Shown here piece by piece: positions 1 to 64,000 of a stretch of DNA of 64,000 nt. Every line of letters begins with the position of its first letter. The first letter of the stretch is position 1. A program made the position numbers and the translations under genes. Location: NCBI RefSeq assembly GCF_004210375.1, contig NC_134833.1:24928063-24992062 (forward strand), given 5' to 3'. The notes beneath the pieces were generated by a model, which was not told the origin of the DNA, ran no database searches, and saw only the letters and a list, made by a program, of their open reading frames with translations. Source of the stretch: Tachypleus tridentatus. Lineage: Eukaryota > Arthropoda > Merostomata > Xiphosura > Limulidae.

Positions 1-189
1 AGCCGTGGGGGCGTTACAATGTGACAGTCAATCCCACTATTCGTTGGTAAAAGAGTAGCCCCAGAGTTGGCGGTGGGTGGTGATGACTAGCTGCCTTCCC
101 TCTAGTCTTACACTGCTAAATTAGGGACGGCTAGCACAGATAGCCCTCGAGTAGTTTTGTGCGAAATTTCAAAACAAACAAACAAACAT
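1..189 (+). repeat. SINE family 1, 5'-cut by window edge
   Basis: This is the body and tail of a tRNA-derived SINE. It aligns almost base for base with the longer copy at 39894-40166 (shared blocks around GGTAAAAGAGTAGCCC, CTTCCCTCTAGTCTTACA and GGGACGGCTAG) and ends in a (AAAC)n tail at about 172-189. The tRNA-like head lies outside the window. This copy looks younger than the other two, with fewer differences from what I recall as the consensus. Confidence 0.85.
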
Positions 190-389
190 ACTGCTATTGC
201 TATCTCAACATAGCATCTTGTCTTGCGCAACATCAACCCAGGGAAATAACAGGTAATATTCATTTCTGAAAAAAACAAAGGAATAAAGGTAGGTTGGAAA
301 TAAATAATCTTACGAGTTTCTAGATCACATGTTATGTGAAAATGCACATAAACAGAACAAAAAATAAATACTATAATATTACAAGAAGA

Positions 390-507
390 TTGTTTGTTTT
401 AAAGTATAAAGCAATACAATGGACTATCTGTTCTCTAACCATCGTGGGTATTGAAACCCAAGTTTTTGTGTTGTAAGCCCTTAAAATTATCACTGAGCCA
501 TTGGGGG
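390..507 (-). repeat. SINE family 2 copy (tRNA-headed)
   Basis: Read on the minus strand it begins TGGCTCAGTGATAATTTTAA, carries a B-box-like GGGTTTCAATACCC, then the block CCATTGTATTGCTTTATACT, and ends in an A-rich CAAACAATC tail. The same layout recurs at 30224, 33362, 33519 and 43177. The tRNA cloverleaf is too degraded to be a gene. Confidence 0.7.
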
Positions 508-514
508 TGGACTG

Positions 515-1125
515 TAATGAAATAGAAATACATGGATTGTTCGAATATAGCAACGAGCAAAACAAATGATTCAGTACGGTGTTTATCCCATGCTAAGTGA
601 ACGGGCAAGTTTACTGACATACTGCGCTAATATCCAGGGTTCAATTTCTGCGGTGAATAGAGTGCAGGTAGGTTACTGTGTGGATTTGTGACACAATAAA
701 CAATCAAAGAAAATATTATGATCCAGTATATGGACATCACCGATATTGATGTAAAACAGTCGGAAGTTTGAAGAGTTTTTTTGTTTTGTTTTTTAAATTC
801 ATGACTAATTATCTTATACTTTGTCCTTAAATTATTTTGGTTTACAAAAGCAGAATATTAGTCTTTATTCATAGAGTTTTGATACCGAAACTTGGAAAGT
901 TTCTTTTTGTTACAATCAATAAGATGTTAAAATCGTATTATAACAAATAATGCTATTGCAATCACATTTTTTCGATATTGGTCAGTGTATTGATAGACTA
1001 ATGAAAGTATACGAAGTATAGAGGGCGAAAAGTAGGCACGGTGTGAGTTTGTTTCTTCCATGTTTGTCTGATGTAGTAAACGTGGAATAATAATTTATTT
1101 TATATTGTGTTAGTTAACAAAAAAA
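515..1125 (+). other. eIF3d 5' flank / 5' UTR
   Basis: No open gene is visible here. The start codon at 1126 follows a purine run (aacaaaaaaaATG). A T-rich stretch ending in TTAG at about 1111-1114 could be the acceptor of a 5'-UTR intron, but I cannot place the first exon or a transcription start. No TATA box or initiator can be assigned with confidence. Confidence 0.4.
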
Positions 1126-1251
1126 ATGCCAGCTCACTTCAATCCACCAATTATTCAGGATAACCCCACGGGATGGGGACCGTGTTCTATTCCAGAGCAA
1201 TTCAAAGATATGCCATATCAGCCTTTTTCGAAAAATGATCGACTTGGCAAA
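1126..1251 (+). CDS. eIF3d: eIF3d exon 1 (residues 1-42)
   Basis: Starts at the ATG and carries [11 protein letters not shown] and [15 protein letters not shown], the most conserved eIF3d N-terminal block. It ends AAA|gtaagt, phase 0. The reading frame happens to stay open for another 27 codons into the intron. Confidence 0.96.
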
Positions 1252-4200
1252 GTAAGTAACAAGCATATTGAACTTGGTTGTGATTGGTACTACAATGATA
1301 TAGGTTTAACTTTGACTCTCAGGGGGCCACAATAATTTACAGACTAAGCTACACTTGAAGAAACTGATTTTTCTGAATACAAGTTGGAGATAGATTTGGA
1401 GAAGGACTGTATTATTATTAGTATTACTATTATTAGGAAATGAAATTGCAGCCTGTTATGTCGTACTGAATATCCTGTTATTGAAGTGTAACAGAAATTG
1501 ATACAATTAGGGTGAAACTCGGGTTGGAAAAGTGAAATTGTTTTAAAATGTTAACACTAGAATTATAATCGTACACAACAGCAAAAAAAAAAAAAAAAAA
1601 GATGGGGTTCATTTAATAATACAAGTAGTATTCAGGTATCATTCTAAGAGATTTGAAAGCAGAGGCTGTTTGAAGGATTGTTAACATAATATGGACATTA
1701 AGAATTGGAAAATACTATTTTCACTGCCATTTAACTCTTGCTTTTTTGAAGAAAAGATCACTTTGAATTCAACCGTGGAATTATTGGATCTCATTTAGTG
1801 TGAGATTGAACATCTGCTGCAGATGTTGCTGATATTTCTTCTGAACATGCTGAGGGACAGTGGGAAATTTGATAAGTTTTATTTCCTTCACCATGTCTTG
1901 CTATAAACCTACTGCAGAATTAACTGGGCCTAATTTGGATTTTTTTTATGTGATTTCTCAGATATGTTCTCTTTTATCCATTTCCCAGATTTATGATAAT
2001 CCCTTTCCCTTCTTGTTACATGGTACTCTTTCCTTTTAAGTATCTTGCATTTTCTCCCTTCCATGGATAATAGGATTCATGCAGAATTCTTTGTATCTCA
2101 AATGCGTGAAGGCACAATCATGCCTCACCTTTCACAATCTTTACTTTAGCCTGTCATTATGCTGAATTTTCATTTCTTGATTCTCAGCTGTTGAATTGAT
2201 TTTGTCCATGTGGGAGGATGATTGACTTTATCCCAAAGTCAGTTTTCCTACTTTCATCTTATCTTATTTACTTTTCCACAGTACTTGTCTGCTATACACC
2301 TACTACCCAGTGAGCTCCACTGAGATCCTCAGGGTTTTTTTAGGGGATGCCCTCTCCCTGATTAGGTCTACTTTGGCACATTGCTAGCACTAGTGGTAAG
2401 TCTGTGGATTTACATGAAATTTGGTGCAGAAATACTTTATTACAGTCAACACATTAAATGGTGTTGCACTTGCCTATTTTTAGAAATTAAAGGGGTTATA
2501 GGGATTTTTAACAATTACACAGCTGTGTTGCCAACTTACATGGGATTTGGTACAAAGATAATTTGTTTACAGGTACCAAACAGAGATGCAAATATTTAGG
2601 GATTTTTGTCTTTTATTCAATTTTTCAGGTAGAAAGATACAATTAGAGGTTTTCATGAACTAGTTATGTTTATGCAAACAAACTTGCACAGGATTTGGTA
2701 CAAAGATACCTTCTTGTAGGTCACAAGCACTTTTTAATTTTCTTTCTTTGTTTTTTACAATTTTTGTATGTTCAAAATTGTCCATGTTGGGATTGTGTGG
2801 TGGAGACGTTGCATTTATCCCATGTGCATTGGCCTATTTAATTTGAACTGCTTATCTCAGTTTTTTAGAAGTTATAATTTTGTAATCTAAGCATGCAATC
2901 AAAGTTCGTTTTTGGCATTGTTTAACTCTAAAAGCAAATGTCACTTCTAGTTTAGTGGAGGTATTTATAGAAATTATAACAAAGTGGTAAAAGCTTAGTT
3001 TGGTAGTATGTTAGTGTTAGAAGAAAAGATGATTGTAAACAACTTCTGCTACAGTTACAATTTTTATAGCTTCAAAAAATTTTCTTATTTTATATCTCAA
3101 TTTAATTATGAACTTGCAGTATGATGTGAAAACAAATAGCTAGAACCTTTGGAAACATAACCATATCACACTTTGTTTTACCAACTACTGCTTTTTGTTA
3201 GGCTGTGGTCATGATAGGCCTTATTGGCCATAGTAATTCTTCAAATGTATAAATATCAAACAAAACAAAAGATTGTGGGCTTTAGCACCTAGATTTCACT
3301 TTTTGTTTGCTTGTTTATGTTTATAAGAAATTGTATATGTGTAAAATAATATAAAACAGGTTTTAAAATTTTAATATGTTGAATTAAAAACATTTTGATT
3401 AACAATTAAACAGAAACAGGCTTTTTATAAATTTGATTGGACAGTTATTTTTACTGAATGTGATTGATTATAATCATGATGAAACTATGTTTTAAATAAA
3501 AAAAGATAAATTTTATAGAATAACAAAATAAAAACTATATGAAAGTTTTACAAAAATGTAAAACAAAAAAATCTAATTAAAATGTACAACAAAGGTAAGC
3601 ACTTTTCATTATTGCTTGTAAGGCACAAAAAGTGTAGAATTTCAAAAGAAGAAAATTCATTGAAATAGCACGTATAAAAATTTTATTTTAAAAAAGTTAC
3701 AAAATCTTAAGCTTTTTTTTCCTGTTGTAATAGAACAACTGACAGGTGCATTGAATGAATAAAACATTGACATTTTAACTCTATATGGGTCAGGGATCAA
3801 AGTCTGTCATCCCATTTTTTGATTCATTCAAAATTTTATTGAACTACTATTTTATGAATTTATGTCAAATTTGATATCAAATTGTAGATCATAATTTAAG
3901 TTTTGGTATTATATATACATTATTTGATATCTTAATTTAAAAGTAAATTGAAAAACACCGTACTGGTGTGTCACATGTTGAATGCAGCATTGGTTCAAAT
4001 TAGATATTTGTATTTCAGCACAGCTAGTATGGGTATCAACACTTTTTTATTGATAAGCAGAGAACAACATTTCGAAAACTTTGTTAACAACCTGCAGATG
4101 ACCAAGGAAGGTTGAAGCATTGTTTTCTGCTTATCAATAAAAGTGTTAATATCCATACCAGCCATTCTGAAAATGTATTATTTCAAGTTGGTTTCTTGTT

Positions 4201-7200
4201 ATCAAGTAATTACATATTTGTATTGTTCAAATATAAAGTCTATAGTTTATGTTTGAAGAACCCAAGTTACCAATATTTACAGTCTAGAATATAAAATAAT
4301 GTCTCTTATATTCTATGTTTGCTGATATATTTCTACATTAACTTACTCATATACAGTGGTCCAGCCCATGTGTTTCCATTGTTTGTAAAAATATACAAAT
4401 ACTTCTGGGTATAACATGCAAATAACCAATTAAAAGGTTAGAATGCCTCTCCAGTAGCTTTTTCAGCCTTTTTGAAAACTCAAGTGACAAACATTCTTTT
4501 TGTTCTAGATTCCAAGTGAGATTTCTTTGAGCTGAAAATTTCATTTTTTTTAAAACTCAAATACAGCTTAGTTACTAAGCATGATGAATTGTTGTGAATT
4601 TCTATGGTATTGATGTAGTAATTTAGGATGTTTGATTATTTCAAAATATATAAAACTTGAAAACATCTTCATGCCCTCCATGTGTAAAATTTGAAAAGGC
4701 TCAGGAACCTACACAAGCAGGAAATAACAATTTTTCACTTGAAGAAGTAATTGTTTATTATACTTTATTTACTGTTCTATGTTTCAAGAAAAATAAATTT
4801 AAAAACTGATTTGTAAATAGTAATGTATTATAACTGAAGTATTACTATTTTACAAAATACTAGTTCACTGAATCAGAGCCAAGACAGGTTACTTGAGAAG
4901 GCCAGTTTTATATTCTTGGCTATGGTAATATGAGTGTACTTGCACAGTGTCATTGCAACTTTTGTAATGTTAGCGAGGCAAGACTGAAAGGTTAATATAA
5001 CAAAAATAATAATTATATTAAGATGTATAATGTTATGAAATTTGAGCTATTTAGACTAAACATGCTTTTATAAGTTGAAATCATTGTTGAATGAAAAAAA
5101 CAATTTATATTTAATTTTTATGGTGGTTACAACATCAGTCAAATTGACCAAACCTATACACAGATTCTGCAGGGAAAAATAACAGAATATAGTTCAAAGT
5201 TTTTGCTTTAAAGTGTTTGAAATTTAAAATTTGCTAATGTATAAGAGTATTTATAATATTAAAATCAAATAATTTTTCATGTTGGATAATTAATATTTGA
5301 TAAGAAAAATGTCACGAGAAAAACATTATTTAAGAAACCTGATAATTTTGTGTATGAAAGCCTTATAATGTTTACTGACAATTTGCCTTATTTTGTAAAG
5401 ATATGAATACTAATTTTAAAGTTATGGCATGAAAACTATAACAAACACAAAATGGTTATGAGGTCTGTTCATGGGACTGAGCTGTGCTGGAAGAGTTAGG
5501 GTTAACTTTGTTCCACAGATATGTTCATCTACCTGATAATCTTTCATCTGATTGTTGCACTCTGCTTAAAATGTCTTCTGTACCTACTTTAATACATGGA
5601 AGAACAAAAAACAGTTTTTGAGTTCAAAAGTACGTCTTTGTACATGCAGAAAGTAAATATGGCTGAAGTGTTGAGTAGTTTTTCCTTGTGTTTTCACTGA
5701 ATAGCATACATAAAAGTTCCCAAGCAAAGGAGTTTGGTAATGGGAAGAATAACATTCTTCCTTGGTTTATATGTTCAATGAAAATGTATGTAACAAAAAT
5801 ATAAATGTTTTATTTTTTAATTGTTTAACAGTTTGTCAAACCTTAATAACATCTCTGTCATACTGTAGGAGTTTTGGGTTTCTTTTTTTTTTATTTCTTG
5901 ATGAAAGAAGTTGCTAATAGGTACTTTGATATTAAATACATTGAGTGTAAAATTAGAAACCATTATCCAGACATGATTTCATATAATATATTTCAGATTT
6001 GTTAAGATGTGATAGTTCATTTGTTAAAATGATATTCTAATTTGGTAGTGTGTTTTGGTTGTTGAATACTACAGTATATGGGTGCAGAATGTTACATTTA
6101 ATTGTGCTGATTTTAGATGTTTTTTTGTTTTGGGATGAACAATTGTTATTCTGATTGTCTGTTAGAAATTTTTATGATTTGACTCATTTATTGCACTTAT
6201 TAACAATGTTTTAAAATTAAAACTAAGACTTTAAGCATATAAATATGGATCACATGGTAGGAAAATCTATTTGATTGAAAGAGTTGAAATTGAAATCCAA
6301 CTTCTATTTTTATTTTCACCCAATAAACTTGCAGTTAATTATGGGATACAGTGCTTCTTGATAATAATCTATTTTATTGAACATTATGCAGACTTCAGTG
6401 GCATTTTAGATTTAAAAGTTATCAAATTTTATGATAAGTGTTTAAGTTTTTTTGTTTTGTTTTTTGTATCTTTGACCAGGTGGCTGACTGGACAGGCACA
6501 ATTTATCAGGATAGAAGATTTGCTAGTAAGTTTAATTATTAATGTGATGCCATTAATACTGTAGCTTACATGCACATGTATGCTGATTGAATGTGGTTTT
6601 AAACATATATACTTTTATGTAATTATGACATTTAAATGAAAAACCATAATTTTGCCTCAGAGTAGTGAAAAGCTTCTAAAGACATTGTTAATAATTGCAT
6701 GTGCAAGATTGTGTACAAATTGATTCAAGTACTAATGAAATAAGATGTTTAATTTGTGGTATTCATACACATAAGGACTTCTAATCTTTGTTTCAGGCAG
6801 GTAACAGGGTTTCAGATTTGCCAAGAAATCAAACTAAACATTTTTCATGGACTTTTAAGTTAGTAAAAAGATGAAGTAAAGATGTATCTTAAGATGGTTG
6901 GTATGGGTATTAAAACGTTTATTAAAATAGAGAACAATGTTTCAACCTTCTTGGGTGAAGAAAGATTAACCTGAAGATGACCTGACAAGATCGAAACATT
7001 GTTTTCTACTTCATTTTAATAAAAGTTTTAATATACATAGCAGCCATCTTGAGATACATTTTTACTTCAAGTGGGTTTCTCATCATTACGAAAAAGATGA
7101 AGTATTTATTTAGTAGAGCATTCAGACAGTACTTTGTGGCATAACAATTAAGTTTCTAATGGTTATATCATGTTATTTCACAATGTATTGTGCATTATAT

Positions 7201-10200
7201 TATGTATGTTTTAAATAATGTACATGTACAAAGTGTGTAGAGTGTATCTTTACACAGGTGTTTAATTTCAAAGCTTCTGATTTGATTGTTGACATGGATA
7301 ATTGGTTTTACATCGTAGTAATAACTGCTTGAGTAAAAAAAAATTTTAAAGTGTAATTTTAAATTTCCACAATAAATTAGCAGATATTTTGTTTCAAACA
7401 TTCTGTATAACAGCAATTTATATATTAAGTGACTGTTAGCAAGTAGAAAAATTCACACATCACTGCATCAGTTATGGCTCACAGTGTCATTCTGCCTGAA
7501 TTACCTGTAAAATAGAAAAAAAAGTCGATTTTCTTTAATACTGAGAAAAAGAAAAAGGTGCCATTTATTTTCTGTTGAAAATATATCAATATAATATGTA
7601 GTTCACAATGGCCATGCTTATGCAGGGTTATCAATATGGCCCCACAGCCAGTGGTCCTGGATCTTCAATGTTTTTTTTTTTCAAAGGTTGTTCCACAAAT
7701 AGTATTTAATGAACTCAAAAAAAAGAACATCACTGTCAATGAAAAACTTTATTTACAATGCATCTTACACATATACTTTCCATAAATAGAAAAATGCATG
7801 TTAATATTTAATAAAAAAAAAAAAAGTTGTTTACAACATACACTGCATGTTACTTCCATTTATAGATACAAAATAATTATTTCATGGTAAAGTGAAAATA
7901 CTTTTCTTTATCTGAAAATTTTCAAATGTTATTTGTATGATCTCTAAAACCTCCTAAATATCAATTTTTTTTTTTAGAAAAACTATTATTTCTGTTGTTT
8001 TTCTTCCCCTAATTCTGTATGAGATCAGTTGATTTCACTAACCTTGCAACAGCTATAAAATTTAGGAATGATAAATTTTTCCAATTTTCTTTTTGGAATG
8101 ACTGCAGCTTGTAACAGAAAACCACAAATGTTTATCCTCAGCAACTTGAAGTTGTAAGAGTATATATCTATTTATACTTAAATTTTGTTTTTTTATTTTC
8201 CTTTCAATAACCTATAATTACTGTTTATGCCATAAGAAGTACAAATCATGAGGGCAGACATGCAGTTCACGTTACAGTATCAAATTACATAATGCAAAAA
8301 CTAGTCATCTGTGTACCTCATATAAAAACATTTTTTATTTTATCTAAGCTAAAAATTTTCAATTTTTAAATTTTACTTATTTTTACAATAATAAAGTATG
8401 CACATCAAAAACAATAAATAAATTACTTACCTCAGTCTTTTTCATTTTTTTTTTGCTCTCAACTGTTGATGAAACCTAACTTCGCTTTTTATACTGTTTG
8501 TACAGTTGTACTATTACATTAAATAATGCACCAAAGAACACAGAATGATAATGTATAAAAAGGAAATAATGTTCCATACTATCAAAATTTTTATGGCTTT
8601 TTAACTGTCTGACCAAAACTGTTAAAAATTCATCTGAACTCATTGATACGTTCTCTTGGGATTTGAACTGGAAGTAAAATGTATAATTCTTTGTACAGGT
8701 AATAACATAGTGACACTTGAAAGAGAAAAGCTTCAGCTTTCTATTGGTCATAAATAATATAGTCTAAAAAGCACAAAATTACAATTACTAATTTACATTA
8801 AATTTCATACTTCTCATAGAGGGATAAAGTTAGAGAAAATGGAAGAAGTTAAAAAACATCACTGTTCTTATGCCAGGAGAGATTGAGATTTAAAAAAATA
8901 TTTTCTTATAAATTAAGAACTTAAATAATAGTAAACTTTGATTTCTTATCTGTGTTATGATGTCAAGTTAATTCATGTACATTAATAATAAAATAGTTTA
9001 ACTAAATTTTGAATGTAACTTTTTGAATGGTTCTGACATGTCCACTTTGACATACCTAAAGTGAATGGGTTAATTATTTGATACTTTCACGTGGCTTTAT
9101 GTTTGAGCAATTTATTGTCACTGATGAAACCTATTAGAAGTTGAATATATGCTGTATGCAAATTGTGTTATGTTTAGTTTGTTATGGTACAAAATTCAAA
9201 GTATTAGTACTTATGCTTGCCTTGCATGTGGGCTGTTTTATGACATATTCTTGTGTGTATGAAACTCCAGTTTGGGTTAACTAGAACCTTGCTTATGGGT
9301 TTACAAGTCTTTTTTTTTTCTATTTTCATGGCAGTTTGTGTTGCACATGTGAAATACTGATATTTGGCATTCACAAGTGGGTGCAATTTCAGCATGTATT
9401 TTAATATGGTCTCCACCAGTGAAAATGATACTCATTTTGTATTTTGGCAGCAAATTTTCGTGATAGAAAAAGTTAATTGTACAGTAAATGATTATGTGAA
9501 GAGAAGTATGTATCCAACATGTATTTAAAGAGTTCAATACACTAAAACACTAGATCTCCTTAAAATGAAATAAAAACTATGCCAAAATTTCATTAAAGTT
9601 ATGTTTGCAAACAAGATAGCTAAAGATGCAGCTTCCAGTGAAAACAAAATTCAGTTAATCATTGCTAAACACAGCAAACATAACAGAGAAGAGATTTTAA
9701 ATATTAAAATTCTTCTGAAAATATTAATTCCAAATACTTTCAATTTTTGATATAAATTTTCATGTTTGTCACAGTTTGTGCCACAAAAGGATAGATTGAA
9801 TCTCAAAGTAAATTATCACCTTTGGGTACTAAAAAATTGATGTTGGAACACTAGGTTTTTGTATACCATGCCCAATACCTCTGTTAATCAGGTAACAGTT
9901 GGCACTGATTTGAGTAATAAAGATAATAGAGAAGCATAGGGTAAAATCAACAAGCAACTAAGTATAACTCCAGAACCCATTACATTTGTGAGATCTGAGG
10001 GGCAAGTAGCACAAAGTACAGCCAGACTTGAGCAGTGAAAAGTATTATTTATGAGAAGAGACTGGAATATACACGTTGATTTGAACAAGACCTACAGATT
10101 CCAAGAAGAGGAATTGCTAATCAGCATATCACAAAATGTGCTTATGTGGTCTGCTAGATCTTGGGCAGTGTCAATTATTGAGCTCAAAGTTCTGTAGGAG

Positions 10201-13200
10201 GATAATATTGATGCAGTCCATGAGTGTAAGTAAGAAAAATACATATTTAGCAGCACAGAGCCAAGACAATTGTATCCAGTTGAAGTCAACTTTCAATGCT
10301 TTATTGTTTGTCATGATGAGGTGTAGGGACAGAAAAATGATAAGACAAAAGCAGTTACCACTAATGTTATATAGTAAGAAGAAGAAAAGGCATTAGTTTG
10401 CCTTTGGCAGAATAGATACTATTGTGCAGAGAGAATGACAACCTGCTTAGTATAATGATGCAGTTCTGGGATGCCAATGCTGCTAAACCTTGCCTGTCTT
10501 AGATGTTTATATGTGATTGGAATTGAAACATTCTCTGAGGTCATGTGTCTACTGAAGTCCAGTTTCTTTATAGGTATGTCTTGTGTGCCCTCATGTCATG
10601 ACATTTTCAGTGCCATGTTCTTAAAGAATTAATTTTGATGGCAGGACAAGTTTATTTGTGTATCTTCTGTATACATATACTCCAGGATCATCCTTGCTTC
10701 TGAGATTCAGCATGTGAATGAAAGTTTTAACAATATCACAGAATGAACCATGTGAAAATGCTTTATTTATCAGAATGTTCAATTACATTTCAGTTTCCTA
10801 ACTTTTGCTTCTTATGTTGCAAAAATAAAGCTTTCCCTACTTTATTCATAGCATGTGACAGTATGACATCTTTACTCATGGCAAGATATTCTTGCATGGG
10901 TTTTAATGGAAATAATTTAATCTTTCCAGGTATAGCTTTGGAGATGAGTGTTGGATTCTTGCATTGTTAATTACTTTAAATTTATTGTTTCAGAAGTATG
11001 AATATATATAAAAGGTAAAAAAAATGATTCTCCACAGTTGTTAAGAACTTGCACATTATAACATAAAGATCAAACAAGTAATTTTATTTCATATTCAGAA
11101 AAGTCACTTTTTTAATGTGTACTTTATATGCAAGGAACAAGCCATGATTGTGTTTTTTTTCTACAGATAAATATGCATCTCAGTTTGGAAGTGGCAACCA
11201 GTATGCTTATTTCCATGAAGAGGATGAAAATACTTTTCAGTTAGTGGATACAGCAAAAGTATATAAACCTCTCCATCAACGAGGCAGGTTTAGGATAAAT
11301 CAGGTATAGTGCATTTGTCCACAGTATTTTAAGTAATAAAAAGAATGATAAAAGTTTGTGAAATGAAAAACTGAAAAAAAATATTAATATATAAAAACAA
11401 TTTTATGAATCATTGTTATAAAAAGTATTACTAATGTGTATTAATGAATTTTATGCTGAGTTGAAACAACTGTTATGTTTTAAAAGGGAGTAACATAGAA
11501 CTGTCAAATAATGTTGATGAAAGTTCCAGCTTCTAATATATAGTTACGTCACTTATCTGTGATTAAGAAAAAAAATTCTTCAGTGCGTATCCTCACTTGT
11601 ATAATGTTTCTAAAATACACCTATATTTCTACTATAGCTGTTACTCGACTGTCAGGGTTTCTTCCTGTGCTAAGCACTGGTCTGACTTTTCTTGCTTAAT
11701 CTAGTCTTTTATAGCCTATTTAATTGTCTTTTGTACTAGTTGTCTCATTACATTCTCCATCTACGTCAGTGCACCCTCTATCCCGGTACTGTGAATGACA
11801 TTTCATTCAGATAATGTTATCACATTTTTCATGACAAACCATCACTAATAGGCCTTTCAGTGTTTTGAAAAGAAAAAAAAAAAGATTGTGAAGCCAATTT
11901 ACAGTGTGAATTCTGGGATTATTTTTTCCAGCAGAAGCACATGAGGCCTTTGCTATCTCACTTCTGATATGTAGCAGCGTACAACAACAGCGTGAGAGTC
12001 ACTCTCAGTTGAAACTGTAAACGATTAATTCACAGTGAGATGATGAAGACACATATTCAGTTCAGTGATATTCTTCCATGGGGATCTGAGGCTGCAGTTA
12101 ACTCCTTCAATATGGGCTTGGTCAATATAACTGACCACATGACCTCTTTGAACTTGTGTGAAGTCTTTTCAAATTTAATACTTCTCACTTTCAATATAGT
12201 GTGTATATCTTCACAGACTTGGGCAGTCTTTCAGTTAATATTATATTTTTCACTTTCAAAAAATCATATTTTTAGTGAAGTATTTTTAATTAAATAGATT
12301 TGGTTATGAATATATTGAAAGTTTGTTTTGAATATTCCCCATGAAAAGAAATTTCCATGTTAAAAAAATGCTTTTCCTTATCTCAGATTTCCTTTGCATA
12401 ATTCTAAAAACTTCCTAAATGCATTTCAAACATTTTTAAAAATAAAACTGTTATTTTCTTAACTGAATCTCAAAAAAAAAAAAAAAACTGGTCAGTTTAA
12501 CCAACCTTGTAACTACCAAAAGAAAATCTAAATAAATCTAAATTACCTTTCTTTCTCGAATCACTTTAAATTGTAACAGGAAACTATATCTATTTATCCC
12601 AGGTAGCTCTAAGTTTGTAATGGAATACATCTATTTATAATTAAATTTTATTGTTTTATTACTCTTTGAACCATGTCTCACAAATATCCATGCCATTATA
12701 AACTGTAAATCACTTGGAGACCATGCAGCTCATATTATTCTTATGAGTTACTTTACCAATGAACTGTTACAACCTGTGTGCATGTGTCTCTCGTGCAAGA
12801 GTTTTATAATATTATTATTATTCATTTTATATAATTTAATTTTAACTAACCTAAAAAGATCACAATTTTTACATTTTAGTTACTTTTACAATTACACATT
12901 AAGAATAAACATGAAAAACAAAAAGTAAAATATTTAACCAGTCTTTTTCTTGCTGTATATTGTTGAAGAGAGTTAACTTTAATTTTTCATATGAATGATA
13001 GTAATACACTTAATTTTACTTAAATAATGCACAAAACAATATAGACTAATTAGCATGCAAAAAGTAGATATATTCTCTTACCTTTTGAGATTTTTCTGGC
13101 TTTCCAAGAGAGAACTATTCATGAATTATGAAACAAAGGATGTGACAGGAGGGGTGTGATTTTCTATTCAATAACTCTGTAACCAAACAAAATTGAAGAC

Positions 13201-16200
13201 TATAAGAAAACATTGTTTGTCTGAACAATCAGGATTTTAAAGAACAATTTACATTTAACATCTGACTCTTTGAGGGGTAGTGGATGAAATAGAGAAGATG
13301 ACAGGGTAAGAGAAAATGTGTCAAGCTAGAGGAAATTTGTCTTTTTTTTAAATATTGTCTTGTATCATTAAGAAATTAAAACTGTATACAATCAATATAT
13401 GAATTATTAGTTAAGATTTTATGCTGGAACAGGGGTGAGTATGCATACTTTAAACACTAAAATACATTGCATCATCTTCATAACACTAAACTTTGTTGGA
13501 AGATTTGCAGGATCACCAACTTCATTGGTAACAAGCTGGAACCATTGTTAGCAGGCACATTGATTTAATTGTTAACATTTATGTTTGTGTTTATCACTGT
13601 TGTTATTGGTATCTTGATATTTATTGGCTCCAACAGGTACATTGGTACCAAAAATAGATTCTTTCCATATCCAATGTTTCAGTCTGGTTTTTCTTTCTCC
13701 GTAATGTATATCTGTCAAACTCAGCCAACTCCCATCTGGCTTAACACTATGGCACAGGAAGTCTGATTGTAACCTCTCCTCCCACTATATGGATGGTTCT
13801 TTCTCTTTTGGGAATGTGAGCATCTCTCAAACCCCTCCTGCTTTTGGGATGAGTGTACCAGAGATCCTTTCAATGGTCTTTATGTGATCAAGGGATCATA
13901 AAAATCGATTCACTGGTGTTTTCACTTTCTTTATTTGGGATCATTCTTCAGTATAAAGGAGTTACTGTGTAAAGATTGCTGTATACTATGCCACTTATCA
14001 AGTAATTCATTTCTTCATGAATGCTTCACTTCAGGGATGGAGTGCATATCCCAGAAGTTGAGAAGTCCAGGGTCTAATTATGGATAATGAGGCTTTCCTA
14101 CACAATGTTTTAGTCCTTCTTATTCAATAGGCAGTGTCTTATGGCCTAGGTTTACCAAGTAGAAAACAATTGTCAGGCTACACTCCAACAATTCCACAAT
14201 GGTGTCTTGCATTTTCTATCCAGGAGGTACTTATCTCCTTCTTTTCAAACCTTGAATCTCTTTTCTTGGAACTGCTCATATCATTTCACCATACCAGCTT
14301 GCCATGTTCGATGGGTGATGATTGTGGTAATAGTTCAATTGTCCCGACCCAAACAGATTCTCCCACCAGAGTAGATGCATCACAAGTTTCTGTTTGATTG
14401 ACTCTCCTTTTCATATGCTGATTATTGGTGGGTTGGCCATTAATTGGAACAAGCAAATACTGACAACTTGGTCTCCAGTATCATTGGAATTTGGCAACTG
14501 ATGCATGCCTTCAGGACAGGACTGTATTACAGCTCTAAGTCTTCCCTCCATTCTCTGTGTTACCAAAGATACTAACTATTATTTGTTCCAGCCCATTGTC
14601 GAGTCTTGTTTATTGCAACATATTGGCAACTATATCATGGTTTCTACTTCTATGGTATTTTTAATATTGTCTACCTCTTGAACTTCCTCTTTGGCCATCT
14701 CTTTGGAGACAACCATGGTCTTGCATGGTACATCCTGCTATCCAGAAGTGTAATCTTCAGATATGAAGGTTGTACAGCTCTTTGCACAGCTTCAGGGTTT
14801 AAGGTTATCATACATCTGTCTCAGTGTTTGCTTAGTTCTGTGATTGTCATTTGTCAGTGAAAATAGAACACATGTTGGTTATGGTAGAGTTAAAGAAGGT
14901 TAAACTCGCTTTGATCAAAAATCCCAACTATAACTTGTTTTTTGACCTAACTCTTTGGCCTGAATTTATCTTCTACAGTTGCTGTGTACAAGGCAGACTT
15001 ATCAATAATACCATTTAATAATAAAGAAAAACATTATTTGAGTCTCCAGTACTCTCTAGCTTCCTCAAGCTGCTTTGGGTTTTTTTTAAATGGCCATTCC
15101 AGTTACCTAACTGGTTTATTAAGGTTACATTACATGTTCTTTCTGAAAACCTGTTTGTGACCTCATTCTCATATTTCATATATCACCTTTACTGAAAATA
15201 CATCACCAGTTAGGGAGGTTTCTAATTGCTGTTCACAGGATGTTTTATCATTCTATCTTCTTCCTCACACTAGTTCTTTCTTGAGACACTGTCAGCCAGG
15301 GAAGGAGATAAATCATTTTTCTGATCATTATCTATCACTTCTATGAGTTTAATTGTTATGTTCAATGAAAGTCTTGAAGGTTTTGTTGCCTGCACCTAGT
15401 GCCTTTAGAGATGATAAACGATGGCCTTTTTATTCATTGGAATTATTCAACTTCCCAGGATTTATCTCCAGTTACACTTATGAGGTGGGTAAGCAATTTA
15501 TCCATATTGCTTATTCCGAACTATCTGAGATGAGGAATCTTCTACAGATCATCAGATTTGTTACATTCCTATACCATGAGTAGCACAATTGTGTTGCTCA
15601 CTGAAGGACATTGTGCAAACTGGTATGTGGATTTCCTCCAACACTATTATCTCGCATAATTTGCATGATATGGCAGTTTATGAAGGTTTTGACTAACCCT
15701 CTCTTGTTATCTTAACCACTTTTGTTAGATTACATGAAGGCAAGAGTATCTAGGTTGCATCAGCCTTTGTAGAAATGAGGTGTTCCATAAAGCCACCTAG
15801 GGGCTAAGTGGGTGGTATTGTTGTATTGTGTTGAACTAGCACTCATGTACTGTCATGAATAAAGCAGAAGTGGCTATTGTACATTATTGCTAATCATTGG
15901 ATTGAATAATTTGAGGTCAGTTTGTTTTTAATGATAAAGAATAAACATGAGAAACTAGAGAAAGTACTTGTCCAGTATTCTTTTTCTTGCTATTGATTGC
16001 TGGTTATATCTAAGCTTACATGTTTTATATTAATGGTAGTAGTACATTAAATGCTTGTTTATGTAATTAAATAACACACCAAAGAGCATTGGTTAATAAC
16101 ATGCAGAAAGCAGAGAATTTTTCCTTGCACTCAAAATTTCTATGGCTTTCTAACTATGTGGCAAGAGCCATTACAAATTCATCCCAACTATTCATTGACT

Positions 16201-19200
16201 TTGTTATGGGAATGAAGTTTGGAGAGAAATTGGTGCTTATCTGTTCAGAATATGGCATTATAGAATTTGTTTAATTTTGTACATTTTGAAGGTGTGGAGA
16301 ATTAAATAAAGAAGATATCTAGAGAAAACGTGCTGCTGTGAACATTAGGGAAATTCAAGATTTTCTTTAGTATTTCATAATAGAATTAAGAACTTGAAAC
16401 TTGTATGCTATTAAAATATATATTATTAGTGATATGTTTATGGCATATTAATTGGTATTTCACCATAAAAAAAATCAGTTTAATAAGATGAATGTAAGAC
16501 ACTAAAACTTGTCATACATGGAGAGAGAAGATCAAACAAAGAGAATCCAGTATTTTTATTTTCTTCAAGAAGGATGTTTGAGTTTTTTTGTTGATGAATC
16601 GGCAAAAATGCATTGATAGTATGTTTGTGACTTGTATATTACTTTCTTAAAAGTCCTTTAATTATCGTCACACATTTAGTTATTCAGCTATTGATATTAC
16701 CTTGAAAAGTATCTCATAATATTATTGACTAATTAAAATTAGTGTTTGATTATTATTGTTTGAAATATTCAAATACTCAAAATATTGCTGTTGCAATTCC
16801 TTATTATTATTTTCATACAATTCAAGGTTTTTCTCCTTAATTAATTTTCAGTATAACTTTCTTTGAACATTCCAATTATCCAACTTTTATGCCATGAAGT
16901 AAACAGTCGAATGATTAATTTGTAAACTCTAACACTCTAGTATGTATGATATTCCAGTTGCAAGTATAAAAACATGTATCTAACTGTTGCTGAAGAATAA
17001 ACATTAACACAAATAAAATCTTTGTTTAGAAAAAAAATTAATTTCCAATTTTAAATAATTGAAAAATGCTAATTATAACAACAAACTTCAAATTTGAACA
17101 GACCACTTAATTAAATAAAAAAAAGTGTTAAGAAATAAGAAGGTTGCATTTGTGTACTATTATTTTTCGAAGAATATTGTGCATCCTTGTCTTCTCTACA
17201 GAGAGAGTGGTTTTGATCAAGTTACATATAACTTGCATATATGTTGTCCACAGCTGTGCAAGACGTGTTATACAAAACTCACTGTGAATAATGATGTTTA
17301 TACTGGAGGGCTGCTTGGTTAAAATGAGAGTTGTGTAGTAGCTGGTCTGTCCTTTCCTTTCTGGCAAGCAGGGAAGGTACTGACTGATTCCTTTAGATTT
17401 TCTTACAGCAAAAATAATGCCAATTAATTAGAAAAAAAACGATGTTATCATAACTGTTGTGAGATGGGGATTTCTGCGAGAACACTTAAAGTATTCTTAT
17501 ATATTTACAAATCTATATTCACTCAACTGTCTGTTACAAACCATACCTATTCTGTGGAAAATGCCAGCATCAGGTAAATGTACTGCCTTACTTAATGACT
17601 TGCATTTGTTGGCTTTTAAGAATAGTGTTTTGCACTCATCCATTGCACTCTCTTCAGTAAAAGACCTTTCCAGCTGTAAGACTGGAGAGGATCTGGGCAC
17701 TTTCTTGAGGTTTCTGCAACACAAATTCTTCTCCCTCTTCATTGAGTAAAGCATTGGACACCTTTGAGGCTTAACTAGTTCCTAGCTGGAGAGGTGGACT
17801 ATGGAGAATCCAAACTAGTTGAACTCAACAGCTAGGGCTATAGAAATGAATAACAGAGTGAGAAATGGGGCAGTGGTGACACTGTTTGTGTATAGCAGGT
17901 CACTCCTCATATGTATCATTCATGTAGCTTGTACTCTCCTCCTGCAGCCATGTTGACACTCCTTCTATCCATGTAACACAGGTAGCTTTGTTACATTTTT
18001 CCTCATTACTTTACAAGTGAAGAATATACCCTGAATGAGATGAGATGTGGCCTCCCACTGAGAAGTACCTATGGAGTAAATGCTATAGGATTTCACATAT
18101 CTTGGCTTGCCTTTAAGTAATTTCTGAAAGATGCTTATCTAAATAAAATTTGTTCAGATCTTTCCAAAAGTTTACTGTGAGATTCTAATTAAACTGTAAA
18201 TGTAAGTGGGGTATTGTCTTGCAAATTAATGCTTTCTTCACCTGAAAATATATTTCTGATCGATACTCACCTATGTACACATTATCAGCCATCCTCTTTA
18301 CATCCAATGCAACTTTTCCACTTACATCATGAAAGAATAAAGTTTCATGAGTACAAGTGTGTAGTGGAAATTATTGTGCATGGAGTTATCTTATTTTTGG
18401 AGGTCTTTGTTGTATGATGATACCATCACTGACTAGTGCAATTCCTGTGGAATTAGGAGGAAATTGTCTCAAGGCTAATGGCATGCAAATATCTGACAGT
18501 TGCACAAGAAAGATAGCTGAACTGTGTGTGGGGGTAAGTATCTGTTGGAAATACATTTTTAGGTAAGGAAAATATCTTTCTCCATGTACTGGTTATTTTT
18601 ATGACTGTTGTACAATGGCTTTCTCATAAGATTTACCAAATGTGATATCACACGTTGTATTGAAAACTGACTAAAACTATTTTGCTGAAAATAATTTTAC
18701 AGCAACGCAATTTGAGAAATAGAGAGAGACAGAAGCAGGCCCAGCTTCAGCAGCAGCAGTTGCAAGTTTTGTCCAAGGCTGCTAAAGGAAGAGAAAGGTA
18801 AAACTGTAATTGTTACTGTAAGCTACTTCACTCATCTTTGATTACAAGTAAACTAATTGTGTAAAATAAAGTTTTTAGAAAATTATATTACTGATGATTA
18901 TATTGAGTTTAGGAAAAAAAAATTAAATTATTGAATTATGTTGTTTTCGAGATAAAAATATATATGCTTGTAGGATTTCTACAGTAATATATTAACTGCT
19001 ATGAGGTATATGTAATTACAACTTCTTCAACTAGTTAAAAACTCCACAATTTCAATGACTAACTAATTTTAAGACTACAAAACTACAACAATGTAAAGGA
19101 TAGGTCCACAGTGAAGTGTGCTGAAAGTATTATTGATTAGCTGAGAGTCATTTACCATAGAGGTAAATGTTAAAAATTAATATTACGTAAAATAAAAACT

Positions 19201-22200
19201 ATTAAAATTAGTTTTATACCATTGATGTTTAGACCTTTTGAATGGATGTAAGCCAAAGCATCGGGTATAACAATATTTATCTGAAGTTGTTTGTCATCTT
19301 CATTGCAAATGGATTTAAAATCTTTAGTTTATTCAGTCATGGCTTTTTATGTTTTGTAACTAGTAGACTAAAAACATATCATTAACAGGGATAGACTTCA
19401 ACAGCAAAGAAAAATACAGAAACAAATGAAACAGAAATATGATCACAAAGGACAAATAACTGTGAAGAACCGTGATGCATCTGTAATTGTTCGTCCAGAT
19501 TGGCAAGTGATAGAAGAAATGGACTTCCCACGTTTGGGAAAACTCTCATTGCCTAGTATTGGTGAAGGCAAGGATGTGTAAGTAGATTAAACTTAAAAGA
19601 GAAACAAGATGTTCATCTTTTGAGTTAATTTTACACAGTTCTTTCAGTAACTTCGATTTTCTTTTTTTCTTACTGGGACTTCATTGTTTTTTTTGATATT
19701 TCTATAGTTCATAAGTATTAGTTAATAGATAATTTAAGCATAAACCTATTTTTGTGGATGTGGTTTAAAATGGCAAAAGCCAAACAACCTCACTGCAATA
19801 TAATCTGTCAGTAAAATTTTGCACATGTTGCCTTTTTATTCATAATGTCATTGACCTTTCTATGATGAACCCATAGAGACCACCAGCATTTGTATACCAT
19901 AATTTCTAATATATTTTGTGTATTTTCACAAAATTTGGAAAGCTTTCAATAAACATTACATGTCTTTTGTAGACATGAAATCAGATTTCTTAAATATGTA
20001 TTTTTACTAACATTTGCCCTCAAACATATGAAGTCAGCATGCTGACTGCTTGGAGGGTAAAGTGATTTTTTAAAAGATCTTAAGATGAAACGTACTCTTC
20101 CTCTGGATATTGTCAAATTTCATTTATCTAGTCTTTAAAATATTCTAAATAAATATCAATTATTTATTTTTAGTAAAACTGTATATTCTACCTGCAATTT
20201 TGTCTATCCTGACTTTAAACAAATTAATTTGATTTGACCAACTTTGTAACTGACATAAAAAATATGAAGTAAATCTAAGTTACTCCTTTTTCATTTTATA
20301 ATGTGTATAAATTATAGCAGGAACTCACATTTGTTTATCCCAAACAGGTTAAGAAGATGCATATGTTTATAATTGGTTTTATTGTCCTTTGAACCATGTA
20401 TAACTGATAATCCTGTCACACAAGTTATAAGTCACTTAACAAATGTGTAGTACACAGTACCATATTGAATGATGATACTGTCAAACTGCTCTTGAACATG
20501 CCTTGTGAAAAATTTTCATTATTATTTTTCATTATTTTGCCTGATCTAATAAGTTTGTAATTTTTACATTTTAGTTATTTATATAATAATAAATAAGGAA
20601 TATATGTGAAAAGCAAGAAAATGTGTTGCTTACTTGTGACCTCTTGTTTTTATGCTGTTGGTTAGTGATGAATTGTAAGCCTACTTTTTTTTATACTAAT
20701 TGTACTTGTATATTAAATAACTTTTACTTAAAAAGTGCTTGTGAGAACAAATAATAATAATAATAATGTGCACAAAACATACTTTGTTCTACAATATATC
20801 CAACTTTCTAACCATTGTGTAAAAGCCTATTGTCTTACCTCAAGCAAAATTTTCAGATTGAAGACCAAGTAGATGATACTCTGTACTGAAAACAATGTAG
20901 TGTTTTGTGTCATTTGATGAGTTTAAAATCTGGCTGTCAAATTAGTTTTCAGAGCTTTAGATGAGATTCTATATCAATTAGTATTTGCTCTTTGAAATCC
21001 AAGTGAATGATGAAAAGCAAAATTTCAGTGAGCATATGAAACAGTTCACCTTTATTTATTTTTAAGATACAAATTCTTACTTATAAAAGTACATGAACAA
21101 ATTTACCAAGACATTGCTTTGCCACATAAAGGTAGTCTTCTGTTTAAAAGTAGAAAAAACAGTTATTCTTTGAAGAACTCCTCTGCATTCCTAGATCACA
21201 AAATTAATCTCTGTTGTTTGACTAGCCTTCTCAAAATCTGATATGACTAGTTTAAGTCTTTACATCACATTTGAATAAATATGAATTACTAAGCATATAA
21301 CTTACTAGTTTCTTTGCACTTCTTGTGTCTAGGTCTTTTACAGCTCTCCATTTGCTGAATGGTTTATCTTGAACTGTGACAAAATATTCTAGCATTTTCT
21401 GTACATGATTATCAAGATCTTTAACAGTTTAACTTCAAAAACTTTCATATGTTTACGTGCTAAACTTCATAACTGTCTAACATATTTACATGTTAAACAA
21501 ATATTGTACTTGTTCAATTCTTATGAGAGCTAAAGGACTTTTTTGGTTTCTTAGCCCTAGGCATACATATGTGGTTGACTAAGCTTTCTCTTTCTACTTT
21601 TTTTATTTTGTAAATTCCCATAGCCTGATTACCTTAACCAGATCATAATTTGATTCCTGAATATTACTTATTTGAATATTCAAAACACTGTCTAGTGTTT
21701 TTTGTACCAATGAACATCTGTATTTGTTTTTTATTCCATTTTGAACATTAAAGGTCCTTTTGCACTCAACAGTTGTAACAGCTATACATACTTATTTCAC
21801 TCAACTTTGCAAACTCGGTAATCTCTTTTTTATGCAGTTGTATAACCCTCTGGCACAGACTTTTAAGTAGGTAAATGTTTGTATGATTCTGAAATCATAC
21901 CATTTACTATGGGACATTCTTGCTTGAGCATTTCTTTGTCTGAGCATTTGTTGACTTATTTTTGTTCTTCTCTTTGTTCATCCACTCCCTGGAGATTGCC
22001 ATGAGCATTTACTGTTTGATCAGTTCTACATAACAGCATAAGAGCCATTATTGGTTCTAACACGAGGCTATAGTCTTTAAAAATTTCAGTCTTTTTCTTT
22101 CTTTTTTTAATCTATGTTTTATATTTTTTTTAGACTGTATATACGTGTTTTTCAGGTTTAACAATTGATTTTCGGTGTTTTTGGAATACTTAAGTTTTTC

Positions 22201-25200
22201 TCCATTCATAAAACTAGGTTTTGATTTTGCTCTAAGTTTTGTACAGTCTCTCATGCTCTTTAGAGCATTTACATCTTCTGATTATAGAGACTCTTAACTT
22301 CACTGTTGTTGCTTGCATCAATGGCTGTATTTCACTAAATTGCAATTGTTTTTTGTAACTGCTCACTAAGCATTGCAAGAACATCATGAATATTTAGCAT
22401 AAATGACACTAGCATCACTGTCTTATTTTATGAAAAGTATTTGTGCAAACCATAGACAGTAGCATTTTTTTCTTTTCCAAACTTTGAAAGGATAATGAGG
22501 AATGACTTAAAACTCCTAAACAGCTTCAGTGACATTTGAAAGCCCAAATTATTGTATGCTGTGTCACTCTTTTATTGTAGGTTCAAGTTCACCTAACAGT
22601 TTTTGAGTACTGTTAAGTTTTGAAGTACGATTACTTTTGACCCATTCATGAAACATAAAGAGAAGATACTCTGTCTTGAGTGTCCAACTTTTTAATTGAG
22701 TATGTCACAGCTAAGTTTAGGCAATGGGCAATGCAGTATGTTTGTTATGCAGAGACAGAATACTCTGATTCTGTCTGCACAATAATGCCTGTTTTAATCT
22801 GTGATTATTGACACAACAGGTGTTACTAGCAAAACATTCTTAGCTGGGTCAAGCTTGAGGTTGGTGAGGCATTTTATCAGGTGACTTACAGTGATATGAA
22901 CTTTTCCATCTTCACTAGCTACCTTTGTTAAGAACTTTGTTTCTGTTTAACCATTTTCACATATCTTAAGTGCATTATGTTTTTGTATTGACAAATCTGT
23001 GCTTTCATCTATCATCATTGCACGTGGCTTGGACTAAAGGACTTCTTTATTTAAGTGACCTCTGAACAACTCTATTTATTTATGACTGCATATCATTTAT
23101 TGTTAGATAGCTTAAACTTTTATATTTGTGCAATTAAAAATCTATAACTCAAAGTGTTGACTTTATCAGATGGTCACTCCTCCTATGGTACATAAAGGAT
23201 TGTACAAAACAATATACTGTCATCTCGTAATACAGAGATTGAAATATTTTCCCTGTCAACATCATTGCCATACATTTTACTTTTCTGCCCAGATTTCTTC
23301 AGTAAACCTTTTTCAGCCTGCTGTTGTTTTGAATACAACCTATGCCTCTCAATACTGTTCTTCTGAATATTAGGTTATATCCCTCACTCTCACTCACCTG
23401 TAACATTTTGCAACAAGTGTGAAGTGTTTACACTTTTCTAGACTTGTTATTACAGACAATTCAGTATTGTTTTGCATGTTTATAAGCATTTTTGACAATG
23501 TTTAGGCCTTAAGTATTGTATCTGATGTTACAAACATAACACATGCTCAAAATGAGAATGTTAAAAAAAGAAAACGAATAGTTGACTTAAAATTATATAA
23601 ACTAGAAATATAACACAAAGTATGCAATAAAAGGACAAACACAAATATAATGCTTAAATCCTCACATAAAATAATTTAACATCAGCCTGTTTAAAGTTTT
23701 AATTACCAGTTTTCACAAAAAAAAATGAACAATGGATATTGCAGCTAAGGAAGGTTAATGTGACAACATTCTTTGAGCCCAGTGAAGCTTGGCTGCTATT
23801 CAGAATATAACCTGCACTACTAAATAACTATTCTTCAGAAGTACTGGTTGCTAAAATTGCTAGATACCTAACTGCAAATGTGCTAAGTTGCAGTTACAAA
23901 TGAGCATTATTTGCCTAGAATCTCAGTAAGTCATCTTGTGGAGTGAGTGGTCACTTATTCAGCAGTCATTTCAGATGGTCTTTGTATTGTAGACACATTG
24001 TTTTATTGTAAATGGATATCAGCAGCTTTAAACCAACAGTTTTCTTTTTTCCATGAATTTTTTGAACATTTTTTTGTGGTTGTGAAGAAATGGTTCTATT
24101 TTTGCATGTTTTGCCACTTCAAGCAGTACTGGACTATCTAGAAAAACAATTGAAATCCTGCATTACACACAGTTTTATCTAAATATGAGATTAATAAAAG
24201 AAAGTTATTTCTGATCTTAACCAGATTGCTCTTGCTGGTGTAGCTTAAATTTATTTTAATGTTAATAATCAGAACTAAATTATGTGTAAAGTTTACAGTT
24301 TGTGTTGAAAATTATTTTGTAGATATTTTTAAGAGTGACAGACATGAACATTTAGTATTTCATGTACAGGTGATAAAATTTTATTCAGTAAATACATACA
24401 ATACTTGTATATACAATACAAGTATCAGAGATTTTATATATTTAAAAAAATATTTTTAGCAGTTGTATCTTTCACTCTTAAAGTTCATGAATTGTCAGTG
24501 GATTTTTTTTAAATGTATCTTGAAAATCACTCCTTTTGGAAAACTAAACTTAGATGATAAATGTTTTCTTATAGTTATACATGTGGAGCTGTAGAGTTTT
24601 ATGTCAAGACCAATGATCGTATTACTTGTAGAAGTGAAAAAAGGCTTCAGAGAATTAATCGCATTTTTCACAAAGTGACTACAACTGATGATCCCATTAT
24701 TCGACAGGTGTTGTCTTTAAACTTTATTTCAAGAATTTCATATATAATAAGTATCTAAGAAAAGTAACTTTTGAATTTTTAATTGACCAAGTATACAGAA
24801 TCACTGAAAATAAAATATGATCCTCTTTTTGTGTCTGTGTGTGTATATATGTATATATTTCTTTCAAAACATAATTTAACAGTAAGTTCTTGTTTTGGAA
24901 TATATTTTTTATAATGTAAATGTAATTTATGTGCATAAAGAAATTAAGAGACTGCTTATTTTCCATCTTAAAGATTTGCAGTTTATATTGTGTTCTTAAA
25001 ATTGTTTTTCTTCCTTTTTTTTTTCTTTTGTGAAAACCATGTAACATTTCAACTGATTTAAATCCAATATGGTTGATGAGCTCTATTTCCAAAGTTTTTA
25101 TAAAATACTTTTTTTAACTGTAAATTAGATACTTTCACATAATTATCCAGTTGTGTTTATATCTTGCATATATGAATCTCAGGTTCCAAGAATTTATTTG

Positions 25201-28200
25201 TACTTACATTTTTTTTAACCTAGCCTTTCAGGATCTTGTACAGCTGCACTACTATAATTGTTATTTTCATGGATGAACTTTAGAATAATTTTCATTCTTG
25301 TCTTGTATTTTTCAATTTATAGATCAGTTGACTTTGCTTTACATTTTGAAGAAGTTGCAGAATATCTTATGATAACTAACTGGTATAGAAATCAAAAGTT
25401 TTCATTCAGATTATTTGTTCCTTGTCTGCCACAAGACACTGGTTAAAATCCATGTCATGTAAATATGTTGGTAAAATGACAACAACTTTCGATTTTAATA
25501 AAGCTTCTACCGAACTAAAAAAAATCAAATTCTTATACTTCATTTCAGCTTACAAAAACAGAAGGAAATGTTTTTGCAACTGATGCTATTATTGCAACAC
25601 TGATGTGTGCTACACGTTCTGTGTATTCTTGGGATATAGTTGTTCAGGTAAGCTAGGTGTCTGTAACTAACCAGATTTTTTCTACAAATATCATGTGCAT
25701 TAGTGTGCTGGTTTACAACCGAGTTAAAATTTAGATTATATAACTGTCTCAATTGGAATATAACTGTGAGACCATTTCACACCACAAGATTCACATCTAC
25801 TCTGTTTTTTATATTGTAACATTTCAACCTGGTAGTTATACAGATATATTTGTGCTTCTAGTAATATATATTATATTTGTAGCATATATTACTGAAATCA
25901 TGACTCATTGCAGTTATTCACGTCTGTTACGAGATCATAAGTTTAAGGTGTGTTTTTGATCAAATCCATTATACATCTAAAATGGGTTTACTTTTCATGA
26001 TTTTTTGTGTTAGTTATCTAATTGAAGAAAATATTGTGCTATTTATTTGTAACTTGCATTAATTTTTTTATCTTTGCTGATATGTTATTTTCTTCATTGT
26101 TTAATCATGACTTTTGCTCCTTTTGATAGCTTTGTTCTCTAGTAATTTGAATAAATGTATTCTGTTTATAATTTTCATCTTTTCAGAGAGTAGGAAACAA
26201 ACTTTTCTTTGATAAAAGAGATGACTCAGAATTTGGTAAGTTGTGTATATGGTAAAATGTTACATATTTTTGTTTGAAATATCATATTATTCTTAAAGAT
26301 AAGCAATTTCTCATTTTTTTAAATCTTGATGAATGTTGTGAAGAAAGAAATAGTTGTGGAATAGATATAAAAAATTTATATATTTTAATGCAGAACTGTA
26401 GCATACTGAGTGTAATTTTTTAAATTTTTAACTTTGGTTATAGTGTATATATTACTGAAAGTATACAAATGGAATTAGAATTCACTGAGTTTTAGCACTT
26501 AGTCAAAGATTTTCATCTTTTACTGATATTCATGCTGCCAAATTTTGTTTTCAAAATCTTGTCATAAGACAGCTCAATAAGATTTTCTTCTTCAACAAAG
26601 GTAAATTCAGATGGAGCCTTAGCCTTGCATGGGTCTTGGATCCATGCAAACTTCTTCATATCTTCTGGAAAGTAATCTTTCAAATCAGTCACTGAGCTGT
26701 GTTAGGTGCTTCCCCAAAACCGATTTTTGTTTGTGGTTCAAATCAATTTCATTGGATGTAACATACTGTTGCAAAAGGGGGAAACAGTCTTTGCCATCAT
26801 CTTCGTTTATTTTTCTTCTCCACAGCAGTAATGTTTTTCTGAAGGCTAAAACCTTCTCTGCGAATTTCAGAATGTACATGTTGCTTTCCTGTAGAGAGAT
26901 TCAACACATTCAGTTTTTGAAGAGATTGCACAGGTGTGCTAATTTTGACAAAAAATCAGTATCCAGGAAGTTTTTAGCTCAATTGTGTTTTTTTTTGAGA
27001 TAAAGAGTAGAATTCCTGTCATAATTCGAACATGTGGGACAATACATTCCCACAGGAGAGTCATTGTGAGCGACAGTAGTACAACAAAGATGCATGCTCA
27101 GATCCCATATTTTCACACAGTTTTTAAAAACTTCACCTTCTGTGGCAGAGTTTTTATAAAGTTCACCACTTTCAACATACTTTCCAGGATTAGGTTCAGT
27201 GGAGAACTCAGGTGCTTTGATGCAAGGGCTTCCCTGTGGATTATGTGGTGGGTCCACAGTGCATCAAGAGCTTTGCTTCATATGAGTGCCTACAATCCTC
27301 CATACAGGCTGGACATAGAGCAACCACTCTCAGTATAGGTGCCAACTCACTTAGTCCAGTGTAAGTTGTTTTCATACACAGAAATGTCAAAGGTCTCAAA
27401 AACGTCTTTAGCCTTTGTACTTGCAGTGATACTTTTACAAAAGAGAAGGCCTTTCACAATTTTTTTACCATCTAAAAACTGTGTAGCAAATCAGATGAGC
27501 ATGATTTTGCAACCACTTATGTGGACTGTTTAATTTGCAAATTGGTAATCTCTCATTACATGAACCTGAAAACTGTAAACATGCAGTCACAGAGTAATCT
27601 TGTTACCATGAAGCATGCCTATATTAAAGATATACATTTCAGCTACTGAAAAAGCCTACATCTAGGCCTAATTATGTAATTTGATTGGTAAGAACACAAG
27701 AATCACAAGAACAAACACACAATTTGTAGGCCTGTGATGCAATAAAACAATTCAAGACCAAACTGTTGGGGGGGGATGATTATATGCACCATACTCCCCA
27801 CCTAAAATGAAGGGGTGATGTATACCCTCCATCCCCTTAGGATTTATGCCCCTGATAGTCACATGGTAATATCTAAATAATCTTCTTTGATCATGGCAAA
27901 TTTGAAAACATTGGTTGCAAAGTTATTTTGTTCACATTGTAAATGATGAATGATGACTGTACTGGATTGACATGCAACACCTTTGCAAGAATCAAGACTT
28001 GTATAAGAACTTTAAAATTATTACTGTGAAGAATTCTAGCAATTGTCATTTATATTACAAAAGCAGAGTCCCACAAGTCTTGGAATTTTACACACTTGGA
28101 ATTATAGGTTTGGAAAAAAATGTGACAGGACTTCATTTAATAACTGTTTTAATTTCAGGTACAAACATGTTGCTTGCTTTTTTTGTTGGTTGTTTTGAGT

Positions 28201-31200
28201 GGGGAAGAAGGTTTAAAGAATAATTAGTACAAAGCAACATTCATGCTCTGTATGACAATATTTACAGTTAAAATGGTATTTTGTTATGATATATTCTTGA
28301 TCAAGTTTAACTTTTTATTGTGTGGACTTATTTTATGTGAATTTGATTATGAATTGTACTAATTATGGTATATTTTAAGTATCAAAAATGATAATTAATT
28401 ACACATTGTTCAATATAAAAAAAATTCTCTGATCATTCCCCTAGAATTACTTATAAAATAAGTAACTGAAGTGATATGCTGTAAATTTTCTTTTGATTTA
28501 AGTACTGTTGAAAGGTTTTTAGATAAAGTAGTAAGAAAAATCTAACTTGTTAAACTTAAATTTTGAACCTTCAATTAAAATGTTATAGGGATGTTGGAAA
28601 CATTAAATTTTTCCATTTGTAAATACAATTTGTATAAAATAAAGCCAGAAACATCTGAATATTCTTAATGTTTGAATATGGTAAAATTTTGAAGTTGATG
28701 TCAAAAACTGTGAAATTTATTTATTTTTTTTTATAAATTTTCTAATTTTTGAAGCTAGAAAATCAATTATATTGTTTGAAAGCTTGGATTATTTTCTTTT
28801 CTTGTATCTGTATGTCATAGTGCTCTTTTCCCTTCTTTACATGGATTGTAAAGTTTTAAAATTTCACTTACCATTTCATAAGACACCTTGAGGCTGTGTG
28901 GTGCTTATGCCTTGGAATATTTTAAATTACTGAAAGTTTTGTATTGTTTATGTTGCACAGGAAAGTTTATGAATTAACTTGATGATATCATGTTTACAGT
29001 TAAGACAATATTTTATGTGAAAGGAAAGATTATAAAAACGATAACTAAAATGGTGTTTGTGATATTTTTGATACAGTTTATGTAATGGTGTGTGAAGTTA
29101 TCAATTTTTGATTTATTGTATTAAATGACAGTATATTTTAAATTGTGTGATTGCTTACTGCTTGTGTAATGTGTGAATACAAAGAAACAGAACTGCTAGT
29201 TTTAAAGATGAAGTAATTATAGAATAAGTTTTAAGTTTATGGCTTTATTTAGGATGGTGGAAGCACATTTAACATATAGTTATACAGAATGTTGCATTCA
29301 TATTTTCTCTCTAAAGCTAACTTGGTTGTGCTTATATGCAAGAATGAGTGAGGATATTTGTGCCATAAAAATTGGAGTATTTTATATTATAACTGAAGAT
29401 ATTTTTATTGTGCCATCAGAGTTTGCCATCTGCATGCTGAAAATATTGTCAAAAGTTTATAGAGAAGACTGGCTATATGCAGAAAATAAAGGCATGCAAA
29501 GATTTTGTTACTGTGTCTACTTGTTGGTGTGATGTAGGAATATGGGTTGTTTGACTGCATTTTATAAACTCTTCTGTGTAGATGAAAACTAGTGTTTAAC
29601 TTTTTCCAGAAGAAATAGTGATTAAACAGATGAAGTCTGTCTTGCCAGAATAGGAGAGGTACTTTATTGCTTACGATATTTTGAATCATATCTGATAAAA
29701 TTAAAAGTAGGCCTGTTATTGTCAGAAGATGATGAAAGGTTTTATTTTATTGGTTGTAGTCATGACTTTTTATTTAATTCAGCCTTTGTTATTGAAATCA
29801 TGTTTATTTTAATACATGACAATTTAAATCTGATATTATTGCTGTTATTTTTCATAATAAGGCCTTTGAAAAGTATGTTCTTTGACCCTGCATGAAATCA
29901 CTCTGTGAAAATTTGAAAATGAGGCCAGAGGTTTTGATATGAGAAAACAATGGTAAATTAAGAGAAGTTGCTAAAGATGTTAAAAATAGTCATTTGAAAC
30001 TAAATGGAGAGAAATGTTAACGATTCAAGAGTGTCGAACAAAATTTTTAACTTTAAAGACAGATGCCTCATGAACATTTTAACAAGAAGCATATGAGCCT
30101 AAATTTATCAAAGTAGAGATGACATTGCTCTTTCAAGCAGAAAAGTTATATAAAGAAAATGTATTGTAGGTTGAAGATGATGTTGACTAGACACAAGGTT
30201 ATGTAAAGATGAGTAAAATTATTCTTCAATGGCTTAATGGTTAGTATGAGGGTTTAAGATGCTAAAAATTGGGTTTCAATACCTGCATTAGGTACAGAAA
30301 AGTTTGTCCATTGTGTAGCTTTGTGCTGAATAACAAACAAATATTGGATGAAATACAAAAATTTGAAAAGAAGCATGTCAATGTTTTAAATATAATTTCA
30401 AAAGTAACATTACTTTAATATTTTGCATTTGTTAAAAACAATAAATGCTGAAAGTAATAACATTTTTAAGAGTTTTAAAATGAGAATTAGTTGGTATGTT
30501 GATTAATAAATCAACTAATAAACTTGAAGTTAACAAGGGTGGTGGGAGGAATTGTTATACATAATCTCATCAGATTAAATATGTCTTTTTAGAGTATTTT
30601 ATACTCTCAGGTTTCTAAATAAGTAAATTTTTAAAAATATTTTATCAAATTGAGTAGTTATGAGTGGAACAAACAACATCTTTAATTTTTTTTCATTAAA
30701 AATTTGAAGTTTGTTTTTTTTATTTGGTGGCTGACTGCTTCAATAGTTTTACTGAAATTATGATAAATTGAAAGTGCATAAAAATATGCCAATACTGAAA
30801 GAGTAACACATTTTAAGCTTTAGTAATAATTGTTTAGCTAATTCCTCTGAAACTTGAAAAGTGTTAGTAGAGTTAGAATCATTAATTACAATTTGAACAT
30901 ATATTTTCTGGAAGTAAAACCAAAATTGTGAACTGCTTTAATTGTTAATGCAAAAAATGTTATCTTAAAGCTGTATAATGTTTTATTTAAATTTATAAAA
31001 GTAGAAGTATATTGGTAAAAAATTTTGCTCTAGAAAAAATATCGTGATGAATAACATTTGACAGGCATTACTTAAGTTACGTTAATTTAATTTTTCCTCT
31101 GTTAACTGTCAGGTTGTTTTTTTCTTTTTTTTCCATATGTCAGGTATGAAGTATATATGTACTTCCTATGTCAAGAATATTTTGTGGATTATATTCTTGT

Positions 31201-34200
31201 TTTCTGTTACCACAATGTTTCTTAGTTAATATAAATATCTGAAAACTTTGGATATTAAATTCATAAAAAGAATAAAGTTGTTCATAGTACTACGAAGTGT
31301 ACGAAAATCAGTACTCTTGTATTTGTTCTCCTTTTTAAGCTATTATAAGAGTCATCAGCTATTAAAAACACAGTATTATATAAAAGCTGCTTAAAAAACA
31401 ACAATGGTATTATGAATTTTGATTTATATCATATGGAAATATTTCAAGTTTGAAAACTTATTTTTTATATTAAAATAATTATTCTTCTGTACAGTATCTG
31501 ATATGATGGTAAAACCATTTACAAATGGTTGAATTTATAATTCTTCTAATTAAGTAAAATTCACAACATTATTCTTACTTTGTGATTTATTCAGATTACA
31601 CATTATTAATTTAACACACATATTGTAAATTACAGTAGTTAATATTTATAAAGATAATACCTCTTGCATAGAGATTATGAATAAAACTTAGCTGTGTCTC
31701 AATCTTTAACATGGTGGTGATGAGCAACTGTTTATACTATAAAATAGTAATAATGATAACCTCAAGTTTTATTTTTATGTCAAATAAGAATAACATAATC
31801 AGTTATCTTATATGTGTCTACTACTTGAGCATACTTCCACAAATGTTCATTTGATACATTGCACGCAATACATGATCAGAAAATATCTGTAAATAATGCT
31901 TATGATCAACATACATGTGAATACAAAATGTACACCATTGTTACATCATCCATTGAATGAATCAATGAGCTGTTGGGTTAATATGGCCCACTCTTCTGTC
32001 AGAGATATTACTAGTTCAACAGATACTTCTTGGAGTTGAGTTGTGTTACCAGTAGCTTACCCAGAGTATTTCATACTTGCTCAGTTAGATTATATTTCAG
32101 TTAGTTAGTGTTATGTTCTTGTAGAAAGTTGCTGACCAATTGAATAAGATGGACAGATGCATCATCTTTTTGAATATGTTTCTAATGAAATGCACATGTA
32201 CATGGCAACACTACTAGTTGTAAGACTGTTTTGGTATTTTATAACATTCATTGTGGTATCTCATGTCACATTAGTTTGGCCATCAAAACTGACCCCTGTC
32301 CATACCATTATACTACTACTACCATATATGTGTTCTTGTCCATGAATTTGGGGTTGGATGTATACTGGCTCCAGAATTCATTTGTAAGGAAGGTATTCAT
32401 CTTCATATTATTTGACCAATCCACATGTTCTTGACACCACTAAAAATGGATTGGTTTGTGATGATAGATTAGAGAAACTTACATACATGGTTAAGTAGTA
32501 TAAAGGCCAACATTATGAAGCCTGAACAATACAGTTACTACTCTAAACTGTTGATTCAGTTAGGGAGTTGAGATCTTGCGATAAGCATATGCCAAATAAG
32601 AATGTTTTACAAGGGTTGTAAAACAGTTATCTGCCTCTTTTCAGGTTCCTGGCTAACTGTATTGGTGGTTCTAAAGCAAGTCCACTTCATGCTAACCACA
32701 TTTTTGAGGTTTCCAGCTTCTATGCAATAACTTTTTGAATTTTACCAGTTTGTTATAAACAAGTTGCTCTCCACAGCATGGAAATTCTCAGTCTTTCTAG
32801 GAGCCCTGGCATGTTTCTTTATAATATGGACCTACCTTATTCACTTTATATTGTCCAGATTTTAAGTTAAAACATTTTGTATTCCCTTTGCTCTTGTATA
32901 CAACTGAACTATGAATATCAGCTTATATAGCTGGTCACCAGACATTTGTTTTGTATAAAAATTAATATGGCATGTTTTTGACATTTACTTATTAATGGTT
33001 ATGCATTGTCATAAGTCAGAATATAGAACACTTTAATGATATCTTAATTGCCTTGAATAGTGTAGTATTTGTAATGTAATACAAAATGAGAAAACATGTA
33101 ACTCCTGCAATAATGCTAAGTTCCCATTAAAAATGTAGGAATTTTACTTTTGATTTCTATTTTTGTAGGCTAAAATTCAAATAACTAGTGAAATATAAAT
33201 TTCTGTAGTCATACCTTAGTTCTGTCAGGTGATGCAGTTCTACCTGAGTGTTGCTAGAATAATTGTATCTTTCTAAAGTGTTCTGGTGAAGACGTGTATT
33301 TTAAAAACTAAAAGGTAAGAATACCTTAGGTTGTATTTTTTTCACTCCATCTCTTCCTCTAATGACTCAGTGGTAAGTCAAAGTTTATAACATTAAAACC
33401 AAGTTTCAGTATCTGTGATGGGCATATCTTAGATGGATCATTGTGTAGGCAAATCTTTTTTTGTTTTTGTATTTACTATTTTGCTTGTATGTGATCATAC
33501 ACAAATTCCCTGTTATTGTAGGACAGCGGTGAATATTTGGATTTACAACACTAAAAATAGTAGTTGAATTTTCCATGGTGGACATAGCAGATACTCGACT
33601 GTGGCTTTGCTCTAACAAAACAGTGATTATATACACATTGAAATACAATATACTTTGAGATACTGCTTTCAGAAATTACACGAGCTTTCAAGGAGTAGAT
33701 ATGATGTTATACAAGCATACACAATATTTATTAAACATTTTGCTCTTTGATTTGGTTATGTTTACTGAAATTGAACACAGAAACTTTTCTGTTACCAAGT
33801 CCTGTGTACCTATTCTAAATTGTTCTTACATTACAGAAGATGGAAATTTCATGTTTTACTTTTCTGTGGTTTGAGATCACAAAGACCTACATATTCTGTA
33901 GACAAATTATGTTCCAAATTTGAAAATGATGATGTGCTAGTTTTTAAGTATTATAGAAGTAAAAGTTCGTCAATGCACTTCAGTTCATCTTATAACAATT
34001 GTTTTATGAAGCATAAATGATTGGAAGTAATGTTTGTTTTATATGCCACACATAGCAGGACATAAGGATGATTTGTTCATAATTGTGATAAAGTTGTTTT
34101 ATATAATAAACTGATGAGTGTGTCATTCGTATTTTAGATCTATTGACTGTCAATGAGACAGCTGCAGAACCTCCTCATGAAGAAGGGACTAATATCAACT

Positions 34201-37200
34201 CTCCGCGAAGTTTGGCTCTTGAAGCAACTTTTATCAATCACAATTTTTCTCAACAAGTTTTGAGAATGGTGAGTTATTTCTGAGAGAGTTACTGCAAAAA
34301 ACAGCTTTGAATGAGTTGTACACTTGAAACATTGATGTATTTATTAAGACTTCTCAAAAAAGAATGTAATTCACTGAAATAAAATGTTCATAGTTAATTT
34401 ATGAGTTTGAATGCCTTTGCACCAGTCATTTATAAATTCATATACAAAACTGCATGATGTAATGAATTAATGCTTTTTTAACATATTTTAGGTGTAAGTG
34501 TTGTTAGGATATAAAATATGAATTGCTGAAAACAAGTGTAAATACAGGCATTAAAGCTATGTGTTAATTATTACTCAGAATTTAAAATGATAAAATAGTT
34601 CAGAAATTTCATTTGACTATTGTAAAAATGTTATTTAAATTTTAACCACACACCACACCTTTATATATTTTTTCTATGTTTGAAACATTGAAATTAAAAT
34701 TGCTTTTGAAGATTTAAAGAATCTATAGTTGTCAACATCTTTTTTTTTTTTTTTGAAGCTTTATTTTACAGAAGTCTTTTGACATTTTGGGTCATTTGTG
34801 TTAGGTTTTTAATATCTAAATCTGGACTTCTCAGCCATTATAGGGTTATTCAGCGTAATAGGTAGAGGTATTAAAGTATTACTTGATTAATTACTGTCAT
34901 GAGTTCAGATTGTGATTGTCAGTTCAATTCCCTTGATCTCTGCAAAAATAAGACTTGAGTATTAGTATTAGTATGCAATAGTACATAAGCACAGCAGTAA
35001 CAATTTGTTGCAGGTGAAACCTGGGAGACAAAATAGTGATTATATCAAAGCAAAATTAAAAATTTCACTTTAGCAAGGTATGTGGTTATTATCTGTTAAC
35101 TTGCAGTAGGACTATAGCAAAAAAGGTAATTTAAATAAATGGAGAACAAACTTTATTTTACAGATCTGATCTTTAAGCACCAAAACTTTATTTGCTATAG
35201 TCTTTTAGTTGCTAACCAATCAGAAACTTTTTGTAGGTGTAACATATACTGTAGAAGATTTGCATGACATAATAAATGAGATGATTTGGTAAACTGTGAA
35301 AATATTTTTGTAGTATTTAATGAATGTTAGGTAAATACAATTTTTTTAATCATAGGTATTTTATTTTCTACACTGTATCTTATTTTTTATTTTATTTTTA
35401 ATAGCTGCTTTAGATTTTCAAGATTGATACAAGTTTGTCTTACTTCACTGTTACAGTATATTGCATATAAATGAAAATCCATTTTATTAAATATAAAATT
35501 TTCTGTCTCCTATATATTACACTGTAGTCACTCCAATCTAAAGTCTAATATAAAAGTCATTTTTATAAATTTCATAATCAATGTGCTATAGACATAAACT
35601 ATATCATAATGTGTAAAATAAAATATTCAGTTTTATATGCTTTTGCTGTTTTGTTTTTATGATAATGCAAAAATTCTGTTTATATGTGCTTCAATGTAAT
35701 TTTTATTGTGTTCATGAATTATGTATTGCACTGTTTTGTTTTAACTAAACAGAATGAAGAGAAGCGTGCATTTGATAATCAAAATCCATTTGTACAAGGT
35801 GATGAAGAAGCAGATGTGGCTTCTGTAGCTTACAGGTAAGTTTTCTGAAGAATTTAAAAAAAACTCTCTGCAAGTGGGGTTAATAGAATTTAGTTTTTGA
35901 AAGGTAGGTTCAACAGTAAACTCATTTTCAGTAGTTTTTACTGTCTCTTTTCAAAAATATTTGTAAACGAACCAAAAGCAAGTAAAAAATTTTCTTTGTA
36001 TAGGTTAGTTTCCTATAGTCACATACATCTAATAATGAATAAGTTATTTTCTTCTTATATTACTAAATTGTTCTCCTGAATTTTATTATAATATTGTATG
36101 TTTTGAAATTAATTGGTTGTAGAATTCAGGTCCATTGATTCCTAAAGATAAGTATATGCAACTGTAAAAACATAACCAGTTCACAAAATGTGTTTTAAAT
36201 ATGTGTATGGAACTTTGGCTATTGAAGTTGGAAAAAGAGAAACAAACATTTGCAAAAGCTGAAGAATCCCGAAATATCGTAATGTTAACTCAGAATATAG
36301 GTTACTGATGCATCATCCAAAGAACTCCAGATTAGATATATCAGTAATAACTTTTAGTATAAAAATATCTTATTTCACATTAACTTGTTCACATTTTTTA
36401 CTACCTGCCAACTCAGTAGCATCTTGCATCCTCCAGGAGAGTGATGCAGAAACATAGTCAAGCAAATATTAGCTTTTCAGAGTGACTCAGAGTGGTATGT
36501 CATTTCATATCCTGTTTACATGGATGTTAACTAACTAAATACAGAACAGATTCATGAAGATCTTCTGAATGAACATAAAGATAAATATTTTTTGTAATGG
36601 AAAAGTGATGTGTCAAATATCTTTTTATTCATTGACAGCATACTTTCACAATGTTGCAACAAACTGCCATTCATTGACAAAGAAAAAATATGTAAAATAC
36701 TGAAAAAATTAACAAAAACTTGTTTTTGTAATGGAGGTGTCCCTTACTTCTAGGTTTCAAAATTCTCAGTTTAGCTCCTCCTCCCTAAATAATTGATTGA
36801 CCCTCCCTTTCACAAATGCTATTTCCAGGTTTGCATAATTATCTAATTACTTTAGATAACACAGTTAGATCAAATAGCATTATGTATCAAAAGATGCAAC
36901 AAATCTTTGATTCCCCCCCATCCTTTTGGAAATACTAATGTATTTAAAAAATCTGCTTGCCTTCTATCATTTATTGTTTAGTTGTACAATGGGAATTGTT
37001 TTTTATTTTTTGAGTGTTTGGTTGATTTTATATTTCAATGTTTTAAACAAATGGTATAGTTTGGAAATAAGCTGTATATATCCAACTGTATTAATATACT
37101 AGCAATTGTTTTATAACAGTTACTATTTTCTTAATAGGTAATAATTTTTTCTTGACAAACTGACTTAACTTGAGCTACTACCCATACAAAAGAGGAATCC

Positions 37201-37572
37201 TTTGCAGAAATATTTGAGAACATGTTCTAATGCATTCTGATGTGTCTGTGGTAAATTGTTTTTACTTTCACAATATTGCACATTACTGTAATAAAAATTA
37301 GCAATAATACTAATGGATTATTGAATGTTTTCTTATTACATTATTCAGAAGGAACTGATCAGGAAGAGGGTGATAAATAAAAAACAAAGTAATGAATGAT
37401 AAAACATTTAGTTGCCTGAAGCACCACAGCATGAAATACATGTGTTAGTTGTAAGTATAGTTCTTTTATAAAGAATGTAACAAATAACACACAATTTACA
37501 TGCATCTTTGAAGTAACTGGTTTGTAACATCCTACCTGTTATTTAAAGGAGTTTAAAATTTTTGTACCAACC

Positions 37573-37607
<35 letters not shown>

Positions 37608-40600
37608 TATTTACGGACATTTAAAATTTCTATGGCAATGTTTAATTTTTGGGCCACTATTTGAAGGCCATTTTACAAGACTATGAAATGACTGTACTGA
37701 TTTGTAAAGCAAAGTTGTGAAGTATATGTAATAGTAAGTGACAGTTTGAAATGTCAAAGAACAAGATCTTTAAAAGTGCAGTTCAAATATAAATTTAAAA
37801 ACTTAACATTTAAGAGGTGATAGATGAAGTTTACAGATCTAAATGGTCTTAATGCTATTTCTAAATCCAGATATCGCAAGTGGGATCTCGGAGACAACAT
37901 AGAATTGGTAGTACGGTGTGAACATGATGCTGTGATGATAGGACCTAATGGAGAAGAACAGTTTATCAATATTAAGGCTCTGAATGAGTGGGACCCAAGG
38001 GTAAGCTTTTATTATGTAAATATGTTAAAGTGGTGTAAGTTATGACTTCTGCTGAGAATCAGTGGTGGCAAGCATTGAATTGTCACAAGAAACAAATCAT
38101 GTACCTTGTTATAGATAAAGTTATACATTTGTCTTTAAGTGTTTTTTGTTAGGCTTTTTATCCCTGATGGCTTAAGTTAAATCTCTTGCTCTGGGCTTGG
38201 TGAGTTCAGCCGAGTTTGTGACCCTAAATTGACTTTTGGCTTCCATATTATAATTTGAAATTCTGCAAGCTTTCAGTGAGCATTAAGTATTTTGTAGACA
38301 AACATTCAGAATAGTTAATAAATCATTTCTGTTGAAAATTTCTGTTCATATATGGATTCAAAGTGATTTTCATGTTAAGATTAAAAATAGTTTTATTCAT
38401 GTGAAACGTATCAAATTTTTATTGCATAATCTTTTAAAAACCTCCTAAATTAATATTGAACAATCTCTACCATAGCTATGTAAACAACAGTTTAGCCACC
38501 ATAAAAAATACAAAATATATCTAAATGACCTTTTTGTTTCTTTTTGGAATGACTTCATACTGTAACGGGAAACTGCATTTGTTTCACCTATATAGCTATA
38601 TATACTTATAACAGTACGCACTTATTTCAACTGAAGGTTTACTATTTTACTGCCTTTTGAATTGTATCTAAACAATAAATCAGCCACACAAGTTAAAATC
38701 AGTTGGCAAACATGTAGATCTCATTATGCTGTCAAATTACATGATGCACAAGATGCATATAAATATTGATTCTACTTCATCTAACTTAATTTTCTAATTT
38801 TTACATTTTAGTTACATATAAAACAATGCATAAATAATACAGTAGAACAAGAAATATAGTACTTACTGGGTCATTTTTTTATTACTGTCGATAAAAAGTA
38901 ACCCTAATTTTTTTTATACTAATATTAGTACTGCACTAAATAATTTTTATTTAATTAAATAAATCACCTAAGAACACAGAATAACAACATATAAAAAGCA
39001 AACAATGTCATATAACTAACAATTTTTCTGGCTTTATTGACTGCATGATAAGAGCCATAAATATAGTTAAGCTGCTCAGTGTGTGTGCTGTGGGAATAAA
39101 GTTTTACAACTATGAAGTTACAAAATACACAGTTCTCTCTGCATAAAATAGTCTCATATAGTACATCATTTGATAGATTAAAACTTTGACTTTCTGTTGG
39201 TTATAAATAATATAGTATTTAATACATATGACAACTAATGGCAATTTGTGAAAGAAGATGTAACAGATGGATGTTGGAAGTAGGTCTCATCTTCCACTTT
39301 ATGGCTTCATTAACAAATAAGATTGAAAGCTATAGTAATTATACCTTTTCTGAGCAATAACTACATATTTTATTAAATAATTTTCATTAAATCTTGTAGT
39401 TGGTTGTTGTAAATAAACGAGAAAAGAGAGAAGACCTAGAGAGCAAATGTCACAATTCTCATGTTAGGAGAGAGTGGTTTTCTTTTAAATAACTATTTCC
39501 TTATAAAATTAAGAACTTCAAACCCATATTAAATTTTGATTTATTAACTGTGTTTTGATGCCAAGTATATTTGTACACAGTAATAATAGTTTAATAAAAT
39601 TTTGATTGTTACTCTCTAAAAGTCATGACGTGCACACTTTGACCTAATTGTAGTGAAAGAGTTAAGCATGTTCTTCACCAGATGTTTACAACATATTTAT
39701 TAAGCACAGTTCATCATTTTTTATTAGATTGTTTTCAGTCTGTTTTTGTTAAACAAGCACTTTGCTAGAAGCATACCAGGAATCTGAGGTTTAATGATAT
39801 GTGCTGTATTATCAGCAAAGAAAAAAGCCTGTTCTATATTTTGAAGCCATTGATGCATTTTTATTATTTAGTTTCCAGATTGCTTTATGCTTGGCATGGC
39901 CAGGTGGTAAAGGCACTCGACTCAAAATCTGAGGGTCGCGGGTTCGAATCCCCATCACACCAAACATGCTCACCCTTTCAGCCATTGGGCATTATAATGT
40001 GATGGTTAGTCCTACTATATGTTGGTAAAAGAGTAACCCAAGAGTTGATGGTGGGTTGTGATGACCAACTGTCTTCCCTCTCGTCTTACATTGCTAAATT
40101 AAGGACGGCTAGTGCATATAGCCCTTGAGTAGCTTTGTGAGAAATTTAAAAACAAACAAACAAACCAGATTGTTTCAATTAACCCCTTTTGTGATGAGTC
40201 ATGGATTAAATGCCATGTCATTGCATTTTACTTGCAGTTAAAATTTTATTAAATTACAATTTCATGAATTTATATAAAGTAACTATTAAAAACATTTAAA
40301 TGTCAATTTTCATGTGTTACGTGGTATGTTGAGTGCAATATTAGTTTAAATTAGATTTTTGTGATGTCAAAATACTAAATCTGTAATTTTGTATGAATTG
40401 GAAACTCAAATCACCAATATTAACAAGATGGAATGTAAAATAAGAACTTTGTATCTTTTATTTTTGCAAAGATATCTCTTATGTACTGAATCAAATACAG
40501 CGACTGCACTTACCTGTTTCTGCTTTTGGAAATGGTCCCTTACATACACTTATTGCAATATATGACATGAATAACCAATTGAAAGCTCAGAATGCCTTTC

Positions 40601-43600
40601 ACCCTAGTGATTTTATTAGCCATTTTAATTTTGAACCAAGATTTAACAGGAAGGCTGTGTCTTTAGCTTGCTTTAAAGGTGGTGTTTTTTCTTGTTTATA
40701 TATATATTGAAATACAACTTAAATACTACACTTGGTAAATTATAGTGGAATTTTATGGTATCAGTATAATTCATGAATTTGGGTTATCCAACTGTGTGTG
40801 TGTGTGTATTTATATTTATTTATTTAAAACCTTAAAAAATTAAATCATTTCATATCCTGTATGGGAGAATAAAACAGAAAATAATAAATGTATAATGTTA
40901 TCAGGTTTAAGCTATTTAATCTAAATGTTTGTTTTTGTGTTATAATTTGTTGTTATTCTAGAATGAAACAAAGCAAAGTTTATATTTATTTCCTAATTTT
41001 TTATGGTGGTTACAATAAATATCTACCAAACCTGTACAGAGATTTGTCAGATAAATAACAGATAAAATAGTTTTTCTTAAGAAAGATTTGACAATTATCT
41101 GAACATTAAGATTCTGCATGTGAAATTTAAATTTTCTGATGCATAAAAATAATTTTTAAAATGAAAATTACTTTGCATGTTGGACAGGCAACGTACAAAA
41201 AGGAAATAAAAAAGGCATGAGAAACCCATTGTTTCAACGAAATTAAAAAATTTGATACTTTGCATGTGAAATCATTGTAATGCGTACTTGATAACCTGTT
41301 AAATTTCGCTGACGTGAACTTAGTAATTTAAAAGTTATTGTATGAATACTATAGCAAGCAAAAAATGGTTATGAGGTTGGCCCGAGGAGCTGAACCCATG
41401 CTGAAAAAGTTAGAGAATTAAGAAATTGAGTCTTTCTGTCATTATTATGAGCTTGATAAGAACAAAACAAAAAACTTGCTTTTTTATACAATGTTACGTA
41501 TGTCAATAGAAGCTGCTATTTTATGAAACAACCTGTTTGCCAATAATCTTGTTTTCATTTTGGTGAGTACACTGGTTTCAAAATGTGTTTTTAGAGCATG
41601 CCAGTACTTTGGCAGAATGTCATTTCACAAAGCACCAGTTATGTGCTTAGCCAAAGATCATTCAAACTGAAATATCAATTAAAAAAAATACATTTATAGA
41701 TGGGGAGTGTACAAAAGGTTTACATAAAATACAGGTTGGTATGGCTTGCTTAATAAGATTTGTTTGTGTTTTGTATTGCTTCATCTAATTTTTAATACTT
41801 TGATACTCTGTTATATTGGTTTTTGGTAGTGTTTTTTAAACAATTCTGTACTCTAGTCTTTTTCACATATTTGATATTTTTTCTGTTGAAAGCTGTACCT
41901 TGTGCACACACATTTAGCAGATATAAGAATTAATTATTTAGTTTAAATATCTGATATCAGTTTTCTGCATTAGCTAGACACCAATTCTACCGAGGTTGAG
42001 AGTAGAAACATTGATGAAAATTAGTTAACTCTGTGACGAGTTATTTATGTACTTATAAATATAACCAGTATATTGCAGTTGGAAATGCATAATTTACAAA
42101 ACAAAAGCTATTAAGAAATTTGATCATGATTTATATCATTAGATGCAGCTTTACTCAGTATTGCTACCAATCGAACTATCAGTTTTGTTTTATTTTTTAC
42201 CCTAGGTTATCAAATTTCTTTTTTTGTTTTGGGATAGTTTGAATGTTAAATGCCAGTAGCTTTATGGCCTTATTGATATATTATACATACACACAGACAA
42301 TTTTTACAAATCTAAACCAAAAGTGCAGTTAATCATAATAAAAAGAACTCTGATTTTGAAATATCACAGAAATACTTTTATTAGAACAAGCTCTCTGAAT
42401 GCATTTTTTTCTCAGTTGTACTATTTTGGAAGTAGAAATATAAAAAAATATTTTAGTAATGTAGTAGGAGATGATAAAATATGAAAAACATTATCTTTTT
42501 GTAATAATGACCCAGATTAATAAATTCTGAAATATTTTAACTTAAACATTCCATTCAATTGCCATTTTGTTACATGATGAGAAAAAAAAATTGTTAGATT
42601 CAGGAAGGATGATTAGATTGTTTTATAGTGTTAATAAAGTTTTATGTACTATATTGATGTTTGTATTTGTATAAATTTAAAGGAAATTTTAGATTTAAGA
42701 GTTCATTTTAGCTTATGTATTCAGCTTCAACTTTCTACAGTAGTTTGTAGATAATACATTATATGGGGTCTGTACCAGTTTGATGGTAATAGTGTGGTAT
42801 GTTGCTCGAAGAACACACTTAAGGATTAAAGAGTAAAAACCGTTTTGTTCTAAACTGTAATGTCTTATAGTTATTGTAAGCAAGTCTCTCTTAATCTTCT
42901 GTTCAGTTACTTCAAGAATGTAACCTGAACGAAGAAGACTAAGATCATAATGGTTCATTACCCTCTATACTTATAACTGGAACAACTTAGAAACATGATC
43001 AATTTGTGATATGTAAGCATAGTGAGTGTTTTCTACCTTGTTATTTTAGATAACGTTATTCAAAATTTCTGTGTATATTGTATAAGTAGTTTTAAGATAT
43101 AATGTCAGAAAATGGAATGACTAAGTGCATCTTTTCCTTGTTATACCTGTTTGACTCAATAACTCAACTAAGACATCCCTCAGTAACACAGTCATGCCTG
43201 CAGATTTACAATACAAAAAACTCAGTTTCAAATACCTGTGGTGTGTTAAGCACAGATAACCAGCCCATTGTTTAGCTTTGTGCTTAACTGTAAACAATCA
43301 ATCAGCTACTCCTCAACTAAAATGTTATATATATTTTTTGTGTGAAAGGTTGATATAAAGTAGAACATACTGTTGGAAATAGTCAATGAACGTTTCCACT
43401 AGCAAGTTAGGTGATATCTTAAGGATTCAACACCACTTTGTTTTTTTTTACTGAGAGTGAAAATGAGTCGTGGTTAGCACCTATATCCTGGGAAAAGTTT
43501 CAGAGTTGTTGCTTGTTCCTCGAACGTGTGTATTTGCCTATGCACTTTTGAATTATTGTGCTGTTGAGTTGAAGCTTTGCACTTGAGAAAACTGCATTTT

Positions 43601-46600
43601 CCACAATTCAAAGTACTTACGACTAAGAGTCGAGCACTGAGGAACAACAGCTGTAAAAGAGTGTAAAGGTCTAGGAGAAATATTTTCTGGACATAAGGAC
43701 TTTTGTGTTTGTGGTATCTTTCTTGCTATGGCTATGTACCTGAGAAGGAAAATTGTATGTCACAGTCTTGTGAGCCCTTGACTAGACAGAGCAATCTGAA
43801 TAGGACTTGCAGACTTTCTTCAGCAACAGTAATTCAACCCCAGTTGTGGTCAATGCTATGAGGAACTGGAAGCAGTGTTGATAGATAGCATTGGTTAGCC
43901 TTAGCTGTTTCACAAGTAGATGGGTCAAAAGGCATGAAGTAGTGAAGGTGGTGGTCTGTGGGGCAGTTGTGAGCCTCACTGTGACTGGAGATATACTCAT
44001 GGGTAAAAACCTGGGGTCATGAAGACTTGATTGGTGAGAAATCCCTGGTAATTTGATATTCTGTAATGTAAGGGTGAGAACTTAATGCTCATCTAATTAT
44101 AATTGTTTTACATAATGAACTAGATTATATCCCAACTTTTAAGGCTTCACAGCCTGGTGTTGGCCATGGGTTCATATGAGAAAGGTTTATGTCATTCTTA
44201 GAAGTCTCTGTGAATGAGACTAATAATATAATTTCCCTTGCATTTAAAACTTAGAGACAAGGAAGGTTCAGACTACTTCCTTAAACGTTTTAGACAGGCC
44301 ACAGGCTGGAAAGAACAGGTTCAGGGACAGCCTGATGCAGATTATATGTGGTTCAGCATTTCCCTCTTATCAAAGTTTTAGATGAGGAGGAACAGCATGA
44401 CAGCTCTACTTATGTACAGCTTTTATGAAGTCTATCCTTGACCAATTTAGACTAAACAAATATGAGAAGGAGCAGGAGAACAAAATAAAAATGGAAGAAC
44501 AAAATGAATAATGAAATTATTAGAATTTTTTATTTGTAAGTCTGGTAATAGAAAATGTCTGTCAGTCTATCAGAGCTGCATTACAAACAATGTGAAATAG
44601 TTTGAGAGTAATATAACATTTATATCTACTGTAAACTGGGGCCTGGGAAGAAAAAACTTCTCCAATTTATTATTATTTTTTTTCAATTTGAATTTATCTG
44701 TATCAACAGAAATCCTTTAAGTGCTCTATTTTATAAAAGTGAAAAAATACTTTGAAAAATGGTGCACTTTGTCAGCCATACTGATCACTGGAAATGGAAA
44801 GTGTGAAATTATTTTACTCAGTTAAAATAATTGGCTAAAGTGTTTTTTGCTGGCAGGAAAAGGCTTCATAATTGAAATATTCCATTTTTTTTAATTGCAG
44901 TTTTAATGAATGTTTACAGGTATAAATTAAGTAATTCTTATTATAATGCAATTGCTTCATTTATTTTCTACATCTAGTTTTCAGGAGGTATTGATTGGAG
45001 GCAGAAACTGGACACCCAACGGGGAGCAGTGCTAGCTAATGAGTTGAAGAACAATTCTTGTAAACTAGCAAAGTGGACTGTTCAAGCTCTCTTAGCTGGG
45101 TCTGACAACATCAAGTTTGGGTAGGTTTTTGTGTTTTTTTTAATCATTGTTGGAGCTGTGATTTAAATATTTTATAATTCTGTAGATGGTACTATTAAAA
45201 AACATCATAGAACCTTTTTAATGTAGGATTGGTATTAGGTTAATTAAATACACACTTAGGACACTTCTTTTTTTGATAAAAAGATCACACATAATTAATG
45301 TTTAGATAATACACATGCTTTTCATGAAATTCTTTACACTGTAGGATATACTGTTTCTTGTACTTCTATTGCTTTTTAAATGATTTCAAGCATAATCATA
45401 ATAAAAGACTTCTTACATAACCATAGAAAACACTCAAATACTAAATAAAGAAACAAACATAAACAAACGCAAAATTAAAGAAGCCTTACTTATACAACAA
45501 CGTAAACCCAAAATAAACCAATATAAAGGAACGCCTTTATACCTATATTAAATATAATAAAATAAATAATATAAAATTATATATTCAAACATCTAACACT
45601 GCCCTCTATATTTCGACACTCAGTTACACAACCCCTTCCAAACATGTGGTCAGCTTCCAGGCAGTTACCTGTTTCTTTCTTTGTGAACCTGACGATGACC
45701 GAAGAAGGTCGAAACGTTGTTCGCCCTTCTACGTAAAATATTTTCTCAACCCAAACGAGCCGTTTTTGCATATATATTTCTGTACAAGTGGGTTTTTTCG
45801 ACATCACAAGGGTGGATAATGTCTGGGTTCAAGGAAGTATGATCTGAACGACAGTCTTGGAAAATTTGGTTTTGTTGGGTTTTAATAATTGCACATTGTA
45901 ATAAATATATAATAGTATGAACTTCAAAAGAATAAGGGATAATTTGTGTAGCACGCTTATAAAACTAAGTAAAAGGTTACTTATGAGTGAGTAGTTTGTG
46001 TTGAATTTTGAATTTCACGCAAAGCTACACGAGGGCTATCTGAGCTAGTCGTCCCCAATTTAACAGTGTGAGACTAGAGGGAAGGCAGCTTGTCATCACC
46101 ACCCACTGTCAACTCTTGGGCTACTCTTTTACCAATGAATAGTGGGATTGACTGCCATGTTATTATGTTCCCATGGCTTAAAGAGTGAGTGTGTTTGGTG
46201 TGATGGGATCCAAATACACGACATTTGGATTACGATTCAAGTACCTTAACAACCTGGCCATGTGCAAAAGTTAATTATAAATCAGTAGTAAAAGTCAAGC
46301 CTCATAAGTTATTCAACCTTATATGCTTGAAATATTAAAATTTAATTTATTCAATAATTAGGTATTCATATAATGGCAAGATAATTAGTAACACTATAAC
46401 ATAAATTTTTGTTCCTGGATAGTGTGTTATTTCTTAATTGCTCATGTTGTAAAAGTACAGAAAATGGCCATTAGTCCCTGTAAACTTTGCTTTTGTGATG
46501 TGTATAATGAAATTTAGAAATTAACCTATTTTCTATGTGAAAATGGGAAAATTTTCACATTTTCATTAACATAAGGTCTGAATAAAACAACATATAAATC

Positions 46601-49600
46601 AAGATTTACATGTATTTATACTAAAGTTATACAAAAATCAACAAAAATGTTTAGAAGTGAGTTGTTTTTTGAGATTTGGAACTGTTATGTAAATCACTTT
46701 GACGTATCAGCCCTGAAATATAGTCTCCCAGCATGTTTTTGTTATACACTCCCAGGTCACAAAATCAAAGTTTGAAGAGAAAAATAGGTCTTTTCCATTT
46801 ACTTTAGGCATAAGCAATTGGGAAATACTTTCTGCCCAGTAAAAGGAAAAAAGTAAACATTTTGTTACATAGTGTAATTGTTAATTTAAAGAGGGGAATA
46901 GGGATATTAAAAGAAGTATAGAAATGAGTATTAAAATGCAAAGATTATGTTTTCAAGCCTACGACGAGAGACTTGAAGTAAAAAAACTGGGTTTGGAAAT
47001 GTGTTTATATAAATATATATAATTTATGCATCTTGATTCAACTTGTTTTTGTACTTTTATTTTGATAATTCCTATTCCCTTTTTTAAATTAAGTTTTTTA
47101 CTTTTCTTGTTTCTTAAGTTTTATGTCCATTTATGAAGAATAAATTTTCAAAGTACATGAAATACATATGCAGTTTGTTGAATTACGTGTTTCTTGATAG
47201 TTTACTGGTGTATTGCCTTATTTTCCTCCCACCATTATTTACTGATCCAGGTGGTTCTGTGCTCCATGTTTCATGTTTAACAAGTTTCAAGTGCAGAGGA
47301 ATCTTCTTACAACAGTGTTGTATATATTGTGTATTTATGGTCACATGAAGCCAACTGTGATTGCAAAATAATCAACTTTTGAAAAGGTCATGGACATTTG
47401 TAGCATTCCACGTAGTATAATATAATTTAGGTTTTGGTGTGAAATATGAAGCCAATTGTGAAACCTAAAATACACACCATTTCAATAAAGTGCTAAAATC
47501 AGTAGAATAAATCATCAGTCACAAGAGTGAGGAAATCTGTTATGATAATTGTCTACTGTTAAAAATCTTGTTATGATAGGTGTAACAAAATCTTCATTGA
47601 GATGAAGTACAACAGTGAATCTGAAAAACAATGAAGAACAAAGAATTTAGAAATGATAAATATTTAATGCAGAAGCTTCCAATTAATAAAATATAAGTTG
47701 CACAAATTATTTTTCAATTAATGTGAAACACTGGATTTTTTCAGTGGTGTAAAGTGAAGGACTTGGAGAAATTCTGCAGGATGAAAAATAAGGGTGCTTG
47801 AATTAAACATAAAACTACTCTATGACATTATAGATATTAGTACATGCAGTTTTAATAGTATAAAAACTGTAACAAACATAAAATGGTTATGAGACAAGTT
47901 CCTGGAACTGAGTTGTAGTGAGAGGGTTTACCAAAGACTAATTGAGGTAACTGATTTGATACACATCAGAAAATCTAGTTACATTACAACATAAAAACTG
48001 TTGAAAGTACAAGTCCTTGCAGTGTAACATTCAATTTGTCTTTTGTATACAAGAATCAGGTTCAGATATTGTTGGAATTTGAGATTTTCACCTTTGCAGG
48101 TTGTATGTATAGATAATTCTTCTACATTTAGTAGATAAAACTGCTCATCTCAAAAGCTGCATAAAGTAAGATATAAATATTTTGTTAGTTGCAATAATGA
48201 ACGTCATAAAGGTTTTGTCCATGAGTTTTGGTTGCATCAGAATGGACATGATATTTGTGTATTTTATTTTATTAATTTAACATACAATTGTAGATCAGAA
48301 AATACATAAATATTTGTGTCTTGTCATTATATTGGAATTTCTCTTTATAAATCCATCAACAGTTGTTGTGAAAATAAATGTAAACTTGAAATTATTTCGT
48401 TTGTTAGTTTGAAAATAAACACGTTTACAACTTATGGTTTTAGAAATTTTAATAGCATGGGTTTTATGTATGTGATTAATAACTCAAATTAAGATAAAAA
48501 AATTAGGTAAAAGTTTTGTTTGTAATGCTCAATGAAGAAAATATTAGTTGTTCATCCTTACTATTAAAATTGTGAAACTACAAGATATTAAACAAATTGC
48601 AAGTTTTATCAGTTTGACTGTATTTTTCTAAAACTATTATTCATTTTGATTATTGTATTTTCCTCTGTAAAATCATTACCTGTTATGTAGCTGTTAACAA
48701 ATGCTTGTACACAAGAAAAATTTAATTACGTTGTAGATCTATTTTTTTGAAAATAAAAATGTGTATTTCATACATTTTTCAGATATGTCTCACGTATTCA
48801 TGTTCGAGATTCATCCAAACATGCTATTCTTGGTACACAACAATTTAAACCCAAGGAATTTGCTGACCAGATTAACCTGAACATGGACAATGCATGGGGC
48901 ATTTTACGTTGTATCATTGATAACTGTATGAAGCTGAAGGAAGGAAAGTATCTCATAATGAAAGATCCAAACAAGGTAGCTTAAAGTTTTAGTATGGTAT
49001 AAAAATCCAAGTGAGAAATGTGCAAGTAGAAATTTTGTAAAGATGACTTCAGAATACATAAAGTGTTGTTGTGGTTCTTAAATTGACATTGTTTATTTAC
49101 TTTTTGAAAACAGGTTTCTTCAAACTAATCTTTTCTCCCCAAGATTTCAATAATTCTTTAGTAGGTTTGATAAACTAATAATCAAATTAATATATTTTGT
49201 GTTCAGTACAATGCTAGTTTTTAAGTTGTTTTAGTAACAAGTCACTCGTGTACTTGCAGCCTGTTATTAGATTGTATGACATTCCTGACAACACTTTTGA
49301 AACAGAGGAGGAAGAGGAAGATGACGATGATGAAGAGGATGATGATGAGGATGAAAGGGAAGAAGAAAATGGTAGGCAATAATTTCAAATATAAATATAG
49401 TAATATTAAAAGAAATAATAGTAATATTAACCATGAAATGTATGGAGGAATTAAAAGCCTTAATATACATTTGGAATTGGTTTTAAGATTGAGTTTGCAG
49501 AGAAAGTAAATCAAACTTGAGGTAATTTAGAATCTTCGAAAGAGCAGCTATGTAGTATGATGACTTCTGACTTCATTGGAGTTCTCTTTATAATAAATTG

Positions 49601-51539
49601 ATCACAGGTTGCAATGAAAGTATTGTATATAGTCACTTAGGATTTCAGGAATGTTAAGGGATTTTTGTTTTGTTGCTTTTGAAACAAAACGTTTGTCTGT
49701 GTGTTTGTGTATTTATGCCATGTTTGTTATTTAATTTCTTAAACAAGTTTTTGGTTACATACTTCCTCTACTTGAGACTTATTTCCTCAGTCAGTTGCTT
49801 ATTATGAGTCTTTAAATATAATGATTTATTAACCACTTTTTATGGCAAGGGTTTATTATAAATCTAATTTCTTTATGATTACTGAAATGCTAAGAACTGG
49901 TTTTGTATATACTCTTTGTTAGACATTCAATTTCAACTTTGGTTCATTGCATCTTGCATTTTATTCAGGTTAGCATGTTTAAAATTGTAGCAAAACATTG
50001 ATGGTTATCTAGGAAAATATTTTGTTTGAAAAAGATATGAACAAGTCTTACATATTTCAACTGAAAAACTAAAAGTTCTTGTTTCATAAATATTGGGAAA
50101 TATTTGGCTTGATAGACAGTACTACTCATATATTGCACACCATCTTTAAACTTAGATGATTTATACTGTAGAATATTTTGCCACAGTTTACTTTTAAAAA
50201 AAGCAGAAATATTAACACCAGATTCAGTTCAAAACATATTTTCAAAATGTGATTGAGAAAGTTTATAACCCACAGAAAGATCATTGGTATTTAAGATTTT
50301 CATTGGAAATTGGCAAGTGAGAATCATAATTTTTAAGTTTTACTCTGTTTATAGTTTCAGCTTTTTTTCACATGAAAAATAATATAGTACACAGTACATA
50401 TATGACTACTATCATTTTTGTTCTACAGATATTTAGTACATATTCAATTATTAAAGAGTACGGTGTAATGCTTGACATTTTTTTATTGATAAAAGGTGTT
50501 GAAACCATATTTAAAGTAGGAATGAGCATACTTCTGGGAGACATGTACACCTGAATTTTGTCACTTTCATTTTGTTGAAATATGCTTGATAGAGAACAAA
50601 CTGCAATTCCTCTTGTTAAGCAAAACTACATGCAATAAGATTTTAGGTTCTGTCTTTCACAGGGCATTCTACAACATTTATAACAACTCTCTTGAATTCA
50701 TGCTGGGGTCCAAAGTTGTCTGAGTGTATTTTAACTTCGTGTGTGGTGTAGTAAGTTTGTTTTCTGTAAATTTGAAATAATGCAAGCAGTGTTCAGTTGT
50801 TCAGAGTAGCATAATATTTCAAAACATTCATGATTTCTTTCTTTTTTTTAATTATAACTAGTGGACAATGTAAAAGCTGTTTAAAACCGCTATAGGGTGA
50901 TATTTTGACTCCACCAAAGATTGACTTTTTTCCTTCTTACTTCTTGATATGCAAAGGAGTCCATAAGTTGAGGTGCATTCTGGTACTTGTGTGTGTGTGT
51001 TAAAAAGAATAATGCAATTATATGATAGCTTATTTTTTCTTTGTGATTTCTGTTGTACTTATTACCTTCACCTCAATGCACAGCTGGTTTCACAATGTCT
51101 TGCCTTTGCTACTACGGAGTGCTCACTATCTGAGTAAATGGATTTACCAAAGTATCAGTGACATATTTTGTCCTCCCTTCCCAAGGTTTCTTTACAAATG
51201 AAATAACCAAATTTCATGTTCATATATGTTTTCTAAAAAAAACATTATTTCAGGTACATTTGAAGTAACTAGTCATTGAACATATGGGCCACTCTTAATT
51301 TTGGGACAAGAATTACATCAAAGTTTCATCAAAAAGTGCATATTGTTTGAAAGTAAAGCTACGAGATAAGATAATCACAGCTAAATAATTTTTGCAGAAT
51401 TTAAATAATGTTTTTGATTTTATAAAGTATATTTAATACTACTTGTTGTCCACATAAGGTATTCAACCTTTGATAATATAAAGCTATTGATGTTAATACT
51501 AATTTATGTATTTTTTTTATAGATGAAGTCCAGGGTTAA
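1126..51539 (+). CDS. eIF3d: eIF3 subunit d (15 coding exons)
   Basis: This encodes subunit d of the eIF3 complex, which acts in the cytoplasm on the 43S pre-initiation complex; eIF3d has a non-canonical cap-binding fold used for selective mRNA translation. Joined exons are 1126-1251, 6480-6525, 11167-11303, 18703-18797, 19389-19577, 24575-24707, 25549-25647, 26187-26235, 34138-34268, 35753-35835, 37871-38000, 44978-45120, 48783-48975, 49260-49371 and 51523-51539. That totals 1,683 nt and 560 residues plus stop, against about 548 in human. Recognition rests on the N-terminal VIQDNPSGWGP-type motif (here [11 protein letters not shown]), [62 protein letters not shown] and an acidic tail. Every junction keeps phase and has GT-AG borders. 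The start is the only ATG giving the conserved N terminus. The gene is complete and appears functional. Confidence 0.97.
3775..5530 (+). repeat. ancient repeat family B, copy 1
   Basis: Aligns, with many changes, to 40185-41420 in the same orientation (shared landmarks: tcaaattaga, accaatatt, ataaccaatt, tcagcc/attagcc, atggtggttaca, aaatggttatgagg) and at its end to 47640-47960. No coding potential is seen and the class is unknown. Interrupted by the hairpin element at 4015-4213. Confidence 0.55.
4015..4213 (+). mobile_element. short hairpin Penelope-type element, 11-bp target duplication
   Basis: A 199-bp insertion flanked by the direct repeat ATATTTGTATT (4004-4014 and 4214-4224). Family B copy 2 near 40350 preserves the unoccupied site, so the boundaries are supported by an internal comparison. 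The element is a long imperfect palindrome: a left arm from about 4028 (GGTATCAACACTTTTTTATT) pairs with a right arm at about 4130-4160. In its loop is CTGCAGATGACC...GGTTGAAGC, a decayed form of the hammerhead-like motif at 45689. The tail CAAGTTGGTTTCTTGTTATC matches the other two family members. Confidence 0.75.
6480..6525 (+). CDS. eIF3d: eIF3d exon 2 (residues 43-57 and part of 58)
   Basis: A 46-nt exon between tttgaccag and gtaagt. It encodes [15 protein letters not shown], which continues the N-terminal block exactly as in animal eIF3d. It ends in phase 1. Confidence 0.95.
6879..7090 (+). mobile_element. short hairpin Penelope-type element, 14-bp target duplication
   Basis: A 212-bp insertion between perfect 14-bp direct repeats AAAAAGATGAAGTA (6865-6878 and 7091-7104). 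It opens AAGATGTATCTTAAGATGG; the palindrome partner lies at about 7010-7060 (CCATCTTGAGATACAT). The loop holds CTGAAGATGACC...GATCGAAACATTGTT, a hammerhead-like core. The non-palindromic tail TTCAAGTGGGTTTCTCATCA is shared with 45780-45804. The different target-duplication lengths (11 and 14 bp) argue for target-primed insertion, not a cut-and-paste MITE. Confidence 0.8.
7860..9075 (+). repeat. ancient repeat family A, copy 1
   Basis: One of five diverged same-orientation copies (others near 12310, 15930, 19760 and 38150). Shared landmarks in order: 'cctcctaaat', 'tttttggaatgact', 'tgtaacaggaaactncattt', 'gtttatcc', a block near 'cagtctttttc', 'taaataatgcaccaaagaacac' and 'atggctttttaactg'. 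No reading frame is conserved among the copies. Confidence 0.6.
11167..11303 (+). CDS. eIF3d: eIF3d exon 3 (residues 58-103)
   Basis: Flanked by ttctacag and gtatag. It encodes [20 protein letters not shown] and then [12 protein letters not shown], the conserved segment before the basic linker. It ends in phase 0. Confidence 0.96.
12310..13440 (+). repeat. ancient repeat family A, copy 2
   Basis: Aligns with 7860-9075 and 38150-39665 (shared 'tgtaacaggaaact', 'tttatccca', 'ctttgaaccatgt', 'agtctttttcttgctg', 'aaataatgcaca', 'tctggctttcc'). Non-coding. Confidence 0.6.
13980..14830 (+). pseudogene. DIRS-like retrotransposon remnant (RNase H region)
   Basis: The plus-strand frame from about 14013 reads [16 protein letters not shown], stop, [20 protein letters not shown]. 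This matches the RNase H start of DIRS/Ngaro-type elements (DASLxGWGAxL..WEVQGxWS..E..LHINVLEL); the catalytic Asp of DAS is Asn here. About 300 bp on, [11 protein letters not shown], stop, MHHKFLF resembles the end of the same domain, and [16 protein letters not shown] at about 14711 resembles the following linker. In-frame stops and frame changes make it non-functional. A tyrosine recombinase is expected downstream (15300-15900) but I cannot make it out. Confidence 0.5.
15930..16480 (+). repeat. ancient repeat family A, copy 3 (3' half)
   Basis: Matches only the second half of the other copies ('agaataaacatgagaaa', 'ttctttttcttgct', 'aaataacacaccaaagagca', 'tatggctttctaac'). It starts just after the DIRS-like remnant, so the remnant may have landed in a family A copy. 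Confidence 0.5.
18703..18797 (+). CDS. eIF3d: eIF3d exon 4 (residues 104-134 and part of 135)
   Basis: Encodes the basic, glutamine-rich linker ([20 protein letters not shown]...). In animal eIF3d this region is RNA-binding, low in conservation and rich in Arg/Lys. Borders are ttttacag and gtaaaa; it ends in phase 2. Confidence 0.93.
18798..19388 (+). other. eIF3d intron 4
   Basis: The second shortest of the longer gaps, 591 nt, AT-rich. I see no element or gene in it. Confidence 0.8.
19389..19577 (+). CDS. eIF3d: eIF3d exon 5 (residues 135-197 and part of 198)
   Basis: Continues the basic linker and enters the folded cap-binding domain at [19 protein letters not shown]. Borders are attaacag and gtaagt; it ends in phase 2. 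Confidence 0.95.
19760..20950 (+). repeat. ancient repeat family A, copy 4
   Basis: Aligns with the 38150-39665 copy from its first bases ('gtaaaattttgca', 'gaaagctttcaataaacatta', 'tttgtagac') through 'ctttgaaccatgt' and 'cacacaagttataa'. It includes an (AAT)n run near 20750. Confidence 0.55.
21590..23350 (-). pseudogene. hAT transposase pseudogene (ZNF862/KIAA1586-like lineage)
   Basis: Read on the minus strand, fragments of a hAT transposase occur in the right order. [14 protein letters not shown] (about 22980-23020) corresponds to the MxDESTDxS block before the first catalytic Asp region. [18 protein letters not shown] and [15 protein letters not shown] follow at about 22840-22910. [19 protein letters not shown] lies near 22350, and [19 protein letters not shown] (about 21720-21780) is the C-terminal dimerisation block (VERxFSxxNxIKxKxRN in active members). 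Numerous stops and frameshifts lie between. It sits antisense to eIF3d in intron 5 and is an old, dead insertion. Boundaries are approximate; no inverted repeats were found. Confidence 0.65.
24575..24707 (+). CDS. eIF3d: eIF3d exon 6 (residues 198-242)
   Basis: Encodes [20 protein letters not shown] and [14 protein letters not shown], part of the folded core. Borders are cttatag and gtgttg; it ends in phase 0. Confidence 0.95.
24708..25548 (+). other. eIF3d intron 6
   Basis: 841 nt, AT-rich, with a short TG/TA run near 24832-24860. An antisense frame is open over much of it (24724-25092) but is low-complexity Lys/Ile/Asn and not a credible gene. Confidence 0.75.
25549..25647 (+). CDS. eIF3d: eIF3d exon 7 (residues 243-275)
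   Basis: Exactly 33 codons. It encodes [14 protein letters not shown] and [12 protein letters not shown], near-invariant in animals. Borders are atttcag and gtaagc. Confidence 0.96.
25648..26186 (+). other. eIF3d intron 7
   Basis: 539 nt. I see no element or gene. Confidence 0.8.
26187..26235 (+). CDS. eIF3d: eIF3d exon 8 (residues 276-291 and part of 292)
   Basis: A 49-nt exon encoding [16 protein letters not shown], between ttttcag and gtaagt. It ends in phase 1. The following intron is the largest, 7.9 kb. Confidence 0.95.
26515..27540 (-). pseudogene. hAT transposase pseudogene (ZBED5/Buster-like)
   Basis: The minus-strand order fits the second half of a ZBED5/SCAND3-type hAT transposase. 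[17 protein letters not shown] comes first (about 27480), then [18 protein letters not shown] (about 27220), [14 protein letters not shown], a [15 protein letters not shown] block (WLSRGxVLxRxFELR in intact genes, about 27040), [15 protein letters not shown], and [21 protein letters not shown]. It ends with [16 protein letters not shown] and [17 protein letters not shown] (about 26550-26640). Frame changes are needed about every 100-200 bp, so it is dead. It is a different hAT lineage from the intron 5 copy. Confidence 0.75.
27765..27850. repeat. G-run / C-run block, unclassified
   Basis: GGGGGGGGATGATTATATGC is followed by CCCCACC and CCATCCCC in an otherwise AT-rich intron. It looks like the end of a short non-autonomous element, but I cannot class it or find a second copy in this window. 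Confidence 0.3.
30224..30342 (+). repeat. SINE family 2 copy
   Basis: Starts TGGCTTAATGGTTAGTATGA, has a degenerate B box GGGTTTCAATACC, then CATTGTGTAGCTTTGTGCT and an AACAAACAAA tail. Same layout as the copies at 390, 33362, 33519 and 43177. Confidence 0.75.
31940..32800 (-). pseudogene. Tc1-like transposase pseudogene
   Basis: The minus strand encodes, in Tc1 order, a helix-turn-helix remnant (KIQKVIA...KLETSK, about 32730), then [20 protein letters not shown] (about 32380-32440; the F-T-D-E block with catalytic Asp changed to Asn). Next come [20 protein letters not shown] (about 32110-32165; DNAxPHxA block), NLTEQV, stop, NTLGK (the DLxPIExxWxxLxR block) and [17 protein letters not shown] (about 31965-32015). 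Several stops and frameshifts are present. No inverted terminal repeats were located, so the limits are approximate. Confidence 0.65.
33362..33457 (+). repeat. SINE family 2 copy
   Basis: TGACTCAGTGGTAAGTCAAA at the tRNA-like head, then AACATTAAAACCAAG, a TGTGATGGGCAT block and CATTGTGTAG. No A-rich tail is left. Confidence 0.6.
33519..33625 (+). repeat. SINE family 2 copy
   Basis: ATTTACAACACTAAAAATAG, then CCATGGTGGACATAGCAGAT and CTGTGGCTTTGCTCTAACAA match the family core. It lies about 60 bp from the preceding copy, in the same orientation. Confidence 0.6.
34138..34268 (+). CDS. eIF3d: eIF3d exon 9 (residues 292-335)
   Basis: Encodes [16 protein letters not shown], then [20 protein letters not shown]. 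In the published eIF3d structure this region includes the 'RNA gate' that lies over the cap-binding site; that equivalence is from family knowledge. Borders are attttag and gtgagt. Confidence 0.95.
34269..35752 (+). other. eIF3d intron 9
   Basis: 1.5 kb, AT-rich, with a T-run at about 34740. No element or gene recognised. Confidence 0.75.
35753..35835 (+). CDS. eIF3d: eIF3d exon 10 (residues 336-362 and part of 363)
   Basis: Encodes [20 protein letters not shown] and DVASVAYR. The variable acidic stretch followed by ASVAYR matches the family. It ends in phase 2. Confidence 0.93.
35836..37870 (+). other. eIF3d intron 10
   Basis: 2.0 kb, AT-rich. It contains the CA microsatellite at 37574-37606; nothing else is recognised. 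Confidence 0.75.
37574..37606. repeat. (CA)n microsatellite
   Basis: An uninterrupted run of about 16 CA dinucleotides inside eIF3d intron 10. Confidence 0.95.
37871..38000 (+). CDS. eIF3d: eIF3d exon 11 (residues 363-406)
   Basis: Encodes [20 protein letters not shown] and [13 protein letters not shown]. Borders are aatccag and gtaagc. The frame happens to stay open on both sides. Confidence 0.96.
38150..39665 (+). repeat. ancient repeat family A, copy 5 (longest)
   Basis: The most complete copy at about 1.5 kb, aligning over its length with 7860-9075 and 19760-20950. Its end 'gtgcacactttgacctaa...gtgaaagagttaa' corresponds to 'gtccactttgacatacctaaagtgaatgggttaa' in copy 1, so both share a defined 3' end. 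Confidence 0.65.
39894..40166 (+). repeat. SINE family 1, full-length copy
   Basis: The tRNA-like head (39894-39965) has GGCCAGGTGGTAAAGGCACT (A-box region) and GGGTTCGAATCCC (perfect B box, RNA polymerase III promoter). A conserved body and an (AAAC)n tail follow. It is not a tRNA gene: no proper acceptor stem closes, and the sequence continues as SINE. The head sequence suggests a threonine-type tRNA ancestor (inference). Confidence 0.88.
40185..41420 (+). repeat. ancient repeat family B, copy 2
   Basis: Same-orientation homologue of 3775-5530. It lacks the hairpin insertion, so it shows the empty site (AAATTAGATTTTTGTGATGT) that defines the element at 4015-4213. Confidence 0.6.
43177..43302 (+). 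repeat. SINE family 2 copy
   Basis: CTCAGTAACACAGTCATGCC, then GATTTACAATAC, a TGTGGTGTGTTAAGCACAGA block, CCCATTGTTTAGCTTTGTGC and a short A-rich tail. Confidence 0.75.
44978..45120 (+). CDS. eIF3d: eIF3d exon 12 (residues 407-453 and part of 454)
   Basis: Encodes [20 protein letters not shown] and [12 protein letters not shown]. Acceptor choice: catctag at 44977 keeps phase 0, whereas the competing TTTTCAG seven bases further on would break the frame. It ends in phase 2. Confidence 0.95.
45405..45804 (+). mobile_element. Penelope-like element, 5'-truncated 3' end
   Basis: The plus-strand frame 45405-45551 (48 codons, stop TAA) reads [11 protein letters not shown]... and ends [20 protein letters not shown] then TPLYLY. 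This is the C-terminal end of the GIY-YIG endonuclease of Penelope-like retroelements (IKEALxIxxxKPxIN). After a 137-bp AT-rich 3' region comes the hammerhead-like motif at 45685-45722 and a tail ending AAGTGGGTTTTTTCGACATC. Everything upstream (reverse transcriptase) is missing. This copy ties the short hairpin elements in introns 1 and 2 to the Penelope class. Confidence 0.7.
45685..45722 (+). ncRNA. hammerhead-ribozyme-like motif of the Penelope-like element
   Basis: GAAC | CTGACGA T GACC GAAGAA GGTC GAAACGTT | GTTC. The flanking GAAC/GTTC can form stem I and GACC/GGTC stem II. CTGACGA and GAAA match the conserved hammerhead core (CUGANGA...GAAA), followed by a minimal stem III region and a candidate cleavage after UU. 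Penelope-like elements are known to carry hammerheads with very short stem III. The extra T before stem II is a departure from the textbook core, so activity is uncertain. Confidence 0.5.
46005..46264 (-). repeat. SINE family 1 copy 3
   Basis: The minus-strand copy includes the tRNA-like head (CCAGGTTGTTAAGGTACTTG near 46235-46255) and the body with GGTAAAAGAGTAGCCCAAGA. It is older than the copy at the window start, and the B box is mutated. Confidence 0.85.
46440..46895. repeat. conserved-looking non-coding block, probably a dispersed repeat
   Basis: From TGGCCATTAGTCCCTGTAAA to TTCTGCCCAGTAAAAGG. I recall this sequence as a widely dispersed repeat in invertebrate genomes, but that is memory only, and there is no second copy in the window. 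No open frame or inverted termini are seen. Confidence 0.35.
47640..47960 (+). repeat. ancient repeat family B, copy 3 (fragment)
   Basis: Shares 'aaactgtaacaaacataaaatggttatgag' type sequence and the following 'ggaactgag' with 5440-5490 and 41365-41400. Confidence 0.45.
48783..48975 (+). CDS. eIF3d: eIF3d exon 13 (residues 454-518)
   Basis: The largest coding exon. It encodes [36 protein letters not shown] and YLIMKDPNK, the C-terminal end of the globular domain. Borders are tttttcag and gtagct. Confidence 0.96.
49260..49371 (+). CDS. eIF3d: eIF3d exon 14 (residues 519-555 and part of 556)
   Basis: Encodes [15 protein letters not shown] and then an almost pure Glu/Asp run, the acidic tail typical of eIF3d. 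The tail position phosphorylated by CK2 as tandem serines in human is Glu-Thr here (about residues 532-533). It ends in phase 1. Confidence 0.94.
49372..51522 (+). other. eIF3d intron 14
   Basis: 2.15 kb, AT-rich. No element or gene recognised. Intron 13 (48976-49259) is only 284 nt and equally plain. Confidence 0.75.
51523..51539 (+). CDS. eIF3d: eIF3d exon 15 (residues 556-560, stop)
   Basis: Only 17 coding nt after ttttatag: the rest of Asp556, then EVQG and TAA. The phase fits exon 14, and a poly(A) signal lies 147 nt downstream, which supports this as the true last exon. The alternative is read-through at the exon 14 donor to an early stop in the intron. Confidence 0.8.
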
Positions 51540-51685
51540 GCTGAGAAAGTTTTGTCCTGCAGACATGGAAGTTTTACCTTCGTAGAACAAGAAAGTAGTT
51601 CATATCTACTTGTTGTCATTGCCTTTGATAAACAACCTGAAATGTGTTTTCTGTGGTTATGGTAATTAAGTAAAACCATTTTCAA

Positions 51686-51691
51686 AATAAA
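51686..51691 (+). terminator. eIF3d: poly(A) signal AATAAA of eIF3d
   Basis: A canonical hexamer 147 nt after the eIF3d stop codon, followed by T/GT-rich sequence (TTTGTGTTTGAG), as usual at a cleavage site. No earlier AATAAA lies in the 3' UTR. Confidence 0.7.
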
Positions 51692-51724
51692 TTTGTGTTT
51701 GAGTTGATTAAATATCAGTGAGAA

Positions 51725-51767
51725 AACACACGCGTGCATGCGCACACACACACACACACACACACAG
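51725..51767. repeat. CA-rich microsatellite
   Basis: ACACACGCGTGCATGCGCAC followed by (CA)n, just past the eIF3d poly(A) signal. Confidence 0.95.
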
Positions 51768-51937
51768 TGCCTGTCATCTATTTTAAAATTGAGAAATTTT
51801 TGTTCTATGGATTGGTTTGATAAAAATTGCTTATAGGATAAGATAATCAATTTTTTTAATTACCATCATTCATACTCTGTTGAAAGCACCAGTTTCTGTC
51901 TTGGAGTGAATCAGGCTGCTTTGTATCTGGTTGATAA

Positions 51938-52059
51938 CACTGGGGAACACTCATTTTGTTGCATTTAAAAAAAGACCTTTCTATAGTCAATTTGAGTGTG
52001 TTGATTTCAAATCTGAAGTCGGTTTTTGTCTGCAAGCTACAGATTTTATGCAATTTGAC
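51938..52059. repeat. left terminal inverted repeat
   Basis: Begins CACTGGGGAACACT. Further blocks shared with the reverse complement of the right end are TTGCATT, GATTTCAAATCTGAA, CTGCAAGCT (CTACAAGCT on the other side) and TATGCAATTTGA. Confidence 0.85.
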
Positions 52060-52133
52060 ATTTTTTATTTATTTTTTAATTTTTCGTTATTATATGAAAT
52101 TATAGGAATAGCTTATCAATTTGTTTGTGTATT

Positions 52134-53843
52134 TTATTCAGGTAGGAATTTGCGTTTGTAACTTTTGCGTTTGTACACTTCATCTGGACAATCTCGTTTA
52201 ATGCTCCAGCAGTAGTCAGCCATCATACTTTTGTCCCAGCCCTTGGTAGTGTTCTTCCATGACCTTTAGGTCTTGGTGGAATCGTTCTCCTTGTTAAGTC
52301 ACTCACAGCCCCAGGTTGTCAGGGAACTTATCAAGGTGGCTGTTCAAAAAATGAAGCTTGATGCTCATGTTGCACCGAGATCACGAAAAGTGAGGAGTAT
52401 TCTGTTCACAAGTTCACTGTAGTTCTCCGCCTTATTGTTTCCAAGGAAGTTCTGAACGACTGCCACAAAGGATAACCATGCTGCCTTTTCTAAAGCGGTT
52501 ATCTTAGCAACAAACTGATCATCACGAATTAGGGTTCGAATCTGTGGGCCATCAAACACGCCTGCTTTGATCTTCTCAAATGATAACCCTGGTAAAGCTG
52601 TGATGATGTGTTGGAAATATTCACCTTCGGTTTCCAGTGCCTTGACAAATTGCTTCATCAAACCTAATTTGATGTGAAGAGGAGGAAAGATGATCTTATC
52701 TCTGCTTACAATTGGGTCTTGTATGATATTTGGCATGCCTGCTTCAAGGGTGTCACAAATAGGCCAGTCCTTCTGGACCCAATGTCTGTCTCGTGCTCGA
52801 CTGTCCCACATACAGAGGAAACATGGAAACTTGGTGAAACCTTTCTGTTGTCCAAGAAGAAAGTTGACCATCTTTAAGTCTACACAAATGATCCAATTGT
52901 GCTCATTATATTTTAATAAGTCCATGACCATTCTCTTATCATCATAGTCTTCCATAAATGCACTGAGTGACCGACAGGTCCATAAACATTCCCATTATGT
53001 AAAAGAACACACTTTAGACTGCGTTTTGAACTGTCTAAAAAGAGTCTCCATTCAGCAGGTCTATAATAAGGTACACCCAGTTCTATGAGAAGCCCTTGGA
53101 TGTCATGGCAGTAAACAAACTGTCTGTCTTCTGAAAAGAAGGTCACTAAAAGCTGGTCACGCTTTCTGAAATATGATACTTTAACAGAGTGATCAACAAG
53201 ATTTCTGCCTTGTAATCTTGATGCCAAAAGCTCTGCTGCTTTCTTTGAAAGACCTAAATCCCGCACTAAATCATTCAGTTCAGCCTGGGGAAGAGGCTTG
53301 GGGACGGGAAAGGTTCAGTGTCTGAAGAACAGTTCTCGATTGTGTACACTTTTCTGACAATTCACTGTCACAACTGTCTTGTTCGCTTGTATCATGTCCA
53401 ATGTCTTTATCGTCCAATGAAGGCAAGCCTTTGAAAACTGGAACAGGAACTTCTTCAGAGTGCGGAGCAGGCGAATAGCTGAGGGAATGTTTGGATCGTA
53501 ATCTTTTGTCGGTTTTTCTTCCCAACACCGTTGTGTTTACCATGCAGAAATAACAGTCAGTTACATGGTTGGTGGGTTCGCGCTAAATCATTGGAACACC
53601 AAAATGCAGACCATTGCGTTTTCCTTTGATCCAGTCTCGAAGCATTTCCTCACAATTGTGGCACACAACATGAGGAGCCCATTGCTTGTCTTGATCACCA
53701 AGATGAACTTCAAAATATGCCTTGTAGGCACGCTTGACGAACGAGGATATGTTACGTCTCTGACGATTGAGTGTGTAGCATCCACATGTGTAGCAGAAGG
53801 CATCAGGCTTGTTTCTGCAATGATATCTATTTTTGGAAGCCAT
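52134..53843 (-). pseudogene. broken transposon-encoded protein (arthropod 'uncharacterized' family)
   Basis: Decays a protein of about 570 residues running from ATG at 53843 to TAA at 52134-52136. The N-terminal part (53843-53283) is Cys/His-rich (FCYTCGCYT, HVVCHNCEEML, TDCYFC), so probably zinc-binding. The middle has ELNDLVRDLGLSKKAAELL and EWRLFLDSSKRSLKCVLLHN. The C-terminal half has FPCFLCMWDSRARDRHW, FPPLHIKLGLMKQFVKAL, GVFDGPQIRTLI, FLGNNKAENY, MSIKLHFLNSHLDKFP, GERFHQDLKVMEEHYQG and MMADYCWSIKRDCPD. I know this motif set from many uncharacterised multi-copy arthropod proteins. Lesions: TGG to TAG at 53583-53585, frameshifts near 53290, 52965 and 52372, and several stops after about 52330. 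It is likely the transposase of the element around it (inference). Confidence 0.75.
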
Positions 53844-53959
53844 GTTTGATCTGAAACAAAAATAGAATGATCAAAATATTAGAAGCTATCTATATATATG
53901 GACATGAAAATGCTTATACATGGTTTACGCAAGTTCACGTTTGTACAATTTCATTAACC

Positions 53960-54090
53960 TCAAATTGCATACAAACTAGAGCTTGTAGAGAAAAACTAAT
54001 TTCAGATTTGAAATCAGCGCCTAAAACTCCTTCAGAATCAGTTAAAATATCCAATGCAACTCAAAGTTACTGAAAAAGTGTTCCCCAGTG
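53960..54090. repeat. right terminal inverted repeat
   Basis: The reverse complement opens CACTGGGGAACACTTTTTCA and repeats the same ordered blocks as the left end, with small indels. Confidence 0.85.
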
Positions 54091-54093
54091 TAA

Positions 54094-55090
54094 TACTTGC
54101 TATTTTTGGTGGCTGATTTTCTCTATGAATGGGAAAAGCTGCATTTAAATGACCATTTTCTGAGTTGCAAATGATAGTGTGGATGAGTTAAGTCCTATGA
54201 ATGTGATGTAGAGGACTATTTGTGCAGGTTTCTGTTGTTGCACATACTGAGAATGCACAGGCAGTTATGGCTGAGTAATATTCTTCTCTACTGAAGGCTG
54301 TTTGTTCCTACTGGGGTTCATCTAGCAATGAAATGATGAATCTAAAGTGTGTGTGTGTATTGGCTCTGAATTCTTGTTTAAAAAAAGTGGCCTCTCCAGG
54401 ATCTATTGGCTGGTCTTGTTGAGCTAGGATCAACTGAGTACTAGTGTTAGGCTTTCTCAACAGGTGTTGTAGATATTCTGTCTGATGCTGATGTATGAGT
54501 ATAGTGCTCATGAAGCCTTGGTATTTATATAGTTTACTTGTTTGGCATTGTAGTGCATCCCCTTGTAGAACTTCATGATGGGTGGAATGAGGGTGCACCG
54601 AGTATTGCTTTTTATATTATGGACCCCCCAAATTCTAATAAAAATAGCTCATTGGTAAGTAATCACACATAGAAAATTCTGAACAACAGTCTCTACTCCA
54701 TTCTGTATCTGTACCTCACTTTATCATACTCCATTCCTTGTCAGACGAAAGTCTAAAATTCACAAGAGAATAGAAGAACTTACTGGCTTGATGCAGATAG
54801 CCTAGTTGCTTTGTGCCATAAAACATGAAACCAACCAACTTACTGGCTCTCCAAAGTCAGTCAAGAAGCAACGTTCTGAGGACATCTTGATGTAAACATC
54901 TACCCCAACACACAGTGAACTCCTCTTGAACTCAAACACTGAGGTTACTACCCATCTCACTTTAAATTCCTCATGAAGTGATATTGTTGATAAGGGTTTG
55001 AAGAACATCCCAAAGTTAGAGAACCTCGTAGGTTTCTCCTACCATTTCCTTTTTTACTTTTTCCATTGTGTGTTACTTTTATCATATACA
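54094..55090. other. intergenic, no gene seen
   Basis: About 1 kb between the DNA transposon and the first 5S spacer. No conserved frame or known repeat was found; the short open frames have no motif. Confidence 0.6.
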
Positions 55091-56380
55091 TATTGGTAGG
55101 TCTCGCAAAGAGCTACTCAGTACCTCTCACTCTTTCACAGGTTTTGATATAAGTGATCCAAAAATCTAAACGCTGTGGGCTCAAGTGAAGTATCTTAGTA
55201 GCATGTGTCTATAGTCGAGCTCTTTTGGTAAGACATTTTTATCACGCGATCAGAGGAACTAATTGTTTAAGAGCTAGCGACAGAAACCTCATGCAGGTAA
55301 CGAACGAAAAGCAGTAAGTATGTTGTAAATTAAACACTCTTCCCAAACATATTATAGATCAGAAGCTTAAGGAAGAGGGAAGGGACGATACCCAATCTAC
55401 CATTTTATGCGAACACTAACAAAAGTAGCCGCTCCAAGCAGGTGTAGCGAGCGGCGTTTCCTTACACTTTTAACCAAACCCACCATTCAAAGTTTATTTG
55501 AAAGACAAAAATAAAAATCTCCACGGGTTGTTCTCTGACTTTCGTAATGCATGTAGGGTGCGGGATCCACACAACAGAAACAAGGTGACACCGACGATTG
55601 CACACCTTATTTAGAAGCAAATATATGTGTGTGTGTGTGTGTAACTACTATAGAGAATTAAATTTTCCAACAATAACAAGAGTGTTTGATATTGCGATAT
55701 CGAACGGAAAGGCAAGTAGAAAAACAAAAAAACGTTACAAAACAGTAAAAGCAAATTTGAAAGTTTTGCAGTGAAAGCAAACCTCGAAGCAAACGTCTTG
55801 AGCACAAGTAGCAAATTTGTTCGCGGCACGCTTCTGACTCACAAAGGGTAGTAACCGAGTGTGACAGGTGCTGCGGTAGTAACTGTTGCAGTTTGAAACA
55901 CACACCTTGTTCCTTTACTCATTCTGTTTCAATAACGTCAGTGAATGATCCCCAGTTTTTTCAATGTACTTCGATCAATATCCATACACTTCTTTAGCGA
56001 GAGAGAAAACAGCGACTTCTGAGACGCTATTACTAGAGGGTAACAAGCGTTTAATACTATTTTGTTGAAAGGAAGGAGGTGAGCAGGTTAATTAATGTGT
56101 ATAGCCAAATGACCAATAAAACAAGGTGAAAATTAAATTTAATAAATAATTATACTCCTAAGCTCATGTAAAAAACTAAATTCAGAAAACACATCTTTAA
56201 GTGATGGAAAATAGGCCTGTAACGAGAGGAAACCACCATATTTTGTGTAAGTGAAAGAAATATAAAGAAGGAAAAATCCTAACATGTGACTAAAAGACGT
56301 TTCAGACGGATCTCAGAGACCTAATTGATCAATTAAGTGTTCCACGTCGATGACACACACGCCTGTATGGGACAGTTTCT
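55091..56380 (+). repeat. 5S intergenic spacer, plus orientation, diverged copy
   Basis: Starts GGTAGGTCTCGCAAAGAGCT, which follows the 5S gene and its T-tract at 59571 and, on the other strand, at 62520. It can be followed against the minus-strand spacers in order: TAACGAACGAAA, CACTCTTCCCAAAC, GTAGTAACCGAGTGTGACAG, CATACACTTCTTTAGCGAGAG, GTGTATAGCCAAATGA and GACACACACGCCTGT. No 5S gene precedes it, so a breakpoint lies near 55091. At about 56380 it stops abruptly where retrotransposon ORF2 begins; the rest of the spacer, the 5S 5' half and ORF1 are missing there. Confidence 0.8.
55625..55642. repeat. (TG)n run
   Basis: A short TG tract in the plus-oriented spacer; it is absent from the minus-oriented spacer copies. 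Confidence 0.9.
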
Positions 56381-59300
56381 AACTTTGAAATAATTGTTTT
56401 AAAGTAATATTTGTGGTGTTGGCATATTTATACATAATCGATGTAACGCTCGTGTTATTCATAATGGCTGTGATTTTGAAGGTCGTGTACGTTGGCTTGA
56501 TGGGTTTTGGCGTACCTTTATACGTATTGTTTGTATATATGCCCTGATGGGTGAGACTGATCGAAATTTTTGTTTCCATAATCTGGATCAGTATTTAATA
56601 TCTAGTCGCCCCCTTATTGGTTGCGGTGATTTTAATTGTATTTCTGACCCACTTTTAGACAAATGTGAATGGAATTTTTTAAGCAGTATGGTCTCATATG
56701 AAGATTTAAAGAATATTATGTGTACCTATTCATTGTGTGATATTTGATAGAGGTTACATCCCAATTTAAAGGAATTTACTTGGACGAATAGATCTATTTC
56801 AACTCGTATTCACCGCTTTTTAGTTTCAATTCAACTTTTTCAAGGCTCAGTATTTTGTCGTATTCTTTCTTGTACATTTTCTGATCATGGTTTTGTGGAA
56901 CTTTGCCTTTATAATATTTCAACGATTTCTTTTGGACCTGGTTATTTTATGTTAAATACGTCTAAATAAATCATGTTGCATGATTCCTTTACCAATGCTC
57001 TTCTTAATCTCTGGTCTGTATTTGCTTCAGCTCATCCTGATTTTCGTTGGTGGTGTAACTTCAAAACAGCTGTCAAGCTCTGGCAATTCGTATTTCAAAA
57101 GCAATTTGTCGAGAACGTCTATCTCATATTAAAGAGCTACAACACAAAATATAAACTGCTAATTTGAATCCTCTCTTAACTAGCGATGAGAAACGTATTA
57201 AACGTGTTTTACGTAGTGCTTTAAACGATCTATTACAGGCTCGTTTGGGAGGTGCCATTATTTGTTCTAAGGCAAATTTATTGTCGGATTGAGAAACGGT
57301 CACAAATTATTTCATTTGTCGGGAATGTCGCAATGGTGGGCGAAAATGCTTAACTTCTCTGACAACAGACAGCGGAAAAATAACTGGTACGTCGAATATT
57401 TGACCTGTTGTAGAATCTTACTTTACTCATTTATTTGCTCGTTACAATTGTGATTCTTCCTTGGTTTCCTATTTTTTTAAATAACTTGCCTCAACTTTCT
57501 TTCACACACAATGATAGATTGGCTGCAACTATAACGTATGACGAATGCCACATTGCTTTAAAATCGATGGAAGGTGGGAAATCGCAGGTTTGTATGGCTT
57601 ACCTAAATAATTTTATATTCGTTATTTTCACTTATTTGGTGCTAAATGTATTCAGCTAATAAATGATGACTTCAGTGATGGTTTTTCACCTAATTTTGCT
57701 CGAGGTGTTATTTCGCATATTCCCCAAACAAATCGTGATTGCAGTTTAATTCAAAATTGGCGCTTATTACTCTTTTGAATGTTGACTATAAAATCTTAAC
57801 CAAAGTTTTAACACTTCGTTGCGACCCGTCTTGGCTGACGTCATTAGTCTTGATCAAGCTTGTGCCGTTTCCGGTCGTCGTTTTTGTGATCTACTACATC
57901 TCATTCGCGATGTTATTATGTTCGAGAACGAAACGCTGACTGCGCTGTTGTGTCTGTTGTCAGGAATATGAATTTGACCGCATATCACACGATTATCTGT
58001 TCCGTGTTCTGTCGGCTTTTCGGTTTCTCCCTGTGTTTGTTGATTACATTCGTAGATTATATCTATCTGCTGAAAGGTGTGTTGGTTAACGGTTTTTTCA
58101 GGGATTTATTTCCCATTCATAGATCGTTCCATCAAGGTTGTAGTCTATCCGTGGTCTTGTATGTTTTGTGTTTGGAACCACTTTTGCGTAAGATGACACT
58201 TTATTTTGGACGTTGTGGTCTTCCTGTTACTGTTGAGTTTGTTGAGTATGTTGCATTTGCTGATAATGTATCGTTTATTTGTCGATCTCGAGACAGTGTA
58301 CATCATATGTTTTCGTTACTTGATTTATTTTGTTTTTTTTTCAGGGGCAAAAGTTAAGCGTGAAAAAGCACTTGGTTTGTTGTTGGGGCCGTGGGTGTCG
58401 AGCATCGTTGACTTGTATCCTATTCAGTGGTCTTGAGATAATATCCAGATGTTTGGAGTTCTGTTTGGTGGAATCTCTGGTCGTGCTAACTGGGAGCGTC
58501 TCCTTTCTTCTTTTCACACAAATCTAAATGATTCATTTTATTGTCACTTTTCATTGCGAGAGAGAGCGTTATATTTTAATGTATTTCATTGTTTTAAACT
58601 GTGGTTTAATGGGGTATATTTCCGATTGAACGATCACATTTGGCTGTATTACTTAGTAATCTTTCGAAGTTTTTCTGGAAGAGTAAGAACTCGTTTATTC
58701 GTCGGGATATTTTATATTTATTTGTCACTAATGGTGGATCGAGAGTGTGTGATATGAAACTGAAATTACAGGCTTTTATTTTATTTCATGTTGTGGATCT
58801 TCTTAGTCCCAGGCATGCTCAATGGAAATATTTTGCGCGATTTTGGTTTGGTTTTCATTTACATCACTTACGATCTGAATTTCTCTCTAATGCTTCACCA
58901 CGTTCATCTTTTCATTTACTGCATTTTTACAATTCACTTTTCATTTACTGCATTTTTACAATTCACTGTTGAGGCTTTACAGGGAATGCTGTTCTCAGTT
59001 TTGTGAATTTGACTGGTCGTAAGCAACGGTTAAAGTCATTTTTAACAAACTTTTAACGGTATCTGAGACACCTATAATATTTATGTTGTATCCAGGTTTG
59101 AGGTTAACTTGGCAATGGAAGTATGTGACACATATTTCGTATCATCCTCGAGTTTTTTTTTTATCTTAATTGGAAATTATGACACCAAGTCCTGCCTACT
59201 CAGTCGTTTTTGTTTCGGCATCATATTGAATCTCCGTCGCGTCATTCCTGTTTCTTACATGAAGATGTTGAACATTTGTTTAATACGTGTCGTGTAATTT

Positions 59301-59506
59301 GTCCTGTGTGGAAAAGATGTGTTACTTTCCTCAGCTGTTGTTCTGATGGTTTAGTTGTTTTTTTTTTTCCATGTATATTATCTGTTGGATAATTCTAGTA
59401 AACTCCATGTATAACTGTAATTGTCAACAAGATTGTCATTGTAATTTTGTTATAATTTTCTATAATGCATGTAGTTTGTTTCTTTGTTTTTTAATAATAA
59501 ATAAAG
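56381..59506 (+). pseudogene. Tx1/L1-type retrotransposon ORF2, decayed, 5'-truncated
   Basis: ORF2 of a non-LTR retrotransposon, normally one protein with AP-like endonuclease, reverse transcriptase and C-terminal zinc motif. Endonuclease blocks: NICGVGIFIHNR (56403), RIVCIYA, IGCGDFNCIS (56616-56642), TWTNRS and FSDHGF (about 56876-56893), holding the catalytic GDFN and SDH residues. RT blocks: MEGGKS (57565), LLNVDYKILTKVLTLR (57770), DRISHDYLFRVLSAF (about 57976), FHQGCSLSVVLYVL (about 58125) and VAFADNVSFIC (58250). The last replaces the catalytic YADD, so the second Asp is Asn. GGISGRANWERLLSSF follows at 58470, and a C-terminal LHEDVEHLFNTC (59253-59290). Stops (from 56747) and frameshifts throughout kill it. 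The 3' end is an AATAAATAAAG tail abutting 5S sequence. Confidence 0.85.
58908..58965 (+). repeat. 29-bp tandem duplication within ORF2 remnant
   Basis: The 29-bp segment beginning CTTTTCATTTACTGC occurs twice back to back with no differences, so it is a recent replication slip in the dead ORF2. Confidence 0.9.
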
Positions 59507-59570
59507 AGCAACGTCGGGCCCGGTTAGTATTTGAGAAAATGACCATCTGTGAATATCAGGTGATGACGAC
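59507..59570 (+). pseudogene. 5S rRNA 3' half (nt 55-118), plus strand
   Basis: AGCAACGTCGGGCCCGGTTA begins the match to 5S nt 55 onward and runs to GATGACGAC, followed by the T8 terminator. Against the intact gene at 62548-62665 it has about ten changes, most of them C-to-T or G-to-A. Nt 1-54 are replaced by the retrotransposon 3' end, so the internal promoter is split and the gene cannot work. Confidence 0.9.
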
Positions 59571-59935
59571 TTTTTTTTCACGTTCAAATTGGTACGTCTC
59601 GCAAAGAGCTGATCGATACTTCTCACTTTTTCACAAGTTCTGATAGAAGAGATAAAAAAAATCCTTCTCGAAAGAACGTGGTGGGCTCAAGTGAAGTGCT
59701 TTAATATGATGTGTCGATAATGGTAAACTCTTGGGAAGACATTTTTGTCGTGGGAACTAATCTACTTTTCCATCAGCTATAGAGGAAAAATCCATGCAAG
59801 TAACGAACGAAAGTCATCAAGTCAGTTAATTAAACACGCTTCCGAAACGTATTCTTGACCAGAGGCTTTAGCGAACAAAACGGAATTCAAACCATCATTT
59901 CCTGCGATCGTCAAGAAAAGTACCAGCTCCAAGCA
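59571..59935 (+). repeat. 5S intergenic spacer start, plus orientation
   Basis: T8 terminator, then GGTACGTCTCGCAAAGAGCT and the same ordered blocks as 55091-55450 and the reverse complement of 62190-62547. It ends at CAGCTCCAAGCA, where all other spacer copies continue AGGTG but this one switches to ORF1 read backwards. Confidence 0.85.
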
Positions 59936-60752
59936 CGGATTCCAGCAGGGGGATAACTACTAGCCCGTTCCCTGGCCCCACCAGAAACCGTCAGTCGACT
60001 GGAAGATACATCCACCCAAGGGGTAGCTGTAGTCTCCATTGAAAGGGAAACCTCCGAATCAGCGCGTTGACGAACAGACAGTCTTTCAGCGTCTTCAGGT
60101 ACTGCACGAGAAGCAACAACAGTGGCCACGTCAGCGTCGTCACAAGAAGAAGGCCGAGGAACAACAAGCTTGGGACAACGTTGTCGAACATGTCCTTGCA
60201 CATGACAATGTCGGCAAATAAACTGGGGACAATCGCGATATAAATGATCCGCCCCCAAACATAAATTACACACTTTTGACTGGCGATAATGCTTCACCTT
60301 TAACATAACCGCCTTGCCCAAAGTATCAAAAACTTTCACAACGTACGGCAAAGAGATACACTTTTCACTAAAGACACACGAACATGGCGTATACCTAAAT
60401 ATATGCCCTGGTCTCTCTTCCACACTATAGGGCTCCTTACTTCACAAGCAAAATCCTTAAGTTTATTTAGAAGAACATCATCGGCTATATATTCTGGTAC
60501 TTCCATAAAAGAAACAGTAATAGTGCGTTTAGTTACACCATTAGCCAAACAATGTACACCATTTACAACAAGACCAGCATCGACAGCTAGGTCCACGTAG
60601 GCAGGGAGAACAAAAGTTACCTCACACCCTCCCGGGCGAGGAACAACAGCAGTAACCGAAGCAGCACCAAACGTATTCATAACAGCATGGATCACGTCCA
60701 CATGGTTTGAATTGGAAGTTTCCACAAACACCGTGCGATGCATTAATTCCAT
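59936..60752 (-). CDS. Tx1-type retrotransposon ORF1 (CCHC gag-like), 3'-cut, one frameshift
   Basis: Encodes the RNA-binding ORF1 protein of a Tx1-clade non-LTR retrotransposon. From ATG at 60752 it reads MELMHRTVFVETSNS, then VNGVHCLANGV, TITVSFMEVPEYIADDVLLN (the VSFMxVPxxI block typical of Tx1 ORF1) and SPIVWKRD. After a one-base frameshift near 60360 come YVVKVFDTLGKAVMLKVKHY and two zinc knuckles, CNLCLGADHLYRDC and CRHCHVQGHVRQRC (both C-x2-C-x4-H-x4-C). A Ser/Arg-rich C-terminal part then ends artificially at the breakpoint near 59936; the stop codon lies in spacer. About 272 codons remain. Only one lesion in about 800 bp suggests a young copy. The start codon lies five bases past the 5S junction. 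Confidence 0.85.
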
Positions 60753-60757
60753 ACTTG

Positions 60758-60818
60758 CGTTGCTTAGCTTCGGTGATCGGACGAGAGCCGGCGCTTTCAA
60801 CGTGGTATGAACGATGAC
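60758..60818 (-). pseudogene. 5S rRNA 5' half (nt 1-61), minus strand
   Basis: Runs from GTCATCGTTCATACCACG (nt 1 at 60818) to AAGCTAAGCAACG (nt 61 at 60758), then directly into retrotransposon ORF1. It differs from the intact gene at only one position in 61. The break falls in the A-box part of the internal promoter, so the gene is inactivated. Confidence 0.92.
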
Positions 60819-62547
60819 AGTTTAATTTTCTTTCTTATTTGGTGTTTTAAGTGTTACTCTAAAAGAAAATCGTTGTCGCAGCCCAAAATTTCCTAGTTGT
60901 GAAATATAAGAGATGCTTTAGGAATTCACTTTTACTGGAGGACGCTGGAAAGTGGAGCCTGATAACTCTGGTTTGCGTTACACATCCCCGGAACTACACG
61001 AGTGTCATTTCGGGGGTATGGAAACTGTCGCTCACAGGCGTGTGTGTCATTCACATGGAACACTTAAATTGATCAATTTAGCCTCTGAGAACTTTTCTCA
61101 AACGTCTTTTAGTCACATGTTGGTGTTTATGTCTTCTTTATATTTCTTTCGGACCTACTTTCGGAAAATCTGGTATTTTACTCTCGTTACACAGGCCCAC
61201 ATCCCATCACTTACAGATGTGTGTGCAGAATTTAGATTTTAACACGAGCTTGCATCGGGATTAGAATTATTTAATATTCACCTTCTTTTATTCGTCATTT
61301 GGCTATACACATTAATTTACCTGTGTTTATTAACGTGTATTTTGGTTTCCATCGGGAGAAGTCGTGTGTGCTCGCCTCCTTCTCCCCCTACAACAAAATA
61401 GTATTAAACGCTGGTTACCGTCTAGTGGGAGTGCCTCAGAAGTCGCTCTTTTGTCTCTCGCTAAAGAAGTGTATGGATATTAATGAAAGTACGTTGCAAA
61501 AACTGGGAATAATTCTCTGACGTTATAGAAACAGAATGAATAAAGGAACAGCACCTGTCACACTCGGCTACTACCGTTCGCGAGTCGGAAGCGTGCCACG
61601 TACCGAGTTCCTACTTATCTGAAGACGTTTCCTTCGCGTTTTGCTTGCACTGCTATGTTGACAATTTTGCTTTTACTGTTTTGTAACTCTTTTTTTTTTC
61701 TTGTTGTTTCTACTCACCTATTTTGTTTTATACTCCAATAGCAAAGACTCTTGTCGTTATTGGAAAGTTAATTTTCAAATGTACATACATATAAAATAGA
61801 TATTTGATTTATAAATAAGGTGTTCAATCGTCGGTGTCTCCGAGTGAAGTCTCTCTCTGCTGGGTTATATTTCTAGACAAAGTAATTTTACAAAACGTAG
61901 CGAACGAACGTTATGTAAGGAAACTCGAAATATTTGTCGCATCGCCTTTTCTGTGTAGCAGACAGATCCCTCGACAATTGCTTTTCCCAGGCAAAACGTG
62001 CACGAGCGAGACAATTTTGTGAAATAGGGAAACGTTTTAAATTCCATCTGTATAAGACTGCCTTAGATTGATGTGGGCTGGATCTACTCGTTAACGAAGT
62101 TTCTGTTTTGTAGACTTCGCACCCTTTGTGCATTCCGAAGATCGACCCGCGAAGATAGTTTATTTCTTTTCTCTCAATATACGTCTGATTGGAGGAGTTT
62201 GGTTTAAAGTGAAATGGAACGCGGCTCACGCCACCTGCTTAGAGAGCTGCTACTTTTCTTGAACGATCGCAGGAAATGAATGTTTGAACTTCGTTTTCGA
62301 AGCGTGTTTTATCAACTGACTTGTTGATGGAAAAGTTGATTAGTTCCTATAACAAAATGTTTTCCCAACAGTTTACCATTATAAACACTTAGTATTAAGG
62401 CACTTCAATTGAGCCAACCAATTTCTTTCTCTCTTTCGGGAAGGATTTTTTATCTCTTAAATCAGAAATTGTGAAAAAAGTGAGAGGTATCGATCAGCTC
62501 TTTGCGAGACCTACAAATTTCAACGTGAAAAAAAAAAAAAAAAAAAA
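60819..62547 (-). repeat. 5S intergenic spacer, minus array, unit 1
   Basis: About 1.73 kb between two 5S genes. It is nearly identical to 62666-64000 over the part present, with a constant offset of 1,847-1,849 bp and indels only at a G run (61014/62863) and an A run (61500/63348). Small open frames repeat identically in both units because the units are identical, not because they are genes. No U1, U2, U6 or spliced-leader gene is seen in the spacer. Confidence 0.9.
62528..62547 (-). terminator. RNA polymerase III terminator of 5S (T20)
   Basis: Twenty consecutive T on the 5S sense strand immediately after the last 5S base. The plus-strand half-gene has T8 at the same place. Confidence 0.9.
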
Positions 62548-62665
62548 GTCATCATCACCCGGTATTCCCAGGTGGTCACCCTCCCAAGTACTAACCGGGC
62601 CCGCCGTTGCTTAGCTTCGGTGATCGGACGAGAACCGGCGCTTTCAACGTGGTATGAACGATGAC
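62548..62665 (-). rRNA. 5S rRNA: 5S ribosomal RNA, complete (118 nt)
   Basis: The sense strand begins GTCATCGTTCATACCACGTT and ends ACCGGGTGATGATGAC. The ends pair (GTCATC with GATGAC) to form helix I. Internal promoter elements are intact: A box/IE around GAAGCTAAGCAACGGCGGGC and C box around GGTTAGTACTTGGGAGGGTG. The family-wide stretch CGTCCGATCACCGAAGCTAA is present. Transcribed by RNA polymerase III with TFIIIA; the product joins the large ribosomal subunit. It is the only whole 5S gene in the window; the next is predicted beyond the right edge. Confidence 0.96.
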
Positions 62666-64000
62666 AGTTTAATTTTCTTTCTTATTTGGTGTTTTAAGTG
62701 TTACTCTAAAAGAAAATCGTTGTCGCAGCCCAAAATTTCCTAGTTGTGAAATATAAGAGATGCTTTAGGAATTCACTTTTACTGGAGGACGCTGGAAAGT
62801 GGAGCCTGATAACTCTGGTTTGCGTTACACATCCCCGGAACTACACGAGTGTCATTTCGGGGGGTATGGAAACTGTCGCTCACAGGCGTGTGTGTCATTC
62901 ACATGGAACACTTAAATTGATCAATTTAGCCTCTGAGAACTTTTCTCAAACGTCTTTTAGTCACATGTTGGTGTTTATGTCTTCTTTATATTTCTTTCGG
63001 ACCTACTTTCGGAAAATCTGGTATTTTACTCTCGTTACACAGGCCCACATCCCATCACTTACAGATGTGTGTGCAGAATTTAGATTTTAACACGAGCTTG
63101 CATCGGGATTAGAATTATTTAATATTCACCTTCTTTTATTCGTCATTTGGCTATACACATTAATTTACCTGTGTTTATTAACGTGTATTTTGGTTTCCAT
63201 CGGGAGAAGTCGTGTGTGCTCGCCTCCTTCTCCCCCTACAACAAAATAGTATTAAACGCTGGTTACCGTCTAGTGGGAGTGCCTCAGAAGTCGCTCTTTT
63301 GTCTCTCGCTAAAGAAGTGTATGGATATTAATGAAAGTACGTTGCAAAAAACTGGGAATAATTCTCTGACGTTATAGAAACAGAATGAATAAAGGAACAG
63401 CACCTGTCACACTCGGCTACTACCGTTCGCGAGTCGGAAGCGTGCCACGTACCGAGTTCCTACTTATCTGAAGACGTTTCCTTCGCGTTTTGCTTGCACT
63501 GCTATGTTGACAATTTTGCTTTTACTGTTTTGTAACTCTTTTTTTTTTCTTGTTGTTTCTACTCACCTATTTTGTTTTATACTCCAATAGCAAAGACTCT
63601 TGTCGTTATTGGAAAGTTAATTTTCAAATGTACATACATATAAAATAGATATTTGATTTATAAATAAGGTGTTCAATCGTCGGTGTCTCCGAGTGAAGTC
63701 TCTCTCTGCTGGGTTATATTTCTAGACAAAGTAATTTTACAAAACGTAGCGAACGAACGTTATGTAAGGAAACTCGAAATATTTGTCGCATCGCCTTTTC
63801 TGTGTAGCAGACAGATCCCTCGACAATTGCTTTTCCCAGGCAAAACGTGCACGAGCGAGACAATTTTGTGAAATAGGGAAACGTTTTAAATTCCATCTGT
63901 ATAAGACTGCCTTAGATTGATGTGGGCTGGATCTACTCGTTAACGAAGTTTCTGTTTTGTAGACTTCGCACCCTTTGTGCATTCCGAAGATCGACCCGCG
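62666..64000 (-). repeat. 5S intergenic spacer, minus array, unit 2 (cut by window end)
   Basis: Second tandem copy of the spacer, upstream of the complete 5S gene. It begins next to the gene with an A/T-rich stretch (AAGAAAGAAAATTAAACT on the sense strand just before nt 1) and matches unit 1 almost base for base to the window end. Confidence 0.92.

Follow-up and report, generated by a model that had tools for sequence, protein, structure and literature searches.

LINEs inserted in 5S rRNA and tRNA genes of Tachypleus tridentatus

The edge of a 5S array and its LINE remnants

The window analysed here, a stretch of 64,000 nucleotides of Tachypleus tridentatus DNA (contig NC_134833.1, positions 24,928,063 to 24,992,062), contains the worn edge of a 5S rRNA gene array with pieces from two LINE families, which we call B and C. 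The relevant features are the following:

55077..56380, (+): degraded 5S spacer on the left side of the ORF2 remnant; identity to other spacer copies about 70-71%
56381..59506, (+): family C ORF2 remnant with partial AP endonuclease, reverse transcriptase (RT), C-terminal zinc finger and many stops
59507..59571, (+): degraded 5S (nt 55-119) behind the 3' end of family C (sequence alignment)
59572..59937, (+): degraded 5S spacer, in the orientation opposite to the array at right (self-alignment)
59938..60757, (-): ORF1 fragment, 3'-cut, nearest to family B, with two CCHC knuckles and one internal frame change
60758..60818, (-): broken 5S gene, nt 1-61, joined to the ORF1 fragment (Rfam, E 1.5e-5)
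60819..62546, (-): 5S intergenic spacer (self-alignment)
62547..62665, (-): 5S rRNA gene, intact, belonging to the tandem array (Rfam RF00001, 106.6 bits, E 2e-22)

The array repeats with a unit of about 1.85 kb and a unit repeat identity of 99.8% in self-alignment. The degraded spacer and the ORF1 fragment meet in an inverted join at about 59937. The ORF2 remnant is cut off at its 5' end against degraded spacer at 56380, and its 3' end reads AATAATAAATAAAG. An earlier note on this DNA had described two 5S genes broken next to LINE sequence, and its description holds: nt 1-61 end at ORF1 at 60758, nt 55 onward resume at 59507 after ORF2, and AGCAACG, which is 5S nt 55-61, is present at both junctions. 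Alignment likewise confirms that both element pieces are sense to 5S, and the 'VSFMEVP' block and the two CX2CX4HX4C knuckles are indeed seen in ORF1.

Family C, to which the window ORF2 belongs, was found at six genomic loci. Five of them retain the 3' end, and each of these meets 5S at nt 55-57; most copies ending outside 5S, the outcome that the earlier note had named as fatal to its reading, is thus not what we found for this family. Family C is older than the young families A and B described below and is inserted in 5S at nt 55. From the only 5' end located, the duplication would be about 14 bp long (about nt 55-68); this boundary comes from one degraded copy whose alignment is ambiguous from about nt 61. 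At the DNA level, the window ORF2 matches neither A nor B; its amino-acid identity with family A is 26% in the endonuclease and 32-33% in the RT, and ORF1 of family A has no significant similarity to the family C 5' region. The pieces of the window ORF2 score below the Pfam curated cut-offs (RVT_1, E 4e-4; zf-RVT, E 0.002). Searched alone, the endonuclease piece had no match in Pfam or PDB, and an ORF2 piece had L1 as its best PDB match but with an E of 0.04; PDB searches with two window pieces gave no LINE relative.

Young families in 5S and tRNA genes

Elements of families A and B insert on the sense strand at one position in 5S genes, with the 3' junction at nt 27. The same element also occupies tRNA-Val, -Leu, -Ser, -Asp, and -Thr genes, and tRNA-Ile and tRNA-Met genes are probably targets too. 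Genome-wide, exact patterns retrieved 138 A/B 3' ends: 5S nt 27 follows at 64 places and a tRNA B box lies 35-65 nt downstream at 62 places, each with a control count of 0. Among 100 listed of the 138, the exact pattern assigned 39 to 5S (nt 27), 43 to tRNA, and 18 to neither; when 12 of these 18 were read, nine were tRNA or tRNA-like and three stayed unassigned. By exact pattern, 64 copies of 5S are broken at nt 27 versus 109 unbroken, about 37%. In DNA, the endonuclease/RT region shows 97-99% identity at tRNA-sited places and 97-100% at 5S-sited ones (best 40 scored of 210 candidates).

In 5S array stretches, all nine A/B 3' sides read consist of poly(A) followed by nt 27, and all nine 5' breaks, among them that of a 5'-truncated copy, fall at nt 39/40. 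Nearly every 3' junction in a tRNA gene lies at nt 24-27, although one Leu copy (L056) is joined near nt 40; in L074, the Met-like flank continues back into element sequence. Forty flanks were picked non-randomly, mostly outside the first-listed 5S arrays, and 3 of 31 informative non-5S 3' flanks are without a recognisable tRNA (L055, L070, and L088). Many tRNA copies are grouped in a few clusters (C5, C13); therefore, not all are independent insertions.

We examined the 5' regions of 14 non-5S copies and paired the 10 that had a 5' end with their own 3' flanks. Target duplications of 52, 53, 53, 62, 62, 104, 19, and 60 bp are present in eight of these, and two have none. Seven of the eight (52-104 bp) extend beyond the end of the tRNA gene, most reaching a T-run: six duplications end in TTT or longer and one in TTTATT. 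The 19-bp duplication ends in CATT inside the gene. A preference for T-runs is a property of the L1 endonuclease. ARAGORN predicted a tRNA gene directly 5' of the element in seven of nine loci submitted. As two of these seven upstream genes have changed anticodons (L102, L106), and as ungapped comparison of the paired copies of each duplication shows 0 to 6 differing positions, the rebuilt tRNA genes need not work.

All 10 tRNA-sited copies read begin with a 19-nt leader corresponding to 5S nt 21-39, usually with an extra G that is absent in two of the ten leaders. The leader occurs at 111 places genome-wide. At 43 of these it has the extra G, and none of the 43 is at a 5S array; TTT precedes the extra-G leader at 27 places. 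From these DNA copies, we infer that the RNA starts inside the 5S gene, the supporting AGACG motif being short. The DPE, near +28 to +32, occurs in insect LINEs according to passages of PMC4748587. An HDV/R2-type ribozyme was rejected as the source of the leader, since the 371 bp surrounding the 5' end of L013, the one copy searched, gave no Rfam ribozyme match up to E 5. Alternatively, the leader may be a fixed 5' end of the element, captured once from a 5S gene and not re-acquired at each target, an explanation to which we give slightly less than an even chance. It agrees with the near identity of the leader among the tRNA copies read and with variants common to several copies, such as GGTTTTCGTC in both L064 and L066. 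However, the element start is the same in 5S-sited and tRNA-sited copies, so that these data cannot separate the two; inheritance and a start at nt 21 are, moreover, compatible with each other.

Origin of the window junctions

Compared with family B, the window ORF1 has an identity of 96-97% over 635 bp and 91-92% over the last 212 bp, versus about 81% to family A. In 5S, family B breaks the gene at nt 40 and the gene resumes at nt 27. In family B 5S copies, 140-167 bp of element precede the point at which the window ORF1 starts; these are absent from the window fragment. Two other copies of the window arrangement (L025 and L047) have the left join in common with it and differ at the right join, where ORF1 is joined to spacer and not to 5S nt 61. 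The join of the window ORF1 to nt 61 looks rearranged. We consider it unlikely that it is instead a genuine insertion of family B, truncated at the 5' end and accompanied by an exceptionally long duplication, with no rearrangement. The flanking 5S and spacer, 99.8% identical to the neighbouring unit, make the break look recent, and duplications at tRNA targets are also long; but a 5'-truncated B copy in 5S (L020) retains nt 39/40, the 3' side is lost at the window junction, and L025 and L047 combine the same left join with different right joins.

Besides a rearranged join, the earlier note's own proposal has to be considered, namely a single 5S-specific family of Tx1/Mutsu type with a target duplication of up to 7 bp at nt 55-61. 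The AGCAACG common to both junctions and the constant family C 3' junction speak for it. Against it, the two junctions are not the ends of one element, ORF1 being nearest to family B and ORF2 belonging to family C; the family B site is nt 27-40; the nt-61 join is missing in the sister copies; and the sole family C 5' end seems to run in 5S to about nt 68. The proposal is thus very improbable. Because the junctions stem from two different LINE families, the 7-bp duplication is unsupported, and we rejected it: for ORF1, both family and site contradict it, and the sites are nt 27-39/40 in the young families and about nt 55-68 in the old one. Of the proposed 5S-specificity, the part concerning family C stands, as each of the five loci with a 3' end has it in 5S; it does not extend to A and B, which are also in tRNA genes.

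For the N-terminal part of the window ORF1, an RRM fold was dropped as the AlphaFold prediction is too weak (pLDDT 51), and zf-CCHC_2 scored below the Pfam cut-off (E 0.022). Viral contigs searched for ORF1 relatives, the RT motif, and animal 5S gave none; the RT motif was found at four loci in GTDB contigs (L001-L004).

Classification, proposed mechanism and known systems

With an RT, an AP-type endonuclease upstream of it, and a C-terminal zinc finger, the predicted protein is that of a LINE of the L1 superfamily (L1 and Tx1). In a PDB search, in which only families with solved structures could compete, the family A RT matched LINE-1 ORF2p with E 1e-32, a chain labelled simply RNA-directed DNA polymerase with E 5e-33, and R2 with E 6e-10. 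The stretch from endonuclease to RT is collinear with L1 ORF2p 87-484 (E 6.5e-23). Exo_endo_phos is below the Pfam cut-off (E 2e-4), and the zinc finger after the RT corresponds to zf-RVT (E 1.3e-9). The L1-like RT and endonuclease of young copies bear out the earlier assignment to an L1-superfamily LINE that has two ORFs and an AP endonuclease and is inserted on the sense strand of 5S. One Tx1-clade trait, sequence-specific insertion in a multicopy gene, is present. CCHC knuckles in ORF1 are another trait of this clade, which includes Mutsu, and the window ORF1 has two; we take the window motifs to be Tx1-like in look.

Our account, which we hold to be probable, is that of an L1-superfamily LINE with an AP endonuclease specialised in Pol III genes, A and B in 5S and tRNA genes and C at 5S nt 55, with nick, rebuilding, and leader steps proposed as follows. 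ORF2 would nick the bottom strand immediately ahead of nt 25-27 and from there prime reverse transcription of an RNA with a poly(A) tail. When a tRNA gene is the target, the cut in the second strand would usually lie beyond the gene's end, a T-run such as the Pol III terminator being the commonest place, so that the duplication would rebuild a tRNA gene upstream. An internal Pol II promoter, with AGACG at +28/29, may start the RNA at 5S nt 21/22, and the RNA would therefore carry the 19-nt 5S leader. At 5S targets, this leader could base-pair with target sequence upstream and so make the 5' junction uniform; at tRNA targets, it would remain as a tag. That A and B insert broadly, with copies persisting in multicopy Pol III genes alone because these tolerate insertions, is scarcely credible, since the fixed position (5S nt 27, tRNA nt 24-27) and single orientation of the junctions read are unexpected from survival alone.

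More tentatively, with a probability that we put at a little under one half, these steps might be read jointly. Pol III genes would form one home class, in which a single endonuclease cuts into 5S genes and into several dissimilar tRNA genes alike, at nt 25-27. A Pol II promoter would start the RNA in the host gene, and the target-derived leader would fix the 5' junction in 5S. A second cut near the terminator T-run would rebuild a tRNA gene, so that even an insertion in an essential gene might do no harm.

Several known elements resemble these LINEs in part. Mutsu of zebrafish is, like them, a non-LTR element with two ORFs inserted in 5S genes, of about 5.5 kb (PMC11202950, PMC3706591). The passages concerned mention no insertion of Mutsu in tRNA genes, whereas A and B are not restricted to 5S (64 places there and 62 beside tRNA B boxes). 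In Tribolium freemani, 5S arrays are similarly interrupted, at regular intervals, by non-LTR elements of about 5 kb, with shortened 5S copies; however, these elements are termed Jockey-like, the short copies are without 30 bp at the gene start, and the results section reports no junctions, RNA leader, or tRNA copies (PMC11202950). TRE5-A of Dictyostelium, an L1-clade LINE, also targets both tRNA and 5S genes, but its insertions lie at a distance, 40-54 bp upstream of the former and 37-41 bp upstream of the latter, and its ORF1 contacts TFIIIB (PMC5911963), whereas the 3' junctions described here are inside the genes. Dada DNA transposons do lie within tRNA genes, with sites around the A box and anticodon, and within 5S genes; they differ by a DDD/E transposase, duplications of 6-7 bp, and another mechanism (PMC8869645). 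Finally, the 28S-specific LINE R2 derives its leader from a ribozyme-cut co-transcript, unlike the elements studied here judging from the L013 search, and has a restriction-like endonuclease where these have an AP-type one; the family A protein is nearer to L1 than to R2. Our search of open-licence papers met no description of a LINE that resides in 5S and tRNA genes alike.

The target-specific LINEs that we found described inside RNA genes have one target each. Here, a young and abundant family occupies 5S and tRNA genes at matching positions, and an older relative used another place in 5S. A single genome thus allows tests of target change in a LINE endonuclease, of what such an enzyme recognises (the DNA sequence or the Pol III machinery), and of whether, outside R2, second-strand synthesis is guided by a leader taken from the host. 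Long duplications apparently spare the tRNA genes and would be a route for a mobile element to live inside an essential gene.

The ORFs of the A/B copies examined hold frame changes, partly at homopolymers, so that these copies are at most putatively active. A programmed frameshift in ORF1 was set aside: a G-run there is 4 or 5 long depending on the copy, for which decay or assembly error is the simpler explanation.

Window junctions at the edge of the 5S array

All counts derive from one assembly (2.17 Gb, 205 contigs), in which the window lies at G000:C9:24928063-24992062. Its 5S repeat units have a period of ~1.85 kb and are 99.8% identical.

Features of the window
62547-62665, minus strand: intact 5S rRNA gene (Rfam)
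from 60818: broken 5S rRNA gene (Rfam)
adjoining 5S nt 61: ORF1 fragment, inverted and fused to the 5S gene
56381-59506: ORF2 remnant, its 3' side fused to 5S nt 55
55077-56380 and 59572-59937: degraded 5S spacer, on the left of the array and opposite to it in orientation

An open frame of 196 aa (52365-52955, minus strand) had zero Pfam matches at E 0.01.

The earlier note had taken the junctions at nt 55 and nt 61 for the two ends of one element, but they belong to different families. The window ORF1 is close to family B, one of two young LINE families, A and B (96–97% identity across 635 bp, 91–92% across the last 212 bp), and starts 140–167 bp inside the family B element. The window ORF2 resembles neither: it has no DNA-level match to family A or B, and its amino-acid identity to family A is 26% in the endonuclease and 32–33% in the reverse transcriptase (RT). 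The window arrangement recurs at two loci, L025 (99% copy) and L047 (96% copy), in both of which ORF1 abuts spacer and not 5S nt 61. L047 is not a plain duplicate: the ORF1 piece there shares 87% identity with that of the window and, over part of its length, 98% with family A. For the nt-61 junction, the preferred interpretation is that the edge of the array was rearranged; a family B insertion with a long duplication is a possible alternative. The window-type join of ORF2 to 5S was found at four loci (window, L025, L045, and L047), one of them on contig C19, with flanks 94–99% alike, and the inverted ORF1 piece is also present in three of the four.

The ORF2 remnant represents an old family, C. 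A genome search with its 3' end gave 21 matches; these condense to six loci at which a sizeable part of ORF2 remains. The 3' end is retained at five of them (window, C9:25.03M, C9:24.69M, C19:67.65M, and C11:4.98M), and all five run on into 5S at nt 55–57; none ends in non-5S DNA, which the earlier note had set as a refuting outcome. The flanks of the first four are 94–99% alike; these loci probably arose from a single insertion by segmental duplication and hence are not independent. The copy at C11:4.98M shows 83–84% identity. The sixth locus, C9:41.58M (87%), has lost its 3' end and kept its 5' end, where degraded 5S continues until ~nt 68 and is followed by GAGTACAGACATG, similar to the A/B 5' end GAGTRCAGACGTG. 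The family C duplication is thus likely to span nt 55–68, ~14 bp, with an alignment to 5S that is ambiguous between ~nt 61 and 69. This size matches the 13–14 bp of A/B and replaces the duplication of up to 7 bp (nt 55–61) proposed earlier.

Targets of families A and B

Among 11 stretches fetched from 5S arrays, eight contain LINEs inside 5S genes, belonging to the two close families A and B (84–89% identity). The 5S gene breaks at nt 39 in family A and nt 39/40 in family B; in both, a poly(A) tail is followed by 5S restarting at nt 27. The exact A/B 3' end occurs 138 times genome-wide. The 5S nt-27 junction pattern was found at 64 places and that for the tRNA B box at 62, the tRNA-site counts being inflated by clusters on contigs C5 and C13; reversed-pattern controls gave 0 matches each. 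Both patterns use a shorter 3' end, so these places need not all fall within the 138. Among 100 listed of the 138 exact ends, 39 are in 5S, 43 in tRNA, and 18 in neither by exact pattern; 12 of these 18 were read, of which nine proved tRNA or tRNA-like and three were left unassigned. We read 40 flanks, mostly picked outside the first-listed arrays. By reading, the 39 informative ones comprise 8 in 5S, 28 in tRNA or tRNA-like sequence, and 3 unassigned (L055, L070, and L088). Target tRNA genes with complete anticodon stems are Val, Leu, Ser, Asp, and Thr; evidence for Ile and Met is weaker.

In the endonuclease/RT region, tRNA-sited copies are 97–99% identical to a 5S-sited copy (best 40 of 210 candidates); therefore, one element uses both targets. 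Families A and B behave as a target-specific LINE, as does Mutsu of zebrafish, but the description "5S-specific" does not fit them, and their membership in Mutsu by that criterion is not supported. They share a preference for Pol III genes with TRE5-A of Dictyostelium and an apparent use of a leader with the 28S-specific R2. Their proteins are L1-like, with motifs that we take as likely to indicate the Tx1 clade. Family A 3' ends are 99–100% alike (best 40 of 286 candidates), indicating that many copies are young; reading frames of the fetched copies are broken, partly at homopolymers.

Insertion geometry and the 5S leader

Of 14 5' regions fetched from non-5S copies, 10 hold a 5' end, each paired with its own 3' flank. 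Eight show duplications (52, 53, 53, 62, 62, 104, 19, and 60 bp), seven of which extend beyond the tRNA gene, with a terminal TTT or longer T-run in six and TTTATT in one; the 19-bp duplication terminates in CATT, within the gene. The two loci lacking a duplication (L094 and L095) are apparently one duplicated locus. ARAGORN placed a tRNA gene directly upstream of the element in seven of the nine loci given, L104 being represented by a 5' flank that stops short of the element; anticodons are altered in the upstream genes of L102 and L106. The nick context in Leu/Ser genes, TAAGGC^G, is similar to GAAAGC^G in 5S. Those of Val (TATCA^C) and Asp (GAGTA^T and GGGTA^T) are unlike 5S, so position matters besides sequence.

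Between upstream flank and element, all ten tRNA-locus 5' ends carry GAAAGCGCCGGTTCTCGTC, that is, 5S nt 21–39 (one with a single change), preceded in eight by an extra G. Genome-wide, this leader is present at 111 5' ends, 43 with the extra G, none of these 43 being located at a 5S array. These sequences are most simply explained by an element RNA that would be capped and start at 5S nt 21, the cap being copied as G. Such a start would place AGACG at +28/+29, a position at which a downstream promoter element is known in insect LINEs, according to PMC4748587. An Rfam search up to E 5 of 371 bp around the 5' end of one copy (L013) found no ribozyme. In 5S targets, the 19-nt leader would pair with the target, which would account for the uniform 5S junction; the apparent 13–14 bp duplication of A/B may then be partly leader. 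Leader annealing has a precedent in R2, as described in PMC3774820.

Several tandem or paired arrangements were observed. At C5:56.36-57.82M and C13:271.49M, 3' ends lie head-to-tail with a period of ~5.58–5.60 kb; in the three loci read (L064, L066, and L069), the element is followed by the 3' half of tRNA-Val with TTT, then the leader and the next element. Four same-strand 5' ends at C4:104682065-104696013, three spaced 3.86 kb, are possibly an array of shortened copies. Head-to-head 5' ends ~3.5 kb apart occur at C4:45.857M, C9:24.58M, and C9:43.117M. At L082 (C10:170163141) and L085 (C13:97172313), B-box sequences that resemble tRNA-derived SINEs are joined to elements at the tRNA-equivalent position.
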